NCBI RefSeq assembly: GCF_937123705.1
Contig: NZ_CAKZKO010000139.1
Coordinates: 1 to 64,000 of the forward strand
Source: an uncultured Paraglaciecola sp.
GTDB taxonomy: Bacteria; Pseudomonadota; Gammaproteobacteria; Enterobacterales; Alteromonadaceae
DNA length: 64,000 bases
Reading direction: 5' to 3'
Under the pieces are notes generated by a model. That model saw only the letters and a program-made list of their open reading frames with translations. It made no database searches and had not been told where the DNA came from. Of the stretch, positions 1-64,000 are shown piece by piece. The translations under genes and the position numbers were made by a program. Within the stretch, counting starts at the first letter, position 1. Each line of letters opens with the position of its first letter.

Positions 1-27
1 TATGTTGAATAATCGGAGATAGAGTTT

Positions 28-888
28 ATGGCTAGCGGTAAAGAGATAAAAGGTAAGATCGGCAGTATTAAAAATACGCAGAAGATCACCAGCGCTATGG
101 AAATGGTTGCAGCGTCTAAAATGAAAAAGGCGCAAGATCGTATGGCTTCAAGCCGTCCATATGCTGAGAATATTCGAAATGTGATCGGTCACCTGGCAAA
201 CGCTAACCTTGAATATCGTCATCCATATTTGGACGACCGCGAAGTAAAACGCGTGGGCTATATTGTGATTTCTACTGACCGTGGATTATGTGGTGGATTA
301 AACACCAATGAATTCAAAAAGGTGGTCAAAGAAGCACAAAAATGGCAAGAACAAGGTGTCGAAACAGACTTTGCAGCGCTAGGCGCTAAGTCTGTTGCAT
401 TCTTCAATCGTTTTGGTGGCAGTGTATTGGCCGCTGAATCTGGTTTAGGTGATGCGCCTACAGTCAATGAAATTATTGGCTTGGTACGTATTATGTTGGA
501 TGCATTTAACGATGGCAAAATAGACCGTTTATATTTGGTATTTAATAAGTTTGTAAATACCATGGCGCAAGAGCCGCAGATCGATCAATTGTTGCCTTTG
601 CCAAAATCTGAAGAAAAAGAATTACAACACCGTTGGGACTACATATACGAACCAGATCCTAAGCCTATCTTAGATATGCTTTTGGTACGTTTTATAGAGT
701 CTCAAGTATACCAAGGTGTCGTTGAAAATGGCGCGTCTGAGCAAGCCGCTCGTATGGTTGCAATGAAAGCAGCAACTGATAACGCGGGTGACTTAATAGA
801 TGATTTACAACTGGTATACAACAAAGCTCGTCAGGCTGCAATCACACAAGAAATTAGTGAGATTGTGAGTGGCGCGGCAGCGGTGTAG
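28..888 (+). CDS. atpG: ATP synthase F1 subunit gamma
   Basis: Gamma subunit of F1Fo ATP synthase, the rotating central shaft that links proton flow through Fo to catalysis in the alpha3beta3 head; it is peripheral on the inner face of the membrane. The 286-residue product has the family's N-terminal helix ([19 protein letters not shown]) and C-terminal helix ([15 protein letters not shown]), the two halves of the coiled-coil shaft, and the GLCGGLN motif near residue 89. Length is normal. A purine-rich stretch (cggagataga) precedes the ATG. The atpD start follows 31 bases after its stop, so it belongs to the atp operon; the upstream atp genes lie outside the window. Confidence 0.98.
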
Positions 889-901
889 GCAAAGGTTTTA
901 G

Positions 902-2305
<1,404 letters not shown>

Positions 2306-2407
2306 TTTTCGGCCCATTTAGCTCGGCCTCTTGGTCGGAAGTGCTCAGGTATAGTTATACATTGCGCGCTTCCTCCTAGACTCCAAACTAAATGCGCTCC
2401 GAAAACC
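2306..2407 (+). repeat. Structured atpD-atpC intergenic region (nested inverted repeats)
   Basis: Nearly the whole gap between atpD and atpC can fold on itself. Outer arms: ttttcgg at 2306-2312 with ccgaaaa at 2399-2405, then catttag at 2315-2321 with ctaaatg at 2388-2394. Inner arms: ggaagtgc at 2337-2344 with gcgcttcc at 2366-2373 (one G-U). A small gtata/tatac palindrome sits at 2349-2360. There is no T-run, so it is not a simple terminator. The atpC ribosome-binding site (taggagg) lies just outside. It could tune atpC expression, protect the upstream mRNA from decay, or be a dispersed palindromic element. Confidence 0.6.
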
Positions 2408-2429
2408 AGTTTTTTCTTAGGAGGTTTTT

Positions 2430-2843
2430 ATGGCAATGACAGTACATCTAGACGTAGTAAGTGCCGAAGTCAGTATTTTTTCTGGTTTGGTCGAAGCTAT
2501 TCAGGTGACAGGTAGTGAAGGTGAACTTGGGATACACCCAGGCCACGCACCTTTATTAACTACGCTTTTACCTGGGATGGTACGTCTTGTTAAGCAACAC
2601 GGTGATGAAGAAACAATCTACATCAACGGTGGCGTGCTTGAAATACAACCTGGTACAGTGACTGTATTGGCCGATACTGCTATTCGTGCAGAAGACTTAG
2701 ACGAACAAGCAGCCTTAGAAGCGAAGAAACGCGCTGAAGAGCATATCGCCAACCAAGGTGCCGATTTTGATTACGCCGAAGCAGCCGCCGAGCTAGCCGA
2801 AGCCATTGCCCAGTTAAGGTTAATCCAAAAACTGCGTAAGTAA
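2430..2843 (+). CDS. atpC: ATP synthase F1 subunit epsilon
   Basis: Epsilon subunit of F1 ATPase; it binds gamma and acts as a brake on ATP hydrolysis. The 137-residue product has the N-terminal beta-sandwich ([39 protein letters not shown]) and a C-terminal helical hairpin rich in Ala, Glu and Lys. A very strong ribosome-binding site (taggagg, 7-8 bases before ATG) marks the start. It is the last gene of the atp operon and is followed by a rho-independent terminator. Confidence 0.98.
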
Positions 2844-2860
2844 ATCAAAATTAAATCATT

Positions 2861-2900
2861 AAAAAAACCAGCTTGATTGTAACGTCACGCTGGTTTTTTT
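2861..2900. terminator. Bidirectional rho-independent terminator after atpC
   Basis: Stem aaccagc (2866-2872) / gctggtt (2889-2895) with a 16-base loop, flanked by an A-run on the left and a T-run (2894-2900) on the right. It can end both the atp operon on the plus strand and the convergent minus-strand gene whose stop is at 2914. Confidence 0.9.
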
Positions 2901-2913
2901 GTTTTTATATTAG

Positions 2914-3840
2914 TTACTTGTCTAGCACTTGGCTTTGAATATAACTTTGCCATTGCTTGAGTGAGGGTAAATTAATATCACTCGGTAAGCCATCATTGTG
3001 TAATTCAATAACATTTCGCTTTGCTAAGTTTAAAGATTGAATACTTTCAGCAAAATGTTCCAAAAATAAAGTACGCATACCGCCATCACTTAGCACTTTA
3101 AGTAAACCCTTTTCAACTTGTTGGGCCAATTCCTCGGACTGGTAAGAAACGAAGTAATATACCGGTAGTGGATAATACAAGGCTAACCTTTGTCCGATAG
3201 CCAATGACGGAAATTGCTCAACATTTTCACGGTAATCACTCAATACTTCGTGTAAACCTCGGGGGAAATAATCACCGCGGTTACGCTCAATCATCGAGTA
3301 TGCCAATTGCCGATTACTGGTAATAAAAGTAGGTATCTTATTGTTTTCAAGCACCTGAGTGTCAGCCCAACCATTGACAAAAATAGCGTTTAATCGTCGG
3401 AGCTCTTTGATGCTAGAAATACCAGTAAATTTGCTCTGATTTTTGTTATTAATCAAAAAAACACGGTAGCCCAGAGCACCAAAATAAATGGGAATTTGAA
3501 TGGCCCTTAATCTATCCATTCTTTGCTTTGTTACGGCTAAAGCAGTTATATCAATAAATTTACTCTTAGCAATAAGTCTAACTTGGCGCTCTTTTGACTG
3601 CACCAAATCTTGGTTATATATAAATTGATACTGATCTCGCCAATCACTTGCGCTTAATGCTAAATCTAATAATTGGCGAACATAGGAATTTTCCTCACTG
3701 CCAACCCTTATAGTCCTACTCTGGCCATAACACCTGGGTATAAAAACTAAGCAGAAAAATACCAAAATCCATGGCAGGCTAAAGAGATGTGTGTAAAAAA
3801 TATTATGTTTTAGGGAAAACGTTTGAGTCAAGACGCCCAC
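2914..3840 (-). CDS. Periplasmic solute-binding family 3-like protein
   Basis: A secreted protein resembling extracellular solute-binding proteins of family 3 (periplasmic binding protein type II fold), as in amino-acid binding proteins. After a hydrophobic leader ending near CYGQS, it begins RTIRVGSEE; later segments (GALGYRVFLINNK; IERNRGDYFPRGLHEV) fit the bilobal fold. No permease gene is adjacent, so it may be a stand-alone sensor or binding protein. The frame stays open upstream to a TTG at 3930, but that would put about 30 residues and an extra hydrophobic stretch before the signal peptide. The GTG at 3840, preceded by taagg, gives a better leader. The start is uncertain and the ligand cannot be read from sequence. 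Confidence 0.72.
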   Translation of the reverse strand: MGVLTQTFSLKHNIFYTHLFSLPWILVFFCLVFIPRCYGQSRTIRVGSEENSYVRQLLDLALSASDWRDQYQFIYNQDLVQSKERQVRLIAKSKFIDITALAVTKQRMDRLRAIQIPIYFGALGYRVFLINNKNQSKFTGISSIKELRRLNAIFVNGWADTQVLENNKIPTFITSNRQLAYSMIERNRGDYFPRGLHEVLSDYRENVEQFPSLAIGQRLALYYPLPVYYFVSYQSEELAQQVEKGLLKVLSDGGMRTLFLEHFAESIQSLNLAKRNVIELHNDGLPSDINLPSLKQWQSYIQSQVLDK

Positions 3841-3998
3841 AAACCTTACTAATTTAGAGCAAAAAACAATCATAACTGTATATTTAAAAAAGTTACACTC
3901 ATAGGTTACTCTTTTTATATAGACACCCAAAACAAAAATGGCAATTTAACTAAACTGGACTAATCTTTGATAAGGAAACAAATCAAAGGATTGATGTC

Positions 3999-4979
3999 AT
4001 GGCTCAACCTCGTAGTTCTCAAATTAGTTTGTCGGATACTCCTTATTACCATTGTGTTTCGCGCTGTGTTAGGCGCTCTTTCTTGTGCGGGATTGATAAT
4101 TATTCAGGTCAAAGTTATGAGCATCGTCGTGGATGGGTGGAACAGCGCTTATTGTTTTTGTCTTCTGTGTTTGCCATTGATATATGTGCTTATGCGGTGA
4201 TGAGTAATCATGTGCATGTGGTGTTACATGTGGATGTAGAGCAGGCGCAGTCTTGGAATGATAATGATGTACTGAGCCGCTGGCATCTCGTGCATAAAGG
4301 CACCTTACTCACTCAGATGTTTTTGAAAGGTGATGCCTTAAGCCAAGCGCAACTTCTAACGTTAGATGACACCATAGCCGAATATCGCAAACGCCTATAT
4401 GATATTAGCTGGCTGATGCGGGACCTAAATGAATACATCGCACGAGAGGCTAACAAAGAAGATGACTGCACCGGAAGGTTTTGGGAAGGACGGTTTAAAT
4501 CCCAAGCGCTGTTAGATGAATCAGCCCTGCTGGCCTGCATGGCCTATGTGGACTTAAACCCTATCAGAGCTAAAGTAGCCGATACCCCTGATACTTCAAA
4601 ACACACCAGTATTCACACCCGTTTAGCAGCGATACCACACGCCCACACTCAACACTCGCTCATGCCATTTGTCGGCAATCCCAAGCAAAACATGCCAAAA
4701 GGCATCGCTTTTTCTCTCAAAGACTATTGTGAGCTAGTGGATACCACAGGCCGAATTATCAGAGGTAACAAAACAGGCCACATAGACCATCAACAGCCAC
4801 CCATATTGCAACGATTAGGGTTATCAGATGAACAGTGGCTCACCCTTACCACCGAATTTGAACAGCACTTTTGTTATGCCGCTGGGGCAGAAATGCTGAT
4901 GAATAAGTTTAAACGCCATACTGGCCATCAACGAATACGGGGTATGGGTAAAGCGAAAAGTCTACTGCACTGCGCTTAA
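3999..4979 (+). CDS. REP-associated (RAYT)/IS200-like Y1 transposase
   Basis: HUH single-strand transposase of the Y1/IS200 superfamily, of the stand-alone RAYT type. The HUH motif is H71-x-H73 in SNHVHVVLHVD. A candidate catalytic Tyr is Y146 in DLNEYIA, followed by the conserved GRFWEGRFKSQALLDE and AYVDLNPIRA segments. Length (326 aa) fits the long RAYT forms. The ATG follows an aaagga stretch by 8 bases. No terminal inverted repeats flank it, as expected for RAYTs, which act on REP hairpins elsewhere. Six copies of a REP-like hairpin with a 5' GTGG-type flank occur in this window, so a link is plausible but inferred. Confidence 0.88.
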   Translation: MAQPRSSQISLSDTPYYHCVSRCVRRSFLCGIDNYSGQSYEHRRGWVEQRLLFLSSVFAIDICAYAVMSNHVHVVLHVDVEQAQSWNDNDVLSRWHLVHKGTLLTQMFLKGDALSQAQLLTLDDTIAEYRKRLYDISWLMRDLNEYIAREANKEDDCTGRFWEGRFKSQALLDESALLACMAYVDLNPIRAKVADTPDTSKHTSIHTRLAAIPHAHTQHSLMPFVGNPKQNMPKGIAFSLKDYCELVDTTGRIIRGNKTGHIDHQQPPILQRLGLSDEQWLTLTTEFEQHFCYAAGAEMLMNKFKRHTGHQRIRGMGKAKSLLHCA

Positions 4980-5266
4980 TCCTTTAAAACAAGTAAAACG
5001 AAACAATTTACAGAGTAGTTACGCCTGGAAAATGCAAAAACAACCTAAATCCAATCATATAAGCAATACAAAGCTCACCTCCTAAGACCCAAACGACACC
5101 AGTCACTGATTCTGCATAAAACGCTTTGCTATTTTTGTTAAGTTTTTATTATGGGTGGCTAGTTAAAAGGATGATGCGGTTTAGAGGTGAGATTTATTAT
5201 AAGAGCCTCACTTTGTTGGTTTGTGCTACTTTTTAATATTATTCCATGGAAGGTGAGTGAATTTAA
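4980..5266. other. Intergenic region between transposase and ERCC4 fragment, no gene seen
   Basis: About 290 bases of AT-rich sequence. Reading frames here are short and lack ribosome-binding sites. No clear inverted repeat or terminator was found. A purine-rich ggaaggtgag just before 5267 can serve as ribosome-binding site for the ERCC4 fragment. Confidence 0.5.
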
Positions 5267-5602
5267 ATGCTACATATTCAAGCAGACGACAGAGAAAGTA
5301 CCAGTGGGATATTGGGTTTGTTACAAGATCATCCCCAAGTTGCCCTCGAAATTAAACGTATGGCTTATGGCGATTACCTTATTAATAACTGGCTAATAGT
5401 TGAGCGCAAACAAGTTAAGGATTTATTGGTTTCAATTATTGATGGTCGTTTGTTTCAACAAGCTAATAGAATGTGTCAATCGCCCTATCAATCCCTGTTG
5501 ATAATTGAAGGGCAAGGATGCGATGTTCAAAATTCTAGAATGGACAGACGAGCGATATTGGGTGCTTTGACATGTATAATACCATTCTCCATAAATAAGT
5601 GA
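5267..5602 (+). pseudogene. ERCC4 (XPF-type) nuclease domain gene, truncated by a MITE
   Basis: The first about 103 residues are an ERCC4/XPF nuclease domain. The active-site signature GD-x(n)-ERK-x3-D is intact: G35-D36, E46-R47-K48, D52, after an N-terminal ADDRE. Related bacterial proteins are, from memory, around 230 residues and continue after the GAL-x-CI segment. Here the frame runs from GALTC straight into the terminal repeat of the MITE at 5580 and stops at 5602, adding a few foreign residues (IIPFSINK). No continuation was recognised after the MITE ends at 5840, so the 3' part is probably lost. The fragment is likely non-functional, although all catalytic residues remain. Confidence 0.75.
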
Positions 5603-5840
5603 CCACTCAGCGAGATTTTAAAATGGCTTAATCAAGGCGCTTGAATAAAGTAATAGTTATTCTATTGCGAATTCGAGCAACGCAGAGTAAGCCCTTTTAA
5701 AACTCGCCCTAAAGGGAAAGCCCCAGCCACTCTTGCGCTGCGTACTCACTATTTGAAAGGGATTGACCATTCCTGCATAGTGACCTTACGCAAAAATGGC
5801 TGGGACTTTCTGAGTGGTCACTTATTTATGGAGAATGGTA
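5580..5840. mobile_element. MITE with perfect 31-bp terminal inverted repeats (copy 1)
   Basis: A 261-base non-coding element. Its ends, 5580-5610 and 5810-5840, are perfect inverted repeats of 31 bases beginning TACCATTCTCC and ending GACCACTCAG. The trinucleotide TAA directly flanks both sides (5577-5579 and 5841-5843), consistent with a 3-bp target duplication. The interior has no gene and shares the module AAAGCCCCAGCCA with copy 2. It has interrupted the ERCC4 nuclease gene. A 3-bp TNA-type duplication fits mobilisation by an IS5-group (IS1031-like) transposase, which is inference; no such transposase is in the window. Confidence 0.88.
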
Positions 5841-5886
5841 TAAATTTAAGTTAATGTATTCCGCTACGTATTATTTTAAATAATGG

Positions 5887-6714
5887 ATGTTAGCCCTGCT
5901 AAATAAATGGATGCAAATACTTAAAAAATTCACTAATCCTTGGTTTACTTCTGAAAATGTCATGTCACTTTCCGCTCCTTTAATAGGAATGTGTGTTGTC
6001 TTTAGTTGTCTAGCATTACTTGGCTACCTTTGCGGTATTGAATTGCTTTATCGGCCATTAGGTTATGACGAAGCCACTCATCCGTTAACGGCTATTAGTA
6101 TTTTCCTTATTGCGCTTGCTATGTGGTTTGGGAGAAAGTCACCCACCTCATTCTCTCCTTATATAATGGCACTTGTTGCGGCTCTTATTGTTGGCTTTAG
6201 GCTGATAGATTTTTACTTTTCCTTGACACTGTCAGAAATTTTCACACCTTTTAAAGCACAAGTTGCGGCCGATATACAATCCGGCAAAAGCAATGCTATG
6301 GGTGTGAATACGGCCGTGATGCTATTTATTATGGCTGCGGCAGTTGTGTTCAAACAAGCTAATAAGCTGGTTGTTTCACAACTGCTTGCTTTTATTAGTT
6401 TAGCCATACCTGTCACTTCTTTAACCGGTTACGCGTACAACATTAGTGCTTTTTATGGTCAAATGTCTGAGCCCACTAGTATTTTTGGTTGTGCGCTTGG
6501 AATTTCAATACTCGCTGCAACGGCTAATGCCGGTGGACTAAAAGCAATTCTAAGCACACATTCTGGTGGCACTATTGCTCGCGTGCAAGCCTTGGCTTGC
6601 TACTTAATCCCGCTTCTTTTGGGTTTTTTAGTCATTAAATCTTTTAATACCACGGCCCAACAAGCGTATTTAGTTTTTATGTGGTGGCAGTTTGTTGGTT
6701 TATTATCTTCATAA
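5887..6714 (+). CDS. Membrane sensor half of a frameshifted diguanylate cyclase
   Basis: A membrane domain with about seven hydrophobic segments between residues 25 and 275 (for example LIGMCVVFSCLALLGYLCG and IMALVAALIVGF), typical of the sensor part of a GGDEF protein. The frame stops at 6714 just after the last membrane segment begins. The missing continuation (WFIIFIITVSAMMHEAIEQK, then the GGDEF domain) is in the -1 frame from about 6681. One single-base change in the 34-base overlap would restore a protein of about 465 residues. Start: ATG at 5887, with an alternative ATG at 5911. What the sensor detects is unknown. Confidence 0.7.
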   Translation: MLALLNKWMQILKKFTNPWFTSENVMSLSAPLIGMCVVFSCLALLGYLCGIELLYRPLGYDEATHPLTAISIFLIALAMWFGRKSPTSFSPYIMALVAALIVGFRLIDFYFSLTLSEIFTPFKAQVAADIQSGKSNAMGVNTAVMLFIMAAAVVFKQANKLVVSQLLAFISLAIPVTSLTGYAYNISAFYGQMSEPTSIFGCALGISILAATANAGGLKAILSTHSGGTIARVQALACYLIPLLLGFLVIKSFNTTAQQAYLVFMWWQFVGLLSS

Positions 6715-7286
6715 TCACTGTTTCGGCCATGATGCATGAGGCAATTGAGCAAAAGCATCAAGAAGCCAAGGCTTTATTAGAAGAAGCGGCAATGACAGAT
6801 CAACTAACGTCTTTACCTAATAGACGTAAGCTTATGGAAAGGAGTGAGTTTGAATTCGCGCGCATTCAGCGCACCCAAGTTCCCATGTGGCTGCTACTAA
6901 TTGACCTAGATTATTTCAAAAAAATTAATGATACCGCAGGGCACTTAATCGGCGACAAAGTGTTAGTAGCTGTGGGTAAGGTAATAAAAGACACTACCCG
7001 TACCACCGATATTACCGGTAGGTTTGGTGGTGAAGAGTTTGCAATAATATTAACCGATACCACCAAAGAGGGGGCGCTGCGAGTTTCAGAAACCTTACTA
7101 GAAAGGATTGCCGCCATGGACGTAATTGGTTGGACAGATACCCATGGGGCCATTACCGCTTCAATTGGAATTGCTTCATCACAAGATGTTGCTAGCCTCA
7201 ACCAGCTATTTGATAATGCCGATAAGGCGCTTTACCGCTCTAAATCTAAAGGGCGAAATTGCGCAGTTTTTGCAGAATTGAGTTAG
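6681..7286 (+). CDS. GGDEF (diguanylate cyclase) half of a frameshifted gene
   Basis: A GGDEF domain that makes cyclic di-GMP from two GTP. The active-site GGEEF is at residues 116-120 and an inhibitory I-site R-T-T-D lies just upstream (107-110), so it looks catalytically complete and feedback-controlled. The substrate motif appears as DLDYFKKINDTAGH. It opens at a GTG with no good ribosome-binding site and starts inside a transmembrane helix, so it is best read as the C-terminal half of the gene beginning at 5887. Whether the frameshift is real or a sequencing error in the T5 run near 6674-6678 cannot be told here. Confidence 0.75.
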   Translation: MVAVCWFIIFIITVSAMMHEAIEQKHQEAKALLEEAAMTDQLTSLPNRRKLMERSEFEFARIQRTQVPMWLLLIDLDYFKKINDTAGHLIGDKVLVAVGKVIKDTTRTTDITGRFGGEEFAIILTDTTKEGALRVSETLLERIAAMDVIGWTDTHGAITASIGIASSQDVASLNQLFDNADKALYRSKSKGRNCAVFAELS

Positions 7287-7465
7287 CCAACCATAGTATT
7301 TCTTTATCTATTTAAATTTCAGCCGGTTATTTTTCTCAACTCACATTATTCTCTGTCATAAAATTGATACGTGAAGGCACAAGAGTGTCAATTTTTTTTA
7401 CATTTAAGATAACTCTACATCCCACAAAAACCATAAGTCATTAATATTATTAACAAAAAAATAAC

Positions 7466-7480
7466 TGGCACGATTTTAGC
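7466..7480 (+). promoter_or_regulatory. Candidate sigma-54 (-24/-12) promoter of the GDSL/PEP-CTERM gene
   Basis: TGGCACGATTTTAGC matches the sigma-54 consensus TGGCACG-N4-TTGC at all but one position, with the -24 GG and -12 GC correctly 10 bases apart. It lies 50 bases before the GDSL gene start in AT-rich DNA. PEP-CTERM proteins in other Proteobacteria are known to be controlled through RpoN and the PrsK/PrsR system, which makes the match more meaningful. Confidence 0.6.
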
Positions 7481-7529
7481 TTTGATTCAATAAACAAATC
7501 AATAACACTAATATAAATTGGGGAAATGT

Positions 7530-8543
7530 ATGAAAATAACTACTATTTATAAAAAAACAGCGGCTTTGGTACTAGGTGCATCTATTGCATTAAGTAGTAC
7601 TGTGGCTACTGCTGGCATCGAGTATTCTGATATATATGTTTTTGGCGATAGTTTGTCTGATACGGGTAACATTAAAGATTCCGCAGGGTTTCTTGATTTT
7701 TTTGTCAAGAATACTGTTGGCTACGGTGACAATGGCCGTTTTTCAAATGGTGATGTATGGCATGAATACTTATCTGCAGATTTGGGACTAAATTCAACGC
7801 CAATTTCTCGTGACGGTGGCAACAACTACGCTTATGGCGGTGCATTATCTTCTGGTAGTCAAGGTTTAGAAGATTTATTTATAGAAGGTATGGATGCGCA
7901 AGTTAACCAATATATTTCAAAATCATCAAATACCGCTGATACAGATGCGTTATATATCACTTGGATAGGTGGCAACGACGTACGTGGTCTAGTTGGTCAA
8001 GCAAATCCGCTTGCTGGTATAGAACAAGCTCTTGATACTATGGCTGCATCTTTAACGCAACTACTTGAAAGTGGAGTAAGCACATTATTGGTACCTAACT
8101 TACCTGATCTTGGCGCTATTCCAGAGTTTGCGAATACAGTCAACAGTGCTCAGGCTCATGACTTGACGGTTGCATGGAATGAAGGCTTAGAAAGTCGTTT
8201 AATGAAGCTAAACCTTCTATCGAATGCCGATCTCTATTATTTTGATGTGTTCACTACCTTCAATGAGTTGCTGGCCAATCCTGCAGATTTTGGGTTTACC
8301 AATACCAGTGACCAATGCCGTAGTTCAAATTTCTTCGGAGAAAGAGCCTGTTCTGGGGCTGATGGGTATGCGTTTTGGGATGAAATTCACCCAACTACTG
8401 CCGCTCACAATTTACTAGCCGATTATGCTTTTGACTTATTAGAAAGCAATAATGTTGTAGTACCAGCTCCTAACGCTGTTGTTTTAATCATCTCTGGTTT
8501 ATTGATGATAGGTGTACAACGTAAAAAGTTTCGCAAAAACTAA
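7530..8543 (+). CDS. Secreted GDSL esterase/lipase with PEP-CTERM-like sorting tail
   Basis: A GDSL-family hydrolase cleaving esters, likely outside the inner membrane. A Sec signal peptide (MKITTIYKK, hydrophobic core, ending ATA-G) precedes block I FGDSLSDTGN with nucleophile S41. Block III is GGNDVRG; the C-terminal dyad is D284-x-x-H287 in DEIHP. The tail VVVPAPNAVVLI, a hydrophobic helix and basic QRKKFRKN form a PEP-CTERM-like (here VPAPN) signal, which an exosortase would process; no exosortase gene is in the window. An upstream TTG at 7518 is in frame, but the ATG at 7530 with ggggaa before it starts directly at the signal peptide. A sigma-54 promoter candidate lies upstream and a terminator downstream. 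Confidence 0.9.
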   Translation: MKITTIYKKTAALVLGASIALSSTVATAGIEYSDIYVFGDSLSDTGNIKDSAGFLDFFVKNTVGYGDNGRFSNGDVWHEYLSADLGLNSTPISRDGGNNYAYGGALSSGSQGLEDLFIEGMDAQVNQYISKSSNTADTDALYITWIGGNDVRGLVGQANPLAGIEQALDTMAASLTQLLESGVSTLLVPNLPDLGAIPEFANTVNSAQAHDLTVAWNEGLESRLMKLNLLSNADLYYFDVFTTFNELLANPADFGFTNTSDQCRSSNFFGERACSGADGYAFWDEIHPTTAAHNLLADYAFDLLESNNVVVPAPNAVVLIISGLLMIGVQRKKFRKN

Positions 8544-8593
8544 TTGTGGCTTCGTTTATGCTGCATTAAACAATTAAAGCTGTAAAACTATTT

Positions 8594-8620
8594 GGGGATG
8601 CATATTTGCATCCCTTTTTT
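8594..8620 (+). terminator. Rho-independent terminator after the GDSL gene
   Basis: Stem gggatgca (8595-8602) / tgcatccc (8607-8614) with a 4-base loop, followed by a run of six T. Confidence 0.9.
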
Positions 8621-8665
8621 ATTTTATGTCACAATGCATTTAAGCTTATTTAAGGTACTGATTTT

Positions 8666-9469
8666 ATGATGATTTTTCGTTTGTTGTTAGTGATATTACT
8701 ATTCGTTTCGTATTCTAGCTTTGGCCAAGTGGCCACTACCGTGCTTGATATGCAGCTACAAGGAAAAAATCAGCAAGATTATTCGTTATTTTTAAGCCAA
8801 AATCATGTTGCAAATATCAACAAGCAGCAACAACTTCAAGAGCTGTACGACCGTTCTAGCAAAACCTTATATATTCTTGATCATAAACAGCAACAATATC
8901 GCAGCTTTAGCACAGCAAAAGCCAAGCGCTATGCCGACGGTATACAGGCTATGTTTGCTGATTTTGAAAAGAAAATCGGCCAGCTACCCAAGGACCAACG
9001 TGCAAAACAAATCGCAAGGTTAAACAAGCTATTTAACGGCGGCAAAAATACTCCCCCCGTGAAAAGTCAATATAGCGCCACTAAGCAACAACAAGAGTTA
9101 GCAGGCGTAGGATGTGAGTTGTACGAGATATACGAGCAAGAAGCATTAAAAGGGCAAACTTGTGTGGCCGAGCCAAACGCTATTATAAATGGAACGGGGT
9201 TATTAGAAATGTTGCAAACCATGGATAGCATTTACACTCTAATTGTTGACTCAGTTCAGGGAAAACTTCACCTTAATTTACCTAATAACCCTATGGCACC
9301 ACTGGCGAAGCTGGGAAAAATTCCCCTTAGCATTGAGCGCCATTCTTCGGGTTTATCAATGCAGCTAGTGTCCGTCACACAATCAACAGTCGATGAGGAC
9401 TTTTTTAGCTTACCATCAGGCTTTACAGAAGTTAAAGACGATATGAATAAGCAGCCCGCTAGCCGCTAG
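8666..9469 (+). CDS. Secreted protein of unknown function
   Basis: Not recognised with certainty. A signal peptide (hydrophobic residues 2-16, cut after FGQ) is followed by about 245 soluble residues rich in Gln and Lys, with two Cys near the centre (GVGCELYEI and GQTCVAE) that could form a disulfide. The layout (export signal, beta-rich body with the repeated phrase YILDHKQQQYRSF) recalls periplasmic DUF4412-type proteins, but this is only a resemblance. It starts at ATG-ATG, 46 bases after the terminator of the GDSL gene, and faces the minus-strand genes at 9504-12576. Confidence 0.65.
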   Translation: MMIFRLLLVILLFVSYSSFGQVATTVLDMQLQGKNQQDYSLFLSQNHVANINKQQQLQELYDRSSKTLYILDHKQQQYRSFSTAKAKRYADGIQAMFADFEKKIGQLPKDQRAKQIARLNKLFNGGKNTPPVKSQYSATKQQQELAGVGCELYEIYEQEALKGQTCVAEPNAIINGTGLLEMLQTMDSIYTLIVDSVQGKLHLNLPNNPMAPLAKLGKIPLSIERHSSGLSMQLVSVTQSTVDEDFFSLPSGFTEVKDDMNKQPASR

Positions 9470-9503
9470 AGGCATTTTTAGAAAGCGTGGAAAAGGCGTT
9501 TAT

Positions 9504-9611
9504 TTATTTGGGAAACAGCCAATTCCAGAATCCATTCCACGCTTGTATTATTAAATAACCAATAAGAATAGCGCCAAGCATCTGGCCTATCACTTCAATA
9601 ATTAATGCCAC
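9504..9611 (-). CDS. Small membrane protein, 35 residues, coupled to the amidohydrolase gene
   Basis: A 36-codon frame starting at GTG (9611) and ending in TAA (9504). The product is MALIIEVIGQMLGA, then a hydrophobic ILIGYLIIQA, then WNGFWNWLFPK: a single transmembrane helix with a tryptophan-rich basic end. The start lies 3 bases after the TGA stop of the upstream amidohydrolase gene, and AAAGG within that gene's last codons is a well-placed ribosome-binding site (6 bases from the GTG). This fits translational coupling. The function is unknown. Confidence 0.5.
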   Translation of the reverse strand: MALIIEVIGQMLGAILIGYLIIQAWNGFWNWLFPK

Positions 9612-9614
9612 TTG

Positions 9615-11309
9615 TCACCTTTCTTGGGTGGATTTTATAAACTTCGCTTTACCCGCCACCCAGGTTTCTAGCACTTGAATAGCGGTTAAGTGTTCAGTCG
9701 GCGTTTCTAACGGGTTACTAGAAAGGCGCACAAAATCGGCGTATTTACCCTGCTCGATGCTGCCTATTTTGTTATCAAGCCCTAACTGCCATGCACCATT
9801 ATAGGTTAGGGCTTTAAGACCTTGTTGCTTGCTAATACTTTGAGAGGCGCCTAACACTAAACCCTGATTACTTTTGCGGGTAATGGCCGTTTGCATTAGA
9901 TGAAATGGCGCCGCAGGAAACATAGGCCCGTCTGCATGTAATGTGGGGTGCATATCCAAATCAAAGGCATCTTTTACGCGTAGTACACTTTGGGCTCTTT
10001 CTGGACCTATAAGTCCGCCAGATAAAGCATCACCATAATAATAAATGTGGTTGATGTGAAAACTCGGGGTCATGCCGATTTTGGCCATTTGTTGTAAGCT
10101 TTGCGTCGAAATAAGTAAGCCGTGCTCTATCCTATGTCTTTGCTGTTTAAATTGAGCACTTTGAAAACTGCTCATAACGTCTGCTACTTGCTGACTAGAC
10201 AGATCGCCTTGGCTATGGATCGCCAGTTGCCACCCTTTTTGGCTGTACTTTTCAATCTCTGATAAAAATGCGCTTTTTGATAATCTCGATGCCCCTGCAT
10301 CATCTGGTTTTAAGCCCAAAGATGTGGTTAGCTCGCTGCTAGTATAGTGCTCAGCAAGCTGCATAGAGCCGGTATAAGGCGAGCCATCGTGCCACAGTTT
10401 TACCCCTAAAATAGCGAAGAAGTCATCACCATTATCTGGCTGCTCGGGAAGGGATGCAATTTCATCTGTGGTCAAATAGAAAAATTGCCGTATTTTGTAA
10501 TCAAATGACTCTAGCGCCGCATACTTGGCTATCCACTTAGGTACATTTATACCTAAGGAGGCAACTGTGGTGAAGCCCGCAGCCAGATACCCATCTAACA
10601 CGGTTTCGTAATTGCTGATAAGCCTAAGGGGCGACTTTAATTCTTGTAAAAAAGGCGCGGCCGCCTCGGATTCGGCGATAAAGCCTGTTAGTTCGCCCTT
10701 GTCATTTTTTTGATAATAACTGCCATGGCCGGGATCAGGTGTAGCTGCTGTTACATTGACTGCGGCAAAGGCACGAGAATTTGCCCAAAAAGAGTGCATG
10801 GTTTGAGAAACCAGAACTAATGGATTGTTGGGCGAAATCTTGTCAAGATCCCTTTTGGTAGGCAATTGCATATCGGGAAATAAGATAGGATCAATGCCCA
10901 TCGCAAACACCCAATCACCTTCTGGTTTATTGCTAATTTGTTGCTGTAAAAATTGCCACATTTGCGCCGCCGATTGATGGCTAAAGCCACTAATATCAAT
11001 TGTGCTGGCAAATATTGCTTCTAAGGTTGGATGTTCATGAACCCCAACAAAACCTGGGATTAAGGTGTCACCTGCTAGGTCAATGGTTTTAGTCGTATCG
11101 GCCGCTAAGGCCAATATTTCTTCGCTACTACCCAATTGGCTAATTTTGCCATCTTTAATGGCCATCGCTTCATAAACAATATTATCTTCATCAAGGCTAA
11201 TCACCACACCGTTGTATAACACAGTGTTTGGGCTGGTGTTTTTTGAACAGCTTGGCAGTAATAGTAGCATTGCCACCCATACAACCGACTTAAAAAAGAG
11301 TGCTTTCAT
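9615..11309 (-). CDS. Lipoprotein amidohydrolase (YtcJ-like, amidohydrolase family 3)
   Basis: A metal-dependent hydrolase of the amidohydrolase family 3 group (YtcJ-like; substrates poorly known). The signal peptide ends in a lipobox (LLPSC), so it is probably anchored to a membrane facing the periplasm. Metal-binding signatures: GVHEHPTL near residue 91, IHSQGD, RIEHG and HADGPMFP. The C-terminal segment YNGAWQLGLDNKIGSIEQGK is the usual composite domain. Length (564 aa) is normal. It lies 19 bases downstream of the lytic transglycosylase gene and 3 bases upstream of the 35-residue membrane protein, so the three are likely one operon. Confidence 0.9.
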   Translation of the reverse strand: MKALFFKSVVWVAMLLLLPSCSKNTSPNTVLYNGVVISLDEDNIVYEAMAIKDGKISQLGSSEEILALAADTTKTIDLAGDTLIPGFVGVHEHPTLEAIFASTIDISGFSHQSAAQMWQFLQQQISNKPEGDWVFAMGIDPILFPDMQLPTKRDLDKISPNNPLVLVSQTMHSFWANSRAFAAVNVTAATPDPGHGSYYQKNDKGELTGFIAESEAAAPFLQELKSPLRLISNYETVLDGYLAAGFTTVASLGINVPKWIAKYAALESFDYKIRQFFYLTTDEIASLPEQPDNGDDFFAILGVKLWHDGSPYTGSMQLAEHYTSSELTTSLGLKPDDAGASRLSKSAFLSEIEKYSQKGWQLAIHSQGDLSSQQVADVMSSFQSAQFKQQRHRIEHGLLISTQSLQQMAKIGMTPSFHINHIYYYGDALSGGLIGPERAQSVLRVKDAFDLDMHPTLHADGPMFPAAPFHLMQTAITRKSNQGLVLGASQSISKQQGLKALTYNGAWQLGLDNKIGSIEQGKYADFVRLSSNPLETPTEHLTAIQVLETWVAGKAKFIKSTQER

Positions 11310-11328
11310 ACTGCTACCTTTAGGTTAT

Positions 11329-12576
11329 CTATTTTACTGATATTTTTGCGGCTGCAATGGTTTCTGTGGATGGGTAACCATCTGCAATTAACCCCACAGA
11401 TTGTTGAAATGCCCGCACCCCTTTACGAGTGGCAGGACCTAAAATGCCGTCAGCTTCACCCACATCAAAGCCTAATTGATTCAGAGCTACTTGAAACTGC
11501 TGCATCTCGACTACCTTATACTTAGGTAGGTCAGGTAAGGGTTTTGAAAGCGCCCCTTGGCCTCTTATTCGGTCGGCCAAATGACCCACTGCAAGACCAT
11601 AATATTCGGAGTTGTTCCAACGTAATATCACCTCAAAATTACCATAAACCAAAAAGGCCGAACCTGTGTGTCCAGTAGGAATAAGCAATGCGGCGCTTAA
11701 ATCACTATTATCTAAGGCTTTATTATCAACTTGGGTTACACCCTGCTGTGCCCAAAACGCCAAAGTTTGGGGTGAAGATTTACCCGCTAATTGATAATTA
11801 AAACCTTGGGGTAAAAGGACTTCCCTGCCCCATCGGTAACCGGCTTTCCAGCCCAAATTTTGTAAAAAGTGGGCTGCCGAAGCCAGTGCATCATGTTCAT
11901 TATTCCACAAATCAATCTTGCCATCGCCATCGCCATCTATGGCATATTTCATGTAGGCCGTTGGCATAAATTGGGTGTGCCCCATAGCCCCTGCCCAAGA
12001 GCCAACCATATGCTTAGGATCGAGGTTTTCGCGCTCTAGCAACAACAGGGCTTGCATCAGTTCTTCAGAGAAATACGCGCTTCTACGCTGGTCACAAGCC
12101 AGGGTTGTTAAAGCTGCAATAGTGGGGATTTTGCCCTTTATCCCTCCAAAGTTTGTTTCAAGCCCCCAGAACGCCAATAAATAGTGGGCAGGAACCCCAT
12201 ATTGGCGAGTCAGTTTTTCTAAAAACTTTCTATGCTTGGCTAATTTTTCGCGGCCTTTATTAATTCGCCAGTTGGTCACTCGCTGAGAAAAATAACCACT
12301 AAAAGTCTGCACAAATTCTGGCTGACTACGGTCGTAGTCCAAGATTTTTGGTAACGGCTTTATTTGTCCTAAGATAGCTGTAGTAGTGTGCTCAGAGACG
12401 CCCGCGCTGCGAGCTTGCTGCTGCAGGCGCTCAATACACTGTTGGAAGCTTGGCAGCTCTGGGGCTTGGTTTGCTTGGCTGGAGGCTGAAAAAAATACCG
12501 ATGTGAGCGCGGCAGCAATTAAAATAGGTTTAAACGATGCAAAAGAAATCAAAATCACTCTATCCAAAAATATCAA
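11329..12576 (-). CDS. Lytic murein transglycosylase (MltB family) with peptidoglycan-binding domain
   Basis: Cleaves peptidoglycan glycan strands to 1,6-anhydro-MurNAc in the periplasm. A signal peptide ends near SSQANQ. The catalytic Glu is in FWGLETNFGG, followed by GSWAGAMGHTQFMPTAYMKY and the calcium-site-like DGDGDGKIDLW, then a C-terminal peptidoglycan-binding domain (LNQLGFDVGEADGILGPATR). This is the MltB/Slt70-like form common in marine Gammaproteobacteria. The first codon used here is TTG (12576); a GTG at 12558 with gga before it is an equally good start and gives a shorter leader. It heads the run of minus-strand genes down to 9504. Confidence 0.92.
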   Translation of the reverse strand: MIFLDRVILISFASFKPILIAAALTSVFFSASSQANQAPELPSFQQCIERLQQQARSAGVSEHTTTAILGQIKPLPKILDYDRSQPEFVQTFSGYFSQRVTNWRINKGREKLAKHRKFLEKLTRQYGVPAHYLLAFWGLETNFGGIKGKIPTIAALTTLACDQRRSAYFSEELMQALLLLERENLDPKHMVGSWAGAMGHTQFMPTAYMKYAIDGDGDGKIDLWNNEHDALASAAHFLQNLGWKAGYRWGREVLLPQGFNYQLAGKSSPQTLAFWAQQGVTQVDNKALDNSDLSAALLIPTGHTGSAFLVYGNFEVILRWNNSEYYGLAVGHLADRIRGQGALSKPLPDLPKYKVVEMQQFQVALNQLGFDVGEADGILGPATRKGVRAFQQSVGLIADGYPSTETIAAAKISVK

Positions 12577-12775
12577 AAAACGGGTTTGTTAGCTCATGCT
12601 AACCGACTTAGTCCATTTCCTTAAGCAAATTTAGCCATCCCCAGTCAATTTGCCATAATATTCCTAGAGTCGGTCGGATGAACCCGCCATATTTTGCCAA
12701 TTTCGATGGCTTTTCTCTGTGCATTCTATGGTTTATTTTTTGCTTTTAATGGCTGTGGCGGGGTTGTTAAAGACA
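12577..12775. other. Intergenic region before the repeat array, no gene seen
   Basis: Holds the upstream region of the transglycosylase gene. A cgactta / taagtcgg-like pair and a direct gtcggtcgg are visible, but no clear operator. No reading frame with a start and ribosome-binding site was found. Confidence 0.4.
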
Positions 12776-12807
12776 AGAGATTCCCGATAAAAGCACTCGG
12801 GAATGAC
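12776..12807 (+). repeat. REP-like hairpin, copy 1 (plus orientation)
   Basis: Stem attcccga (12780-12787) / tcgggaat (12797-12804), 9-base loop taaaagcac, followed by GAC. It opens the tandem array at 12791-13015. The 5' flank is agag rather than the usual gtgg. Confidence 0.85.
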
Positions 12808-13015
12808 TGGCAGTGGAAGCACTGGAGAATGACTGGTAGTGGGAGCACTGGAGAATGACTGGAGGTGTAAGCACTGGAGAATGACGGGTAGGAGGAGCTC
12901 GGGCATGACCGGCGTGGAGAGCTATCGGGTTTGACCGACAGGGAGAGCATTCAGGCCTGACCGGCTGGGGAGCACTCGGAAATGGCAGAATGGGGGCATT
13001 CAGGAATGACGACAG
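12791..13015. repeat. Tandem array of about nine 24-26-base degenerate units
   Basis: Each unit starts with agca(c/t)tc-ggga-atgac, which is the loop and 3' half of the REP-like hairpin, plus about 10 bases of linker such as tggtagtggg. Units 1-4 are nearly identical; units 5-9 diverge progressively. There are no unique spacers. Long minus-strand reading frames across it are repeat artefacts. The array is bracketed by hairpins facing each other (12776 and 13055). Confidence 0.85.
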
Positions 13016-13023
13016 TCACTTTC

Positions 13024-13055
13024 GTCATCCCTGCATGTTGTTAGCAGGGATCCAC
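13024..13055 (-). repeat. REP-like hairpin, copy 2 (minus orientation)
   Basis: Stem atccctgc (13027-13034) / gcagggat (13044-13051), 9-base loop, flanked by gtc on the left and cac on the right. Compared with copy 1, stem bases differ on both arms together, so pairing is kept. Confidence 0.85.
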
Positions 13056-13099
13056 TTGTTTTGCATTGGCTGTTTTATAGGTCGTTTAAAAACGAATTC

Positions 13100-13191
13100 A
13101 CCACAGAGATCACAGAGCGCTACGCGGCACAGAGGAAAAGAAAACAAACATTTTCAATGGTTTTTCTCTGTGATCTCTGTGCCCCTGTGGT
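13100..13191. repeat. Inverted repeat of CACAGAG-type element
   Basis: CACAGAGATCACAGAG at 13102-13117 is repeated as a perfect 16-bp inverted copy at 13166-13181, and an outer accac / gtggt pair extends the arms. The middle (13118-13165) holds a further related ggcacagaggaaaag. Repeats of this look are scattered in many gammaproteobacterial genomes; it does not contain a T-run next to the stem and is probably not a terminator. Confidence 0.75.
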
Positions 13192-13225
13192 TAAAAATTC
13201 TTTTGCTTTTAGCTCGCCGCTGTTA

Positions 13226-14974
13226 TCAACTCACTAACTGCAATTGAGCAAACTCTCGGTACAACAAATTACTGGCTACTAATTCTTTATGGGTGCCAAT
13301 TGCGACTATCTCGCCTTGGTCCATTACCACTATTCGATCGGCATTGATAACGGTGGCAAGTCTATGGGCGATGATCAAGGTGGTTTTATCTTTCATCAAC
13401 TCTTCAAGGGCCAGTTTAACGTGTTGCTCGTTGGCGGCGTCCAGTGCGCTGGTCGCTTCGTCGAGTAGCAATATTGGGCGATCGGCCAAAATGGCTCTTG
13501 CTATGGCAATCCGTTGTTTTTGACCGCCAGATAAGCGGGTGCCTCGTTCGCCTAGGTTGGTTTCATAGCCTTCAGGTAAATCGTTAATAAAATCATGGGC
13601 TCGCGCAGCTTTGGCGGCGTTTTCGATGTCTACTTGGCTAGCATTGGGGCGACCATAGGCAATGTTTTCTTTAACACTGGAGGCAAAAATCACTGATTCT
13701 TGGGGCACTAAGGCGTATTGATGACGCAGTGTCGATACATCTAGTAATTTTATATCTTGATTTTCTAAGGCAATCTGGCCACCACTCACATCATAGAAGC
13801 GTAGTAGCAGTTGAAACAAAGTGGATTTTCCAGCGCCGCTTGGGCCAACTAGGGCGATACGTTCACCACTTTTGATTTGCAAGTTTAAGTCTTTGATAAC
13901 TGGCGCCGCTTTGGATTGAGGGTAGTGAAAATTGACGTTTTTTAGGTTTATCTCTCCTTTAACATTAGCGGGTAATGCAATAGGTGACTGGGGTGACTCA
14001 ATACTGGTTTGGGTGTTGAGTAATTCCATTAGTCGTTCACTGGCACCCGCGGCTTTTTGCACCTCGCCAATCACTTCGCTGATGGTCGCCACTGCACCAC
14101 CCGCCATCACAGCGTAAAACATAAATGCCGTTAATTCACCTGCGCTCAGTTCACTTGTTAACACTTGTTTAGCGCCTACCCAAGCCACTATCGTTATGGC
14201 CACTATGCTTACGGCCATAATACAAGCCACCAGCAAAGCGCGGTACTTAATTCGAAAATGGGCGGCGTCCATCACGCTTTCAATCCGAGATCGAAACAAG
14301 GTTTTGTCTATTTCTTCATGAGAATAAGCTTGTACTGTGTGAATTTCATGTAGGGTTTCATCCACATATGCACCGACATCTGCCACTTTATCTTGGCTAT
14401 TTTTGGAATAAACTCTTACTTTGGTGCCAAACAACTTAATCGGTAGCAATACAATTGGTACCGCAATTAACACGTACAAGGTCAAGATTGGGCTAGAAAA
14501 CAGCATCAAAAATAATGCGCCAATAAAAGTAATGCTGGAGCGCAATCCCATAGACAGCCCCATACCTACCACCGATTGCAACAAAGTAGTATCGGCGGTA
14601 AACCGAGAAATCACTTCGCCGGTGCGGGTTTTGGCGAAAAACGCTGGTGATAGACTCAATAAATGGGTATACACTTTTTGCCTAATATCGGCGCTGACTC
14701 GTTCGCCTAGCCAGATCATCCAGTAGAATCGAAAATAAATCGCAATACTACCCACAGCCGCAATCCCCATGACCATCAACATAGTGTGATCGAGCTGGGC
14801 TGCATTATTCGCAACAAAACCTTCATCGACGACTGCCTTTATGCCTTGTCCCAATATAAGCCAAGCTGCGGCACTCACAATAAGTGCAATTAAAGCAATA
14901 GTTACTTGCCATTTATAGGGACGCAGCTGGCCAAATAGCCAATGCATTACAGTACGGGTTTTAGGAGGATGCAA
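13226..14974 (-). CDS. ABC transporter, fused permease/ATP-binding (MsbA-related exporter)
   Basis: A half-size ABC exporter of 582 residues: six transmembrane helices (about residues 15-300), then an ATPase domain with Walker A GPSGAGKST, signature LSGGQKQR, Walker B ILLLDEAT and an H-loop in IIAHRLAT. It resembles the MsbA-related subgroup of exporters rather than MsbA itself; no lpxK follows. The substrate is unknown. The start is a TTG at 14974 with agagagaag upstream; the next candidate is an ATG at residue 10. The repeat region lies just downstream. Confidence 0.93.
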   Translation of the reverse strand: MHPPKTRTVMHWLFGQLRPYKWQVTIALIALIVSAAAWLILGQGIKAVVDEGFVANNAAQLDHTMLMVMGIAAVGSIAIYFRFYWMIWLGERVSADIRQKVYTHLLSLSPAFFAKTRTGEVISRFTADTTLLQSVVGMGLSMGLRSSITFIGALFLMLFSSPILTLYVLIAVPIVLLPIKLFGTKVRVYSKNSQDKVADVGAYVDETLHEIHTVQAYSHEEIDKTLFRSRIESVMDAAHFRIKYRALLVACIMAVSIVAITIVAWVGAKQVLTSELSAGELTAFMFYAVMAGGAVATISEVIGEVQKAAGASERLMELLNTQTSIESPQSPIALPANVKGEINLKNVNFHYPQSKAAPVIKDLNLQIKSGERIALVGPSGAGKSTLFQLLLRFYDVSGGQIALENQDIKLLDVSTLRHQYALVPQESVIFASSVKENIAYGRPNASQVDIENAAKAARAHDFINDLPEGYETNLGERGTRLSGGQKQRIAIARAILADRPILLLDEATSALDAANEQHVKLALEELMKDKTTLIIAHRLATVINADRIVVMDQGEIVAIGTHKELVASNLLYREFAQLQLVS

Positions 14975-15076
14975 GGTACTTCTCTCTTTAATTAAGGGGG
15001 TAAATGATAAATTTATTTAGCAGGTCGCAATTATACCCGTAATAGTAATTCATCCTAATTATTCGTCTCATTGCTA

Positions 15077-16042
15077 CTAAGATATACAGCTCGACAATGC
15101 AATCTCGCTTTGTTTATGCATATAGGCATTAATTTTGAAATGTTCAGGACTCCACCCTAATAAAAAGCGATTAAAATCTGCCCAAGCTAACGGATATAAA
15201 CTGCGCCATTCTTGTTGCAGTGATTCAAAATCAATGCTGACATGATAGTGCTCTAAAGCCCTTTTAAGTTGCGAAAAATATTCAGTTAATATTTCTGTTT
15301 CATGTTCAAATAACTCATTAGAGTTTAGGCAAGAGCCTAAAAAGTACGCAAGGTCTTTTACCCCCACGCCTTTGCCCACGTATTGAAAATCTACCGCGGC
15401 TAAGCGGTGAGTGCGCTGGTTATCGGGAAAACAGAAATTTGCCAACTTAGCATCACCATGGATCAGGGTTTGGTATTGCGCAGCATTCAATTTTGAATCC
15501 AACACCTTGGCAGCACCTTTTAATTTTCCCTCTGGCATTGCTCTATATTCGTCTTGCCGTGTGGCCAAATGCCAATAACTACCAACGGGCCACAAGTCAG
15601 GAGTATCAAGTTGCAAAAACCTAGCATGAAAATAAGCCAACCATCTTACCCCCAATTTCAGCTCGGCCATATTCACAGTGGTTTTACGTTTAGAATAACC
15701 AGCCTGATCTAAATCTTGTAGCACAATTATTTGCTGTTGCTCCTCAAGGAACTCTGCTAATAGTTGCGGTACTCTGCAATGTTCATCGCAAAGAGCCCCA
15801 TATTGACGATAGAAGCTAGCTTCAATTTTATAAGATAATAATTTGCGTTGATGACTGGTTTGAGTATTCCAGCCTTTTGGGTGAGTTTGCTCAACAGGAG
15901 GTGAAATGTGTTTGGTAATAAAGGTTGTGTTTAACCTAGGACTTACAAATCGTGATATTTCACCATAGCCACTCCACAATGTTTGTACACTTTGCAATTT
16001 GTATAGCGAACTATCGTTAAAGTGATGTTTAAGCTTGGCCAA
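15077..16042 (-). CDS. APH/ecdysteroid-kinase-like phosphotransferase
   Basis: A protein of the kinase-like fold, closest in appearance to the aminoglycoside phosphotransferase/EcKL (CHK-type) group. The catalytic loop is HGDAKLANFCF with the metal-binding Asp in AAVDFQYVGKG; the Lys/Glu lobe is weaker (LVLQD-like IIVLQDLDQAGY). The substrate is likely a small hydroxylated molecule and cannot be deduced. The start codon is TTG (16042) without a clear ribosome-binding site. An inverted repeat (gcgctcaaa / tttgagcgc) sits between it and the upstream HPF gene. Confidence 0.82.
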   Translation of the reverse strand: MAKLKHHFNDSSLYKLQSVQTLWSGYGEISRFVSPRLNTTFITKHISPPVEQTHPKGWNTQTSHQRKLLSYKIEASFYRQYGALCDEHCRVPQLLAEFLEEQQQIIVLQDLDQAGYSKRKTTVNMAELKLGVRWLAYFHARFLQLDTPDLWPVGSYWHLATRQDEYRAMPEGKLKGAAKVLDSKLNAAQYQTLIHGDAKLANFCFPDNQRTHRLAAVDFQYVGKGVGVKDLAYFLGSCLNSNELFEHETEILTEYFSQLKRALEHYHVSIDFESLQQEWRSLYPLAWADFNRFLLGWSPEHFKINAYMHKQSEIALSSCIS

Positions 16043-16077
16043 AACGTCGATGATTGATTTCCAATTTTGGGAGATTT

Positions 16078-16113
16078 GCGCTCAAAAATTAAAGATGTAT
16101 TTGAGCGCATTTT
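16078..16113. terminator. Hairpin between HPF and phosphotransferase genes
   Basis: Stem gcgctcaaa (16078-16086) / tttgagcgc (16100-16108) with a 13-base loop. A T5 run follows on the plus strand; on the minus strand only caaat follows, so it may be a weak terminator after the HPF gene or mark a processing site. Confidence 0.5.
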
Positions 16114-16130
16114 TGATGATGATAGGGAAA

Positions 16131-16487
16131 CTAGGTGAGATCCATACCCTGAATAATTTCATGGGCAATTTCAGGGGTGGTCACACTAGGCTTTTGGTGT
16201 AAATCACCTTTTAATTGTCCTTTTCGATGTTTAAGTGCTGCATCTAACTTTTTAGCTGCCTGAGAAACAGCAGGATACATAACCGCTCCTTTGCCTTTTA
16301 CTGCAATACTGCTGCCTTCGTACTTAGTGGAAACCTCTGCGCTATATTCACCGTGCTCTTTAGTCACAATGACATCTAAGGCGATTAAGGTTGGGAAATG
16401 ACTGGCTATTTTAGAAAACTTTTGAGTAATATCGTCTTTTACTGATTCTGAGATATCGCAATGATGGCCTGAAACATTTATTTTCAT
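16131..16487 (-). CDS. Ribosome hibernation/translation inhibitor, HPF/RaiA family
   Basis: A short HPF/RaiA-type protein that binds the 30S decoding region in stationary phase or stress. The 118 residues show the family fold: MKINVSGHHCDISESVKD, then the K-rich second helix ending AAKKLDAALKHRKGQLKGD. There is a C-terminal tail of about 20 residues beyond the E. coli HPF length, closer to RaiA (YfiA), but without the long-HPF dimerisation domain. The ATG is preceded by agaggaaaat. No ptsN/rpoN neighbour, so it is a separate copy rather than the classical hpf locus. Confidence 0.88.
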   Translation of the reverse strand: MKINVSGHHCDISESVKDDITQKFSKIASHFPTLIALDVIVTKEHGEYSAEVSTKYEGSSIAVKGKGAVMYPAVSQAAKKLDAALKHRKGQLKGDLHQKPSVTTPEIAHEIIQGMDLT

Positions 16488-16682
16488 AGATTTTCCTCTT
16501 TGCTCTGTTTACATTTTTGAAACGCGAGGGAGCGTTGCCCCCTCATATATAGCTTGGGACAATATGACTAAAAAACAAGGAATAGCCAAGATAAAAAATC
16601 ATACTGATTGATATTATTTGTTTCCTTATTGCTCTGTGCTAAATTTGCTCCCCGTTTAGATTTATAATTTTGAGTAGTTTTT

Positions 16683-17519
16683 ATGGCCTTGTATCAAGGT
16701 AATATCCGCAAAATGCAGGTCAGTGTAGATAGCAACAACATCGCGCAATATGTTTTACCGATTGGCGAAAACCAAATCAATATGAATGCCGTAATTGGTG
16801 AGTCTCTTAAAGTGGATTATAAGGGCGAAATACACTGTGTACATTGTGCGGTTAAAACCAAAAAAAGTTTCAATCAAGGCTATTGTTATCGCTGCCTGAT
16901 GAAACTGGCCCAGTGTGATACCTGTATTATTAAACCTGAATTATGCCACTACGAACAAGGCACCTGCCGTGAACCCGCTTGGGGGGAAGCCAACTGTTTA
17001 TCCGACCATTTTGTGTATTTAGCCAATACTGGCACAGTAAAAGTAGGCATTACCCGTCATGTTACCGATGGCGTGTCGAGCCGTTGGTTAGATCAGGGTG
17101 CCACACAAGCCATAGCCATAATGCGAGTACAAAATAGACTAACCAGTGGGTTGGTTGAAATGGCATTTAAAGAACATATTGCAGATAAAACCAATTGGCG
17201 CACTATGCTTAAAAGTCAGCCAGAACAAGTAGATTTAGTGGCGTTAAAAGAATCGTTACTGGAACAAGTTGAGGGAGACTTAGACGAAATCATCGAGGAA
17301 TATGGATTTCAGGCCATTGATATCACCGACACGCCGGCTATTGATATCCACTATCCCGTGGCGCAATACCCAGAGAAAGTAAAGTCTATTAATCTGGATA
17401 AAGAGCTTGGCTTCGAAGGTAAACTTTTAGGCATTAAAGGCCAATACCTGATGTTAGATGATGATCGGGTGATCAATATGCGCAAGTATTCTGGATACGA
17501 TTTAAGCATAACGACTTGA
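16683..17519 (+). CDS. DUF2797 zinc-motif/GIY-YIG-like protein
   Basis: A DUF2797 family member, function unknown. The N-terminal half has paired cysteines that look like zinc sites (CVHC near residue 57, CYRC, CDTC and CHYEQGTC). Residues about 117-130 (VYLANTGTVKVGITR) resemble the start of a GIY-YIG domain. The family is common as a single-copy gene in Gammaproteobacteria. It is monocistronic here, divergent from the HPF gene, and followed by REP-like repeats. Confidence 0.85.
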   Translation: MALYQGNIRKMQVSVDSNNIAQYVLPIGENQINMNAVIGESLKVDYKGEIHCVHCAVKTKKSFNQGYCYRCLMKLAQCDTCIIKPELCHYEQGTCREPAWGEANCLSDHFVYLANTGTVKVGITRHVTDGVSSRWLDQGATQAIAIMRVQNRLTSGLVEMAFKEHIADKTNWRTMLKSQPEQVDLVALKESLLEQVEGDLDEIIEEYGFQAIDITDTPAIDIHYPVAQYPEKVKSINLDKELGFEGKLLGIKGQYLMLDDDRVINMRKYSGYDLSITT

Positions 17520-17531
17520 CGTTAAACTGTG

Positions 17532-17565
17532 CCATGGTTTCCCGCTAAAAACATGCGGGAAAGAC
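17532..17565 (+). repeat. REP-like hairpin, copy 3 (plus orientation)
   Basis: Stem tttcccgc (17538-17545) / gcgggaaa (17555-17562), 9-base loop taaaaacat, then GAC. It follows the DUF2797 stop by 12 bases. Confidence 0.85.
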
Positions 17566-17597
17566 GGAAATAATGGGAAATAGGGGATATTTAACAC

Positions 17598-17690
17598 ACT
17601 GTTGAATGCCACCCACATCATTCCCGAATACCGCCTACATCATTCCCGAATACCGTCCACGTATTGCCCTAATATCACCCACGTCATTCC
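17598..17690. repeat. Tandem array of 22-23-base units (minus orientation)
   Basis: About four units of the type tcattcccgaatacc-gcctaca, opposite in orientation to the array at 12791 and ending at the hairpin at 17683. Two units are nearly identical and two diverged (tattgccctaatatcaccca). Confidence 0.8.
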
Positions 17691-17714
17691 CGAGTGCTTT
17701 TATCGGGAATCCAC
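17683..17714 (-). repeat. REP-like hairpin, copy 4 (minus orientation)
   Basis: Stem attcccga (17686-17693) / tcgggaat (17703-17710), 9-base loop, right flank ccac (GTGG on the minus strand). Confidence 0.85.
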
Positions 17715-17731
17715 TCATTCAAAGTCGCACT

Positions 17732-17763
17732 GTGGTTTCCCGCTAAAAATATGCGGGAAAGAC
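17732..17763 (+). repeat. REP-like hairpin, copy 5 (plus orientation)
   Basis: Stem tttcccgc (17736-17743) / gcgggaaa (17753-17760), 9-base loop, 5' flank gtgg, then GAC. It is nearly identical to copy 3 and only 50 bases before the end of the SDR gene. Confidence 0.85.
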
Positions 17764-17812
17764 TGCTGTTACACTCATTACTCATGTATGTCCTATAACC
17801 AATCCTAAAACA

Positions 17813-18778
17813 TCATTTCTTTGCCGCTTTGGCCATTTCTTCGTCCAGCATTTTTATCAATCTAGCGCGATCAAACTGATGCAGTTGTCCGTTGTTGAGT
17901 TCTAACATCTTGCTAATTTGACGACGTACTGTAGCGTCAGCTTGTTGCTCAGTTGCTGTCACCATGTACCTGATCTTAGGTGAATCACTTTGCATTATGT
18001 GTAAGGCAGCCCTACCAACATCAACGGGATCAGCCCCTTTATCTGTCTGAGCTAAACCTACTATTAGATTGTCACGCTCTTTTTTGTATTGGCTGTCGTC
18101 TGTCCAATATTGGGTATCATCGAGTAACTTTTTAGCCGCATTGCCGATGTTAGATGCATAGTTACCGGGTTCGATAACATGCACACTTACATCAAATCGT
18201 GCCATTTCTTTTGACAAAGCATCGGTATAGGCCTCAACAGCGTGTTTACTCATGCTGTAGGCACCAAACATTGAACTCGACAAAATACCTGCAATTGAGC
18301 CTGTGGTAGCAATGCGGCCCTGACTTTCGATAATCATAGGCGCAAAAGCTTGGGTAACACGATACGGCCCGAACACATTAACATCTAACTGGTACTGCAG
18401 TTGCTCGAGTGGTAGTTCTAACATGGGCCCAAACACTGCCACCCCAGCATTGTTAATTAATCCATATAAACCGCGGCCTTGTTTTTCAACAAAGTTAACC
18501 GCTGCATCAATTTCATTTTGATTACGCACATCAAATTGTACTGCCGTGACGTTTTTCATGGCGTTCATGGCTTTCATTTCGTGCTTATGCAATACCCCAG
18601 CATAGACATAAAAGCCATGTTGACTAAGTTCTTGGGTCATTCTTAAACCAAGACCTGAATTAGAACCTGTGACTAACACCGCTTTTTGCGGGGTGGTTGA
18701 TTTTGATTGTTGAGCTGTATGACCATTAAAACTAACCAGTAGCATTATGCTAAGCAATATAACTGAGAGTTGTCTCAT
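17813..18778 (-). CDS. Short-chain dehydrogenase/reductase with a signal peptide
   Basis: A classical SDR: the cofactor motif TGSNSGLG is at residues 37-44, NNAG at 109-112, the catalytic Ser at 161 (TTGSIAG) and Y174-x3-K178. Unusually, a typical Sec signal peptide comes first (MRQLSVILLSIMLLVSF, cut near HTAQQ), which predicts a periplasmic place for an enzyme that normally needs cytoplasmic NAD(P)H. Length (321 aa) is about 50 more than classical SDRs, partly from the leader. A perfect 10-bp inverted repeat at 18869-18891 lies 91 bases upstream and may be an operator. The substrate is unknown. Confidence 0.9.
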   Translation of the reverse strand: MRQLSVILLSIMLLVSFNGHTAQQSKSTTPQKAVLVTGSNSGLGLRMTQELSQHGFYVYAGVLHKHEMKAMNAMKNVTAVQFDVRNQNEIDAAVNFVEKQGRGLYGLINNAGVAVFGPMLELPLEQLQYQLDVNVFGPYRVTQAFAPMIIESQGRIATTGSIAGILSSSMFGAYSMSKHAVEAYTDALSKEMARFDVSVHVIEPGNYASNIGNAAKKLLDDTQYWTDDSQYKKERDNLIVGLAQTDKGADPVDVGRAALHIMQSDSPKIRYMVTATEQQADATVRRQISKMLELNNGQLHQFDRARLIKMLDEEMAKAAKK

Positions 18779-18868
18779 TGAAGTTTCCTAGTAGATGATT
18801 AAATGTGAATAATTAGCGGCGATGGCATCAGTATAAGGGAACTAAGAGCAAGATTATATTTACATCAA

Positions 18869-18891
18869 CTATTGGGAAATATTCCCAATAG
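18869..18891. promoter_or_regulatory. Perfect palindrome upstream of the SDR gene (candidate operator)
   Basis: CTATTGGGAA / TTCCCAATAG, 10-bp arms with a 3-base centre. No T-run on either strand, so a regulator-binding site is more likely than a terminator. Confidence 0.55.
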
Positions 18892-18926
18892 TGATTTGGT
18901 TCCGCTATTTTTTTTGCAAATGTTAC

Positions 18927-19577
18927 TTAAATCAAAGGGGTATAAAAGCGATTTTTACGAGGCAAGTAGTAATTATTGGCGTCAAGAGACACCAGTACTT
19001 TATGGGCTTTACCTTGAATTTCTTTAGCCGGAACAAATCCGTAATATCGAGAGTCTGCGCTATTATTTCTATTGTCACCTAAAACTAAATAGTGCCCTTG
19101 TGGCACGGTGACTTCAGCAAAGTTATCCCGCGCTTCAGCCACAGCTATAAATTGCACTGAATGGGCAACTTTGTCTAAATATTCGGTTTTTTGAAGAGCA
19201 TTTTCGCCTGCTTCATAACGTACAGCTTTGCCATTAATGATCAGTTGGTTATTTTCCATGGCTATCCTATCGCCCGGTATTCCAATCAACCTTTTTACCA
19301 ATCTATTGTCGGCCTTTTCAGAGTTAAACACTACTATGTCACCGCGCTCTGGCTGTCCGGTTTGCATAATTTCGATATCAGTAAAAGGCACTTCTAAACG
19401 GTAGGCCATCTTATCGACGAAAATGCGATCGCCTTCTACTATAGTGGGCTGCATCGAGCCAGTAGGGACCAGATACCAGTCGGCAAAGCTACTGCGCGAT
19501 GCGAATAACACCAATATACATAACAAAAATGTGCGATTTTCTCTTATATATCGAGTGAATGAGGTTTTAATCGTCAT
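18927..19577 (-). CDS. lepB: Signal peptidase I (LepB-type, short form)
   Basis: Inner-membrane serine protease that removes signal peptides. The catalytic Ser is S41 in PTGSMQPT and the general base Lys is K95 in RLVKRLIGIPGD; box E is GDNRNNSADSRYYGFV. It has one transmembrane segment (about residues 16-32), unlike main LepB with two, and 216 residues, so it is probably an accessory copy. The C-terminal KNRFYTPLI is hydrophilic. No lepA or rnc neighbour is present, again pointing to an extra copy; the symbol denotes the family. Confidence 0.9.
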   Translation of the reverse strand: MTIKTSFTRYIRENRTFLLCILVLFASRSSFADWYLVPTGSMQPTIVEGDRIFVDKMAYRLEVPFTDIEIMQTGQPERGDIVVFNSEKADNRLVKRLIGIPGDRIAMENNQLIINGKAVRYEAGENALQKTEYLDKVAHSVQFIAVAEARDNFAEVTVPQGHYLVLGDNRNNSADSRYYGFVPAKEIQGKAHKVLVSLDANNYYLPRKNRFYTPLI

Positions 19578-19687
19578 AGTTTAATCCTTGTGTGGGTCTC
19601 GCGATATTTGACCTCAATAATTTTGCTTAGTTTACTGCGAGTTTGTAAGTCAATGTGTCTGCGGTGCCGACACAAAAAAACGACAAC

Positions 19688-19903
19688 TTACACTTCTTCT
19701 CCTTGGTATTTATTGGCTAAATCATCAAGCTCAGAACAAGTATAGTCAAACCCCTTACCATCGAACTCATAGGTGATTTTCACCGAGTTAGCCCCCTGAT
19801 ATAACTTGGCTTTTACCTCTGCCACGGGCCAGTGTTTTAACTCATTTAAAAATCGATTAGCCAATTGCGCTCTGGTAAATCGATAGCAAATTTCGGTCTG
19901 CAT
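19688..19903 (-). CDS. Small conserved-looking protein of unknown function
   Basis: A 71-residue soluble protein (MQTEICYRFTRAQLANRF... ending YQGEEV), not recognised. Composition is mixed and charged, with two Cys. A good ribosome-binding site (aaagggcgaag) precedes the ATG. It follows the M14 peptidase gene by 57 bases on the same strand and may be co-transcribed. Confidence 0.6.
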   Translation of the reverse strand: MQTEICYRFTRAQLANRFLNELKHWPVAEVKAKLYQGANSVKITYEFDGKGFDYTCSELDDLANKYQGEEV

Positions 19904-19960
19904 TAACTTCGCCCTTTTGCCAAACGCCCTATAGAAAACGCCATTAAGGTAGTGCTCCTA

Positions 19961-20875
19961 TCACGCATACTTACTCACATAATCTAACCCACCTACCACA
20001 GCTGCAACTTGGGCCTGAATGCAATTCTCGCCATCAACCTTTGGGCTATCTGGGTATACCTCTGTGGTACTCACGAATTTAGCATCGGTTACGCTCGCAC
20101 ATAAACCAAGGGCTTTGGTAGCATAGTTAATCACACCTTGTTGCTGAGTAAGCTCACCAATTATTTTGCCGTTTTCATCTGCTGGGGCAATATGGGTAAC
20201 TTTTTCAACGGACTCAATTATCGCGTGTTGAAAGTCAGGACTAGGCTTTAAAGTATCCCCCACTGTATAAAAACCATCGGGTATGGCCCAATTTTTATGT
20301 TCAACGGCGTCTCTGGCGGCAAGTGCTGGCCTAAACTCTGAATTATCGGTATCTGTGGTTTCGTGCAAATCTATGTGCATCAGAAAATCTAAACCAGAAA
20401 CCAATTTCATTAACGCAGCAGACTCTTGTGCTGGACTATTTGTATAAAATGAGCGGTTAGGATCAATAGCATGGGGATTCCAGCGATTAATTGTTTCGTA
20501 TGCCCAAGGACTCACGCAAGGCACTATCATTAGGTTAAATCTATCTTGATATTGCTGCGCTGCGGTTGCGGCAAATCGAAGGGCCCCAAATACACCACTG
20601 GTTTCATATCCATGTACACCACCAGTCACCAACACATTTGGCTTAGACTTATCCCAAGTTAAACTACCCAAAGCAAACACTGGAAACTTACCTGTGTCGT
20701 ATTCCAAACTAGCGTACTCTTCAATATCAAATTGGCTGCTCAAAGCGTCTAATTGGCTCAATACATCATCTGTATAAGAACGCTTAACCTGTTGCGCGGC
20801 CAACCATTGAGCTTTTTCTGGTGCAGCCCATTTTTTACCTTGACTACCAATAGGATAATTGTTGTTCGAGTTCAT
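19961..20875 (-). CDS. M14-family zinc metallocarboxypeptidase-like protein
   Basis: A cytoplasmic (no signal peptide) zinc peptidase-like protein of the M14 fold, in the succinylglutamate desuccinylase/carboxypeptidase group. Zinc ligands: H88 and E91 in GGVHGYETSG and H171 in MHIDLHETTD; the substrate-binding Asn-Arg pair is in HAIDPNRSF. Length 304. The substrate is unknown. It is divergent from the gamma-glutamyltransferase gene across 156 bases, which hints at related peptide or amino-acid roles. Confidence 0.87.
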   Translation of the reverse strand: MNSNNNYPIGSQGKKWAAPEKAQWLAAQQVKRSYTDDVLSQLDALSSQFDIEEYASLEYDTGKFPVFALGSLTWDKSKPNVLVTGGVHGYETSGVFGALRFAATAAQQYQDRFNLMIVPCVSPWAYETINRWNPHAIDPNRSFYTNSPAQESAALMKLVSGLDFLMHIDLHETTDTDNSEFRPALAARDAVEHKNWAIPDGFYTVGDTLKPSPDFQHAIIESVEKVTHIAPADENGKIIGELTQQQGVINYATKALGLCASVTDAKFVSTTEVYPDSPKVDGENCIQAQVAAVVGGLDYVSKYA

Positions 20876-21031
20876 AAAATCATACCTTAATTTTTGTGTG
20901 GCAGACGCTAACGGGATTTGATTAATTTGTAAATAGTATATATCTGGGTAAAATCTCTTTGCTTTAGCCTCCTAAGTTCTATTGTTCTTCTTTACGGACA
21001 TCACTTTTACAATTTTATAAGGTCACACTGA

Positions 21032-22768
21032 ATGCGTCGAAACAGATTTTTGTGCTTATTTATCTTCACTAGCTTGTTTGCTTGCTCTAATCAAAAAAAC
21101 TCAACTGAAGAAAAATCATCCCAAGTGATGGTCGTCACCGCCAATCCCCTTGCCACTGAAGCTGGCTTGGAAATTCTCAGGGCTGGCGGCTCTGCAGTGG
21201 ATGCAGCCGTGGCGATTGAGGCAGTACTAAGCTTAGTTGAGCCACAAAGTTCGGGATTAGCAGGTGGCGGATTTATGGTGCATTTTGACGCCTCAGAAAA
21301 TGCCATATCAGTATTCGATGGCCGTGAGACAGCGCCATCAGCGGCCACCAAAGATATGTTTTTAGATGCCAATAACCAACCCATGGGTTTTCTAAACGCC
21401 AAAAACAGTGGCTTATCGACGGGCGTACCCGGTATGGTGGCTATGTTATCCCTTGCCCATCAAGACCAAGGCTTATTGCAATGGCCAGTGCTTTTTGACC
21501 GCGCCACACAATTGGCAACCGATGGCTTTCATATTTCCCCACGTTTACATGGCATGGTGCAACGGTTTGGAAAATATATTCCTGATACGCCAGAGAAGGG
21601 CCCTACCGATGCCCATGAATATTTTTTTGACGACCAAGGGCAACCACACCCAGCAGGGTATTTACTAAAAAACCCTGCCTATGCCAAGACCTTAAAAATT
21701 ATTAGCGCCGACCCAACAGCATTTTATACCGGCTCTATCGCCCAGCAGATTGCCGAAATGGTGCAGCGCACACCTCGTGCCGGCAGATTAACCGCGCAGG
21801 ACATTGCTGCCTATCAAGCACTGAAACACCCAGCTTTATGCCAAACATACAAAACCATGCAAGTATGCGGTGCGCCGCCGTCTTCATCTTGGGTCGCGGT
21901 TGGCATGATTTTAGGTATTTTAGAAAATAGCCATGGATTTTCTGACAAAGGCGCTACCGATCCCAATAACTGGGCATTATTTGCTCAAGCCCAGCAATTG
22001 GCGTATGCCGACAGAGATCAATATGTCGCCGATACTAGGCAGGTTGATGTGCCGCTACAAGGCTTATTACACCCAGATTACCTTGCACAGCGAGCATCTT
22101 TGATCACTAAAGATAAAGTTTTGTCATCTATCGGGGCTGGTGATCCTTGGAAATATAACCCCACCACAACAGCTCAAGTCAATGGCAAAGATGCCACCCA
22201 AGACGTACATGGTACAACCCACTTTGTGATTGTGGACGCTCAAGGTGATGTGGTGTCTATGACGGCAACAGTAGAAAGTATATTTGGTACCACACGTATG
22301 GTGGGCGGGATGTTTTTGAATAATCAATTGACTGATTTTTCATTTAGGCACACTGACGCTAACGGTTTACCCATAGCCAATGCCGTTGCCTCCAACAAGA
22401 AGCCTCGCTCGTCTATGTCACCTAGCATAGTCTTAGATAATAAAGGGCAATTTTTAATGGCCACTGGCTCTCCCGGCGGTAACAATATTATTGCTTACAC
22501 CGCCAAAACGTTAATCGGTGTATTTGATTGGGGATTAAGCCCACAACAAGCGGTCGATTTACCCAATTTAGTGGCAAGGGGCAAAAAAGTCAGACTCGAA
22601 AAAGGCGCAGCACCCCAGTCTTTGGTTAAAGCCTTACAAGACGTTGGCCTAGATGTGGATGCCTCACGAGGTGAAAACTCAGGGTTAAGCGTAATTTTAC
22701 GCAAGCCCGACGGCAGCCTAGAAGGTGCCGCAGATAAACGCCGCGAAGGGGTAATTGGTACTTTGTAA
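21032..22768 (+). CDS. ggt: Gamma-glutamyltransferase, lipoprotein
   Basis: Hydrolyses or transfers the gamma-glutamyl group of glutathione and related peptides in the periplasm. A lipobox (LFAC) ends the leader. Autoprocessing before T395 in DVHGTTHFVIVD would give large and small subunits; substrate-binding motifs PRSSMSPSIV and TGSPGGNN are present. Length (578 aa) is normal. The stop codon TAA (22766-22768) coincides exactly with the flanking trinucleotide of the second MITE copy, so the element inserted at the gene's end without changing more than the stop context. Confidence 0.95.
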   Translation: MRRNRFLCLFIFTSLFACSNQKNSTEEKSSQVMVVTANPLATEAGLEILRAGGSAVDAAVAIEAVLSLVEPQSSGLAGGGFMVHFDASENAISVFDGRETAPSAATKDMFLDANNQPMGFLNAKNSGLSTGVPGMVAMLSLAHQDQGLLQWPVLFDRATQLATDGFHISPRLHGMVQRFGKYIPDTPEKGPTDAHEYFFDDQGQPHPAGYLLKNPAYAKTLKIISADPTAFYTGSIAQQIAEMVQRTPRAGRLTAQDIAAYQALKHPALCQTYKTMQVCGAPPSSSWVAVGMILGILENSHGFSDKGATDPNNWALFAQAQQLAYADRDQYVADTRQVDVPLQGLLHPDYLAQRASLITKDKVLSSIGAGDPWKYNPTTTAQVNGKDATQDVHGTTHFVIVDAQGDVVSMTATVESIFGTTRMVGGMFLNNQLTDFSFRHTDANGLPIANAVASNKKPRSSMSPSIVLDNKGQFLMATGSPGGNNIIAYTAKTLIGVFDWGLSPQQAVDLPNLVARGKKVRLEKGAAPQSLVKALQDVGLDVDASRGENSGLSVILRKPDGSLEGAADKRREGVIGTL

Positions 22769-22855
22769 TACCATTTTCCATAGATAAGTGACCACTCAGA
22801 AAGCCCCAGCCATTTTAAGTCTCGCTGAGTGATCAATTGTTAGGATGGATTGGTA
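22769..22855. mobile_element. Short, diverged MITE (copy 2)
   Basis: An 87-base element related to the one at 5580. The left end TACCATTTTCCATAGATAAG and following gaccactcag match the other copy with few changes. The right end (ctgagtgatc...ttggta) keeps only the outer GGTA and the inner CTGAGTG. The flanks are TAA (22766-22768) and TTA (22856-22858), a TWA-type target. It shares AAAGCCCCAGCCA with copy 1. A 17-base piece of its right arm (22835-22851) recurs inverted at 25856-25872. Confidence 0.75.
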
Positions 22856-22900
22856 TTACCTATTGAGGATGTGTTGTTTGCAACTTGTATTCTTTTCGTT

Positions 22901-23314
22901 TTATTGGTTATCCACAGCTAATTTTAACAAGCAGCTCAATGCCATATCGGCTTGAGCTTTGGGTACAAAAATATGGTCGTGATAATACGCAGCCACCACA
23001 TTGGCGCTGATCCCATTCGTCGTCAAAACCCCTGATACTGCGGCCGTCAAGCCTACGGCTTCAAGACTAGAATGTACCTTGAGAGTTATACATCGAAATA
23101 CACCATGGTAAGCCACTCCTAAGGCATCGGCAGTCGCTTTTAACACTATTACCGTTACCCCTTCTTTTTCGTTAAAAATCCCAAGGGGTGCCAATTCATT
23201 GATAGAGATTGAGCTATTTTTACCTAAACAAGCAAACACATACTCCTGTTCTGCAAGTTCAGGCTGTATAGAAGCAAGTAACTTACCTAAATCTGTTTCA
23301 CCGGTCACATTCAT
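22901..23314 (-). CDS. ACT-domain protein (DUF2241-like)
   Basis: A 137-residue protein built of two ACT-like segments (TVIVLKATADALGVAY; HSSLEAVGLTAAVSGVL), probably a small-molecule sensor, often for amino acids. The phrase NVVAAYYHDHIFVP is typical of the DUF2241/ACT_3 group. No catalytic domain is attached. It ends the minus-strand run GST-nitrilase-unknown-ACT with short gaps (36, 31 and 25 bases). Confidence 0.82.
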   Translation of the reverse strand: MNVTGETDLGKLLASIQPELAEQEYVFACLGKNSSISINELAPLGIFNEKEGVTVIVLKATADALGVAYHGVFRCITLKVHSSLEAVGLTAAVSGVLTTNGISANVVAAYYHDHIFVPKAQADMALSCLLKLAVDNQ

Positions 23315-23350
23315 TCCTTAATTTTTTACTTGGTACTCGTCGTTCACAAA

Positions 23351-23878
23351 TCAAATCCCCACTTGCTTAAACAAACCCGCAATATCCCTTTCGAGTTGCT
23401 GCTCCCATTCTGGTTTTTTATTTATGACTAATTGTTCAAGCAAAGGGGTGATGGGAATGTTAAAACCATCGCAATACATGTTTGATTTAGGAACAGGCAC
23501 AGATATTTCAACATGTGCTTTCGATTTAGGGGGTTGAACTATAGGTTCGATATCTAATCTGGCTTGGGTAAGGACTTCTGAAACACAATTCAGTAGGATT
23601 TTTTGCCCTAAGATTTTCCTATTAACCTTGCCCCTCATTAACACTTTGATGGGTACGGTAAGGCTCAAGTATTTATGAGTACTCGAAAAAGTCGCGCTTC
23701 CCATTTTATATACTGTTAGGTCGTAAGTCCCCATTTGCCAAGGCGTACTTTGCTCTTGATGAAGTACTTTGGGTAAGTGTTTATCTACCAAAGTGATCAG
23801 GAGTTTATCGGTAATACTTTGAGCATTTGACTGTTGTATCCAAGTAAACATCAGGCCAAGTACGATAATCCATCTCAT
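23351..23878 (-). CDS. Periplasmic protein, possibly DUF1439/YceB-like
   Basis: A 175-residue exported protein: signal peptide MRWIIVLGLMFTWIQQSNA, then a beta-rich domain with alternating hydrophobic residues (YLSLTVPIKVLMRGKVNRK) and two Cys (LNCVSEV and MYCDGF). The shape recalls YceB/DUF1439 lipid-binding-like proteins, but there is no lipobox and the match is weak. It is in a run with the nitrilase and ACT-domain genes. Confidence 0.6.
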   Translation of the reverse strand: MRWIIVLGLMFTWIQQSNAQSITDKLLITLVDKHLPKVLHQEQSTPWQMGTYDLTVYKMGSATFSSTHKYLSLTVPIKVLMRGKVNRKILGQKILLNCVSEVLTQARLDIEPIVQPPKSKAHVEISVPVPKSNMYCDGFNIPITPLLEQLVINKKPEWEQQLERDIAGLFKQVGI

Positions 23879-23909
23879 TTTTTGTTACTCAATTTTAAAT
23901 CAAAAATAA

Positions 23910-24866
23910 CTAACTGATAAACTTAGCGGTTGTTTGCCTTTCGCGATTTACAATAAGTTGCGTTACATCGGGGCGCGAATAATGCCCAACTGGATCAAAG
24001 TTATGGCGTTCTTCATACACAATATTATGATCGAGGGTGGCACAATATACTGCTTCTTCACCTAGTTGAGGCTCCAGCAACCACTCTCCTGTAGGCGCTG
24101 CAATACAAGAACCGCCATTGGCAAAATATTCTGGGCAATCCTGTAAAATTTCATCTAAATAAGGAGTATCTTCAGGAAAATCTTTTGGACGCATTAAACT
24201 TGAAACCGACAGCACATAAGAGCGCCCTTCTTTAGCCATAAAACGCGTAATGTCCTTAGTGTTATGTAAACCACCCGGCCAAATAGCCACATGTAAGTCT
24301 TCCCCCTGAGCATACAAAGCCGCGCGTGGTAGTGGCATCCAGTTTTCCCAACAATTAAGCGCACCCACAGTAAAGCTCCCTAAAGCGTGAGTTTGCAAAC
24401 CATGACCGTCACCGGGCGACCAAGTTAATCGTTCTTCGTAAGTGGGCATTAATTTACGGTGCACATGTAATATTGCGCCCGCTTGGCTGATATACACCAG
24501 TGAGCAATAAATACTGTGACCACCTCTGTCAGACGCCCGTTCGGCGGTGCCTAATATCACTTGAATCTTACGTTGTTTGGCCAATTGGCAAATAGAGTCT
24601 AAGTCACCGCGCTCAATATTCACGCCTTGCTGTAAATACAAACTATGGAGCTGTTTTTGTTTGGGACTTTCGAACACTGCGCCGCTCGTTCGTTCAAGCC
24701 AAAACGGATAGCCCGGCAGTAAAGCCTCGCCAAAGGTAACGAGTTGACTACCTTGATCTGCGGCCTCTGAAATAGCCGCGAGGATCTTATCCATAGTTTT
24801 GGCACGGTTCAGCCACACAGGGGAAATTTGTGCTAAGGCCACATTGAGATAACGATTGTCTGACAT
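23910..24866 (-). CDS. Carbon-nitrogen hydrolase (nitrilase-like)
   Basis: Cleaves a C-N bond (nitrile or amide) in the cytoplasm. The Glu-Lys-Cys triad is E47 (TFGEALLPGYP), K138 (HVHRKLMPTYEERL) and C172 (GALNCWENWMPL). GALNCWENW and the downstream HVAIWPGG are typical of true nitrilases, rather than the NIT2/amidase branches. Length 318 is normal. A GST-like gene lies 25 bases upstream on the same strand, and the ACT and unknown genes follow, so a small operon is likely. The substrate is not known. Confidence 0.92.
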   Translation of the reverse strand: MSDNRYLNVALAQISPVWLNRAKTMDKILAAISEAADQGSQLVTFGEALLPGYPFWLERTSGAVFESPKQKQLHSLYLQQGVNIERGDLDSICQLAKQRKIQVILGTAERASDRGGHSIYCSLVYISQAGAILHVHRKLMPTYEERLTWSPGDGHGLQTHALGSFTVGALNCWENWMPLPRAALYAQGEDLHVAIWPGGLHNTKDITRFMAKEGRSYVLSVSSLMRPKDFPEDTPYLDEILQDCPEYFANGGSCIAAPTGEWLLEPQLGEEAVYCATLDHNIVYEERHNFDPVGHYSRPDVTQLIVNRERQTTAKFIS

Positions 24867-24891
24867 GCTTTTCTCCCAGATAAAGCGGCGC

Positions 24892-25830
24892 TTATGTTAG
24901 CGCGGAAATTTTATAACCCACCCGAGGGAAATGCACATACAGCTCCCCTGCCCTTTCGTCTATGCGTTTTATTACCACTTCATCTTGTTTTGATACCAGC
25001 AATTCACCTACAACAGGATCAATGCCGTAGTCATTTGCCGCTACCGCAACAGGCTCACCAAAGGTGAAGCCATTTACCACTATAAATTCATCTTGTGAAA
25101 ACTGCTCGGTTGGCGCAGAGCGCGCTATATCAATGGCGTCAGTCGCATCTATGGGTGTTTGCGTACCATGTCCTATGGCCTGTATGGTTGCAAACCATTG
25201 GTTTAACTTAGGATGGTTTTCTAAAAGATATCTGACGCCAGCATTATTATTGATAAACCACAAACAGTGATAAATTGAAAAATCAGCAATGCTAATTTGC
25301 TCACCACATATATAAGGGCCAGCAAGATCAAGCTGCTTTTCTAGTTGTTGCAAATAAATGGGAATAGACTGCAAAGCAGTATTAGCATCCATAGACAGTC
25401 CATTGCCGCCTTCTCGTAACTTTGCTCTATCGGCAACAAAAGCAGCAACAAACTTTTCGGGTACCGCCTCGCGAAATGCCGTAAAACCAGCAGGTGAAAA
25501 CGCCAAAGCCGCCGCCACACTAAACAAATGTTGATCCGCCCACTGGGCCAAAATATTCGCAGTAAAATCCAACTCATCGGGAAAAATGCTATCTTGCGTA
25601 AACTGCTGGTCAATCAAGCGCGCCATCAAACGGGTATCACAATAAATATGATTCTGCTGCTGCAGAACAGGTGTTTTTCGAAAACCACCTGTTAATGCAA
25701 CAAGATCAGGCTTGGGCATGATCACTGGGATATTAACGACGTTATAACAAACGTTTTTGTGACCTAGCAAAGTACGAATTTTTTCAGCAAAAGGTGAATT
25801 GGCATAGTGATGTAAAATTAAATCACTCAT
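24892..25830 (-). CDS. Glutathione S-transferase family protein
   Basis: An N-terminal thioredoxin-like GST domain (HHYANSPFAEKIRTLLGHK, then TPVLQQQNHIYCDTRLMARL) and an all-helical C-terminal domain, followed by about 90 residues (from VVNGFTFGEPVAVAANDYGID) not in a standard GST. The 312-residue length and the beta-rich tail mark an atypical member. It is cytoplasmic and is the first gene of the GST-nitrilase-unknown-ACT run. Confidence 0.85.
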   Translation of the reverse strand: MSDLILHHYANSPFAEKIRTLLGHKNVCYNVVNIPVIMPKPDLVALTGGFRKTPVLQQQNHIYCDTRLMARLIDQQFTQDSIFPDELDFTANILAQWADQHLFSVAAALAFSPAGFTAFREAVPEKFVAAFVADRAKLREGGNGLSMDANTALQSIPIYLQQLEKQLDLAGPYICGEQISIADFSIYHCLWFINNNAGVRYLLENHPKLNQWFATIQAIGHGTQTPIDATDAIDIARSAPTEQFSQDEFIVVNGFTFGEPVAVAANDYGIDPVVGELLVSKQDEVVIKRIDERAGELYVHFPRVGYKISALT

Positions 25831-25902
25831 AGACGAGATCCTATATAAGACTTTTAATCCATCCTAACAATTATTCATCCATTCAGCAGCCGCGATTTTC
25901 TT

Positions 25903-28596
25903 TTACTGCAAGACTGACTGCAATGTCTCCAAAAGATCAGAAAGCTCTACCGGCTTGGCCAAATGTCCATCAAATCCTTCGCGTTTATACTTCTTAATGT
26001 CGTCTCTCATAGCATTGGCTGTAAGTGCATAAATAGGCACTTTGGGTTGAATGGATTTTATATTTCTACAGGCTTCAATACCGTCTAACTTGGGCATTTG
26101 AATGTCCATTAAAATAATATCAGGAGAATTATTTTTATGGGCTTCTATTGCCTCTTGCCCATCAACTGCAAATATCAGCTTGGCTTGAGTAGGTTCAAGC
26201 ATCGCTTCAACTACCAAGCGGTTTATTTCATTATCTTCCGCTATCAGGATAGTCTTTCCAGCAAAATCAACGTCCTCAGCTTGAAAGCTTCTTGGTTCCA
26301 CCGCGGGCACACTTGCCTTTTTAAGTGGCAAGGTTACGCTCATCGTTGTTCCTTGCCCTAGTTGGCTCTCGACTTTGATTTCTCCGCCCATTAAATTGAC
26401 CAAAGAGTAAGTGATTGACAAACCTAGCCCGGTTCCTCCAAATTTTCGAGTTGTTGTATTATCGGCTTGTTCAAACCGCTGAAAAAGCCGCTGCTGATGC
26501 GTCTCCTCTATGCCAATGCCGGTATCTTTTACAACAAAAACTAAATGTTCATTAGCCTTATCTAGACTAGCGCTTAACGCGACACTTCCTTTTTCCGTAA
26601 ATTTAATCGCATTTGAACCGATATTCAGTATCACTTGGCGAATACGTGTGGGATCACCCACCCAAAACTGATGTTCAACATGATTCGATAGCTCAAAGGC
26701 AATATTTTTCTGGCTGGCCTGTACTGATAAATCAGAAAGTAAATACTCTAACAATTTGGCTAGATTAAAGTCGCTGCTCTCCAGTTCAAGTTTACCGGCT
26801 TCAATTTTGGAAAAATCAAGAATGTCATTAATGATGACATTCAAACTTTTAGTGGAATAAAGGGCTTTTTCTAACAAATTGCTCCCTTGCTTAGTGATCA
26901 CTTCTTTCTTAAGCACTTGCAAAGTGCCATGGATCCCATTGAGAGGGGTGCGAATTTCGTGGCTCATATTTGATAAAAACTCAGACTTGGCCAAATTAGC
27001 TTGCTTAGCCTGCTCAGTTGCTTGGGCCAACTCCTTTTCATGATTCAGCTGCTCGGTTAAGTCGTAGGCGATACCCAGAAAGCCAAACAAGCGTCCTTGG
27101 TCGTCGAATAAACTACTCACATTAAGCCGCACGGGAATATACCTTCCACTCTTATGTACGTAATTCCAACGGTTAACATCAGGCTCGCCAAGGCGCGCTT
27201 TGGCAACAAACACTTCAAACCCCACTTCTATTTCCTGTTGCAATTCCTTGGATAAGACGTCTGCTCTAGCGACGACTTCATCAATAACATGAAATATCGC
27301 TGGTGTTTGCTTTCCTATCACCTCTTCATCTGAATACCCTAACAGCTTTTCGGCGGCGGGATTAAATGCAGTAATATTGCCAATTTCGTCGGTGGCTACA
27401 ATCGCATAACCTGCGCCTTCAAGAATGTTGCGCTGCAAAGCACTCACTTCAGATATTTCTTTGGTCCTTCTCGACACTTCATCTTCAAGTCGGTGATTGA
27501 CTTGTTTAAGGTTTTCTTCGGTTATCTTGGCTATTTCAGCTTTGTAAGCGGATGCCTGAGCTCGCCTTAACATGGTTAATTGCACACTAAAGACAATCAA
27601 CATAAGTAAAACGGTGGCGCCTAAAGTAGTGGCAAAAATCTGGTAGTTTTTAGGAAGTAATAAAGCATCAATATATGCTTGTTTGGCAGTTAATTGTAAT
27701 TGCCAATGACGGCCAAAAAGGTCTATCGCTGTATTGCTATGATAATCAGGGATTCCTTTATCCAGCGTGCCAAATTGAAAAAAACTGGTAGCGGTTTCAA
27801 ACTCAACATCCGTGATATTAAAGACTACATCAGGTTTTAAGACACTCATAGAATTTAATACATCACCTATTAATATGGATGCATAAGTCCAACCTGTTAC
27901 GCTGTTCAGCCTTTGCTCAATACTTTTTGGTACGGGAGTGGAGCTATAAATTGGCATCATAATTAAGAATCCATGACGTACCTTATCTTCAGCCTGAACC
28001 AGAGTAATGGGTGACGTTAATCTCACTTGGTTATGCTTTGCAGATTCAATAGCCGCAAACCTTCTACCGGGCTCCGAACCTATATCTAAGCCAACGGCTT
28101 GTTGATTTTTTTGCTCAGGCTCAATATATTGGATCACAAATAAGTTATCTTGATGAGGGGCTAATTGACGGATATCAAAAGTTTTGTCGGGTCTATCTTG
28201 CCTTGCCTGCTCGGTAAACAAACTTTGTTGTTCTGGTGTAATTAAGCGGATTAAGCCAAAACCGTTAGCCCCTGAGAATTCAGTCTCTATATCTCTGGTT
28301 TGGCTATAGGCCTGCATTTGGGGATAATTAAATTTATCTATACCCGTGGCCATAACGACGCCACCAAGCCCCTTTAAACCATATTGAAATAGTGTTACCG
28401 ACTCAACTACAACTTCTGCTATTTGTTCGAGTCGAGTATCAAGGCTTGCTTGAATATGTTGTTTGTTTTCATTCGCCTGTTGATTTTCTAAGTAGGTGGC
28501 AATGAAAAAACCAACAATAAAGATAGCCAAAGGCAACCAAATCAAATTCGGCTTTTTATACTCTGCATAAGATGCAGTTTGTTCATGTTGTTGCAT
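25903..28596 (-). CDS. CHASE-PAS hybrid sensor histidine kinase
   Basis: An 897-residue membrane sensor. Order: transmembrane helix (19-36), periplasmic CHASE domain (about 80-300), second transmembrane helix (about 320-340), coiled coil, PAS (about 395-510, GYAIVATDEIGNITAFNPA), HisKA with phospho-acceptor H546 (MSHEIRTPLNG), HATPase (NIGSNAIKFTE; GTGLGLSI), and a receiver domain with D831 (LMDIQMPKLDG). No separate response regulator gene is next to it, so the output partner lies elsewhere. The signal is unknown; CHASE domains usually bind small extracellular molecules. Confidence 0.94.
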   Translation of the reverse strand: MQQHEQTASYAEYKKPNLIWLPLAIFIVGFFIATYLENQQANENKQHIQASLDTRLEQIAEVVVESVTLFQYGLKGLGGVVMATGIDKFNYPQMQAYSQTRDIETEFSGANGFGLIRLITPEQQSLFTEQARQDRPDKTFDIRQLAPHQDNLFVIQYIEPEQKNQQAVGLDIGSEPGRRFAAIESAKHNQVRLTSPITLVQAEDKVRHGFLIMMPIYSSTPVPKSIEQRLNSVTGWTYASILIGDVLNSMSVLKPDVVFNITDVEFETATSFFQFGTLDKGIPDYHSNTAIDLFGRHWQLQLTAKQAYIDALLLPKNYQIFATTLGATVLLMLIVFSVQLTMLRRAQASAYKAEIAKITEENLKQVNHRLEDEVSRRTKEISEVSALQRNILEGAGYAIVATDEIGNITAFNPAAEKLLGYSDEEVIGKQTPAIFHVIDEVVARADVLSKELQQEIEVGFEVFVAKARLGEPDVNRWNYVHKSGRYIPVRLNVSSLFDDQGRLFGFLGIAYDLTEQLNHEKELAQATEQAKQANLAKSEFLSNMSHEIRTPLNGIHGTLQVLKKEVITKQGSNLLEKALYSTKSLNVIINDILDFSKIEAGKLELESSDFNLAKLLEYLLSDLSVQASQKNIAFELSNHVEHQFWVGDPTRIRQVILNIGSNAIKFTEKGSVALSASLDKANEHLVFVVKDTGIGIEETHQQRLFQRFEQADNTTTRKFGGTGLGLSITYSLVNLMGGEIKVESQLGQGTTMSVTLPLKKASVPAVEPRSFQAEDVDFAGKTILIAEDNEINRLVVEAMLEPTQAKLIFAVDGQEAIEAHKNNSPDIILMDIQMPKLDGIEACRNIKSIQPKVPIYALTANAMRDDIKKYKREGFDGHLAKPVELSDLLETLQSVLQ

Positions 28597-28666
28597 TTAT
28601 TTCCTTTACCCTAAAGTGCATGATATTACGCAAATCACTCATTTCCTTTGTAACCACTTTTACACA

Positions 28667-29395
28667 TCAATCTGTGCTTGCCAAGCTTAACATTAGTGCA
28701 TAGTTTTCTGCCAGTCGATTGGCATCCTGTCGATCAAACTTGACTGACGGCAATTCGGCCATATTGATGGTTTGACTAGCGTTAAACAAGGCCATTACAT
28801 CAACCGTAAAGTTAAGTGGTGCGGCGTTTGGCACCAAACTACTATTGAGTTCAAATTGCAGAATTTTTAGGTTTTCGCTAAACCCAAGGTGATAAACCAA
28901 GGCCTGCTTTTGAGATGTTAGAGACAGGTCGCCTTCAAATAACACAAATTTATAGCCTACCTCCCAACTCCAGGCCATTCTGCTGTTGGGATCAAGATCG
29001 CCTCTTGGCATAATAGAAGCATTAGCTTGATCATCCACACCTATAGATATTTGTACGCCGCTGTATTCATCGTAAGGCACATCTTTGAGGGTGATTTGGT
29101 AACTTTTAGTATCGTTATCGAATCGGGCCAAATGATAGCTATCACTAGGCTTATAACGGCTGTGTTTACCCACTAATTGCACATTGCTGAGATAAAATTG
29201 AAAGTTACGAACGCTGAAGTGACCTTCTCCTCCGGGATTGGAGTAAAGGGGTTGGTTGAACTCAAGGGGGGTGTTGTTGGCAATGGCACGGAATTTCAAT
29301 ATCACAGTTCCGCTTTGGTGATAATAAAACTGCAAATAAATACCGCCTAATAGTGCGACACAACCAATGGATAATGCTAACCAAAATTTTTTCAT
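28667..29395 (-). CDS. MbnP-family copper-binding-like periplasmic protein
   Basis: An exported (N-terminal membrane anchor or signal, residues 5-25) protein of the MbnP family. The family's Trp-rich signature is present as MAWSWEVGYKFVLFEG; in the characterised pair a Trp of MbnP is oxidised to kynurenine by MbnH to build a copper site. The early FSVRNFQFYLSNVQLV motif is also typical. It starts 5 bases after the MbnH-like gene, so the two are co-translated. No methanobactin biosynthesis gene is near. Confidence 0.85.
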   Translation of the reverse strand: MKKFWLALSIGCVALLGGIYLQFYYHQSGTVILKFRAIANNTPLEFNQPLYSNPGGEGHFSVRNFQFYLSNVQLVGKHSRYKPSDSYHLARFDNDTKSYQITLKDVPYDEYSGVQISIGVDDQANASIMPRGDLDPNSRMAWSWEVGYKFVLFEGDLSLTSQKQALVYHLGFSENLKILQFELNSSLVPNAAPLNFTVDVMALFNASQTINMAELPSVKFDRQDANRLAENYALMLSLASTD

Positions 29396-29400
29396 CTAGG

Positions 29401-30510
29401 TTATCTCTCCTCGGCGAAAGGATCAGATATAGATGGGTCCTTGATAAAGGTGTGGTCGGTTAAAGTATGTAAAAAAGCAATAATCGCGACTTTTTCATCC
29501 TCTGATAGGTTAAGGCTAAGAGTGCCTTGATGCTGTTCATTATTCGCTTCAACAATTAACGGGCTTAACGTAGAACTGTATTTTATTTGACCATTGTAGT
29601 GTTCTAATACCTGTTCTAATGTGGTAAAACGTCCATCATGCATATAGGGAGAGGTAAGGGCTATATTACGTAAACTTGGCACCTTAAATTTACCTCTGTC
29701 GCTGGGTTGTCCTGTGACGCTCTGCAGACCCGGTTGCAGATTTTCTTCAGTGTCCAAACCATTATTCAAAAATCCGTCGAATTTGTCTTTGAAACCGCTG
29801 GTTAAAAACTGGCTATGACAATCGATGCAATTTCCGCCACGTAGATTCACTTTTACATCGGGATGGGCCATAAATAGTTTTCTTCCCAGCTCTTCCGTAG
29901 CGTTGAGTTTTAACTCTCCCCGTAAATATTGATCATACTTAGAGTTGGCAGAAATCAGGATGCGTTCAAAACTGGCAAGAGCACGGCCAATGCTACTGGC
30001 GCTAATTTCACCATAGGCGGTTTCAAACAACCTCACATAAACCGGTACGGCCTCTAATTCTGCAATTAATTGATCCATATCTTGGTCCATCTCATCGGGA
30101 TGCAAGATAGGCAAGATTGCCTGCTCCTCTAGTGATGACACCCGTCCATCCCAAAAAAAATGCTGAGGCCCCCACATGGCATTGGCTAGTGTCATGCTAT
30201 TAAAAGCAAGGGGAATGCCAGATACACCTACAGAGTGAGCTTTGCCGTCAGTAAAAGCTAGATGTTGCTGATGGCATGTGGCACAAGATACCCTGTTATT
30301 GCCTGATAACAGCGGGTCATAGAACAACCTACGACCCAGCTCCACCCCTTCAACCGTCAATGGGTTATCAATGGGAAGACTAAAATTTCCGTAGACAAAA
30401 GGGGCGCTGAACGCAGTAAAAGGCGTGCTTGGAGGTTTAGCAGGGTTAAATACCACAAAGAGCATCAGCAATACTGCACCGCTCAATATCAATAGTAAAA
30501 GTTTTGACAT
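29401..30510 (-). CDS. Diheme MbnH/MauG-like cytochrome c peroxidase family protein
   Basis: A periplasmic diheme enzyme that probably makes a high-valent iron species for long-range oxidation of a partner protein. Two haem c sites: C76-A-T-C-H80 and C228-I-D-C-H232. An N-terminal hydrophobic segment (residues 4-20) anchors or exports it. Signatures YDPLLSGNNRVSCATCH, FFWDGRVSSLEEQA and SPYMHDGRFTTLEQVLEHY are typical of the MauG/BCCP superfamily. The adjacent MbnP gene and 369-residue length favour the MbnH branch. Confidence 0.9.
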   Translation of the reverse strand: MSKLLLLILSGAVLLMLFVVFNPAKPPSTPFTAFSAPFVYGNFSLPIDNPLTVEGVELGRRLFYDPLLSGNNRVSCATCHQQHLAFTDGKAHSVGVSGIPLAFNSMTLANAMWGPQHFFWDGRVSSLEEQAILPILHPDEMDQDMDQLIAELEAVPVYVRLFETAYGEISASSIGRALASFERILISANSKYDQYLRGELKLNATEELGRKLFMAHPDVKVNLRGGNCIDCHSQFLTSGFKDKFDGFLNNGLDTEENLQPGLQSVTGQPSDRGKFKVPSLRNIALTSPYMHDGRFTTLEQVLEHYNGQIKYSSTLSPLIVEANNEQHQGTLSLNLSEDEKVAIIAFLHTLTDHTFIKDPSISDPFAEER

Positions 30511-30549
30511 AGTTACAATCGTTGAGCCTTATTAATCAGCAAGAAGCTC

Positions 30550-30593
30550 TGGTGAGGCACAACACAGGGGATACCAAATGTTTTGCCTCACCA
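30550..30593. repeat. Inverted repeat between the propeller and MbnH-like genes
   Basis: Perfect 10-bp arms tggtgaggca (30550-30559) / tgcctcacca (30584-30593) with a 24-base loop and no T-run. It lies inside the cluster's 91-base gap and may set the ratio of the flanking transcripts or be a regulator site. Confidence 0.5.
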
Positions 30594-30601
30594 ACTAAGG
30601 C

Positions 30602-31963
30602 TTAATGATGATGGGTAAAACCCGATCCAAATAAAGATTCGATGTTATCAATGCCTTTATTATAACGCTGCTTAAAATCGATAGTGGCCAAACGCTTGCT
30701 GTCTGCAAGGTCATGTACAGTCACTGTATGGGCATTCAATTTAGCCATAAAATCAACGTCGGTGGGGTCATTATCCTTAGCATTACCTAAATTAAGCAGG
30801 TTGTTCTGCACCGCCACCAGTTGTTTTCCCGTTTTAGATGGAAAGAAAATGATATGATGGGCGCCTGCGCCTGTGACCAAATCAGGACCCGAAGTCACAA
30901 GTTCAGGCAAACTAGCTAGGTCGTAGCGTTTGACTGAGCCAGGTATTCCGTGACTAATAAAGAGTTCAGTTTCATTGCCATAAAATTCAAGAGGAACGCC
31001 CGTTCCTTGTTCAGCACCATCATAGAGTTTAACTGGCTTGCTAAAGGTTTTGCTGGCGGCGTCAAAAGGCACTTTCCAAGTTTCAAAACCAAACATAGTA
31101 TTAACCAGAACGGCAGGCTCAACATCCTCAACAATACTGGGACGTAAAAATAACACTTCAACAGGGGAAGACGGGTAACCAACGGGCTTTGAATCTTCCA
31201 CCACAATGTTTTGTATCGCCGTAAAAGTGTTGAGATCAATGACGGTGATGCTATTACCTACTCCCGAAGCAAGATCCGGATGCACTGTAGAAGTAACCAC
31301 CATGCGATCGCCATAGGCTGAAATCCCGTGGGGATACATAATGAAAGGTTCTCCTTCAGCAACTAGGCTCTTGCGAGCTTCAATTGTTTTAACCAAAGCA
31401 TTACTCTGGGGATCAAACACACCAACAGAGCCAGCATCTACTTGCTCAACCCCAGTGCCGCCCAAGAAAGTGACATACATGTATTCAGTATCATTCACTG
31501 TATGCCACATAATATCCTCACCAACCTGTTGACCACCTGTATCCAAACATTCCAGTCCCGTTATTTGCGGGGTGCCGGTCAAGTCTCGCGAAAGCCCAAC
31601 TTCTGCCAAGCTGCAAGCGGGGTCAAGGCCTGTGGCATAGACACGACCGGTGGGACTGTAATAAATATGATGCAGCGGGGCATTGATATTGATGTTGGGA
31701 GTTTCAAACTCACTCAAAATATCGCCGAAATTTTCTGACTCAGGATCCAGCTCAATAATCGCAATGCTACTTACTGTATTCAGAGTAGGTAAACCACGTA
31801 ATAATGCGATGGCTTGGGTTTCCTCGCTATTGGAGTTATCAACTTGGGGCGCGGATGCCTCAGAACTCGGAGTAACAGCTGGTTTTTCAACTTCTTTGGA
31901 ACATGAGGATAAAACAAAAACAACACAAACAGACAATAAAATACTGCTTAGAAACCTTTTCAT
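30602..31963 (-). CDS. Lipoprotein beta-propeller, distantly SBP56/methanethiol-oxidase-like
   Basis: A 453-residue lipoprotein (lipobox LSSC at residues 18-21) with repeated beta-propeller blades. Some segments resemble selenium-binding protein 56/methanethiol oxidase: SSPVEVLFLRP, MYPHGISAYGDRMVVTS and LFISHGIPGSVKRYDLASLP. Histidine-bearing motifs (APLHHIYYSPTGRVY, GAGAHHIIFFPS and a terminal HHH) could hold metal. Methanethiol oxidases are copper-dependent and are known to sit near MauG-like genes, so this place next to MbnH/MbnP is suggestive. It could also be a generic YncE-like propeller; similarity is by eye only. Confidence 0.6.
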   Translation of the reverse strand: MKRFLSSILLSVCVVFVLSSCSKEVEKPAVTPSSEASAPQVDNSNSEETQAIALLRGLPTLNTVSSIAIIELDPESENFGDILSEFETPNININAPLHHIYYSPTGRVYATGLDPACSLAEVGLSRDLTGTPQITGLECLDTGGQQVGEDIMWHTVNDTEYMYVTFLGGTGVEQVDAGSVGVFDPQSNALVKTIEARKSLVAEGEPFIMYPHGISAYGDRMVVTSTVHPDLASGVGNSITVIDLNTFTAIQNIVVEDSKPVGYPSSPVEVLFLRPSIVEDVEPAVLVNTMFGFETWKVPFDAASKTFSKPVKLYDGAEQGTGVPLEFYGNETELFISHGIPGSVKRYDLASLPELVTSGPDLVTGAGAHHIIFFPSKTGKQLVAVQNNLLNLGNAKDNDPTDVDFMAKLNAHTVTVHDLADSKRLATIDFKQRYNKGIDNIESLFGSGFTHHH

Positions 31964-32133
31964 GAAGATACTCCCTAACCTTTTTTATTTGCTTAACAAA
32001 GAGTTAATAACATAAAAAAGGTATAGACCAACTTGCCTTTTTTACAAGCTGACAGCGCTCAAGGGACAATATATCTTCGCTGGTGTAACTTTGTGCGCCT
32101 CCTCGATATTCTAATATTGGCGGAGCGGCTACC

Positions 32134-33267
32134 TTATTTTTCTTGCACACCTGTGCAATTTTGCATCCGAGCAGAGAGTCCCCAGCCCCCAAACTTGTCT
32201 GCAACCACAGCTCGCAATATATTTTTGCCCTTATTCAAAGGAACAAAGGCAACCAATTGTTCCGGATGCATCAAACCATCTTGAGGTCTAAAGCCATAAC
32301 GATAACTCGCATCTTGATAAACAATAAGCTGGTCGTTTACTGATAAGGTTAACTCATCACTGAAGCCCAAATGCACTTCGCAAACGCTTGCTTGGGACGA
32401 CAGCAACACAGTATCTGCAGCAACCGTCCAATGCTTAAAGCCTTTAGGAATATCTCTTGAACGTAGAAACTCAAAACTGCCATCATGTTGCATACTTGGC
32501 TTAGACCATTTTTTGGCAGAAACCTCGGCCGGTATTTCGGTGACAGGGCCTTTTTTTGTATCGAATGCTGGTGATACGCGCCAGTTCGTCAATTGCCCTT
32601 CGGGTGAAGACATTGTGATGGCCGTAACACCTGAAGATTCAGATGGGGTGACGGTTAACCCACTAAAATAAGCACTATAAGGTGCGGGACTATTTTTTGG
32701 CACAAAACCACGAAACGCTAACCAACCTGCTTTAGGTGCATGCCCTAACTGATTAACCACCATGGCAGGTTTCGACATATCACCTATCCAAAACTTGGCT
32801 TTTTCTCCCGCTAATTCAATTTTGACTTTTATCCATTTATCGGCGAGCAACGCAGCGCCAGCAGTGCCTTTGTCGCCATGGTATAGCTGCCAAGCTGAAC
32901 GTTTTTGGAAAACAGGAGCATATTGCAGCGCATCGGGAGAATTATGTTTATGAGTCCGAACATAAAACGCCTCAACATCACGCTGAGATTGCCCTCTGAA
33001 ATACAAATAAGCAAAGGCACGCTCACCAGAAAGGTACATATCAAATTCAATAGTGCCATCTTCAAACAACACGTCTTCAAGCAATGCTTTTCCTGAACCA
33101 ATTTTTATGGCCTTTTTACCCGCAATTGTCTCAATTTTTATATTCTTATTGTCAAATTTCCAATTTTTACTATCAGCAGTAAACACTTGTTGTGCTGAAA
33201 CATAATCCGAAACGAGAAGTAGCAACATTATGCTGAAGTGACAGATTAGCTGGTTACGTGATTTCAT
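32134..33267 (-). CDS. Exported lectin-fold protein (DUF1080/LamG-like)
   Basis: A 377-residue secreted protein: signal peptide to about residue 25 (VSAQQ). An N-terminal concanavalin A-like beta-sandwich follows (GTIEFDMYLSGERAFAYLYF; YHGDKGTAGAALLADKWIKV; GWLAFRGFVPKN), as in DUF1080/3-keto-disaccharide hydrolase-type domains. The C-terminal jelly-roll (LHLGFSDELTLSVNDQLIVY; KGKNILRAVVADKFGGWG) resembles carbohydrate-binding or PA14-like modules. No catalytic residues could be picked out. It is the upstream gene of the minus-strand cluster with the propeller and MbnH/MbnP, 170 bases before the propeller gene. Confidence 0.7.
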   Translation of the reverse strand: MKSRNQLICHFSIMLLLLVSDYVSAQQVFTADSKNWKFDNKNIKIETIAGKKAIKIGSGKALLEDVLFEDGTIEFDMYLSGERAFAYLYFRGQSQRDVEAFYVRTHKHNSPDALQYAPVFQKRSAWQLYHGDKGTAGAALLADKWIKVKIELAGEKAKFWIGDMSKPAMVVNQLGHAPKAGWLAFRGFVPKNSPAPYSAYFSGLTVTPSESSGVTAITMSSPEGQLTNWRVSPAFDTKKGPVTEIPAEVSAKKWSKPSMQHDGSFEFLRSRDIPKGFKHWTVAADTVLLSSQASVCEVHLGFSDELTLSVNDQLIVYQDASYRYGFRPQDGLMHPEQLVAFVPLNKGKNILRAVVADKFGGWGLSARMQNCTGVQEK

Positions 33268-33454
33268 GGATTTAACCTATTTTTAAATTGCCCAAAAGCC
33301 AGAAAAGTTAAAGTGAGTATATATAACAAGTGAATGTAAGCGGTTTTGATTTGTAAAGCGGGAATTTTCGGCAAGCTGAAGATAAATTACGACAAAAAGA
33401 CAGTGTGTGACCTTCTAGAGGATTTAACTTTGTTGGGATCCCGATACTTGTTGT

Positions 33455-34648
33455 TTATTTTTTGTCTTTAAATTTAAGCGTAAAAAAGAACAATATGAAA
33501 TAACTTGCGAAGGCAAACCAATAGGGTAACGCGCCATCAACTGAATATAAATAGGTGCCAAGCAACGGCCCAACAGTGAACCCTAAAGGCGGACAAGAAC
33601 CAGCCACACCCGCCACAGCTCCCTGCTCGTCTGATGAAACAGCCACAGAAGCGCCGGCCATAAATCCAGGCCCTGCTAGGCCCATGCCTAATCCTAGAAT
33701 ACACATAGACAAGATGTACATGTTCTGCGTTTGACCCATTGCCATAATAGCAAAAGCGACCATCATGATTGGCATTGATATTCTGAGTAATACAAAGGGT
33801 CTAACAGACAATCGCGGTATCACTAACAATTGCACAAATAGTGCCGCTGCCGCCGAAAACATCAGGCTAATGCCGACAATTTTGGCCGTTTCGACACCAC
33901 TAAGCCCCAACTCATCTTGAAACCTAAAAGCAATAGTTTGTTGCACTATGGCAAAGCCCATAAACAAAAATACCCCAGCAATGACTATGGGTAAAATCCT
34001 TGGGTCGGTGTATTTAAGTCTAGGTGGCTTTTTTATCACTGTTGGTTTGGGTAACTCAGGCAAGGCGTACAAGGTTAATACTGCGGCCGCAAGCGTCAAA
34101 AAAATTGAAAAGTACAAAGGCGTGAGCAAACTAATACTGGCGAGTAATCCGCCTATCGCTGGCCCTAATATCGCACCAATATTACCTGCGGCGCCAATGG
34201 CCCCCATACCTTTGATACGATCGGAGACACTGGTAATATCAGCCATATAAGCATTGGCTGAGGGTGACACTGCTGCCATTACCGTTGCATTGGCAACACG
34301 GGTAAGAATAAGTAATACCAGGGCGGTTACTGGAACAAGATAACCTAACAATGCCGCCTGAAACACACTGGCAAACATTACCGTGCCTGCGGAATAACCA
34401 AACAGCCCGATCAATAAGATTTTTCGCCTACCCCATACGTCACTGGCGCGCCCCCACAGCGGGCTGACCAGAAACAAGGTTAACGATGATGAAGAAATAA
34501 TCGCACCAATCTGCACTTCTACCAAACCCACTTCTCGTCCGAGCGGCGCTAAAATGGCAAAAAGTACAGTTTGCGCAAACCCCATAGCCGCCGATGCTAA
34601 CAACAGCGTACGTTTAGCTAAAACATTAGCAGCATAGGTTTGCGTCAT
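33455..34648 (-). CDS. MFS transporter (drug/H+ antiporter-like)
   Basis: A 12-helix major facilitator, 397 residues. The loop 2-3 motif appears as LWGRASDVWGRRKIL, and the antiporter motif C-like GAAGNIGAILGPAIGG is in helix 5, both typical of drug:H+ antiporters (Tet/Bcr-like). The start follows the OYE-family gene by 12 bases. Placed in a TetR-OYE-MFS unit, it probably exports the compound, or its product, that the regulator senses. Confidence 0.92.
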   Translation of the reverse strand: MTQTYAANVLAKRTLLLASAAMGFAQTVLFAILAPLGREVGLVEVQIGAIISSSSLTLFLVSPLWGRASDVWGRRKILLIGLFGYSAGTVMFASVFQAALLGYLVPVTALVLLILTRVANATVMAAVSPSANAYMADITSVSDRIKGMGAIGAAGNIGAILGPAIGGLLASISLLTPLYFSIFLTLAAAVLTLYALPELPKPTVIKKPPRLKYTDPRILPIVIAGVFLFMGFAIVQQTIAFRFQDELGLSGVETAKIVGISLMFSAAAALFVQLLVIPRLSVRPFVLLRISMPIMMVAFAIMAMGQTQNMYILSMCILGLGMGLAGPGFMAGASVAVSSDEQGAVAGVAGSCPPLGFTVGPLLGTYLYSVDGALPYWFAFASYFILFFFTLKFKDKK

Positions 34649-34660
34649 TGGGAGTTGGGC

Positions 34661-35764
34661 TTACGACAAAGTCGTAAGCGCTTCTCCTGAGTACTGCTCG
34701 AGTTCATCGAGTTCACTATTGCGAATCTTGTTTGCCCAGTTGGGATCTTGCAACAAAGCACGGCCCACACCGACCAAATCAAATTCACCTTTGTCCATAC
34801 GTTCAACTAAATCATCAATTGAACGGGTACCCGAGCCTTTACCAGCAAAAGCACTGAAGAAGTCTTCATTTAAACCCACAGAGCCAACAGTGATAGTAGG
34901 TTTACCGGTGATTTTTTTAGTCCAGCCGGCTAAGTTAAGCCCATCAGCATCAAATTCACTTTCCCAATAACGACGAGTTGAGCAATGGAAAATATCCACA
35001 CCCGCATCGCTTAAGGGTGCTAAAAACTCTTCTAGCAATTGTGGTGTTTCGGCCAATCTGGCACTGTAATCTTGCTGTTTCCATTGTGAGAAGCGGAAAA
35101 CAATTGGGAAATCAGGCGCCGTGGCGGCACGAATTCTTTTAACAATTTCTACGGCAAAACGACCACGGTTAGCCATGCTGCCGCCCCATTCGTCTGTTCT
35201 TTGGTTGGTACCAGCCCAGAAGAATTGATCAACTAGGTAGCCGTGTGCACCGTGAATTTCAATGCCGTCAAAACCGATACGTTTAGCATCTACCGCCGCA
35301 CTCACAAAACCACTAATAGCCGTTTCAATTTGTGCCGCTGTCATAGGCTCTGCCACTTGTTTTCCAGGCACAACCAGACCAGAAGGGCCGACACTGGGTA
35401 ATTCTGGATAGGGAGCTTTTTGAGGATTACGGGCCATGCCTACATGCCATAATTGCGGCATGATTTTACCACCAACGCCATGCACCGCTTTCACAGTATT
35501 TTCCCAACCTGCCAATGCTGCTTCACCATGAATTTGCGGAATACGCTCACCCATAGTCGCAACCGGATCGTTAATGGTAGTGCCTTCTGTGATAATTAAT
35601 CCGGTACCACCTTGTGCGCGGCGCTTGTAATAATCAGCCACATCCGCAGTAGCAACTCCGCCTGGCGAAAATTCGCGGGTCATAGGTGCCATCACAATTC
35701 GGTTTTCGAGTGACAAACCTTTGTGGTTGAATGGTTTAAATAACGCGTCTACATTTTTACTCAT
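34661..35764 (-). CDS. Old Yellow Enzyme-family flavin oxidoreductase
   Basis: An FMN-dependent ene-reductase of 367 residues that uses NAD(P)H to reduce activated C=C bonds, or nitro compounds. Signatures: APMTREF, the substrate-binding HGAHGYLVDQFFW with the catalytic His/His pair in place of His/Asn, then RTDEWGGSMANRGRF. The C-terminal VGVGRALLQDPNW binds FMN phosphate. The gene is cytoplasmic, sits 12 bases before the MFS gene and 47 bases after the TetR gene, forming a detoxification-like operon. Confidence 0.92.
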   Translation of the reverse strand: MSKNVDALFKPFNHKGLSLENRIVMAPMTREFSPGGVATADVADYYKRRAQGGTGLIITEGTTINDPVATMGERIPQIHGEAALAGWENTVKAVHGVGGKIMPQLWHVGMARNPQKAPYPELPSVGPSGLVVPGKQVAEPMTAAQIETAISGFVSAAVDAKRIGFDGIEIHGAHGYLVDQFFWAGTNQRTDEWGGSMANRGRFAVEIVKRIRAATAPDFPIVFRFSQWKQQDYSARLAETPQLLEEFLAPLSDAGVDIFHCSTRRYWESEFDADGLNLAGWTKKITGKPTITVGSVGLNEDFFSAFAGKGSGTRSIDDLVERMDKGEFDLVGVGRALLQDPNWANKIRNSELDELEQYSGEALTTLS

Positions 35765-35811
35765 GTGTTTACCCTTGTTGAAATTGTAATTTTACTAAAT
35801 TCTATTTTCTG

Positions 35812-36432
35812 TTACGCCACTGCATGCTTGTTAACCCTTGAACTTACCGCTCGAACTAACGCGTCTGTCATCACAGTGGCTAGCTGATCAAAGTCTTGCT
35901 TGTTGCCTATTAAATCTGCGAGATGTAATGAAATCAGACCGTGTAGCCCTGCCCATAAGATATGAAAAATATCCGCAGGTTCACCCAACATAATGCCCGC
36001 CTCTACCGAGATACGCACCACTTGGCGCATGGGTTGGGCGCTGCGTAAAATCTCCGCCTCCAATCCTGCATATTGAGCTGAATCTGGCTGAGCTACGGTA
36101 TACATCACCCTATAGGAGTCTGGATGTTGTATTGCAAACTGAATGTATGCTTTTAATATGGCTTGTAATTGTTTGCTGGTATCCGATTCTTGTGCCAAGG
36201 CAGCTTCCAGGGTATCGGCAATACGCCCATATTCACGCTGACGTAACGCAGCCAAAATATCGGCCTTATTCTTAAAATAGCGATACGGCGTAGTGCGGCT
36301 GCAACTTAAATCAGCGGCAAGACCTCGTAACGAAATCCCCTCTACCCCATATTTTCCAAAGGCCACTAAGGCGTGATCGCACATTCTATCGCGAAAACAC
36401 AACACTTCTTCATGTGTTAACACTTTAGGCAT
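35812..36432 (-). CDS. TetR/AcrR-family regulator
   Basis: A 206-residue transcription repressor. The N-terminal helix-turn-helix is GKYGVEGISLRGLAADLSCS-RTTPYRYFKNKADIL, the ligand-binding half (about 70-200) is of the TetR_C_33/WHG type (GLHGLISLHLADLIG). It heads the operon TetR-OYE-MFS and most likely represses it through the palindrome at 36552-36566, which overlaps its own -35 element. Confidence 0.92.
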   Translation of the reverse strand: MPKVLTHEEVLCFRDRMCDHALVAFGKYGVEGISLRGLAADLSCSRTTPYRYFKNKADILAALRQREYGRIADTLEAALAQESDTSKQLQAILKAYIQFAIQHPDSYRVMYTVAQPDSAQYAGLEAEILRSAQPMRQVVRISVEAGIMLGEPADIFHILWAGLHGLISLHLADLIGNKQDFDQLATVMTDALVRAVSSRVNKHAVA

Positions 36433-36537
36433 ACGTCTCCTTATTCTTAATGCTCGAATGGTTCATGAATCTTTGCTTTATACTTAAAAATTCAGATTCT
36501 TTACGAATACCCAAGCAGCTAAGATCAAAAAAAACAC

Positions 36538-36566
36538 ATCATATATTTTTTATTGACAGTGTCAAT
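36538..36566 (-). promoter_or_regulatory. Promoter and operator of the TetR-OYE-MFS operon
   Basis: On the minus strand a -35 TTGACA (36565-36560) and a -10 TATGAT (36543-36538) are 16 bases apart. The -35 lies inside a perfect palindrome attgac-agt-gtcaat (36552-36566), the size and symmetry expected for a TetR-family operator. Binding would block RNA polymerase, giving autorepression. Confidence 0.7.
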
Positions 36567-36637
36567 TTTTAAGAAATTATTACTTATATTAGAAATAGGG
36601 GGGTGTGAATTACAAAGATGGGGGCGGTATAGTAATT

Positions 36638-36660
36638 AAAGGGGCATAACCTACCCCTTT
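36638..36660 (-). terminator. Weak hairpin terminator after the DUF2750 gene
   Basis: Stem aaagggg (36638-36644) / ccccttt (36654-36660), 9-base loop, followed on the minus strand by aatta rather than a T-run; a weak terminator. Confidence 0.45.
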
Positions 36661-36665
36661 CTTAG

Positions 36666-37025
36666 CTACAGGTTTTCTATTTTAGCTAGCATTTCACTGA
36701 ATTCGGCCAGTTCTAGCTCTAGGTATTCGCCACCATCGCGCCATTCTATGCCTATCAAAACATTGTCGTTGGCTAAATCTTCGACCCAAAATTCTAACCA
36801 ATCCGCCAAGGTGATGGGCATGGGAGCGTAGTCTTGCCATTCATCGATACAATGATTTTTGGCCAGTTCACAACTAGACCATACCGGCATCACATCGGTA
36901 TCTTCAAAATTGGCGGAGTCGAGCACTACCCAGCCTTCGCTGGCTGTATCTTGCAGTGCCCAAATAATTTGAGTGCTTTTTACCGCAGCGATAAAATCGG
37001 CCGAGGATGAATTATTTTCTGTCAT
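36666..37025 (-). CDS. DUF2750 protein
   Basis: A 119-residue acidic cytoplasmic protein of the DUF2750 family, function unknown. The typical start (FIAAVKSTQIIWALQD) and the WVEDLANDNVLIGIEW segment are present. It starts 15 bases after the molybdenum hydroxylase gene ends, so it may be read with that operon. Confidence 0.85.
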   Translation of the reverse strand: MTENNSSSADFIAAVKSTQIIWALQDTASEGWVVLDSANFEDTDVMPVWSSCELAKNHCIDEWQDYAPMPITLADWLEFWVEDLANDNVLIGIEWRDGGEYLELELAEFSEMLAKIENL

Positions 37026-37040
37026 AGTTTTTTGACCTTA

Positions 37041-39236
37041 TTAGCTTAGTTTCACCGGCAACTGGCGAATTCGTTTGCCCGTTGCGGCAAAAATGGCATT
37101 GGTTAATGCGGGTGCTATGGGCGGTGTGCCTGGTTCGCCGGCTCCGCCTGTTCTTTCTCCGCTGTTGATGATTTCAACAAAAATATCCGGTGCTGTGTTC
37201 ATTCTTACCATTTGATAATCATGTAAATTACTTTGTTTCACAGCGCCATCTTTAATGGTGATTTCGCCATGCAGGGCGGCGGTTAAACCAAATATGATGC
37301 CGCTTTCCATTTGCGCTCTAAACGCATTCGGGCTATAGGCAAAACCCGCATCTGCCACGCAATATACATTCATTACTTTTAAGTCGCCAGCAGACATGTC
37401 CACTTCCACTACTTCGGCCACTATGCTGTTGAAAGCACCGTGAATGGCAATGCCTCTGCCCCAGCCTTGTGGCAACGGACTATCCCAATTCGACATTTTG
37501 GCAACCGCATTTAGCACGTTCAAATAACGGGGTTGTGACTGTAACAAACCACGGCGATACGCTAAGGGTTCTTGCTTAGCGGCTGCGGCCAGCTCATCGA
37601 TAAAAGATTCGGTGAAAAATGCGTGCTGAGAATGGTCCACACTACGCCACGGTCCAAAAGGAATATGGGTAGGGCTTTCAATGTAATGAATAAATTGATT
37701 AGCAACCTGATAGGGAATATACGGCGCTTCTTTAGGCTCATGTTTGTCGACGTATTGATTGTCCCAAGCGGTCGGCAAACCCGAATCATCGAGTGCCGCA
37801 TTAAAGCGGCTTAGCACCGCTGGACGATAGAAATCGTGCTGGGTATCTTCTTCCCGCGACCAAATCATTTTAACCGGCAAGCCCGGCACAGCTTTGGCCA
37901 AAAGTGCGGCCTGTGTGGGATAATCGTTCATGGCTCTGCGGCCAAACCCGCCACCAAGGTAAACATTGTTGACTGTGACGTTTTCAACATCGATTTCTAA
38001 GTCGTCGGCTATTGAGGCTTTAATGCCCAGAGGGTTTTGTGTGCCTGTCCATACTTCCACTTTGCCATCTTTTACTAAAGCCGTGCAATTCATTGGCTCC
38101 ATAGTGGTATGCGCTAAATAGGGTACGCTGTATTCTGCGCTAACAACCTTAGCAGCTTTCTTGATGACTTTACGGGCATTGCCCACAGAGACGTCTGTTT
38201 CTTCATCACCATTTGTGACCGCCTTGTCCATATCTGTGCGAAATTGCGCCATGATAGTATCGGAGCTGGTGTTATCCGCTGCACTTTTGCTGTAGCTAAC
38301 ATTCACAGCGGCAATGGCTTTTTTGGCCTGCCAATAACTGTCGGCAATCACGCCTACCCCATTGCCAAGTTTAACCACCTTAATCACGCCTTGCATTTTT
38401 TCGGCTGCGGCTGAGTCGACGGACTCAAGCTTGCTACCAAAAACCGGTGCGGTTTTGACTGTGGCGTATTTCATATCGGGTAACACCACATCGATACCAA
38501 ATTGGGCCGTACCGTCAACTTTTTCGGGGATATCCAAGCGCTGAATAGCTTCATTGCCCATCAGCTTAAATTGATCGGGCGTTTTTAGGGTTGGTAAGTC
38601 CGAGCCTTGCTGTGCAGCAGCACTCTTTGCGAATTCAATATAAGGAGCTTGACGGTTGCTGGCATCGTGATACAGATGACTATTTTCTGCTCTAATTTCT
38701 GTAGCGGCCACTTGCCATTGTTGCGCAGCTGCTTGAATTAACAGCTCTCTTGCTGCAGCGCCAGCGACACGCATGCCACGCTCGCCGGTTGAGCGAATAG
38801 AATAACTGCCACCTGTGACTTGTAATGCGATGGATTTAGAAATAGTGAGAAAGACACCATTGATAGTTTGATTGATGACCCCGGGCATTTTTCCCGGTAA
38901 TAAAAACTCTCTGGCCATATGAAAATTGGCGTATTCGCCATGTGCTGGGGCTTCTTCAACTGTGACTGTGGCCCAATCCACATCCATTTCATCGGCTAAC
39001 ATGGTGGCAAGGGCCGATTGCGCGCCTTGGCCCATTTCGGCGTGGGATACAATCACTGTGACACTGTTATCTGGCAATAGCTTGACCCAAGCGTTGACTA
39101 AGACTTCATCGTCTTTTTGCATAAACTCAGCCAGTTTTGGAGTGCGATGGCCGGGGCGGATCGCTACGCCCACTACTAAACCACCACCTACCACTAAGCC
39201 AGCAGTTAAAAAGGCTCTACGGGTTAATTTACTCAT
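37041..39236 (-). CDS. Molybdopterin-binding subunit of a Tat-exported hydroxylase (IorB/XDH family)
   Basis: Large subunit of a xanthine dehydrogenase-family molybdenum hydroxylase, like isoquinoline 1-oxidoreductase beta or membrane aldehyde dehydrogenase. The protein begins [19 protein letters not shown]: a twin-arginine signal for folded export to the periplasm. Cofactor segments include [29 protein letters not shown] and [21 protein letters not shown] longer in-frame reading to 39311 would overlap the upstream 2Fe-2S gene. The ATG at 39236, with aaggggaat before it, directly gives the Tat motif. Its small partner is at 39247, 10 bases upstream. Confidence 0.93.
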
Positions 39237-39246
39237 AGTATTCCCC

Positions 39247-39702
39247 TTATGCCTTAGCGGCGTTTTTGATGGCTTGTTTGATTCGCCCATACATGCCACA
39301 GCGACACACATTACCGCTCATGGCAGCATCAATGTCACTATCAGTTGGGTTAGGGTTACTTTCGAGTAAGGCCACCGCCGACATAATCTGCCCCGACTGA
39401 CAATAACCGCATTGTGGCACTTGTTCGTCTATCCATGCTTGTTGCACTTTGGATAATCGTCCGTTGTCGTCTGCAATACCTTCAATGGTGGTGATACTTT
39501 GCCCCGCTACTGCCGAGACCGGTGTCACACAAGAACGAATAGGTTGACCATTAAGATGCACAGTACACGCCCCGCACTGGGCCATGCCACAACCAAACTT
39601 GGTACCAACTAAATTAAGTTGTTCGCGCACCACCCATAAAAGCGGGGTATCTGCTTCTACATCAACTGTTTGTATTTGCTCGTTAACCTTGAGTTCAATC
39701 AT
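39247..39702 (-). CDS. 2Fe-2S subunit of the molybdenum hydroxylase (IorA-like)
   Basis: Electron-transfer subunit, 151 residues, with two 2Fe-2S clusters. The plant-type ferredoxin cluster is in [18 protein letters not shown] plus a later RSC; the helical-domain cluster is in [10 protein letters not shown] and [11 protein letters not shown]. It has no export signal and is expected to travel with the Tat-exported large subunit. No middle FAD subunit is present, as in IorAB-type enzymes, whose electrons go to a cytochrome or azurin-like acceptor. Confidence 0.93.
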
Positions 39703-39776
39703 GTTTTACCTTTATTTAAGTGGCCGCATACTTATGTTTACTGGTATTGCTGGAATATTCAATTTACTTTGCCTGT

Positions 39777-40538
39777 CTATTTTAAGGGCGGGATGCCATT
39801 TGGACGGGCTTTTTCCATGGTTTTGATATAAGCAGGTCGAGCTTGCACTTTTTCACGCCAAGCCAATAAGTTTTTGTAAGGTGTTAAGTCCGCAACATAC
39901 CATGCTTGCGCTAAATTCGTGGGAAACAACATCATGATATCCGCAGCCGAAAACACATCGCCACCAAAGTAGGCATTTTCCCCTAAAAAGTCATCTAAGA
40001 AAGTCAGCACCTTAGGGGTGTCGACTAGCCTTGGTTGCCCCGGCTTAATGTCTGGTTTAGGCAGTTTATTTTCCATACGGATACGGTTTTTAACGAAATC
40101 AGAGATCACTCTTGAGGCAAACGATCCTTCGGCAAAGTGCATCCATTGTAGATAGTATTTGTAGTTTGGCGAGTCCATTGCCGGCATCAATTTGCCATCG
40201 GTGTATTTGTCCAAAATGTATTCCATGATGGCACCCGACTCCACCATGATTTGCCCTTCAATTTCTACCGTTGGTGCTACAGGCATGCCTGGATTTAGTG
40301 CTCGAATGGTTTGCATCGAGCCACGCAAATCACCCATTTTGTATTTTAAATCGTAAGGAATACCCAACTCTTCACATAACCATACTAGGCGCTCTGAACG
40401 ACGCCCTTCTAAGTGATAAATAGTTAGATCTAACCCAGTATATTGAGCTGTTCCTTTGGATTGACGATCATCAGCATAAACTGCGGTAGATAAGGATAAC
40501 GCTAGGGTTGCACTTGCCAGAATTTGAATAAATTTCAT
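39777..40538 (-). CDS. Glutathione S-transferase with a signal peptide
   Basis: A GST-fold protein preceded by a Sec signal peptide (MKFIQILASATLALSLSTAVYA), so predicted periplasmic. The GST part begins TIYHLEGRRSERLVWLCEEL and continues with PTVEIEGQIMVESGAIMEYIL. An upstream reading to 40628 exists, but the ATG at 40538 is where the signal peptide starts. Glutathione is scarce in the periplasm, so the role is puzzling. It lies 74 bases before the IorAB-like genes on the same strand. Confidence 0.88.
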   Translation of the reverse strand: MKFIQILASATLALSLSTAVYADDRQSKGTAQYTGLDLTIYHLEGRRSERLVWLCEELGIPYDLKYKMGDLRGSMQTIRALNPGMPVAPTVEIEGQIMVESGAIMEYILDKYTDGKLMPAMDSPNYKYYLQWMHFAEGSFASRVISDFVKNRIRMENKLPKPDIKPGQPRLVDTPKVLTFLDDFLGENAYFGGDVFSAADIMMLFPTNLAQAWYVADLTPYKNLLAWREKVQARPAYIKTMEKARPNGIPPLK

Positions 40539-40666
40539 GATTGCGACACTCCAAGTTAGATTCTTGTTTATTGATGCAAAAACATCCAGAAACTCAGTGT
40601 GCCATAGCCAATTAATACTTAAAATCAATTTAGCTTATAGTTAATTATCCAAGACATATCCCTATA

Positions 40667-42166
40667 CTAAGTTAATTTGGCAGCTTGTATGCCTAAGCCT
40701 TCACATACGGAGTTAAAGGCATCCCCTTGCATTAAGGGTAAGTTTGGCAACATATCTAACAATTCTTTGGTGACAATTGGCGATAGACTCATGCCTCCGG
40801 TGATAAATAACATCTCGGGTGGCTCAGAGCTGTTTTGTAAACATTCGGTCACTAAGTTTTTTACTCTGGTTAACCAAGTTTGCATCGAGCGTTTTAACTC
40901 AGCCACGTTTAGGTTCACCTCGTAATCATCTTCGATATAATGCAAAGGTAGAGTGATTTCATCCTTGGTAGAAAGTAATTCTTTGGCTAAACGGGATGAA
41001 TTAACTAATCTGGCCGAAAGTTTCTCTTCTTGCACTTCTTGTAAGCGAGACAATAAGGCTGGCTCTTTGACTAAAGATTTAGTGTTAGCAATTTCTAGCC
41101 AATATTCCTCAGAGAAAAAACGATTAAGCCTAGGAATATCATCTACGGCGCACATGTCTGAGAAATACGCCGGAGGCACCGGCAATCCGTTGTGCATTAA
41201 TAAGCCTTGCCCCATAGTGGGAGAGATAGATTTTATAATAAGGTTTTTATCACATTCCATTCCGCCTAATCGCGTCCCCGTTACCGACATCACGTCTTGT
41301 TGTCTATCAAGGTTTTGGCTCTTTTCAGGTGACAATTTAATGCAGCAAATATCTGTGGTACCACCACCAATATCGACCACTAATACATTGGTTTGTTTAT
41401 CTAAGGTGCGCTCAATTTTATAAGCTGCCGCTATGGGCTCTTCGAGGAACTCTACCTTATTAAAGCCTGCCAAATTCGCGGCTTGAGTCATGATGTCAAT
41501 GGCTTGATTGTTGCCTTCTTGGCCTCGGGTGCCATGAAAGCGAACGGGGCGACCTATCACCGCCGAATCGACTGATTTTCCTAGTTGTTGCTCGGCACTT
41601 ACACGAAAAAACTCTAGCTGTTTGGCAATCAAACCCACAAAGGCTTGATGTTGACCGGCCACTAAGTTGGCACCTAGGAAGTTTTTGGGTGAATAAATCA
41701 ACCGGCCTTTTTCTGGGGTTTTAAGGTAACGCCTAAAGCCCTCTTCACCAAAGGCAAATTCACCGGTTTCGACTAGCTGTTGCAGCGACAAGTCTTGTAC
41801 TGTCATATCTTCAAGCAACAGTTCTATGGCGCGTTCTTGTAAGGCGGGAAGATTGTGGAGTTCGGTTCTTAGATTGCCAATTCTATCACTAAATATTTGC
41901 TGTTCTCTTGGCTCTTGAGCCTCGTAGTAACCATCTTTAGCTTTGTCGATTTTGTCAGAAATCGCACGCTTTAGCTGTGCTACTTTTGCTTCAATCATAG
42001 GGATAGGCGGCCTAGGCAACTCACCCGTATAATATATAAACACCGAGGAGCGAATTTTATTTGCAGCTTCTAGACTAGGATCGAGTTTAACAAAATGATG
42101 TTGCTGCCCATCAAAATACACCACTTCTGAATTCGAAGTCCCATAATCTATACCTATTGCTGCCAT
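40667..42166 (-). CDS. Hsp70-family chaperone-like protein (YegD-type)
   Basis: A 499-residue actin/Hsp70-fold ATPase like E. coli YegD. It has the phosphate-1 motif GIDYGTSNSEVVYF, the connect-1 motif VIGRPVRFHG, the phosphate-2 motif NVLVVDIGGGTTDICCIK and the adenosine motif FITGGMSLSPIV. There is no Hsp70 C-terminal substrate-binding domain. It stands alone here; a dnaJ or grpE gene is not next to it. Confidence 0.92.
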   Translation of the reverse strand: MAAIGIDYGTSNSEVVYFDGQQHHFVKLDPSLEAANKIRSSVFIYYTGELPRPPIPMIEAKVAQLKRAISDKIDKAKDGYYEAQEPREQQIFSDRIGNLRTELHNLPALQERAIELLLEDMTVQDLSLQQLVETGEFAFGEEGFRRYLKTPEKGRLIYSPKNFLGANLVAGQHQAFVGLIAKQLEFFRVSAEQQLGKSVDSAVIGRPVRFHGTRGQEGNNQAIDIMTQAANLAGFNKVEFLEEPIAAAYKIERTLDKQTNVLVVDIGGGTTDICCIKLSPEKSQNLDRQQDVMSVTGTRLGGMECDKNLIIKSISPTMGQGLLMHNGLPVPPAYFSDMCAVDDIPRLNRFFSEEYWLEIANTKSLVKEPALLSRLQEVQEEKLSARLVNSSRLAKELLSTKDEITLPLHYIEDDYEVNLNVAELKRSMQTWLTRVKNLVTECLQNSSEPPEMLFITGGMSLSPIVTKELLDMLPNLPLMQGDAFNSVCEGLGIQAAKLT

Positions 42167-42224
42167 ATCCGCCGTTCATCACCTAAAAAATAAGGGCGGG
42201 GATTGTAAGGTAAAAGGCTAGTGA

Positions 42225-43343
42225 CTAAAAGTGTTGTTTCACCACATCAATAAAGTGTTGAATATCATCGCTATCATTATATATATGCGGCGAAACCCGC
42301 ATGCCCAAGTGACGCGCATCCACACTGATATTGGCTAGGGATAGCGCGTCCATAATCTTAGTTTGTTTATCTTTAAAATCTAAAATCACTGTGCCGCTGC
42401 GCGTGCCTGTATTTAGTGGCGACTTTACTTCTGCGTCAAATTCATTGACCAGCAACTCAATCATCTGTTGATTATGCGCTCTCACCTGATGACTCCCTAA
42501 AGACGCAAAGTAGTCAATAGCATGGCCTGCCAAAGCAAAAGGGGCAATAGAGGGCGTACCGCCCCAAAACTTCATAGCAGATTGATGATAACTAAAGTGA
42601 TGGATATCAAATTCAAAGGGATTTTCATGGGAAAACCAACCCACATCTTTGGGGTGGCATTGCTCGATAATAGCAGGATTGACCCACAAATAAGCCGCAC
42701 CTGGGCCACCACATAACCACTTTACACTGGATCCCAACATAAAATCCGGGCGAGTGTGCTGAAGATCTAAAGGAATAACGCCAGCAGATTGGGCAATATC
42801 CAAAACCGACACTATCCCCAACTCTTTAGCCAGCGTAATCACGGTATTCACCGGAGCCAGTTGCCCAGTGTTTGAATAGGCATTGGATATAAAGACCAGA
42901 TCAACATCATTAACTAAATGTTGCTGCCACACATTAGCATCGGTAATGTCTAGCTCTTTATCTATAAAACGGATTTCGGCACTTTTTGGTAGGGCTTTTT
43001 GTAGCGCGAATCCCATGCTAGGAAAGTCAATTTCGCTCATTAGAATAACCACATCATCTTTATTGAGCGAAGCAAGGGACATCACAATTTTTGTGAGGCT
43101 ACTGGATAAATTAACCTGTGGGCAAAACTGCTCTGCTGGCGCGTTAAACAATGCACCCAAAGCCGTTTGAAACCTTGTAATAATCTCTAACCAACTTGCC
43201 CAAGGCTCTTTGCCTGACTGTTGCCAAGGGCATAAAAAGTGTTCTTTAAAGGCTTGTTCGAGCGTCTTTAAAGGCCGTCCGACTGAGTGATTCAGCAAAT
43301 AGTGACTGTCAGCTAACAAAAAATCTTGTTTAAATTGGCCCAT
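42225..43343 (-). CDS. Class V PLP enzyme, kynureninase-like
   Basis: A pyridoxal-phosphate enzyme of the class V aminotransferase fold. The cofactor segment DIAQSAGVIPLDL and the Schiff-base Lys in SSVKWLCGGPG-AAYLWV closely follow the kynureninase pattern (SAG-x-P...YK-x-LNGGPG). Residues around the substrate (VNLSSSLTKIVMSL) are less typical. Length 372 is a little short for kynureninase. It starts 2 bases after the stop of the PrnB-family gene, so both are one translational unit and probably act in one pathway. Confidence 0.85.
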   Translation of the reverse strand: MGQFKQDFLLADSHYLLNHSVGRPLKTLEQAFKEHFLCPWQQSGKEPWASWLEIITRFQTALGALFNAPAEQFCPQVNLSSSLTKIVMSLASLNKDDVVILMSEIDFPSMGFALQKALPKSAEIRFIDKELDITDANVWQQHLVNDVDLVFISNAYSNTGQLAPVNTVITLAKELGIVSVLDIAQSAGVIPLDLQHTRPDFMLGSSVKWLCGGPGAAYLWVNPAIIEQCHPKDVGWFSHENPFEFDIHHFSYHQSAMKFWGGTPSIAPFALAGHAIDYFASLGSHQVRAHNQQMIELLVNEFDAEVKSPLNTGTRSGTVILDFKDKQTKIMDALSLANISVDARHLGMRVSPHIYNDSDDIQHFIDVVKQHF

Positions 43344-43345
43344 AG

Positions 43346-44521
43346 TTATTTATCTACGAGTGTGCTTTTTAAGGTTTGAATATCGGCGTATCGGGTGCGA
43401 ATATCGTCTCGCTGATGGGCCGCACGCCTGTCTCGTAATTTTTCTAATTCGTCTAACAATACATGTAAGGGCGGACCACTGGCGGTAATTTTGTCCATAT
43501 GTTGCTGGGCGATACCTGCTGAAGGTTTACTGATGTAGCGTTCAACTAATTGATTATGGTGCTGAATGGCCGTTTTGCCGTGGGCTTTACATACATCCAA
43601 AAATAAACCTAAGTTTTGTTGATACCATGACTGTTGCTGGCAATCCTGTGCATGTAAAAAGTCTTCCATTAAACTGGTACTGCGCATACATTCACGCAGA
43701 ATTAATTGATCTTCTGGCATCATATATAAAAACTTATCCACCAGCATTTGCGAATAAGAAGGTTCATTGGCAAAACATAACCCAAGCTGTAAATCGATAA
43801 CGTTAATGCCAGCAAAATCCCCCGCATTGGCACCTCTGTAGATTTCCTTGCCTACACGATAGGGCTTGTAATAAGGGCGTACACAATTAAAAAAGCGATC
43901 GGTATCCAATTTATTAAACAACAATTTATTGGACTCGATGACATCTTTTAGTCCTTGCTTAGCCGCTAGTAATAAATCCGCTGTGATGGGATGAGAAATA
44001 CCAAGAGGCTGTATTTTTATGAGTGCATCTGCGGCACGTTTATAGGCCAAAATGCCCTTGGTGTTGTAATCGATAAATACTTTTTCATCTTCCAAGTGAG
44101 TAAATTTTTTATATACGCCATTCTGCGCTTTATTGTGTGTGGTTAAATGAGCGGTAGCAAAACGCGGCGTCACTCCAATTGAGGCACCAATATGCATGGC
44201 AAGTGCCGAGGCTTCTATTAAAGGCGAAGACTGCTCTCGTGAAGGCTCGGTAATTTCATGACGACGACAGGCCGCCATGTATAGCCCCACATTGCCTAAT
44301 AAATCAAAAGCATTATCAAAGCCATTGTCGGTATTGCCTTCATCCAATAGCGGTAATATTAAGGATCGGCCTTGATCTTCAAGTTGTTGCTTGAGTTCGC
44401 TTCCAATACCTTCAACATTGGCCTTGTCTTCTTGTTGCCAATAGAGATGTTCAAGCTCGGTGTTGAGATCACAAAAGTCGGTTCTAATCCATTGTTCAAA
44501 TGCTTGGGAGTGGGCTGTCAC
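43346..44521 (-). CDS. PrnB-family haem enzyme (DUF1864, indole-dioxygenase superfamily)
   Basis: A member of the family of monodechloroaminopyrrolnitrin synthase PrnB, which shares the haem-dioxygenase fold with tryptophan 2,3- and indoleamine 2,3-dioxygenase. The family signature FNCVRPYYKPYRVGKEIY-RGANAGDFAGINVID is intact. No other pyrrolnitrin genes (prnA, C, D) are present, so another tryptophan-like substrate is likely. The start is GTG at 44521. It is directly followed by the kynureninase-like gene, recalling the TDO-kynureninase order of tryptophan breakdown. Confidence 0.87.
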   Translation of the reverse strand: MTAHSQAFEQWIRTDFCDLNTELEHLYWQQEDKANVEGIGSELKQQLEDQGRSLILPLLDEGNTDNGFDNAFDLLGNVGLYMAACRRHEITEPSREQSSPLIEASALAMHIGASIGVTPRFATAHLTTHNKAQNGVYKKFTHLEDEKVFIDYNTKGILAYKRAADALIKIQPLGISHPITADLLLAAKQGLKDVIESNKLLFNKLDTDRFFNCVRPYYKPYRVGKEIYRGANAGDFAGINVIDLQLGLCFANEPSYSQMLVDKFLYMMPEDQLILRECMRSTSLMEDFLHAQDCQQQSWYQQNLGLFLDVCKAHGKTAIQHHNQLVERYISKPSAGIAQQHMDKITASGPPLHVLLDELEKLRDRRAAHQRDDIRTRYADIQTLKSTLVDK

Positions 44522-44638
44522 GTTTTATCCTGAATGGGAAGTAAGCTAAATTATTATGGTAATAATCATGTTAGCAGAATCATAAAGCTGTCACTCGCCA
44601 AATCGCAATGTTGAGAATGAAACAAGTTGTGGTAATAA

Positions 44639-45043
44639 CTAGAAGATCGCAGCTCTTGATTCAATTACTTCCTCAAATGCAACAACATAATACCCTTCCA
44701 AAAGCCCACTTCTGTGTTCAGTGTAAACTTTAAAACGCTTGATACCTTGGTGTTTTGTCATAATATTAACAGTCACAATAACAAAATTGTTGTTGCCTAA
44801 GCCACTGGATTCCATACTAATTTCCCACAGCCTTTCAACTACTTTTTGATACTGAGGATCGGGATAAGCTGCTTTCCACCAATGCTCTTTATCGGGTATA
44901 TCTAATATATTCCAGCCTATAACTTCAGTAAAACTAGGATTTATGTACACAATGGGATGATTTAAAGAGTCTTCCACATTTTCTACAACAATTATTGGAA
45001 TGGGCAACATATCAAAAAATTTAGTGGGAATAGGCTTAGGCAA
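44639..45043 (-). CDS. Stand-alone PAS-domain protein
   Basis: A short protein that is almost only a PAS domain (PIPIIVVENVED, PIVYINPSFTEVIGWN, then the core ending YYVVAFEEVIES). It has no output domain. The frame is open upstream to a TTG at 45058, but the TTG at 45043 follows aaagggg by 5 bases and is the better start. It may be a signal adaptor or what is left of a larger sensor. Confidence 0.65.
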   Translation of the reverse strand: MPKPIPTKFFDMLPIPIIVVENVEDSLNHPIVYINPSFTEVIGWNILDIPDKEHWWKAAYPDPQYQKVVERLWEISMESSGLGNNNFVIVTVNIMTKHQGIKRFKVYTEHRSGLLEGYYVVAFEEVIESRAAIF

Positions 45044-45230
45044 AATGGCCCCTTTCAAAAAGTATGTCTATTTATTATCAATATGGCTAATTGGGTTCTC
45101 AGATTCCTAACTGAAAGATCTCGTTCTAACGTCTTTAGATAATAAAGATAGACGACTTCCCCTAATAATATACCCTATTTCGTATAACCCGTTACTGAAC
45201 ACCTGACTCTGCAAATACTGGCTTTGAAGG

Positions 45231-45545
45231 CTAAAGAGCAAAATAAACAAAAAAACCTAACCAACTTAAAATCAGCAATATCCAAGGCAAAGGTTTTATA
45301 TACCTGTTAGTGGAAACTGTATTTTCCGTTACGGTATTTTTATTTTCCCGCTGTTTTGTTTGCTGTTTGCGTTGCTTATCTAGTTCGCGTAGTTTTTTAT
45401 TCTGTTGCTTTTTATATTCGGCAATGCCTTTTTCAATGCCTTGGGCAACCAGTTTAGTTTGTTCTTTGGTTTGCTCTGGTCTTTGGATCCCCTTGGCTAT
45501 TTTCAAGGCCTGAGTTGCAACTTCTGGTGATACTTTGTTTTTCAT
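45231..45545 (-). CDS. DUF2956 membrane protein
   Basis: A 104-residue protein of the DUF2956 family, common in Alteromonadales and Vibrio. A Lys/Gln-rich coiled-coil part (residues 20-70) is followed by one C-terminal membrane helix (LPWILLILSWLGFFVYFAL). Function unknown. ATG at 45545 (TATG-like context). Confidence 0.85.
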   Translation of the reverse strand: MKNKVSPEVATQALKIAKGIQRPEQTKEQTKLVAQGIEKGIAEYKKQQNKKLRELDKQRKQQTKQRENKNTVTENTVSTNRYIKPLPWILLILSWLGFFVYFAL

Positions 45546-45738
45546 TTTTCACTTAATCGATTAAAAACGTTGATGAATTTTAGCAGTCAAATTGCCCCAA
45601 GTTCGAGTTGTTTGATTTTGATACTAATACTCCAATTTTTATACGTAAATTAGACTTTAGGGGAATAGCGTGAAATAGAGAAAATTATTAAGCTTAGAAC
45701 CATAAATCATTTAAAACGAAATATTTGAGTGAACATAG

Positions 45739-46248
45739 ATGAATAGAACGAACCGAGGTTTTACTTTAATAGAACTGATTATTGTTATCGTAATTTTGGG
45801 AATATTAGCAGTTGTTGCTGCCCCTAAATTTGTCGATCTGTCATCAGATGCAAGAATAGCAACACTAACTGGGTTAAGTAGCCAAGTGAAAGCAACAATC
45901 ACTTTAGCTCAAGCAAAAGCAAGGGTTAAAGGACTCAAACCTGTGGCTACCAATCCTAGCGGCAATGGCAATCAAGAGGGCTATGTGGTTGATTTCGGAT
46001 TTGGCAGTGTTGAAGTGGATTTTCGCAACCTATGCCCAGAAAGCAGAGGAGAAATGGAAGACAGGCTAACCATGCTTGATTTTATAAACCTATCAGACGA
46101 ATTTGAGACCCGTATGGACAACCAATATACTTTGATAGGTTATACAGTACCTAATAATGGGACTCCCACAAACCAAGGTTGCTATATTATTTACGACTCG
46201 TTTGGGGAGCCTAATTGTACGGTAGAAATTGTTACCACTGATTGCTAA
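45739..46248 (+). CDS. Type IV pilin-like protein (MSHA-type)
   Basis: A class of prepilin: cleavage signal RG-FTLIELIIVIVILGILA (first residue F after the cut, E5 present) and a hydrophobic N-terminal helix. A globular domain follows with a C-terminal disulfide-loop pair (NQGCYIIYDS; PNCTVEIVTTDC). It resembles MSHA major or minor pilins. No assembly, secretin or prepilin-peptidase gene is nearby, so it depends on a system elsewhere. The 190 bases before it show no obvious strong promoter. Confidence 0.87.
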   Translation: MNRTNRGFTLIELIIVIVILGILAVVAAPKFVDLSSDARIATLTGLSSQVKATITLAQAKARVKGLKPVATNPSGNGNQEGYVVDFGFGSVEVDFRNLCPESRGEMEDRLTMLDFINLSDEFETRMDNQYTLIGYTVPNNGTPTNQGCYIIYDSFGEPNCTVEIVTTDC

Positions 46249-46316
46249 TCAACAGTCGAAATTATTCAAAGGTTCAATTTTTTGCTTTAAGAAATATAGG
46301 ATGTTGGCATTGGAAA

Positions 46317-46348
46317 GTGGATCCCCGATAAAAGCACTCGGGAATGAC
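46317..46348 (+). repeat. REP-like hairpin, copy 6 (plus orientation)
   Basis: 5' flank gtgg, stem atccccga (46321-46328) / tcgggaat (46338-46345, one mismatch), 9-base loop taaaagcac, then GAC. Loop identical to copy 1 at 12776. Confidence 0.85.
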
Positions 46349-46438
46349 GAGTAGGAGTAGCTGTCAGGATTGACGAGTAGGAGTAGCTGTCAGGAATGAG
46401 AATTGGGGTCACACTTGAGAATGACGGGCTGGGGTGTA
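46331..46438. repeat. Tandem array of about four 24-26-base units
   Basis: Units begin agc(a/t)-tc-gggaatgacg and linkers read agtaggagt; two units are almost identical. The same unit design as the array at 12791. No closing minus hairpin was found at the right end. Confidence 0.8.
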
Positions 46439-46451
46439 TTTTTTCTTTGAG

Positions 46452-47237
46452 TCATAATTCTTTGGTTTTTAACTGCATGGTATTAGTGAATAGTCTTGAG
46501 TCGGCGATTTTGTTGAGCATGGCAATACTGGGCAAACAGTCGTCGTCCACATAATCAGCAAAATCAGCGGCTGAATCGAACACTAAAATATCTAAGGCTA
46601 ATCGGTCCATGCCGTACAAGCCTCGGTGGATCATATCCGCCGAAAACACTAATAAATCACCAACAGACAACGGTATTTTTATACCGGTAGATAGGTCCTC
46701 GCTACTCTCCCTACCCTTTTCTTCTTGGCGCACATTAAATTCTTCTTCATTATCCCAGCGTTTATGGGTTTCTGGCACCAACTCCATGCCGAGTTCGTCG
46801 AATAATGGCACCCGAAGGTGGAGGACTTGGGTTTCTTGAATGGCTTTTTGTTGGCCTTCGATGTCGTGATCGTACTGACAGTCTCTATGCCAAAAATCTT
46901 TTTGCAGCGGGTTAACCGGATTAAAAAACAACTGGGTATTCATAAAAGCCGGTTGGTTAGGAATAAGCCCATCCACCACGGCCATCATTTTTTTTGAACT
47001 GATAAAATTAAACAGCTTTAATCTATCGTCAGTTGATAAATACTGGCTTCCGGTAATAAGTGAAGAGTTAAACGCTTCTTCGTGATAAAAAGTAGCGTGG
47101 TCTATTTTCCACAAATCATGAAATTTTAAGATAGTTTTTCTAAGGGTTAAAATTTCAGGCTGGGTAAAATACTCTCTTAGGACAAAATAACCTTGACTAT
47201 CATATTGGTTTTTTAGTTTTGCTAACTTACCTACCAT
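46452..47237 (-). CDS. Phytanoyl-CoA dioxygenase-like Fe(II)/2-oxoglutarate oxygenase
   Basis: A non-haem iron oxygenase, 261 residues. Iron ligands: H and D in FWHRDCQYD and the distal H in MIHRGLYGMDR, where R binds 2-oxoglutarate; the fold is the double-stranded beta helix. The substrate is not predictable. The start is an ATG at 47237. The REP-like array sits just downstream of its stop. Confidence 0.85.
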   Translation of the reverse strand: MVGKLAKLKNQYDSQGYFVLREYFTQPEILTLRKTILKFHDLWKIDHATFYHEEAFNSSLITGSQYLSTDDRLKLFNFISSKKMMAVVDGLIPNQPAFMNTQLFFNPVNPLQKDFWHRDCQYDHDIEGQQKAIQETQVLHLRVPLFDELGMELVPETHKRWDNEEEFNVRQEEKGRESSEDLSTGIKIPLSVGDLLVFSADMIHRGLYGMDRLALDILVFDSAADFADYVDDDCLPSIAMLNKIADSRLFTNTMQLKTKEL

Positions 47238-47349
47238 TAATGCCCTTTGCCTCTTGTTCGTTTACAAAAAATGTATGATTTTTTAGTTAATTATGAATGA
47301 AATAAAGCGCATTATATATCACTCTTAGAATGAGATTGACGAGGTAAAA

Positions 47350-47610
47350 ATGAGCGACCCAATCTTAGCTTGTCATTTACATGACTATCTAGAAATAGCG
47401 TGCCTGTATAACATCGAGGTAAATTTTACCTTAAAAAGTGGTGATATTTTAACAGGCTTGCCTCGCACCACCGAGATCCGTAAAGGTGTAGGTGAATGCC
47501 TGATATTTAGGCAAAATGCCTGCAAAGAGGATACCGCGATACCTGTATTGTCTTTAAAAACCATGCAAGCGATATCTCACAATATGCATTTTGATACTGT
47601 CGATTTCTAA
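47350..47610 (+). CDS. rof: Rho-binding antiterminator (Rof/YaeO family)
   Basis: An 86-residue Rof-type protein that binds transcription terminator Rho and blocks its RNA binding. It shows the pattern of E. coli Rof: CHLHDYLEIACLYNIEV, then LKSGDILTGLPRTTEIRKG and LSLKTMQAISH. A strong ribosome-binding site (gacgaggta) precedes the ATG. It stands alone and is divergent from the oxygenase gene. Confidence 0.85.
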   Translation: MSDPILACHLHDYLEIACLYNIEVNFTLKSGDILTGLPRTTEIRKGVGECLIFRQNACKEDTAIPVLSLKTMQAISHNMHFDTVDF

Positions 47611-47718
47611 TTGAGGCGGCTGCCATTTTGCTCACGACCAGCCACCTGCAGTGCTAGCCCTAACTATCTGCATTTGTTAGAGTTATGACACTCATCACCC
47701 TTCAAAGAGTTGCTATCC

Positions 47719-48723
47719 ATGTCACAGATGAATACCTTTAAAGCGGTATTGGTGGAAGAAACTGCCGACAAACAATTTACCGTAAACATTAGCCATCGCT
47801 CAGTGAATGACTTGCCCAATAATGACTTACTTATTCAAGTCCACTATTCATCGTTAAATTATAAAGATGCGTTATCTGCAAGTGGCAATAAGCGAGTAAG
47901 CAGTCACTTTCCTCATACTCCAGGAATAGATGCCGCTGGCGTGGTTGTAAGCGATAAATCCGGTACTTTTTCGGCTGGAGATGAAGTATTAGTATTTGGT
48001 TATGATTTGGGTATGAATACCCCAGGCGGCTTGGGACAGATGATTGCTATCCCTGCCGACTGGGCTGTGAAACGCCCGAATAACTTATCTTTAAAAGAGG
48101 CGATGATCTACGGAACGGGCGGGTTAACAGCTGCGCTTTGTGTTCAAAAACTAGAAAAAATGGGCGCGCGCCCAGAAGATGGTCACGTTGCAGTCACAGG
48201 CTCAACCGGCGGTGTGGGCAGTATTAGCATTGCCTTGCTTAAACAACTGGGCTATAGCGTGGTGGCCTTCTCTGGTAAAGCCGAGCAGACAGATTATTTA
48301 CTATCGATTGGCGCAGATGAAGTATTGCATCGCGATGTGCTCAACCAAGTGGCTGACGTGCCTATGGGTAAAGAAACATGGGCCCACGGTATCGATACCT
48401 TAGGCGGCGACTACCTAAGTAACTTATTAAAACAAATAAAATCGGGTGGCGGTGTATCGGCCTGTGGGTTAGCTGCCTCTGACTCCTTTTCATCAACCGT
48501 ATTTCCTTTTATTATTCGCGGCGTCTCTTTACTTGGGGTAGATTCAGTTTATATCCCACTTAGCGACAAACAACATATTTGGAATAGAGTGGCAACTGAT
48601 ATGAAGCTGCCAAACCTGCAAGATTTATGTGAAGAAATATCATTGCAGCAAGTACCTGAATATCTACAGCGTTTTATGCAAAATAAAGTAGTAGGCCGTT
48701 ATTTGGTTAATTTGTTGAATTAA
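47719..48723 (+). CDS. acuI: Acrylyl-CoA reductase-type zinc-free alcohol dehydrogenase (AcuI/YhdH)
   Basis: An NADPH-dependent medium-chain reductase of the AcuI/YhdH group, which turns toxic acryloyl-CoA into propionyl-CoA in DMSP breakdown. Signatures: SSLNYKDALSASGN at the N-terminus, HTPGIDAAGVV, the Rossmann motif VTGSTGGVGSISIALL, and RGVSLLGVDSVYIP near the end. No zinc ligands. The start is the ATG at 47719 (or 47728), rather than the in-frame TTG at 47710. No DMSP lyase gene is adjacent, so it may serve general acrylate defence. Confidence 0.9.
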   Translation: MSQMNTFKAVLVEETADKQFTVNISHRSVNDLPNNDLLIQVHYSSLNYKDALSASGNKRVSSHFPHTPGIDAAGVVVSDKSGTFSAGDEVLVFGYDLGMNTPGGLGQMIAIPADWAVKRPNNLSLKEAMIYGTGGLTAALCVQKLEKMGARPEDGHVAVTGSTGGVGSISIALLKQLGYSVVAFSGKAEQTDYLLSIGADEVLHRDVLNQVADVPMGKETWAHGIDTLGGDYLSNLLKQIKSGGGVSACGLAASDSFSSTVFPFIIRGVSLLGVDSVYIPLSDKQHIWNRVATDMKLPNLQDLCEEISLQQVPEYLQRFMQNKVVGRYLVNLLN

Positions 48724-48741
48724 TAACGACCCCACTTCTTA

Positions 48742-49974
48742 CTAGTTTTTGAGGTATTTTTCTACGACGAACTCACCTATTTTTTCGCCCATTGCACTGC
48801 CAATATCCGTAGACGTCCGATAGTGAACGCCATCATAAATTCGCGCATCAGACACTTCTTGCACAAAGGCTTCTATGCTTGACCAACTGCGAGTTGCACC
48901 TTTGGCAGTATCGCTATTTGTGGTTAGCAAAGGCATCTTACCGTTGCCCACTTCTGCTTTCAAAATAGCACCTACTGTTCCCGCCACCACACAATGAGCA
49001 CATGGATACTCAGGATGCATAGGAGTGGGAATAAATGGTGTCCACCCCTCACCTTTTTCAGTGGCATCATTTCCATCAATATCACCATTACGGATTGCTG
49101 TAATGGGCCGCCAAAAACCGTAATGATATTTTGCATCAAATACCGAGAGCATCGCGTCATCAATTGCTTGTGTAATCTTTGCAAATAAACGAGCATTCTG
49201 AGTTACGCTTCGTCCAGCTTGATTCGCCACCGAATGTACAACACCATGATAAATAGGTGGCAACGTTGCTTCCCAAAATTTTGCCATATCGGTTTGTTGC
49301 TGATTACGTTTGCTACTGTTTTTAGCGCCCATCAATTTAACTTCTTCATAGTCCTTTGCCCATTCTTTGCTATTTAAAGCAGGTGGAGGTCCAGGCCTAA
49401 ATTGAGCAGGGCTGTTTAACAACCACGGCATCCTATTTGGCCAATGAGGAACGGCTGGAATAGCAGTAGGTACGTAAACTCCAGCTCTTGTATATGGTCG
49501 ATAAGTTTCTGCAACTTCAGCACCATCGAAGTTTCGTGCTGCCAAAACCAATTCGGCAGACTTTTTCCCGATTGCAGCTCCCGCTTGCTTTGCTTTTCCC
49601 TCAGGTAAATGACTCAAGGCTTGCAAATAGGCGGTTTTGATTGCGTCCTGCTGGTTAGGTAATAGCTTTAACAACGATGTATAACTCGCTGCAGCAACGG
49701 CGGCCTCAACAGATGCTTCATGATGGGCATTCAGTTTAAAACTACCATGGGGATACTCTTGAGTGATAGAGTTTACCGATGCGTAAACGGCAGTATGCAC
49801 AATAGCCATCACTCGGTTGGCTGGAGGTGTGTATAGCTTCGAATTGACTACAATATCTCGCGTAATTATATTCCATTCGGATACCACATCGGCTTGACTA
49901 GAAAAACTCGTTAGAAATAAGATCAAGTAAGAAATCCGTGAGCCTAGATAACCGCTTTTTTTGATACTAATCAT
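48742..49974 (-). CDS. Secreted vanadium haloperoxidase/PAP2-like protein
   Basis: A 410-residue exported protein (signal peptide ending FSSQA) of the vanadium-dependent haloperoxidase/PAP2 phosphatase fold. The vanadate/phosphate site has FWRPITAIR, then HPEYPCAHCVVAG where a usual PSGH reads PCAH, and ARIYDGVHYRTSTD. The Cys-for-Ser variant is seen in plant-like subgroups, from memory. Activity (halide oxidation or phosphatase) is not settled. It is divergent from an HxlR-type regulator gene, and may be its target. Confidence 0.8.
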   Translation of the reverse strand: MISIKKSGYLGSRISYLILFLTSFSSQADVVSEWNIITRDIVVNSKLYTPPANRVMAIVHTAVYASVNSITQEYPHGSFKLNAHHEASVEAAVAAASYTSLLKLLPNQQDAIKTAYLQALSHLPEGKAKQAGAAIGKKSAELVLAARNFDGAEVAETYRPYTRAGVYVPTAIPAVPHWPNRMPWLLNSPAQFRPGPPPALNSKEWAKDYEEVKLMGAKNSSKRNQQQTDMAKFWEATLPPIYHGVVHSVANQAGRSVTQNARLFAKITQAIDDAMLSVFDAKYHYGFWRPITAIRNGDIDGNDATEKGEGWTPFIPTPMHPEYPCAHCVVAGTVGAILKAEVGNGKMPLLTTNSDTAKGATRSWSSIEAFVQEVSDARIYDGVHYRTSTDIGSAMGEKIGEFVVEKYLKN

Positions 49975-50105
49975 AATAATGTCCTTCTTTTGGATACGGC
50001 ATTAATTTTCACAAACTAAGTATTTCACTTAAGTTAATGCCTAGATAGTCCAGAAACTGTACTTAGGCTAACTCTCTGCAAGGATGTTAATTTAACATTA
50101 CTTGC

Positions 50106-50122
50106 AGTACAAAAAACGTACT
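50106..50122. promoter_or_regulatory. Candidate HxlR-type operator between haloperoxidase and regulator genes
   Basis: Inverted repeat agtac-aaaaaac-gtact in the divergent region, 50 bases before the regulator start. HxlR-type (YodB, HypR) sites are known as short inverted repeats of this size, often with TACT/AGTA cores. The link to this regulator is inferred. Confidence 0.4.
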
Positions 50123-50171
50123 ACAAATTGTAATTTACACGTGATAGTTTAAATACTTCACTATTGAATTA

Positions 50172-50894
50172 ATGAGAAAACACATGAGTTCTGATAGAAG
50201 TTACGGTCAATTTTGCCCACTGGCAATGGCAGCGGAATTTTTATGTAATCGTTGGACTTTGTTAATCCTAAGAGAATTACTTTTAGGTTCTCACTCATTT
50301 AACGATATCAGTAAAGGTGTGGCGAGAATGTCGAGGACATTACTGTCTGAGCGTCTTAAAGAATTAACAAAACGAGGAATAGTGAGTAAACAAGTTTCAG
50401 AGAAAACACCTCACGCAGAATATCGACTCACTCAAGCTGGGCAAGCATTAAGTAGTGTTGTGTTCAGCATGGCCGATTGGAGCCAAGAATGGCTACAAAT
50501 AGAACCGTCATTAGAAAATATAAGCGCAGATCACCTAATGTGGAGTTTACGACGTAGTGCTCGCCATCACTCTTCGCTACCTAACCCGTTTATAGTCCAC
50601 ATTTATCTTTCAGACCAAACTAAAGAAAAACAAAATGCTTGGTTGGTTTTCAAAAATGAGCAAGTAGATTTATGTATTGTTGATCACCAATTCAATGTTG
50701 ATGTACAGATAGAGGCAAGTACTCGAAATTTGACATGTGTATACATGGGTTGGACTGACTTTAAAGAAGCCATCAAAAATAAAGAAGTGATTTTTCGAGG
50801 CCCAAGTCAATACACTAAAGTAGCTCAACAATGGCTAGGAAGAAGTCGCTTAGCCAACATTAAAAAGCAGCCTAAAGAATTACAGGTGTCGTAA
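50172..50894 (+). CDS. HxlR-family transcription regulator with C-terminal extra domain
   Basis: A winged-helix regulator of 240 residues. The HxlR signature is CPLAMAAEFLCNRWTLLILRELLLG, then RMSRTLLSERLKELTKRGIV. The Cys near residue 14 (FCPLAMAA) is the redox position used in many HxlR members. After residue about 125 a second domain of SCP2-like or unknown fold follows (FIVHIYLSDQTKE; LVFKNEQVDLCIVD). Starts at ATG 50172, or ATG 50184. It is divergent from the haloperoxidase-like gene. Confidence 0.85.
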   Translation: MRKHMSSDRSYGQFCPLAMAAEFLCNRWTLLILRELLLGSHSFNDISKGVARMSRTLLSERLKELTKRGIVSKQVSEKTPHAEYRLTQAGQALSSVVFSMADWSQEWLQIEPSLENISADHLMWSLRRSARHHSSLPNPFIVHIYLSDQTKEKQNAWLVFKNEQVDLCIVDHQFNVDVQIEASTRNLTCVYMGWTDFKEAIKNKEVIFRGPSQYTKVAQQWLGRSRLANIKKQPKELQVS

Positions 50895-50928
50895 GATCTA
50901 GAAAACGTTGTAAACGACTCTCATATTT

Positions 50929-52155
50929 TTACAGTGCTTTTCTTGTAGGCATTACCACATTAGCAAATATCAACCCTGCCACCAGCGACATCAATATCAA
51001 AAAGGTTTCCTGCCCTATGTGATCGGTTTTGATGATGTCTTGGCCTGAGATAAACGAATTGAGTCCAATATAGGTTTTTGAACCCGGCACCAACACAATT
51101 AAACCATGCATAGCCACTATGGTAGATGGGGCGTTGGCAATCCGTGAAAATGCATTAGCAAACACACCCAAAGCAAATGCACCCACAAAGGCACCCAGTC
51201 CATTTTCAAGATAACCAGAACTCCAGTTAGATACGGAAAACGCAATAAAAGTAGAGGTGATTGCCCAAGGCACGTGCTTCATACGGGTTCGAAATATCGC
51301 AACCAACCCCACACTCAGCATAAATACTCCCAACCAGTGCACCCAAAAAGGTAAAGTGGCAGCCTGTGCTAGTTCTTGTTGACCAAATAATTGGTTGCCC
51401 AAACTTACCCCTAAAAATGCACCAAAATACAGTTTGAACAACTGCATGGTGGCGTCCATCACACGAGCGGTACCCGACACCATATTGCGTGACGATAATT
51501 CAGCCAATCCCATAGTCAATGACAAACCAGGCACCAAAATAATCAGTGAGGAAAGAATGACCAACCAGATATTAAAACCGGACGAGGAATAGTAGCTGAT
51601 AGCACAAGCCCCAAAACCCACTGAAAAAGCGGCCACCGGCTCAAGCATTAAGCTAACGCGTTTTGAACGCAGCGCCCAAAGTGTCCATAAATAAACCATC
51701 AAACCCAATAAGCCAGAATATATAATTTCTAACCAACCTGCGCCCATCAACATAGCAAATGCGCTGGTAGACAAGCCAAACGCTATGCCAGTTAGCTCTT
51801 TGCCGTAAGGGCTTGGCATAGCATCAATGGTGGTTAATTGCCTATCTGCCTCATCAAGTGAAATATCGCCACATAACAACTTATATGCTAATTCATCGGT
51901 GAGAGACAAAGAATTCATATCCAGCTCACCCGGTTGCATACGTGCAGAGTGGTTATATTCCTCTTCGTGACGATCACTCCACAGCACTATAGATAGGGTG
52001 GTAGGTGTCGAGTTAAAAGACGCATGCAAGCCAAAGTGTGTGGCAATCTCGGTTAAATAGGCTTCTAGCCTAAATGATGGCGACCCGTACTTATGCAACA
52101 TTTTTCCTAATTTAAGGATAAAACGACGTATTTGAATAAACTCTAACTTGTCCAT
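50929..52155 (-). CDS. Threonine/serine exporter, ThrE family
   Basis: An inner-membrane exporter of the ThrE/DUF1212 group, 408 residues. The N-terminal soluble part starts LEFIQIRRFILKLGKMLHKYGSP (first Pro/Ser pattern of the family: SPSFRLEAYL), followed by about ten hydrophobic helices (from GIAFGLSTSAFAMLMGAGW). Threonine and serine are the known substrates. Both domains of the family appear in one gene here, as in the fused form. Confidence 0.88.
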   Translation of the reverse strand: MDKLEFIQIRRFILKLGKMLHKYGSPSFRLEAYLTEIATHFGLHASFNSTPTTLSIVLWSDRHEEEYNHSARMQPGELDMNSLSLTDELAYKLLCGDISLDEADRQLTTIDAMPSPYGKELTGIAFGLSTSAFAMLMGAGWLEIIYSGLLGLMVYLWTLWALRSKRVSLMLEPVAAFSVGFGACAISYYSSSGFNIWLVILSSLIILVPGLSLTMGLAELSSRNMVSGTARVMDATMQLFKLYFGAFLGVSLGNQLFGQQELAQAATLPFWVHWLGVFMLSVGLVAIFRTRMKHVPWAITSTFIAFSVSNWSSGYLENGLGAFVGAFALGVFANAFSRIANAPSTIVAMHGLIVLVPGSKTYIGLNSFISGQDIIKTDHIGQETFLILMSLVAGLIFANVVMPTRKAL

Positions 52156-52474
52156 TTCGCGATAACTTCAACTTTGCGGTAATGCTGATTATTCTTATCA
52201 AGCATATACTAGGGTAATAAATAGGGCGCGGATTTTAGAGATAGATCTTCTCAGATGCAATGAACATTTTATGACCATTTAAATTAGAATAACTAATGAA
52301 TAAAACATTTAAATTTTACACTTTTGGTAAAAATAAAGCAGGTGGACCAAACCCAACAATAGTAAAAGGTTGTTGATTAATTTTTTTACCTTTAAGGGGC
52401 GGATTATAGCTTGATATAAGAGTCAAACTAAGCAAGAGTTACAGCCAAGATTTAGTTCACTTTACTTAGGGCTT
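52156..52474. other. Intergenic region between thrE-like and phzF-like genes, no gene supported
   Basis: An AT-rich 319-base stretch between divergent genes, holding their promoters. A minus-strand frame of about 37 codons (52316-52430) is open but has no good start or ribosome-binding site, so it is not called. No inverted repeat of note was seen. Confidence 0.5.
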
Positions 52475-53266
52475 ATGGACATCAAAATTTATCAAGTGGA
52501 TGCCTTTGCATCGAAAGTATTTGAGGGCAACCCCGCAGCTGTTTGCCCATTAGACTCATGGCTTTGTGACGATATATTGCAGAAAATTGCCCAAGAAAAT
52601 AATCTTTCAGAAACGGCTTTTTTTGTACCAAATGGACAAGGCTTTCATTTGCGATGGTTTACTCCTAAAGAAGAAGTAGAGCTTTGTGGTCATGCCACAC
52701 TTGCCGCTGCCCACGTGTTATTTCAACATCTTAATTTTACCCATAACACCATCGAATTTATGACCTTAAGTGGAAAGCTAGCTGTAAGTCGGGTTGCTTC
52801 TGGCTATAGCATGAGTTTTCCTGCGAGTGTTGCAACGCCTCTTGAACCTTCTGTTTTACTACAACAAGGCTTAGGCGTAACACCCAAACAAGTCCTCAAA
52901 GCATTTGATTATATAGTTGTGCTTGAGAATGAAGCACAAGTTAAGACGATAACTCCTGACTACTCAAAATTACAACAACTGGACTTAAGAGGGGTTGTGG
53001 TAACTGCACCAGGTGACGAGGTAGACTTTGTTAGCCGTTGCTTTTTTCCTAAGCTAGATGTAAATGAAGATCCTGTTACTGGATCGGCCCACTGCGAACT
53101 TGCTCCTTTTTGGGCAAAAATGTTTAATCGCACCAACCTAGTGGGAAAACAACTATCTCAACGAACTGGTATAGTCAATTGTCAGGTACAGGACAAACGC
53201 GTCATCCTACTAGGTCAAGCCGTGGATTACATGACAGGCACAATTACAATTAATGAGTCAATTTAA
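52475..53266 (+). CDS. PhzF-family isomerase-like protein
   Basis: A 263-residue protein of the PhzF/diaminopimelate-epimerase fold. The catalytic Glu is E46 region (ENNLSETAFFV), with the GHATLAAAHVLF motif, and NEDPVTGSAHCELAPFW near the C-terminus. Members isomerise or hydrolyse small metabolites; true phenazine genes are absent. ATG at 52475. Confidence 0.9.
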   Translation: MDIKIYQVDAFASKVFEGNPAAVCPLDSWLCDDILQKIAQENNLSETAFFVPNGQGFHLRWFTPKEEVELCGHATLAAAHVLFQHLNFTHNTIEFMTLSGKLAVSRVASGYSMSFPASVATPLEPSVLLQQGLGVTPKQVLKAFDYIVVLENEAQVKTITPDYSKLQQLDLRGVVVTAPGDEVDFVSRCFFPKLDVNEDPVTGSAHCELAPFWAKMFNRTNLVGKQLSQRTGIVNCQVQDKRVILLGQAVDYMTGTITINESI

Positions 53267-53332
53267 TTAACTTATGGGGGCAGCGCATTTGATTTCTGGT
53301 GATTCATCTGCCTTAAATCCGTAAGTACCCCC

Positions 53333-53848
53333 TTACAATAATCGTTTCACTTGATTCAAGGCCGACACGGCAAACCCTTCATCATACATATACAGAATTA
53401 TGCCTTTCTCATCCAGCAGAATAACTCGCGCATTGTTAGGGCTTTCATTTCCAGTAAAAGCTTGAATTTTATCACCATCTTTATAAACGGTTATTACACC
53501 TTTCCATAGCGATTTAGGTATACCTGCTCGCATACCATTATCGATAAAAGTGTTAAACATTCTTGGGAACATGCCTTGAATAGTTGGAATTTCGTACACA
53601 TCGACTTGAGTATTGGTCATATCCAGACCGATAAGCCATCGATCAATATCAAATTGCGAGTTCTGCTTATATCCCAAAAGCAACAATGTTTTTTTGCCTT
53701 TAAAGTCTTCTGGGATATTTATTTGTATTTCTTCGAGGCTTTGGCCTTGAATCGAAGGAAAACTTTGCCCTAGTTGAGATTGATTTTGGTAATGACTACT
53801 ACACCCCAACAACATTAGCGTACTGATCACCGCAAAAAAATAACGCAT
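53333..53848 (-). CDS. Lipoprotein, ATP10-like thioredoxin fold without cysteines
   Basis: A 171-residue lipoprotein (lipobox LLGC near residue 16) whose soluble part (KTLLLLGYKQNSQFDIDRW; TPTIQGMFPRMFNTFIDNG-like; VILLDEKGIILYMYDEG) resembles ATP10-like and other thioredoxin-fold proteins, but it lacks the redox Cys pair. It may work as a chaperone in the envelope. It is convergent with the phzF-like gene. Confidence 0.65.
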   Translation of the reverse strand: MRYFFAVISTLMLLGCSSHYQNQSQLGQSFPSIQGQSLEEIQINIPEDFKGKKTLLLLGYKQNSQFDIDRWLIGLDMTNTQVDVYEIPTIQGMFPRMFNTFIDNGMRAGIPKSLWKGVITVYKDGDKIQAFTGNESPNNARVILLDEKGIILYMYDEGFAVSALNQVKRLL

Positions 53849-54180
53849 AAATAACTCCCAAAAGTTTAAACAAATAATTGAAACACCTTTAGCTTTACGT
53901 ACTAAGCGGTCTAATAGTTCAATTACCTCATTTATAGAAAATCAAACTAACTCTCCCTTAATTATCAGTAAAAACACTCAAGCCATTGATTAACTTGCAT
54001 TAAATGTCCTTACGCCAGCGATACAAAGCTTACGATTTTACGTCAAAAATCCTAATTAATACGTAGAACTTGTGCTTAAGATCACCATAAAAAATTAAAT
54101 TTATTAACGTACATTTTTTATGATCTGTTTTCATTTTGCCCCCGTAACTTGCTTTGAATTTTAAAAATGAGGGAATCAAA
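53849..54180. other. Intergenic region upstream of the fasciclin gene
   Basis: A 332-base AT-rich stretch. It contains TACGTACT (from 53892), the same octamer as in the ECF promoter candidate at 56815, but without a TGATC box at the right distance. No gene was found. The gaggga ribosome-binding site of the fasciclin gene lies at its right end. Confidence 0.4.
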
Positions 54181-56001
54181 GTGAAAAATTTAAAGACTTT
54201 CAGTATTACTGTTTTAAGCGTTTTATTTTTACAAGCCTGTGACAGCGATGACGACGATAAAGTTGTAGAAGAGGTCATGCCTAATACCATTGTTGACGTG
54301 GCAGTAAGTAACGGAAGCTTCACTACTTTAGTGGCTGCGTTGCAAGCAACAGGTCTGGATACCACCTTATCCGACCCTAATAGTGAATTTACGGTATTTG
54401 CCCCCACTGATGATGCGTTTGCATTACTTGGTCAAGAAACCATTGATGCGCTGTTAGCAGACACAGATACTTTATCTGACATTCTTACTTATCACGTAAT
54501 TGGTAGTGAAGTTGACGCGGCCACAGCTATAAGTGCCGCGGGTACAACCATCGCAATGGTGAATGGTGATAACACTGGATTGTCTCTTGATGGTGACAAT
54601 TTGCTTATCAACACGGCCACTGTAGTGACAACAGATATTCAAACAGATAATGGTATTATTCATGTAATAGATGCGGTTTTGTTGCCACCACAAGACATGG
54701 AGCCAGCAAACTTAAACATTGTTGAAACAGCTGTTGCAAATGGTAGTTTCACAACACTTGTAGCCGCTCTTCAAGCGACTGACCTGGATATGGTGTTGGC
54801 TGATGAGAGCTCCACCTTTACCGTATTTGCCCCTACCGATGCTGCGTTTGCATTAATCGGTGAAGACACCATCAACACTTTATTAGACAACACTGACGTA
54901 CTAGCAGATATTCTATTACAACACGTAGTAGTAGGTGCAGCCGTGGATTCAGTGACTGCTTATTCTTTGAACGGAGCCAGCGTAGAAACAGCCTCTACAG
55001 CTCAAATTCCTGTAAACATTAACTCCTCTACAGATATGTTAATGTTTGGTGGCGCTAATATCGTTATGAAAGATATCTATACCACTAACGGCGTAATACA
55101 TGTGATTGATGCTGTGATTGTAGCTGACGTTGCACTACCCGCTCCTGCTATGAGTTTAGTTGATGTAGCCAGCAACAACGGCAGTTTCACGACTTTAGTT
55201 GCTGCCCTAGGCGCAACAGGTTTAGATGCTACCCTTGCGAATTTAGATAATGATTATACTGTTTTTGCGCCGTCTGATGCAGCATTTGCAAAGCTTCCTG
55301 AAGGTACCTTAGACAGTTTAACCACTGAGCAATTAACTGACATTTTACTGTACCACGTACTACCTGGAAAAGTGTTAGCTGATGGCGCAATCGCGGTTGC
55401 TCAGTCAGCAGAAAATAAAGTAGAAGTCGCCAATGGCGATAACATAGCCCTATCTTTTGTTGATGGCACTTTATTTGTGAACGGCGCCAAGGTCAGTGCC
55501 GCCGACGTGATGGCTGACAACGGTATTATTCACGTTATCGACAACGTCATTATGCCTCCAGCTATGATGCCTACACCTACTCAAAACATCGTTGAAGTAG
55601 CCTTAGCTGATCCAGATAACTTTTCGACTTTAGTGACGGCGCTTTCAGCCGCTGGTTTAGTTGACACCTTAGCTGACGAATCTGCTACCTTTACTGTATT
55701 TGCCCCAACGAATGCTGCATTTGATGCGGTGGATTCAGATGCCTTAGCAGCACTGTTAGCCGATAATGCTGCCCTTACAGAAGTTTTGTTGACCCATGTT
55801 GTTAGTGGTGCCGCCTTAAGCTCTCTAGACGCATATGGTGCCAATGGAAAAATGCTAACAACGGCTTCAGGTAGTGAGATTGGTATTGCTGTGGACTCGG
55901 AAACGGGTATGTTAAAAATTGGTGGCGCCAATGTAGTAATTTCAGACATTTACACTACAAATGGCATCATTCATGTAATTGATGCAGTTATCCTAAACTA
56001 A
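54181..56001 (+). CDS. Lipoprotein with four fasciclin domains
   Basis: A surface or periplasmic adhesion-type lipoprotein of 606 residues with four tandem fasciclin (FAS1) domains of about 140 residues each. The first three open with NGSFTTLVAAL, the last with NFSTLVTALSA; each has FTVFAPTDDAFALL-like and GIIHVIDAVLLP-like segments. The leader ends in LFLQAC (lipobox). A short acidic run DSDDDD follows the Cys. The GTG at 54181, with gaggga 6 bases before it, gives this leader; an in-frame TTG at 54154 does not. FAS1 domains mediate cell-cell or matrix contact. A terminator follows. Confidence 0.9.
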   Translation: MKNLKTFSITVLSVLFLQACDSDDDDKVVEEVMPNTIVDVAVSNGSFTTLVAALQATGLDTTLSDPNSEFTVFAPTDDAFALLGQETIDALLADTDTLSDILTYHVIGSEVDAATAISAAGTTIAMVNGDNTGLSLDGDNLLINTATVVTTDIQTDNGIIHVIDAVLLPPQDMEPANLNIVETAVANGSFTTLVAALQATDLDMVLADESSTFTVFAPTDAAFALIGEDTINTLLDNTDVLADILLQHVVVGAAVDSVTAYSLNGASVETASTAQIPVNINSSTDMLMFGGANIVMKDIYTTNGVIHVIDAVIVADVALPAPAMSLVDVASNNGSFTTLVAALGATGLDATLANLDNDYTVFAPSDAAFAKLPEGTLDSLTTEQLTDILLYHVLPGKVLADGAIAVAQSAENKVEVANGDNIALSFVDGTLFVNGAKVSAADVMADNGIIHVIDNVIMPPAMMPTPTQNIVEVALADPDNFSTLVTALSAAGLVDTLADESATFTVFAPTNAAFDAVDSDALAALLADNAALTEVLLTHVVSGAALSSLDAYGANGKMLTTASGSEIGIAVDSETGMLKIGGANVVISDIYTTNGIIHVIDAVILN

Positions 56002-56042
56002 GTCTTTATTTCCTCTCTATGTATTGAGTTACATGAGCCTTT

Positions 56043-56068
56043 GCCCCTAGAAACAGGGGCTTTTTTTT
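56043..56068 (+). terminator. Rho-independent terminator after the fasciclin gene
   Basis: Stem gcccct (56043-56048) / aggggc (56055-56060), 6-base loop, then a run of eight T. Confidence 0.9.
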
Positions 56069-56141
56069 AAACTAGGGCCTGTATTCAATCAATCACAATG
56101 TCGCTATTCGATGGATATTAAAACGATAAAGATACACCAAA

Positions 56142-56705
56142 ATGAATATCACCAACTCACCTATTATCCCCCTGCCAATCTTTCTATTACCTAACGGAAT
56201 GTCACGTTTGAGAATAGTAGAGCCCCGCTATCTTAAAATGGTTAGAATAGCCTATGAGCAACAAGGCTTTGTGATAAAGAAAGTCAATAATCAAACCCAA
56301 GTATCAGATCCAATCTGGGGAAGCTGGGTACAGATAATTAACTTTCATCAAGGTAAGGACGGCATATTAGAATTAGATGTACAGTGCCAATCGTTAGTTA
56401 CCATTACCTCTATTGAAGAAGATGCCGACAATCTGCAGTTTGGAAACATAGTTGAACAAAAGCATTGGTCACAGGAGCTAAAACAAATCAAGCGGCAGAC
56501 CCTTTCAAAGCCATTATATGATCTAATAAACAAAGATGCTTTATTGGCAGAACTATACCCATACAATGCTAAACCTAGTGAAAATTGGGTGGTAGCGCGG
56601 TGGCTTGAACTTCTGCCTGTTAATCTACACGTAAAAGAAACCTTTATAAAACAAGACTTCGAACAGGCGAGGCAGTTTGTAGAATCAATTATTTTGCAAG
56701 AATAG
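56142..56705 (+). CDS. LON substrate-binding domain protein
   Basis: A 187-residue protein that is only the N-terminal LON substrate-binding domain (IIPLPIFLLPNGMSRLRIVEPRYLKMV; ELDVQCQSLVTI). It lacks the AAA+ and protease parts of Lon. Such stand-alone forms are common in Alteromonadales and Vibrio; their role is unknown. ATG at 56142. Confidence 0.85.
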   Translation: MNITNSPIIPLPIFLLPNGMSRLRIVEPRYLKMVRIAYEQQGFVIKKVNNQTQVSDPIWGSWVQIINFHQGKDGILELDVQCQSLVTITSIEEDADNLQFGNIVEQKHWSQELKQIKRQTLSKPLYDLINKDALLAELYPYNAKPSENWVVARWLELLPVNLHVKETFIKQDFEQARQFVESIILQE

Positions 56706-56792
56706 AGCCTGTTTATCTTTGCTGTAAATAGGTATAGCCTCAACAAACCCTACTTAAAAAATTAATGTAATTAAGAAAGATGCAAATTTAAG

Positions 56793-56820
56793 TGATCTTA
56801 AGTATTTACCCCTACGTACT
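56793..56820 (+). promoter_or_regulatory. Candidate ECF sigma factor promoter (autoregulatory)
   Basis: TGATCT (56793-56798), a 16-base spacer and CGTACT (56815-56820). This fits the TGATC...CGTA pattern known for ChrR-associated sigma factors and lies 38 bases before the sigma gene start. Confidence 0.6.
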
Positions 56821-56857
56821 GACTACCATATTCAAAACGTAATTTGGTGTTAAAGCA

Positions 56858-57472
56858 ATGCAAACAAATTTGCTAAGCGTTGTGACAAATGGTAAACCCT
56901 ATCAAATGTCAGATAAAATCAATCATCCCCAACTTTGCCAATGGCTTGATGCTGTGGCAAATATTCGCGATAAAAACGCTTTTACAGAATTGTTTAAATT
57001 CTTCGCACCAAAAATCCAACGTTTTGCACGCAGCAAGTTTTCAAACGAAGCCCAAGCTCACGAAGTGGTTCAAGAAACCATGAGCAATGTATGGCGTAAG
57101 TCTCACCTTTTTAACCAAGACAAAGGTGCGGCCACGACTTGGGTGTATACCATAATGCGCAACGTAACTTTTGATATGTTACGTAAAGTTCAGAGCAATA
57201 AAGAGCACAATGTCAGCGACGATATATGGCCTATTTCTGAAGATATCGTTTTGGAAGAAGAGCCTTTTCAAGATCACCTAGAAAATAGAGAATTATTGGC
57301 AGTGATTGAAGACTTACCCGAGTCACAACAACAAGTGGTAAAGGGTTTTTACTTTATGGAAATGTCTCAAGAGCAACTTGCAGAGCATCTAAATTTACCC
57401 CTTGGAACTGTTAAGTCGAGGCTACGTTTAGCCCTTGGGAAACTCAAATTGCAGTTAGGAGAAAAACCATGA
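56858..57472 (+). CDS. ECF-family RNA polymerase sigma factor (RpoE/ChrR-type)
   Basis: A sigma-70 extracytoplasmic-function factor, 204 residues. Region 2 is FTELFKFFAPKIQRFARSK, AHEVVQETMSNVWRKSHLF and WVYTIMRNVTFDMLRK; region 4 is DLPESQQQVVKGFYFMEMSQ, EQLAEHLNLPLGTVKSRLR. Its stop overlaps the start of the next gene (ATGA), which encodes a ChrR-type anti-sigma factor, so the pair acts like R. sphaeroides RpoE-ChrR, which answers singlet oxygen. The promoter candidate at 56793 suggests it activates itself. Confidence 0.93.
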   Translation: MQTNLLSVVTNGKPYQMSDKINHPQLCQWLDAVANIRDKNAFTELFKFFAPKIQRFARSKFSNEAQAHEVVQETMSNVWRKSHLFNQDKGAATTWVYTIMRNVTFDMLRKVQSNKEHNVSDDIWPISEDIVLEEEPFQDHLENRELLAVIEDLPESQQQVVKGFYFMEMSQEQLAEHLNLPLGTVKSRLRLALGKLKLQLGEKP

Positions 57473-58170
57473 TAACCCATCACCCTAAATTTGAGCTAAT
57501 ACATTCGTTTGTTAAGGGCGACCTACCAGCCTCTATTTCTGCTGGTATCGCTATGCATGCTGAATTGTGCCCTCAATGCCAACATCAGATAGCGCAACTT
57601 ACCGATCAAATGGCAGAAGCCAGTTTTGAGGAGTCAAGCACAAGCGATGTGACAGCTTTATGCAGTGATAGCCAAGATGCCACAACTGAGGGTTATTTTG
57701 CATCACTTAACGCCGACGATATGATTGCTTCTATTACGCAGTCAGACGACCTTTTTGAGGCTAAACCGCAACCTCAGCAAACCGTTACTTTGAGTGATCA
57801 ATCTTATGTACTACCAAAAGCCTTAAATAGTATGGAAGTGGGGAAATCCGCCAGTATCGGCCGTTTGTCACGTGCTCGTATTCATTTAGATGAAAACGAA
57901 ATTCGCACTAGCTTATTACAAATGCAACCAGGTGGAAGTGTTCCTGAACATACTCATAAAGGATTTGAACTCACACTGTTATTAGACGGCTCATTTAGCG
58001 ATGAAAAGGGCAAATATGTAAAAGGTGACTTCATTGTGCTAGACAGATCCCATCAGCATCATCCTGTGTCTGAAGAAGGGTGTCTGTGCTATACCGTTGT
58101 CAACGACGCGCTGCATTTTACCCAAGGTATCAATAAGTTACTTAACCCCATCGGTTCGCTAATTTACTAA
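57469..58170 (+). CDS. ChrR-family anti-sigma factor with cupin domain
   Basis: A 233-residue anti-sigma factor. The zinc anti-sigma motif H-x3-C-x2-C is H30, C34, C37 (MHAELCPQCQ), in the N-terminal sigma-binding domain. A C-terminal cupin has metal ligands HTHKGFELTLLLDG and DRSHQHHPV. It would hold the sigma factor inactive until a stress signal. It overlaps the sigma gene by 4 bases, so the two are translationally coupled. Confidence 0.92.
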   Translation: MITHHPKFELIHSFVKGDLPASISAGIAMHAELCPQCQHQIAQLTDQMAEASFEESSTSDVTALCSDSQDATTEGYFASLNADDMIASITQSDDLFEAKPQPQQTVTLSDQSYVLPKALNSMEVGKSASIGRLSRARIHLDENEIRTSLLQMQPGGSVPEHTHKGFELTLLLDGSFSDEKGKYVKGDFIVLDRSHQHHPVSEEGCLCYTVVNDALHFTQGINKLLNPIGSLIY

Positions 58171-58196
58171 TTTCCCAAGGAAAACGAGAAGAAATC

Positions 58197-59156
58197 ATGA
58201 TACACAATGTTGAAAAGAAAGATCTACAGGTTGGAATTAGTGCCTGTTTAGTGGGTGAAAAAGTACGCTTTGATGCCAGCAACAAACCTTCAAATTTTTG
58301 TATCAAAGAGCTAGGCAAGCATGTTTCTTACCAAACGTTTTGTCCAGAAGTGGCAATAGGTTTGCCAATCCCTCGGGCCACAATACGCCAAATTAAAAAC
58401 AATGATTTGATCAGTGTTGCCAGACCTGACGGCACGGGTGATGTCACACATGCACTTCAAGCTTATGGCAAAAAAGTAGCCCAGTTAACAAAAAACCTAA
58501 GTGGCTATGTATTTTGTGCCAAAAGCCCAAGTTGCGGTATGGAACGGGTAAAAGTGTATAACCAAAAAGGCAATGCCCTTGATTCAGACGGTGTGGGAGT
58601 TTTCGCAAAAGAAATCATGCAAGCCAACCCTTTATTACCTTGTGAAGAAAATGGGCGCCTAAAGGATCCCAATATTCGTGAAAATTTTGTAGCACGCGTT
58701 TTTGCATACAAACATTGGCAGGATGTTGAAGCTTCTGGGTTAACTAAACACAAACTTACAACTTTCCACAGCCAGTACAAATACACAATAATGAGTCACG
58801 ACCTTATTGCCTACAAAAACTTAGGGCGATTATTAGCTAGAGCTGACTTACCATTGCAACACATGGCCACACAATATATATCTGGACTAATGGACGCACT
58901 AACCATTCAAGCCACGCGTAAAAAACATGCAAATACATTAGCGCACATTCAAGGCTACTTTTCTAAACAATTGCAAAGCAACGAAAAACAAGAGTTATGC
59001 CTGCAAATTGAAGCATACAGAAAAGGACTGATCCCTCTCATCGCGCCATTGACACTTATCAAACACTATTTAATGCAATTTCCAAAAGACTACATAGCCA
59101 ATCAGTCTTACTTATCCCCTTATCCAGATGATCTAAAGCTCAGGTACGCTTATTGA
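58197..59156 (+). CDS. DUF523-DUF1722 fused protein
   Basis: A 319-residue protein: DUF523 at the N-terminus (GISACLVGEKVRFDASNK; EVAIGLPIPRATIRQI; CAKSPSCGMERVKVY) and DUF1722/YbgA-like at the C-terminus (FHSQYKYTIMSHDLIAYKNL). Conserved Cys residues in the first part may bind metal. The gene is 26 bases after the anti-sigma gene and likely in its regulon; such genes are common in RpoE-ChrR-type regulons and next to photolyase genes. Its molecular role is unknown. Confidence 0.88.
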   Translation: MIHNVEKKDLQVGISACLVGEKVRFDASNKPSNFCIKELGKHVSYQTFCPEVAIGLPIPRATIRQIKNNDLISVARPDGTGDVTHALQAYGKKVAQLTKNLSGYVFCAKSPSCGMERVKVYNQKGNALDSDGVGVFAKEIMQANPLLPCEENGRLKDPNIRENFVARVFAYKHWQDVEASGLTKHKLTTFHSQYKYTIMSHDLIAYKNLGRLLARADLPLQHMATQYISGLMDALTIQATRKKHANTLAHIQGYFSKQLQSNEKQELCLQIEAYRKGLIPLIAPLTLIKHYLMQFPKDYIANQSYLSPYPDDLKLRYAY

Positions 59157-59300
59157 AAAACATGGCTTAATTGGATTTTCCGAAACCATAGTATTAGGCT
59201 GCATAGCTAAATAATCTATACTACATACTGTAATGAATAATGATTGTTTGAAGTACAGAAAGGGCTACTCAGGCTCAGTGATTGCAACTACTGGGTCGAA

Positions 59301-60980
59301 CTAGCTAAACAACTTGTCAATTGGAGTGGGTTTACTATATAAATATCCTTGCAACTGATGACAGCCACTTTCTTTTAATAGATTAGCTTGCTCTACAGTT
59401 TCTACTCCTTCAGCACAGACTTCTAAGCCTAACTGCTTACCCATTTCAATGATCGCTTTAGTAACTAACTTACTTTTGTTTGATTCTGTAATATGACCAA
59501 CAAACTGCTTGTCAATCTTCAAGGTATCAATATTAATTTGTGTTAAATACCCTAATGAAGAATACCCCGTACCAAAATCGTCCAAGGCTATAGAACAATT
59601 TAACTTCGCCATATCTTCAAAAAAGATATTAGACGAGTCAAAGTTATCTAAGTAGACCGACTCAGTAACCTCGATCTCAATATTGCGACCATCTACATTA
59701 TATTGTTCGAGCAATGACGCTATTTTGTTACTTAAATAGGCTTCTCTTAAATCAAGCGCTGAAAGGTTAAAAGATAACTTAATATGCGAACCATGCTGGC
59801 TAATAAAAGTCGACATATCCTTACATAGTGTCTCCAATACCCAAAAGGTGATCAGCGAGATTTTACCACTTTGTTCTGCAATTTGAATAAACTCATCTGG
59901 GGGAATAAACCCCAAACTTTTACTGTTCCAGCGAATTAGCGCTTCGTAACCCACAATTTCGTCAGCTCTGTTTACCTTAGCTTGATAAACCAATTGAAAT
60001 TCATTTTCAGTGATTGCTTGGCCTAATGCGTTGGCAATATCTAACCTACGATTTTTTTCTTCCTTCATGTGGGTAGCAAAAATGATGTAATTACCCGGCC
60101 CAGAATTCTTAGCATGATAAAGCGCAATGTCGGCATTACTCACTAGCTCTTTAATATCAAAATCTGAATCAGAAGCCACAGTTATGCCGATACTGGCTGT
60201 GACCTCCAGTTGCCAAGAATCTATCGAATAGGGTTGTGATAGTGTTGTTGCTAAACGTTTAGCTATTTCATTGACTGTGACTTCGTGAAGATCGTTGTAA
60301 AACAGAATAAGAAATTCATCTGTTCCCAACCTTGCAATAATATCACCTTTACGTAACAAACTACGAGCGCGATTTGCTACTTCTACAAGTAATGCATCAC
60401 CGGTTTTATGACCGTATGTTTCATTAACCCGTCTAAATCCGTCTAAGTCAAAAAACATCAAGGCTAAATCTCTATTGTCGCGCTTAGACTGAGCCAATAT
60501 TCTTTCAAGGGTTTCCATAAAATATTTACGATTGGGTAACCCTGTCAAGGTGTCGTAGCGAGACATCCTACTCATCGACTCTTGAGCGGCTACTAATCGA
60601 CGAGCATTCATGCGATTTAACTCTGAATCGGCATGAATTGATTCAAGCATGTCGTTAATATTGCGACCAACAACGGCTAACCCTGAACCAAGTTTTGGTT
60701 TAATACGCAGGCTGTAATCTCTGGTTTCTTTTACTTCGTGAATAAATGCAAATAAACCAAAAAAGGACTGCAAAATTCGGTGCACAAATAGGTGACTTAG
60801 ACAATAACAAGCAGCCAACAGAGCAATACAAAAAATTCCAATTGCTAGGTAGTTTTTTTGAACAACTTGATGCGTGCCAGCATCTATCACGGATAAAAAA
60901 ACCACAGTCGAAATCGTGCTGAACAAGCTAATGAAACACATAATGAACACAAATTTTAACTTGTTCGAATTTTTAGGCAT
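59301..60980 (-). CDS. GGDEF-EAL protein, likely c-di-GMP phosphodiesterase
   Basis: A 559-residue membrane protein: two N-terminal helices around a periplasmic loop (about residues 9-62), a HAMP-like link, GGDEF (about 140-300) and EAL (about 310-559). The GGDEF site reads RLGTDEF (second Gly lost), so cyclase activity is doubtful. The EAL site keeps YEALIRW, FNLSALDLRE, EIEVTES, DDFGTGYSSLGYL and CAEGVE, so it most likely breaks down cyclic di-GMP, perhaps with the GGDEF domain as a GTP sensor. Its sense is opposite to the cyclase fragment at 5887-7286. Confidence 0.92.
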   Translation of the reverse strand: MPKNSNKLKFVFIMCFISLFSTISTVVFLSVIDAGTHQVVQKNYLAIGIFCIALLAACYCLSHLFVHRILQSFFGLFAFIHEVKETRDYSLRIKPKLGSGLAVVGRNINDMLESIHADSELNRMNARRLVAAQESMSRMSRYDTLTGLPNRKYFMETLERILAQSKRDNRDLALMFFDLDGFRRVNETYGHKTGDALLVEVANRARSLLRKGDIIARLGTDEFLILFYNDLHEVTVNEIAKRLATTLSQPYSIDSWQLEVTASIGITVASDSDFDIKELVSNADIALYHAKNSGPGNYIIFATHMKEEKNRRLDIANALGQAITENEFQLVYQAKVNRADEIVGYEALIRWNSKSLGFIPPDEFIQIAEQSGKISLITFWVLETLCKDMSTFISQHGSHIKLSFNLSALDLREAYLSNKIASLLEQYNVDGRNIEIEVTESVYLDNFDSSNIFFEDMAKLNCSIALDDFGTGYSSLGYLTQINIDTLKIDKQFVGHITESNKSKLVTKAIIEMGKQLGLEVCAEGVETVEQANLLKESGCHQLQGYLYSKPTPIDKLFS

Positions 60981-61075
60981 GGGATTCCAAAATCTTCTTA
61001 AAAATTGGCATTTTCAAAATATAATAATACTTGCTCAAATACAATGTAAATCAACGGCTTAAACCTTCGATTGAT

Positions 61076-62221
61076 TTAATAACACACTTTATTGATCCAT
61101 TGTTGCAGAATTAATACAGTGGGGTTAACGTAATCTAGTGACATATACTCATCAGGTTGGTGGGCCTGCTCAATACTGCCTGGCCCTAATACAATAGTAT
61201 CGCAACCAAGTTGATTGATAAAAGGGGCTTCAGTTGCATAGTTAGCACTTTGATATTTATTGCCTGTTAGTTGCTCAGCTATCGCCAATATATTTTGTTC
61301 ATCACGACAAGCAAACGCTGGGGCGGTAGGATACATCAAATCCAAACTTAGTCGATTCGGATATTTCACAATAACTGGAGCGAGTGCTTCCTCAATCATA
61401 GTTAGGGCTTGCTCATCCTGTAATTCCGGCACTGCTCGCATATCAAAGTTGAGTTTGCAATGTCCACAGATACGATTTTCGCCATCACCACCATGAATAT
61501 GCCCTAAATTCATAGTGACATGGGGCACACTAAAAGCATCATCATAAAAGCGATTTTTTAATTGCGTTTGTAAGTCCAGCAACTGGCCTATCGCCTGATA
61601 CATTATTTCAATCGCATTGACGCCCTTGTCGGGATCACTTGAATGCCCCGCTTTACCCTGAATATTCAAACTCTGCGCAATATGCCCTTTATGCTTATAA
61701 ATGGGAACTAATTCGGTTGGCTCACCAATTATGGCCATATTAGGCTTAATCAATTGTTGCTCGGCAAAAAAACGCGCCCCAGCCATAGAAGTTTCTTCAT
61801 CTGCCGTGGCTAATATGTACAAAGGTTTACGCAATTTTTGCAATGGAATGGTTTTTAACGCTTCTAGAATAAAAGCGAAAAAACCTTTCATATCACAGCT
61901 ACCTAGACCATATAACTTGTGATCGGCTTGCTTAACTTTAAAAGGATCGGTTTGCCATTGTCCTTCGTCAAACGGCACTGTGTCTGAATGGCCACAAAGT
62001 AGTAATCCACCTTCGCCGCTACCTATTTTGGCAAGCATATTAAATTTATTACGGGTATTGGGCACTTTCTGAATAGTTATTGTAAATCCAAGGTCACTAA
62101 ACCAAGTCGAAAGAATATCAATAAGGGGTCTATTGGATTGATCTATAACTTCATCAAAAGCACTAATTGAAGGGCTTTCAATAATTGTTTTGTAACTCTC
62201 TAAAAATGATAAATTTGACAC
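61076..62221 (-). CDS. argE: Acetylornithine deacetylase
   Basis: Arginine biosynthesis: removes acetate from N-acetylornithine to give ornithine. A cytoplasmic M20-family zinc enzyme with the metal motifs LLLCGHSDTVPFDE, KLYGLGSCDMKGFF, ATADEETSMAGARF and the distal H in NYATEAPFIN. Length 381 is normal. The start codon is GTG at 62221, and ARG boxes lie directly upstream (62232-62264). It is divergent from argC-argB. Confidence 0.95.
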   Translation of the reverse strand: MSNLSFLESYKTIIESPSISAFDEVIDQSNRPLIDILSTWFSDLGFTITIQKVPNTRNKFNMLAKIGSGEGGLLLCGHSDTVPFDEGQWQTDPFKVKQADHKLYGLGSCDMKGFFAFILEALKTIPLQKLRKPLYILATADEETSMAGARFFAEQQLIKPNMAIIGEPTELVPIYKHKGHIAQSLNIQGKAGHSSDPDKGVNAIEIMYQAIGQLLDLQTQLKNRFYDDAFSVPHVTMNLGHIHGGDGENRICGHCKLNFDMRAVPELQDEQALTMIEEALAPVIVKYPNRLSLDLMYPTAPAFACRDEQNILAIAEQLTGNKYQSANYATEAPFINQLGCDTIVLGPGSIEQAHQPDEYMSLDYVNPTVLILQQWINKVCY

Positions 62222-62231
62222 AGCAACCCAC

Positions 62232-62264
62232 TTAAATAATTATTCACATTTATTGCATAAATAT
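62232..62264. promoter_or_regulatory. ARG boxes (ArgR operator) in front of argE
   Basis: Box 1, ttaaataattattcac (62232-62247), matches the TGAATAATTATTCA-type consensus in 13 of 14 core positions. Box 2, catttattgcataaatat (62247-62264), is weaker but palindromic. The side-by-side pair is the usual ArgR layout. They sit at the argE start region, so arginine would repress argE. Confidence 0.65.
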
Positions 62265-62467
62265 AAAGCCTATGACACACTATACACCAACTTGAATTGG
62301 CCGTGCGATAAATTGGTCAATTTGGAAAAATGGCCCTTACTTTAATTTATTTTGGTTAGTTAACCTATATGTACTTAATCTTTGTAAAAATCACATTCCA
62401 CTTAATTTCCCTGCCTAGCTTCGCCAGCGTGTTGTATCGACGATAGTCGAGGTTGTCGCGTATAGCT

Positions 62468-62512
62468 CACTCTTTGCTTTAATCTATAATGTTTGGGCGA
62501 AGAGTGCTTTTT
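62468..62512 (+). terminator. Terminator- or attenuator-like hairpin before argC
   Basis: Stem cactctttgc (62468-62477) / gcgaagagtg (62497-62506), with one G-U pair and a 19-base loop, followed by c and TTTTT. It lies about 60 bases upstream of the argC start on the argC strand, a place where it could attenuate an upstream start. Confidence 0.55.
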
Positions 62513-62570
62513 ATTTTCAGATTTCACTAAATTTACACACTGCTCATGTTGAGCATACTGAGAAATATTT

Positions 62571-63593
62571 ATGATCAAAACCTGTATTATAGGAGCAAGT
62601 GGTTACACTGGTGCCGAGTTATCGGCATTAGTACAGGGCCATAGTCAATTTGAGCTCGCCGCGTTATATGTATCTACTACTAGCCAAGATGCAAACAAAA
62701 CACTAGGCGAGATCCATCCGCAGTTTTTTAATCAAATTGATTTGACATTACAGCCCATTGAGGAAGATAACTTATCCTTATTGGCAGATAATTTTGATCT
62801 TATATTTTTAGCTACACCCCATGAGGCAAGTCACAAATGGATGAAGCAGCTTTGCGGTAAAAAAGCCGTCATCATGGACTTATCCGGTGCCTTTAGAATA
62901 AAAGACAAACATACTTTCGCTGAATATTATGGCTTTGAACATCAGGCTGATGAACTACTTGACCAAGCCGTATATGGGTTAGCCGATTGGCATCAAGCTC
63001 AGATTAAAGATGCCGATTTGGTGGCTGTTCCCGGCTGTTACCCAACAGCTTCATTAACGGCTCTTAAACCGTTACAGCAGCATGGCTTAATAGATACTGC
63101 ACATTTTCCAATTATCAATGCCGTTTCTGGTGTGTCAGGGGCCGGTAGAAAAGCCTCACTAAACAGCAGCTTTACCGAAGTCAGCTTGCAAGCATACGGG
63201 GTATTAGGCCACAGGCATCAACCTGAAATATCAGACTACTTAGGCACTGATGTGATTTTCACTCCACATTTAGGTAACTTTAAGCGTGGAATCTTGGCAA
63301 CAATAACAATCAAAACAGCGATAAATGTCACTCATCAGCACATTTCAAATGCGTTTCAGCAAGTATACCAAGGCAATCCTATTGTTAGGCTTAGAAATAA
63401 CTGGCCGAAAATTGATGATGTCGTTGGCACGCCTTATTGCGATCTTTTCTGGAAATTAGATGAAAAAACGGGCTATTTGGTTGTCACCAGTGCCATTGAT
63501 AACCTATTAAAAGGCGCGGCCTCTCAAGCCATGCAATGTGCCAATTTACGTTTTGGTTATGCGTCGCATTTAGGGTTGGTGAATGAGCAATGA
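62571..63593 (+). CDS. argC: N-acetyl-gamma-glutamyl-phosphate reductase
   Basis: Third step of arginine biosynthesis: NADPH-dependent reduction of N-acetylglutamyl phosphate. The Rossmann motif is IIGASGYTGAELSALV, the catalytic Cys is C156 in VPGCYPTASL and the catalytic His lies further on in GVLGHRHQPEI. Length 340 is normal. ATG at 62571. The stop overlaps the argB start (ATGA at 63590-63593), so the genes are coupled. Confidence 0.97.
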   Translation: MIKTCIIGASGYTGAELSALVQGHSQFELAALYVSTTSQDANKTLGEIHPQFFNQIDLTLQPIEEDNLSLLADNFDLIFLATPHEASHKWMKQLCGKKAVIMDLSGAFRIKDKHTFAEYYGFEHQADELLDQAVYGLADWHQAQIKDADLVAVPGCYPTASLTALKPLQQHGLIDTAHFPIINAVSGVSGAGRKASLNSSFTEVSLQAYGVLGHRHQPEISDYLGTDVIFTPHLGNFKRGILATITIKTAINVTHQHISNAFQQVYQGNPIVRLRNNWPKIDDVVGTPYCDLFWKLDEKTGYLVVTSAIDNLLKGAASQAMQCANLRFGYASHLGLVNEQ

Positions 63594-64000
63594 ATCCTAG
63601 ACATGTATTAGTCATCAAAGTCGGTGGCGCTTTTATGCAAAACCATGACGCAGCTATGGCATTACTCTCAGCCATTGCCGAATTACAATCACGTTATATA
63701 GTGGTGTTAGTCCATGGCGGCGGCGCTATGGTCGAGGAATTACTCGCGGCCCTTAATCTTAGTAGCGAAAAAATTAACGGTTTACGCGTCACGCCAAAAG
63801 AACATATGCCTTACATTACCGGTGCACTGGCAGGTACCGCTAACAAGCAACTGTGTGGTCTGGCGATACGCGCCGGTCTTAGTCCTGTAGGACTAAGTTT
63901 GTTAGACGGAAATATGTGTCATACCAAGGTTATGGATAAAAAATTGGGGGCCGTAGGCGCTGTTACTGCGGGTGATGCAACTCTATTAAAAGCCTTAGCC
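63590..64000 (+). CDS. argB: Acetylglutamate kinase (5' part, cut by window end)
   Basis: Second step of arginine biosynthesis: phosphorylation of N-acetylglutamate, an amino-acid-kinase-fold enzyme. Only the first 137 residues are inside the window. It shows the start motif VLVIKVGGAFM and the glycine loop LVHGGGAMVEELL, then a segment ending DGNMCHTKVMDKKLG and further to the edge. The ATG at 63590 overlaps the argC stop by 4 bases. Confidence 0.93.
   Translation, partial: MNPRHVLVIKVGGAFMQNHDAAMALLSAIAELQSRYIVVLVHGGGAMVEELLAALNLSSEKINGLRVTPKEHMPYITGALAGTANKQLCGLAIRAGLSPVGLSLLDGNMCHTKVMDKKLGAVGAVTAGDATLLKALA

Follow-up and report, generated by a model that had tools for sequence, protein, structure and literature searches.

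A divergent SBP56-like propeller linked to an MbnH/MbnP pair in marine bacteria: a candidate copper system

Introduction

What an MbnH/MbnP pair might serve outside a methanobactin operon is the question raised by four neighbouring genes of an uncultured Paraglaciecola (positions 1 to 64,000 of contig NZ_CAKZKO010000139.1; this whole stretch of 64,000 nucleotides is the window). Such pairs are spread far beyond methanobactin producers, and in the accessible part of a 2013 survey they come under the heading 'mysterious partners' (PMC3621798). The sole MbnB_TglH_ChrH family protein of the present genome is encoded outside the window, on contig C37. An earlier note, made from the sequence alone, read the four genes as one cluster in which a copper-loaded propeller oxidase related to SBP56 (methanethiol oxidase) has its own copper-handling pair. 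What that note observed is confirmed for the genes themselves, for MbnP, for MbnH and for a neighbourhood of three genes, and not for the lectin-like gene as a member; what it proposed is partly supported, in that evidence favours its core, a copper propeller resembling SBP56 and served by an MbnH/MbnP pair, and goes against the four-gene unit.

The locus and its conserved part

All four ORFs are on the minus strand where the note had placed them and were verified there as real genes. The propeller gene (30602..31963, 453 aa) leads and is followed by the gene for an MbnH-like diheme enzyme of the bCcP/MauG superfamily (29401..30510, 369 aa) and that for an MbnP-like protein (28667..29395, 242 aa). 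Upstream, separated by 170 nt, is the gene for an exported lectin-like protein that resembles 3-keto-disaccharide hydrolase domains (32134..33267), the match to 3keto-disac_hyd being weak (E 1.8e-4) and below the Pfam cut-off. Between these two genes, 84 bases upstream of the propeller start, is a promoter-like block, TTGTAA-16-TATA (32022..32047, minus strand), so called by consensus resemblance only. Comparable blocks occur in 3 of the 13 upstream stretches compared, namely in the window, L014 and L031; the block is absent from the output list of a general promoter scan, whose yield was itself no better than chance (9 sites against an expected 10.3). There are 9 terminator-like sites where 5.2 are expected, and none is used in the interpretation.

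That the four genes make one functional unit, as their common strand and the short gap might suggest, is now highly improbable, and as a conserved unit, judged from gene content, they are refuted. The lectin-like gene is present at none of 32 propeller loci, a few of which hold little upstream sequence, and full relatives of its product are found in 5 other genomes of 118, all lacking the propeller, which together rule it out as a member (a 31-residue fragment resembling it turned up in genome G020 of the same search). The gene thus adjoins the unit without belonging to it.

The remaining neighbourhood is far from random. A genome scan found propeller, MbnH and MbnP genes in the same order and on the same strand at 30 of 32 loci, and in both exceptions, L014 and L033, the contig ends inside the propeller gene, the match in L033 stopping 76 bases short of the contig end. 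The hosts are Alteromonas, Paraglaciecola, Bowmanella, Thalassotalea, Leisingera and Ruegeria, together with metagenome-assembled genomes labelled Colwellia, SAR86, Woeseiaceae, Gemmatimonadales and others; because 17 of the 32 loci are from Leisingera or Ruegeria, they do not amount to 32 independent cases. Most loci have 5–52 nt between the propeller and MbnH genes, and a few have 70, 90 or 142 nt; MbnH and MbnP genes overlap or are separated by at most 17 nt. With start codons chosen by alignment, on which these distances rest, the predicted spacing is operon-like. Among 118 genomes the propeller is confined to that of the window, G017 and G050, and its profile gives three matches in 398 genomes of the phylum, one of them of the related L069 type discussed below; tblastn gave no match on plasmids. 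No shared function of the neighbours was detected by Pfam (upstream gene in 10 loci, downstream gene in 8, and 10 further neighbours). A TonB receptor gene precedes the unit in two loci (L009 and L031), a cation-efflux gene is nearby in two others (L016 and L032), and the Ruegeria loci have flanks in common with one another.

Median pairwise identity over 19 sequences is 71% for the propeller, 62% for MbnH and 44% for MbnP; identities are correlated between the proteins of the unit (Spearman 0.39–0.54, Pearson 0.74–0.85), which is not taken as an argument for co-evolution. The propeller alignment has 32 rows, from 30 of the 32 scan loci plus the window and L005; L033 and L038 were excluded as fragments, and L014, which breaks off at residue 388, was included. 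In many rows the sequence begins at the tblastn match and so lacks the signal peptide. The MbnP (22 rows) and MbnH (20 rows) alignments were picked for completeness and spread.

The MbnH and MbnP of the unit

MbnP is the established target of MbnH. A PNAS study of 2021 on MbnP and kynurenine reportedly found that MbnH oxidises the first Trp of a WxW motif in MbnP to kynurenine, which gives a Cu(I) site. The identity of the window's MbnP and its conserved Trp, both of which the earlier note had relied on, are upheld. Its product scores 132.7 bits against Pfam PF20243 (cut-off 27) and 48 bits against the NCBIfam equivalog TIGR04052, whose cut-off of 140 is not reached; only 7l6g matches its fold model below E 0.001 (8.3e-8). 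M140-A-W142-x-W144 and H169 are invariant in 22/22 aligned sequences, and we take the first Trp of WxW to be the kynurenine precursor. The protein is short, with no Cys after residue 30. Cys is absent from this part in 18 of the 22 propeller-linked MbnPs, the other four having two, as against six to eight in 7 ordinary MbnPs, and the 'NH' His conserved in other MbnPs is absent from the propeller-linked form.

The assignment of the diheme enzyme likewise held. Its best NCBIfam model is TIGR04039 MbnH (6e-78, 262 bits), though under the cut-off of 363, while TIGR03791 MauG, the TTQ MauG, gives 181 bits; the best PDB match is 6e1c, 'Di-heme enzyme' (3.4e-54), and the best peroxidase-labelled chain is 1iqc (1.5e-37). 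There are CXXCH motifs at residues 76–80 and 228–232 and, by eye, an N-terminal hydrophobic segment. By these matches the product is nearest to MbnH within the MauG superfamily, with two predicted c-type haem sites.

The propeller and its relation to SBP56

Resemblance to SBP56, which the earlier note saw in short segments, was sustained by a bridging profile and by fold and not by single-sequence scans or the Pfam cut-off. Against Pfam SBP56 (PF05694) the window's propeller scores 15.3 bits (E 0.0089, cut-off 34); all but one of the 32 family members give a match with E no higher than 1, the best being 8.5e-5. The bridge is the L069 type, five proteins of a single genus that are 90–100% alike and are also below the Pfam cut-off: they score 87–95 bits with the propeller profile and 31–35 bits with that of SBP56. 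With hhalign the propeller matches ten SBP56s at probability 67 (E 5e-5) and four sequences of the methanethiol oxidase (MTO) type alone at 4.3. A structure prediction (pLDDT 76 overall, 33–46 in the C-terminal tail) has the SBP56 structure 2ece at rank 1 in both Foldseek (2.3e-10) and VIA-align, where its Z of 24.5 is tied by other propellers at 24.3 and 23.7; identity to 2ece over the structure is 14–17%. SBP56 is thus the top fold match, with other propellers tied, and the intermediate L069-type family links the propeller to it; on sequence and model the propeller is best described as a divergent, distant relative of SBP56/methanethiol oxidase below the threshold for Pfam membership. A lipobox is discernible by eye at its N-terminus. 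The propeller was also considered as a replacement for SBP56, and this was rejected: of the 30 genomes with the propeller that were covered, that of L009 not being among them, 8 have an SBP56 over the cut-off, so there is no simple mutual exclusion. In relatives of the window's genome SBP56 was found in 0/98 at E 0.001.

Residues H98 H99, D150, H212, E269, E326 and H369 H370 are invariant in 32/32 propellers and in 5/5 L069-type proteins, and a C-terminal HHH is present in all 31 propellers with complete C-termini. As read from the alignment, these residues make up a His/Asp/Glu ring with a single ligand-type motif per blade. Accessible passages of a SELENBP1 study (PMC10362175) report that all six residues tested there, H73, H74, H137, H140, D189 and E252, are required for activity; the HH mutants have normal copper content and only those of H137, H140, D189 and E252 lose copper. 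For comparison, a set of 12 propellers taken from the 32, one of the five L069-type proteins and 10 SBP56s was aligned in three MAFFT modes. In all three, HH98-99, E269 and the C-terminal His align with the HH, Glu and C-terminal His of SBP56, H98 H99 and E269 being the counterparts of SELENBP1 H73 H74 and E252. H137xxH140 and D189 are not matched in kind, the propeller having D150xxW153 and H212 or P211, so that of the four copper-affecting residues it keeps only the Glu. D150 faces a gap in 2/3 modes; D189 is opposite P211, beside H212, in 3/3 modes and in hhalign. Sequence comparison suggests that H137xxH140 probably reads D150xxW153 in the propeller, and two SBP56 ligands seem to be swapped, in a register that is not secure.

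A proposed copper system and its alternatives

That the three genes form a periplasmic copper system, a copper propeller enzyme with a kynurenine-type MbnH/MbnP copper-handling pair, is the best reading, with chances about evenly balanced; its core is supported because of the strict three-gene arrangement, the links to SBP56 through fold and bridging profile, and the parallel with mtoX-SCO1-mauG operons. The first gene would yield an exported seven-bladed propeller, here a lipoprotein, with its central channel lined by the ligand motifs, and copper is probably held there as the active site of an oxidase. MbnH would oxidise the first WxW Trp of MbnP to kynurenine, creating a Cu(I) site as in the characterised pair, and MbnP would hand copper to the propeller in place of SCO1. 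The copper in the propeller, the kynurenine in the window's MbnP, the transfer and the oxidase activity are all things that we infer, and a small thiol as substrate would be a guess by analogy. A bolder version, tentative and somewhat unlikely, has the propeller as a new class of copper enzyme, loaded by a dedicated MbnH-made kynurenine copper protein. Compared with SBP56 its ligand ring would be permuted, in that His and Asp have traded places between adjacent blades and that blade 6 contributes a second HH and the C-terminus an HHH.

The propeller could instead be a metal-binding scaffold, sensor or store. Its ligands do differ from the copper-affecting set of SELENBP1, and many unrelated propellers have similar folds; however, its very high conservation, above that of MbnH and MbnP, together with the strict His/Asp/Glu ring, fits an active site, and a non-enzymatic role is unlikely. 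MbnH might mainly be a peroxidase that removes H2O2 from a propeller oxidase, with MbnP as an electron or copper carrier, in keeping with its superfamily and with the formation of H2O2 from methanethiol by SELENBP1 described in the accessible text of PMC10362175. Yet the enzyme is nearer to MbnH and 6e1c than to peroxidases or to MauG in the scores given above, and it is accompanied by a WxW MbnP, which makes this quite unlikely.

A further reading has the propeller itself as the MbnH substrate, W153 near D150 giving a Trp-derived cofactor beside the metal and MbnP only supplying copper. Trp153, three residues past D150, is invariant in 32/32 operon propellers and probably corresponds in position to SELENBP1 H140. 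In the five L069-type propellers it is replaced by Leu, and the MbnH profile gives no match in their vicinity. Against this, MbnP is the established target and its WxW is invariant in propeller-linked MbnPs; W153 aligns with H140 in only 1/3 MAFFT modes; and W225 and W386, invariant or near-invariant in the SBP56 alignment, are not retained in the propeller. Even given the proposal in the accessible text of Eyice et al. (2017; PMC5739008) that methanethiol oxidase has a TTQ cofactor generated by MauG, this reading is improbable.

To return to the copper system with MbnP as the MbnH substrate, the strict propeller link makes the propeller a testable client for the pair and a candidate copper enzyme of marine bacteria. 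If the permuted-ring version were true, MbnH/MbnP pairs outside methanobactin operons would gain an assigned client enzyme, and the company that SBP56-type oxidases keep with MauG-like genes would be explained.

Comparison with known systems

The His ring at the hub of the nitrous oxide reductase propeller is a further point of reference, and 5i5j aligns with the propeller model at a VIA-align Z of 22.3; no sequence match was seen, however, and the 453-aa propeller has no room for the CuA domain that NosZ also has. The known MbnH/MbnP pair (6e1c, 7l6g; TIGR04039, TIGR04052) is shared in that the window's MbnH is closest to 6e1c and WxW is retained. In contrast, the window's MbnP is short, Cys-poor and without the 'NH' His, both proteins are below the NCBIfam cut-offs, and, relative to nine ordinary MbnP/MbnH pairs, gene order is reversed. 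The link to a propeller is a further difference, none of the nine pairs (0/9) having one within the stretch read; the MbnPs of L097 and L098 were spotted by eye, having been missed by the MbnP profile, and that of L098 is in no alignment.

With human SELENBP1/SBP56 the protein shares a propeller fold, HH motif, Glu and the position of the C-terminal His, but it is exported, probably has D150xxW153 for H137xxH140 and is below the Pfam threshold. The HH, Glu and C-terminal His are likewise shared with the mtoX methanethiol oxidase, from which the propeller differs in its additional HH in blade 6 and in the H140/Asp-type ligands, which are seemingly swapped. A whole-word search of one literature collection, judged from its ranking, found no paper that treats SBP56 and MbnP together. 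At MTO-type SBP56 loci SCO1 and a diheme gene are present in 4/4 (SCO1 Pfam-confirmed in L072 only), whereas canonical SBP56 loci have a diheme gene in 0/5. SCO1 was found at none of the 32 propeller loci, BLAST with the L072 protein matching L072–L075 only, a search that a remote SCO1 could escape. As in the mtoX-SCO1/SenC-mauG operon (PMC5739008, accessible text), where the reason for the MauG-like genes beside methanethiol oxidase is given as hypothesis only, the unit joins the gene for an SBP56-like propeller to one for a protein that handles copper and one for a diheme protein like MauG; unlike it, the window has MbnP for SCO1, MbnH for the MauG-like gene, a different order and a far diverged propeller that gives no firm match when its profile is compared with the MTO type alone. 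A single rule is suggested for both operon types, in which an SBP56-fold propeller goes together with a protein that handles copper and with a Trp-oxidising diheme enzyme.

A three-gene unit

All four open reading frames of the earlier note are present on the minus strand of the window, but the cluster it proposed is reduced to three genes, those for the propeller (30602-31963), the MbnH-like diheme protein (29401-30510) and the MbnP-like protein (28667-29395), with gaps of 91 nt between the first two and 5 nt between the last two. Pattern scanning across 84,980 species genomes gave 32 loci with propellers 64-82% identical, and at 30 of these frame-by-frame BLAST finds the order propeller, MbnH, MbnP on one strand; the MbnP gene at locus L021 and the propeller gene at L038 are each cut by a contig end. 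The contig of L014 stops within the propeller gene, and at L033 the match ends 76 bases short of where the contig does. A single genome, Paraglaciecola sp. MB-3u-78, contributes both L014 and L038, on separate contigs. All three genes are present in genome G050 too. Spacing between the genes is operon-like across loci. Leisingera and Ruegeria contribute 17 of the 32 loci, with flanks partly alike among these, and the flanks of gammaproteobacterial loci differ. The hosts are scattered (Alteromonas, Paraglaciecola, Bowmanella, Thalassotalea, Leisingera, Ruegeria, plus MAGs whose labels include Colwellia, SAR86, Woeseiaceae and Gemmatimonadales), and the unit is in 3 of the 118 genomes around the window's, its own included.

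The lectin-like gene (32134-33267, minus strand) is rejected as a fourth member because it is at none of the 32 propeller loci (some with little upstream sequence), and its relatives and the propeller are in different genomes. In the window a promoter-like block separates it from the propeller gene. That block resembles those preceding the propeller at L014 and L031, but only these 3 of 13 upstream stretches inspected have one, the window's included. The lectin-like product matches Pfam 3keto-disac_hyd below threshold, and five further genomes within the family carry relatives with 30-58% identity. A gene for a CHASE-PAS hybrid histidine kinase with a receiver domain (25903-28596) directly follows the unit in the same orientation; no similar kinase was found directly beside the unit at other loci.

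An outlying MbnH/MbnP pair

Pfam assigns the 28667-29395 product to MbnP (132.7 bits, cut-off 27) and the 29401-30510 product to CCP_MauG. Since the nearest NCBIfam model to the diheme protein is MbnH at 262 bits against a cut-off of 363 (TTQ MauG is second, 181 bits), MbnP scores 48 bits against 140 with its NCBIfam model, and among solved structures the diheme protein comes closest to 6e1c ('Di-heme enzyme'), both partners belong to the MbnH/MbnP pair as outliers. The AlphaFold model of the window's MbnP (pLDDT 86, poor in loop 129-146, which contains WxW) has M. trichosporium MbnP, 7l6g, as its sole structural match at E < 0.001.

MbnP is present in 9 of 249 genomes of the phylum, the window's own included, and the control loci read were those of the eight others plus a second pair in the window's genome. 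At all nine, MbnP precedes an adjoining MbnH-like gene (the MbnPs at L097 and L098 were recognised by eye), and the two profiles used find no propeller within the stretch read. After residue 30 each of seven ordinary MbnPs counted has 6-8 Cys; 18 of 22 operon MbnPs have none and four have two. WxW is kept in both kinds, as is the 'HLG' His (H169 of the window's MbnP) in the operon kind, and the 'NH' His of the eight ordinary MbnPs aligned is not found there. The second pair of the window's genome (contig C23) is of the ordinary Cys-rich kind and is beside a large ORF placed divergently.

The propeller and SBP56

The SBP56 likeness suggested by the earlier note is supported by an intermediate group and, with other propellers scoring equally, by fold; it falls short by the Pfam SBP56 model (E 0.0089, 15.3 bits, cut-off 34). 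Family members touch that model at E up to 1 in 31 of 32 cases (best E 8.5e-5), and the best PDB match of the propeller profile is the SBP56 structure 2ece (E 0.024, across the HH motif). In hhalign, the shallow propeller alignment (Neff 1.6) reaches probability 67 (E 5e-5) with ten SBP56s and probability 4.3 with four methanethiol-oxidase (MTO)-type sequences alone. Foldseek and VIA-align both rank 2ece first for the propeller model (pLDDT 76), with other propellers tied in Z. Propellers from one other gammaproteobacterial genus (the L069 type: L069:9823-11004, also L107, L108, L109 and L110) bridge the two families: they score with both the propeller profile (87-95 bits) and the SBP56 profile (31-35 bits), though 15.6-21.1 bits with the Pfam SBP56 model. 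No MbnH or MbnP profile match lies around them in the stretch read, where all five genomes encode a conserved 472-aa membrane-like protein, the L069 copy of which has no Pfam match. In the Gemmatimonadales MAG carrying L010, an SBP56 search gives two weak N-terminal matches (frames of 494 and 504 aa) elsewhere than the L010 propeller, possibly further copies.

If the model's strands starting at 97, 147, 209, 266, 324 and 368 are each read as the inner strand of one blade, six blades in all, a motif lies within one residue of each start, its third residue being H99, D150, H212, E269, E326 and H370. These are invariant in all 32 operon propellers and in the five L069-type proteins, which are 90-100% alike. 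Because invariant His, Asp and Glu fill 29 of 408 positions, the chance of six in one register is about 1e-7 (6e-5 with a one-residue shift each), a guide only as the register was picked by eye. All 31 complete proteins end in HHH.

SELENBP1 activity is described as requiring H73, H74, H137, H140, D189 and E252, with copper retained in HH mutants and some lost in H137, H140, D189 and E252 mutants (PMC10362175); in Hyphomicrobium MTO the residues believed to be used are H89, H90, H140 and H412 (PMC5739008). All three MAFFT modes place H98-H99, E269 and the C-terminal His opposite SBP56 counterparts; D150 aligns with H137 in one mode and is gapped in the others. SELENBP1 D189 falls on P211, adjoining H212, in all three modes and in hhalign, and we argue that blade symmetry favours H212 as its equivalent. 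The model's final residue, 453, in a poorly modelled tail, pairs with 2ece residue 446, beside the C-terminal His of 2ece (445 by count). If this mapping holds, two ligands are swapped relative to SBP56, an HH is gained in blade 6, and W153, invariant in operon propellers and Leu in the L069-type, occupies the SELENBP1 H140 position. C117 and C139 are also invariant and could form a disulfide; C139 is kept in the L069-type too.

Relation to mtoX operons

In work published in PNAS in 2021, MbnH reportedly converts the first Trp of WxW to kynurenine, without which MbnP binds no Cu(I). The window's MbnH may act likewise on its MbnP, enabling Cu(I) binding, and MbnP would then hand copper to the propeller, whose ring would hold it for a putative oxidase chemistry. 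What the data show directly are the linkage, the protein families and the conserved residues; kynurenine formation, copper in the ring, its transfer, oxidase chemistry and any substrate are inferred from these. No paper treating SBP56 and MbnP together was found in the literature searched; the unit combines known parts in a new form, with a divergent SBP56-fold propeller strictly linked to an MbnH/MbnP pair that is divergent too.

SCO1 and a diheme gene adjoin the propeller gene at all four MTO-type SBP56 loci read, as in the mtoX arrangement described in PMC5739008, and the same profile finds a diheme gene at none of five canonical SBP56 loci. An SCO1 query has no match at the 32 propeller loci. 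The unit in the window follows the logic of the mtoX operon, with MbnP replacing SCO1 and MbnH replacing the MauG-like protein.
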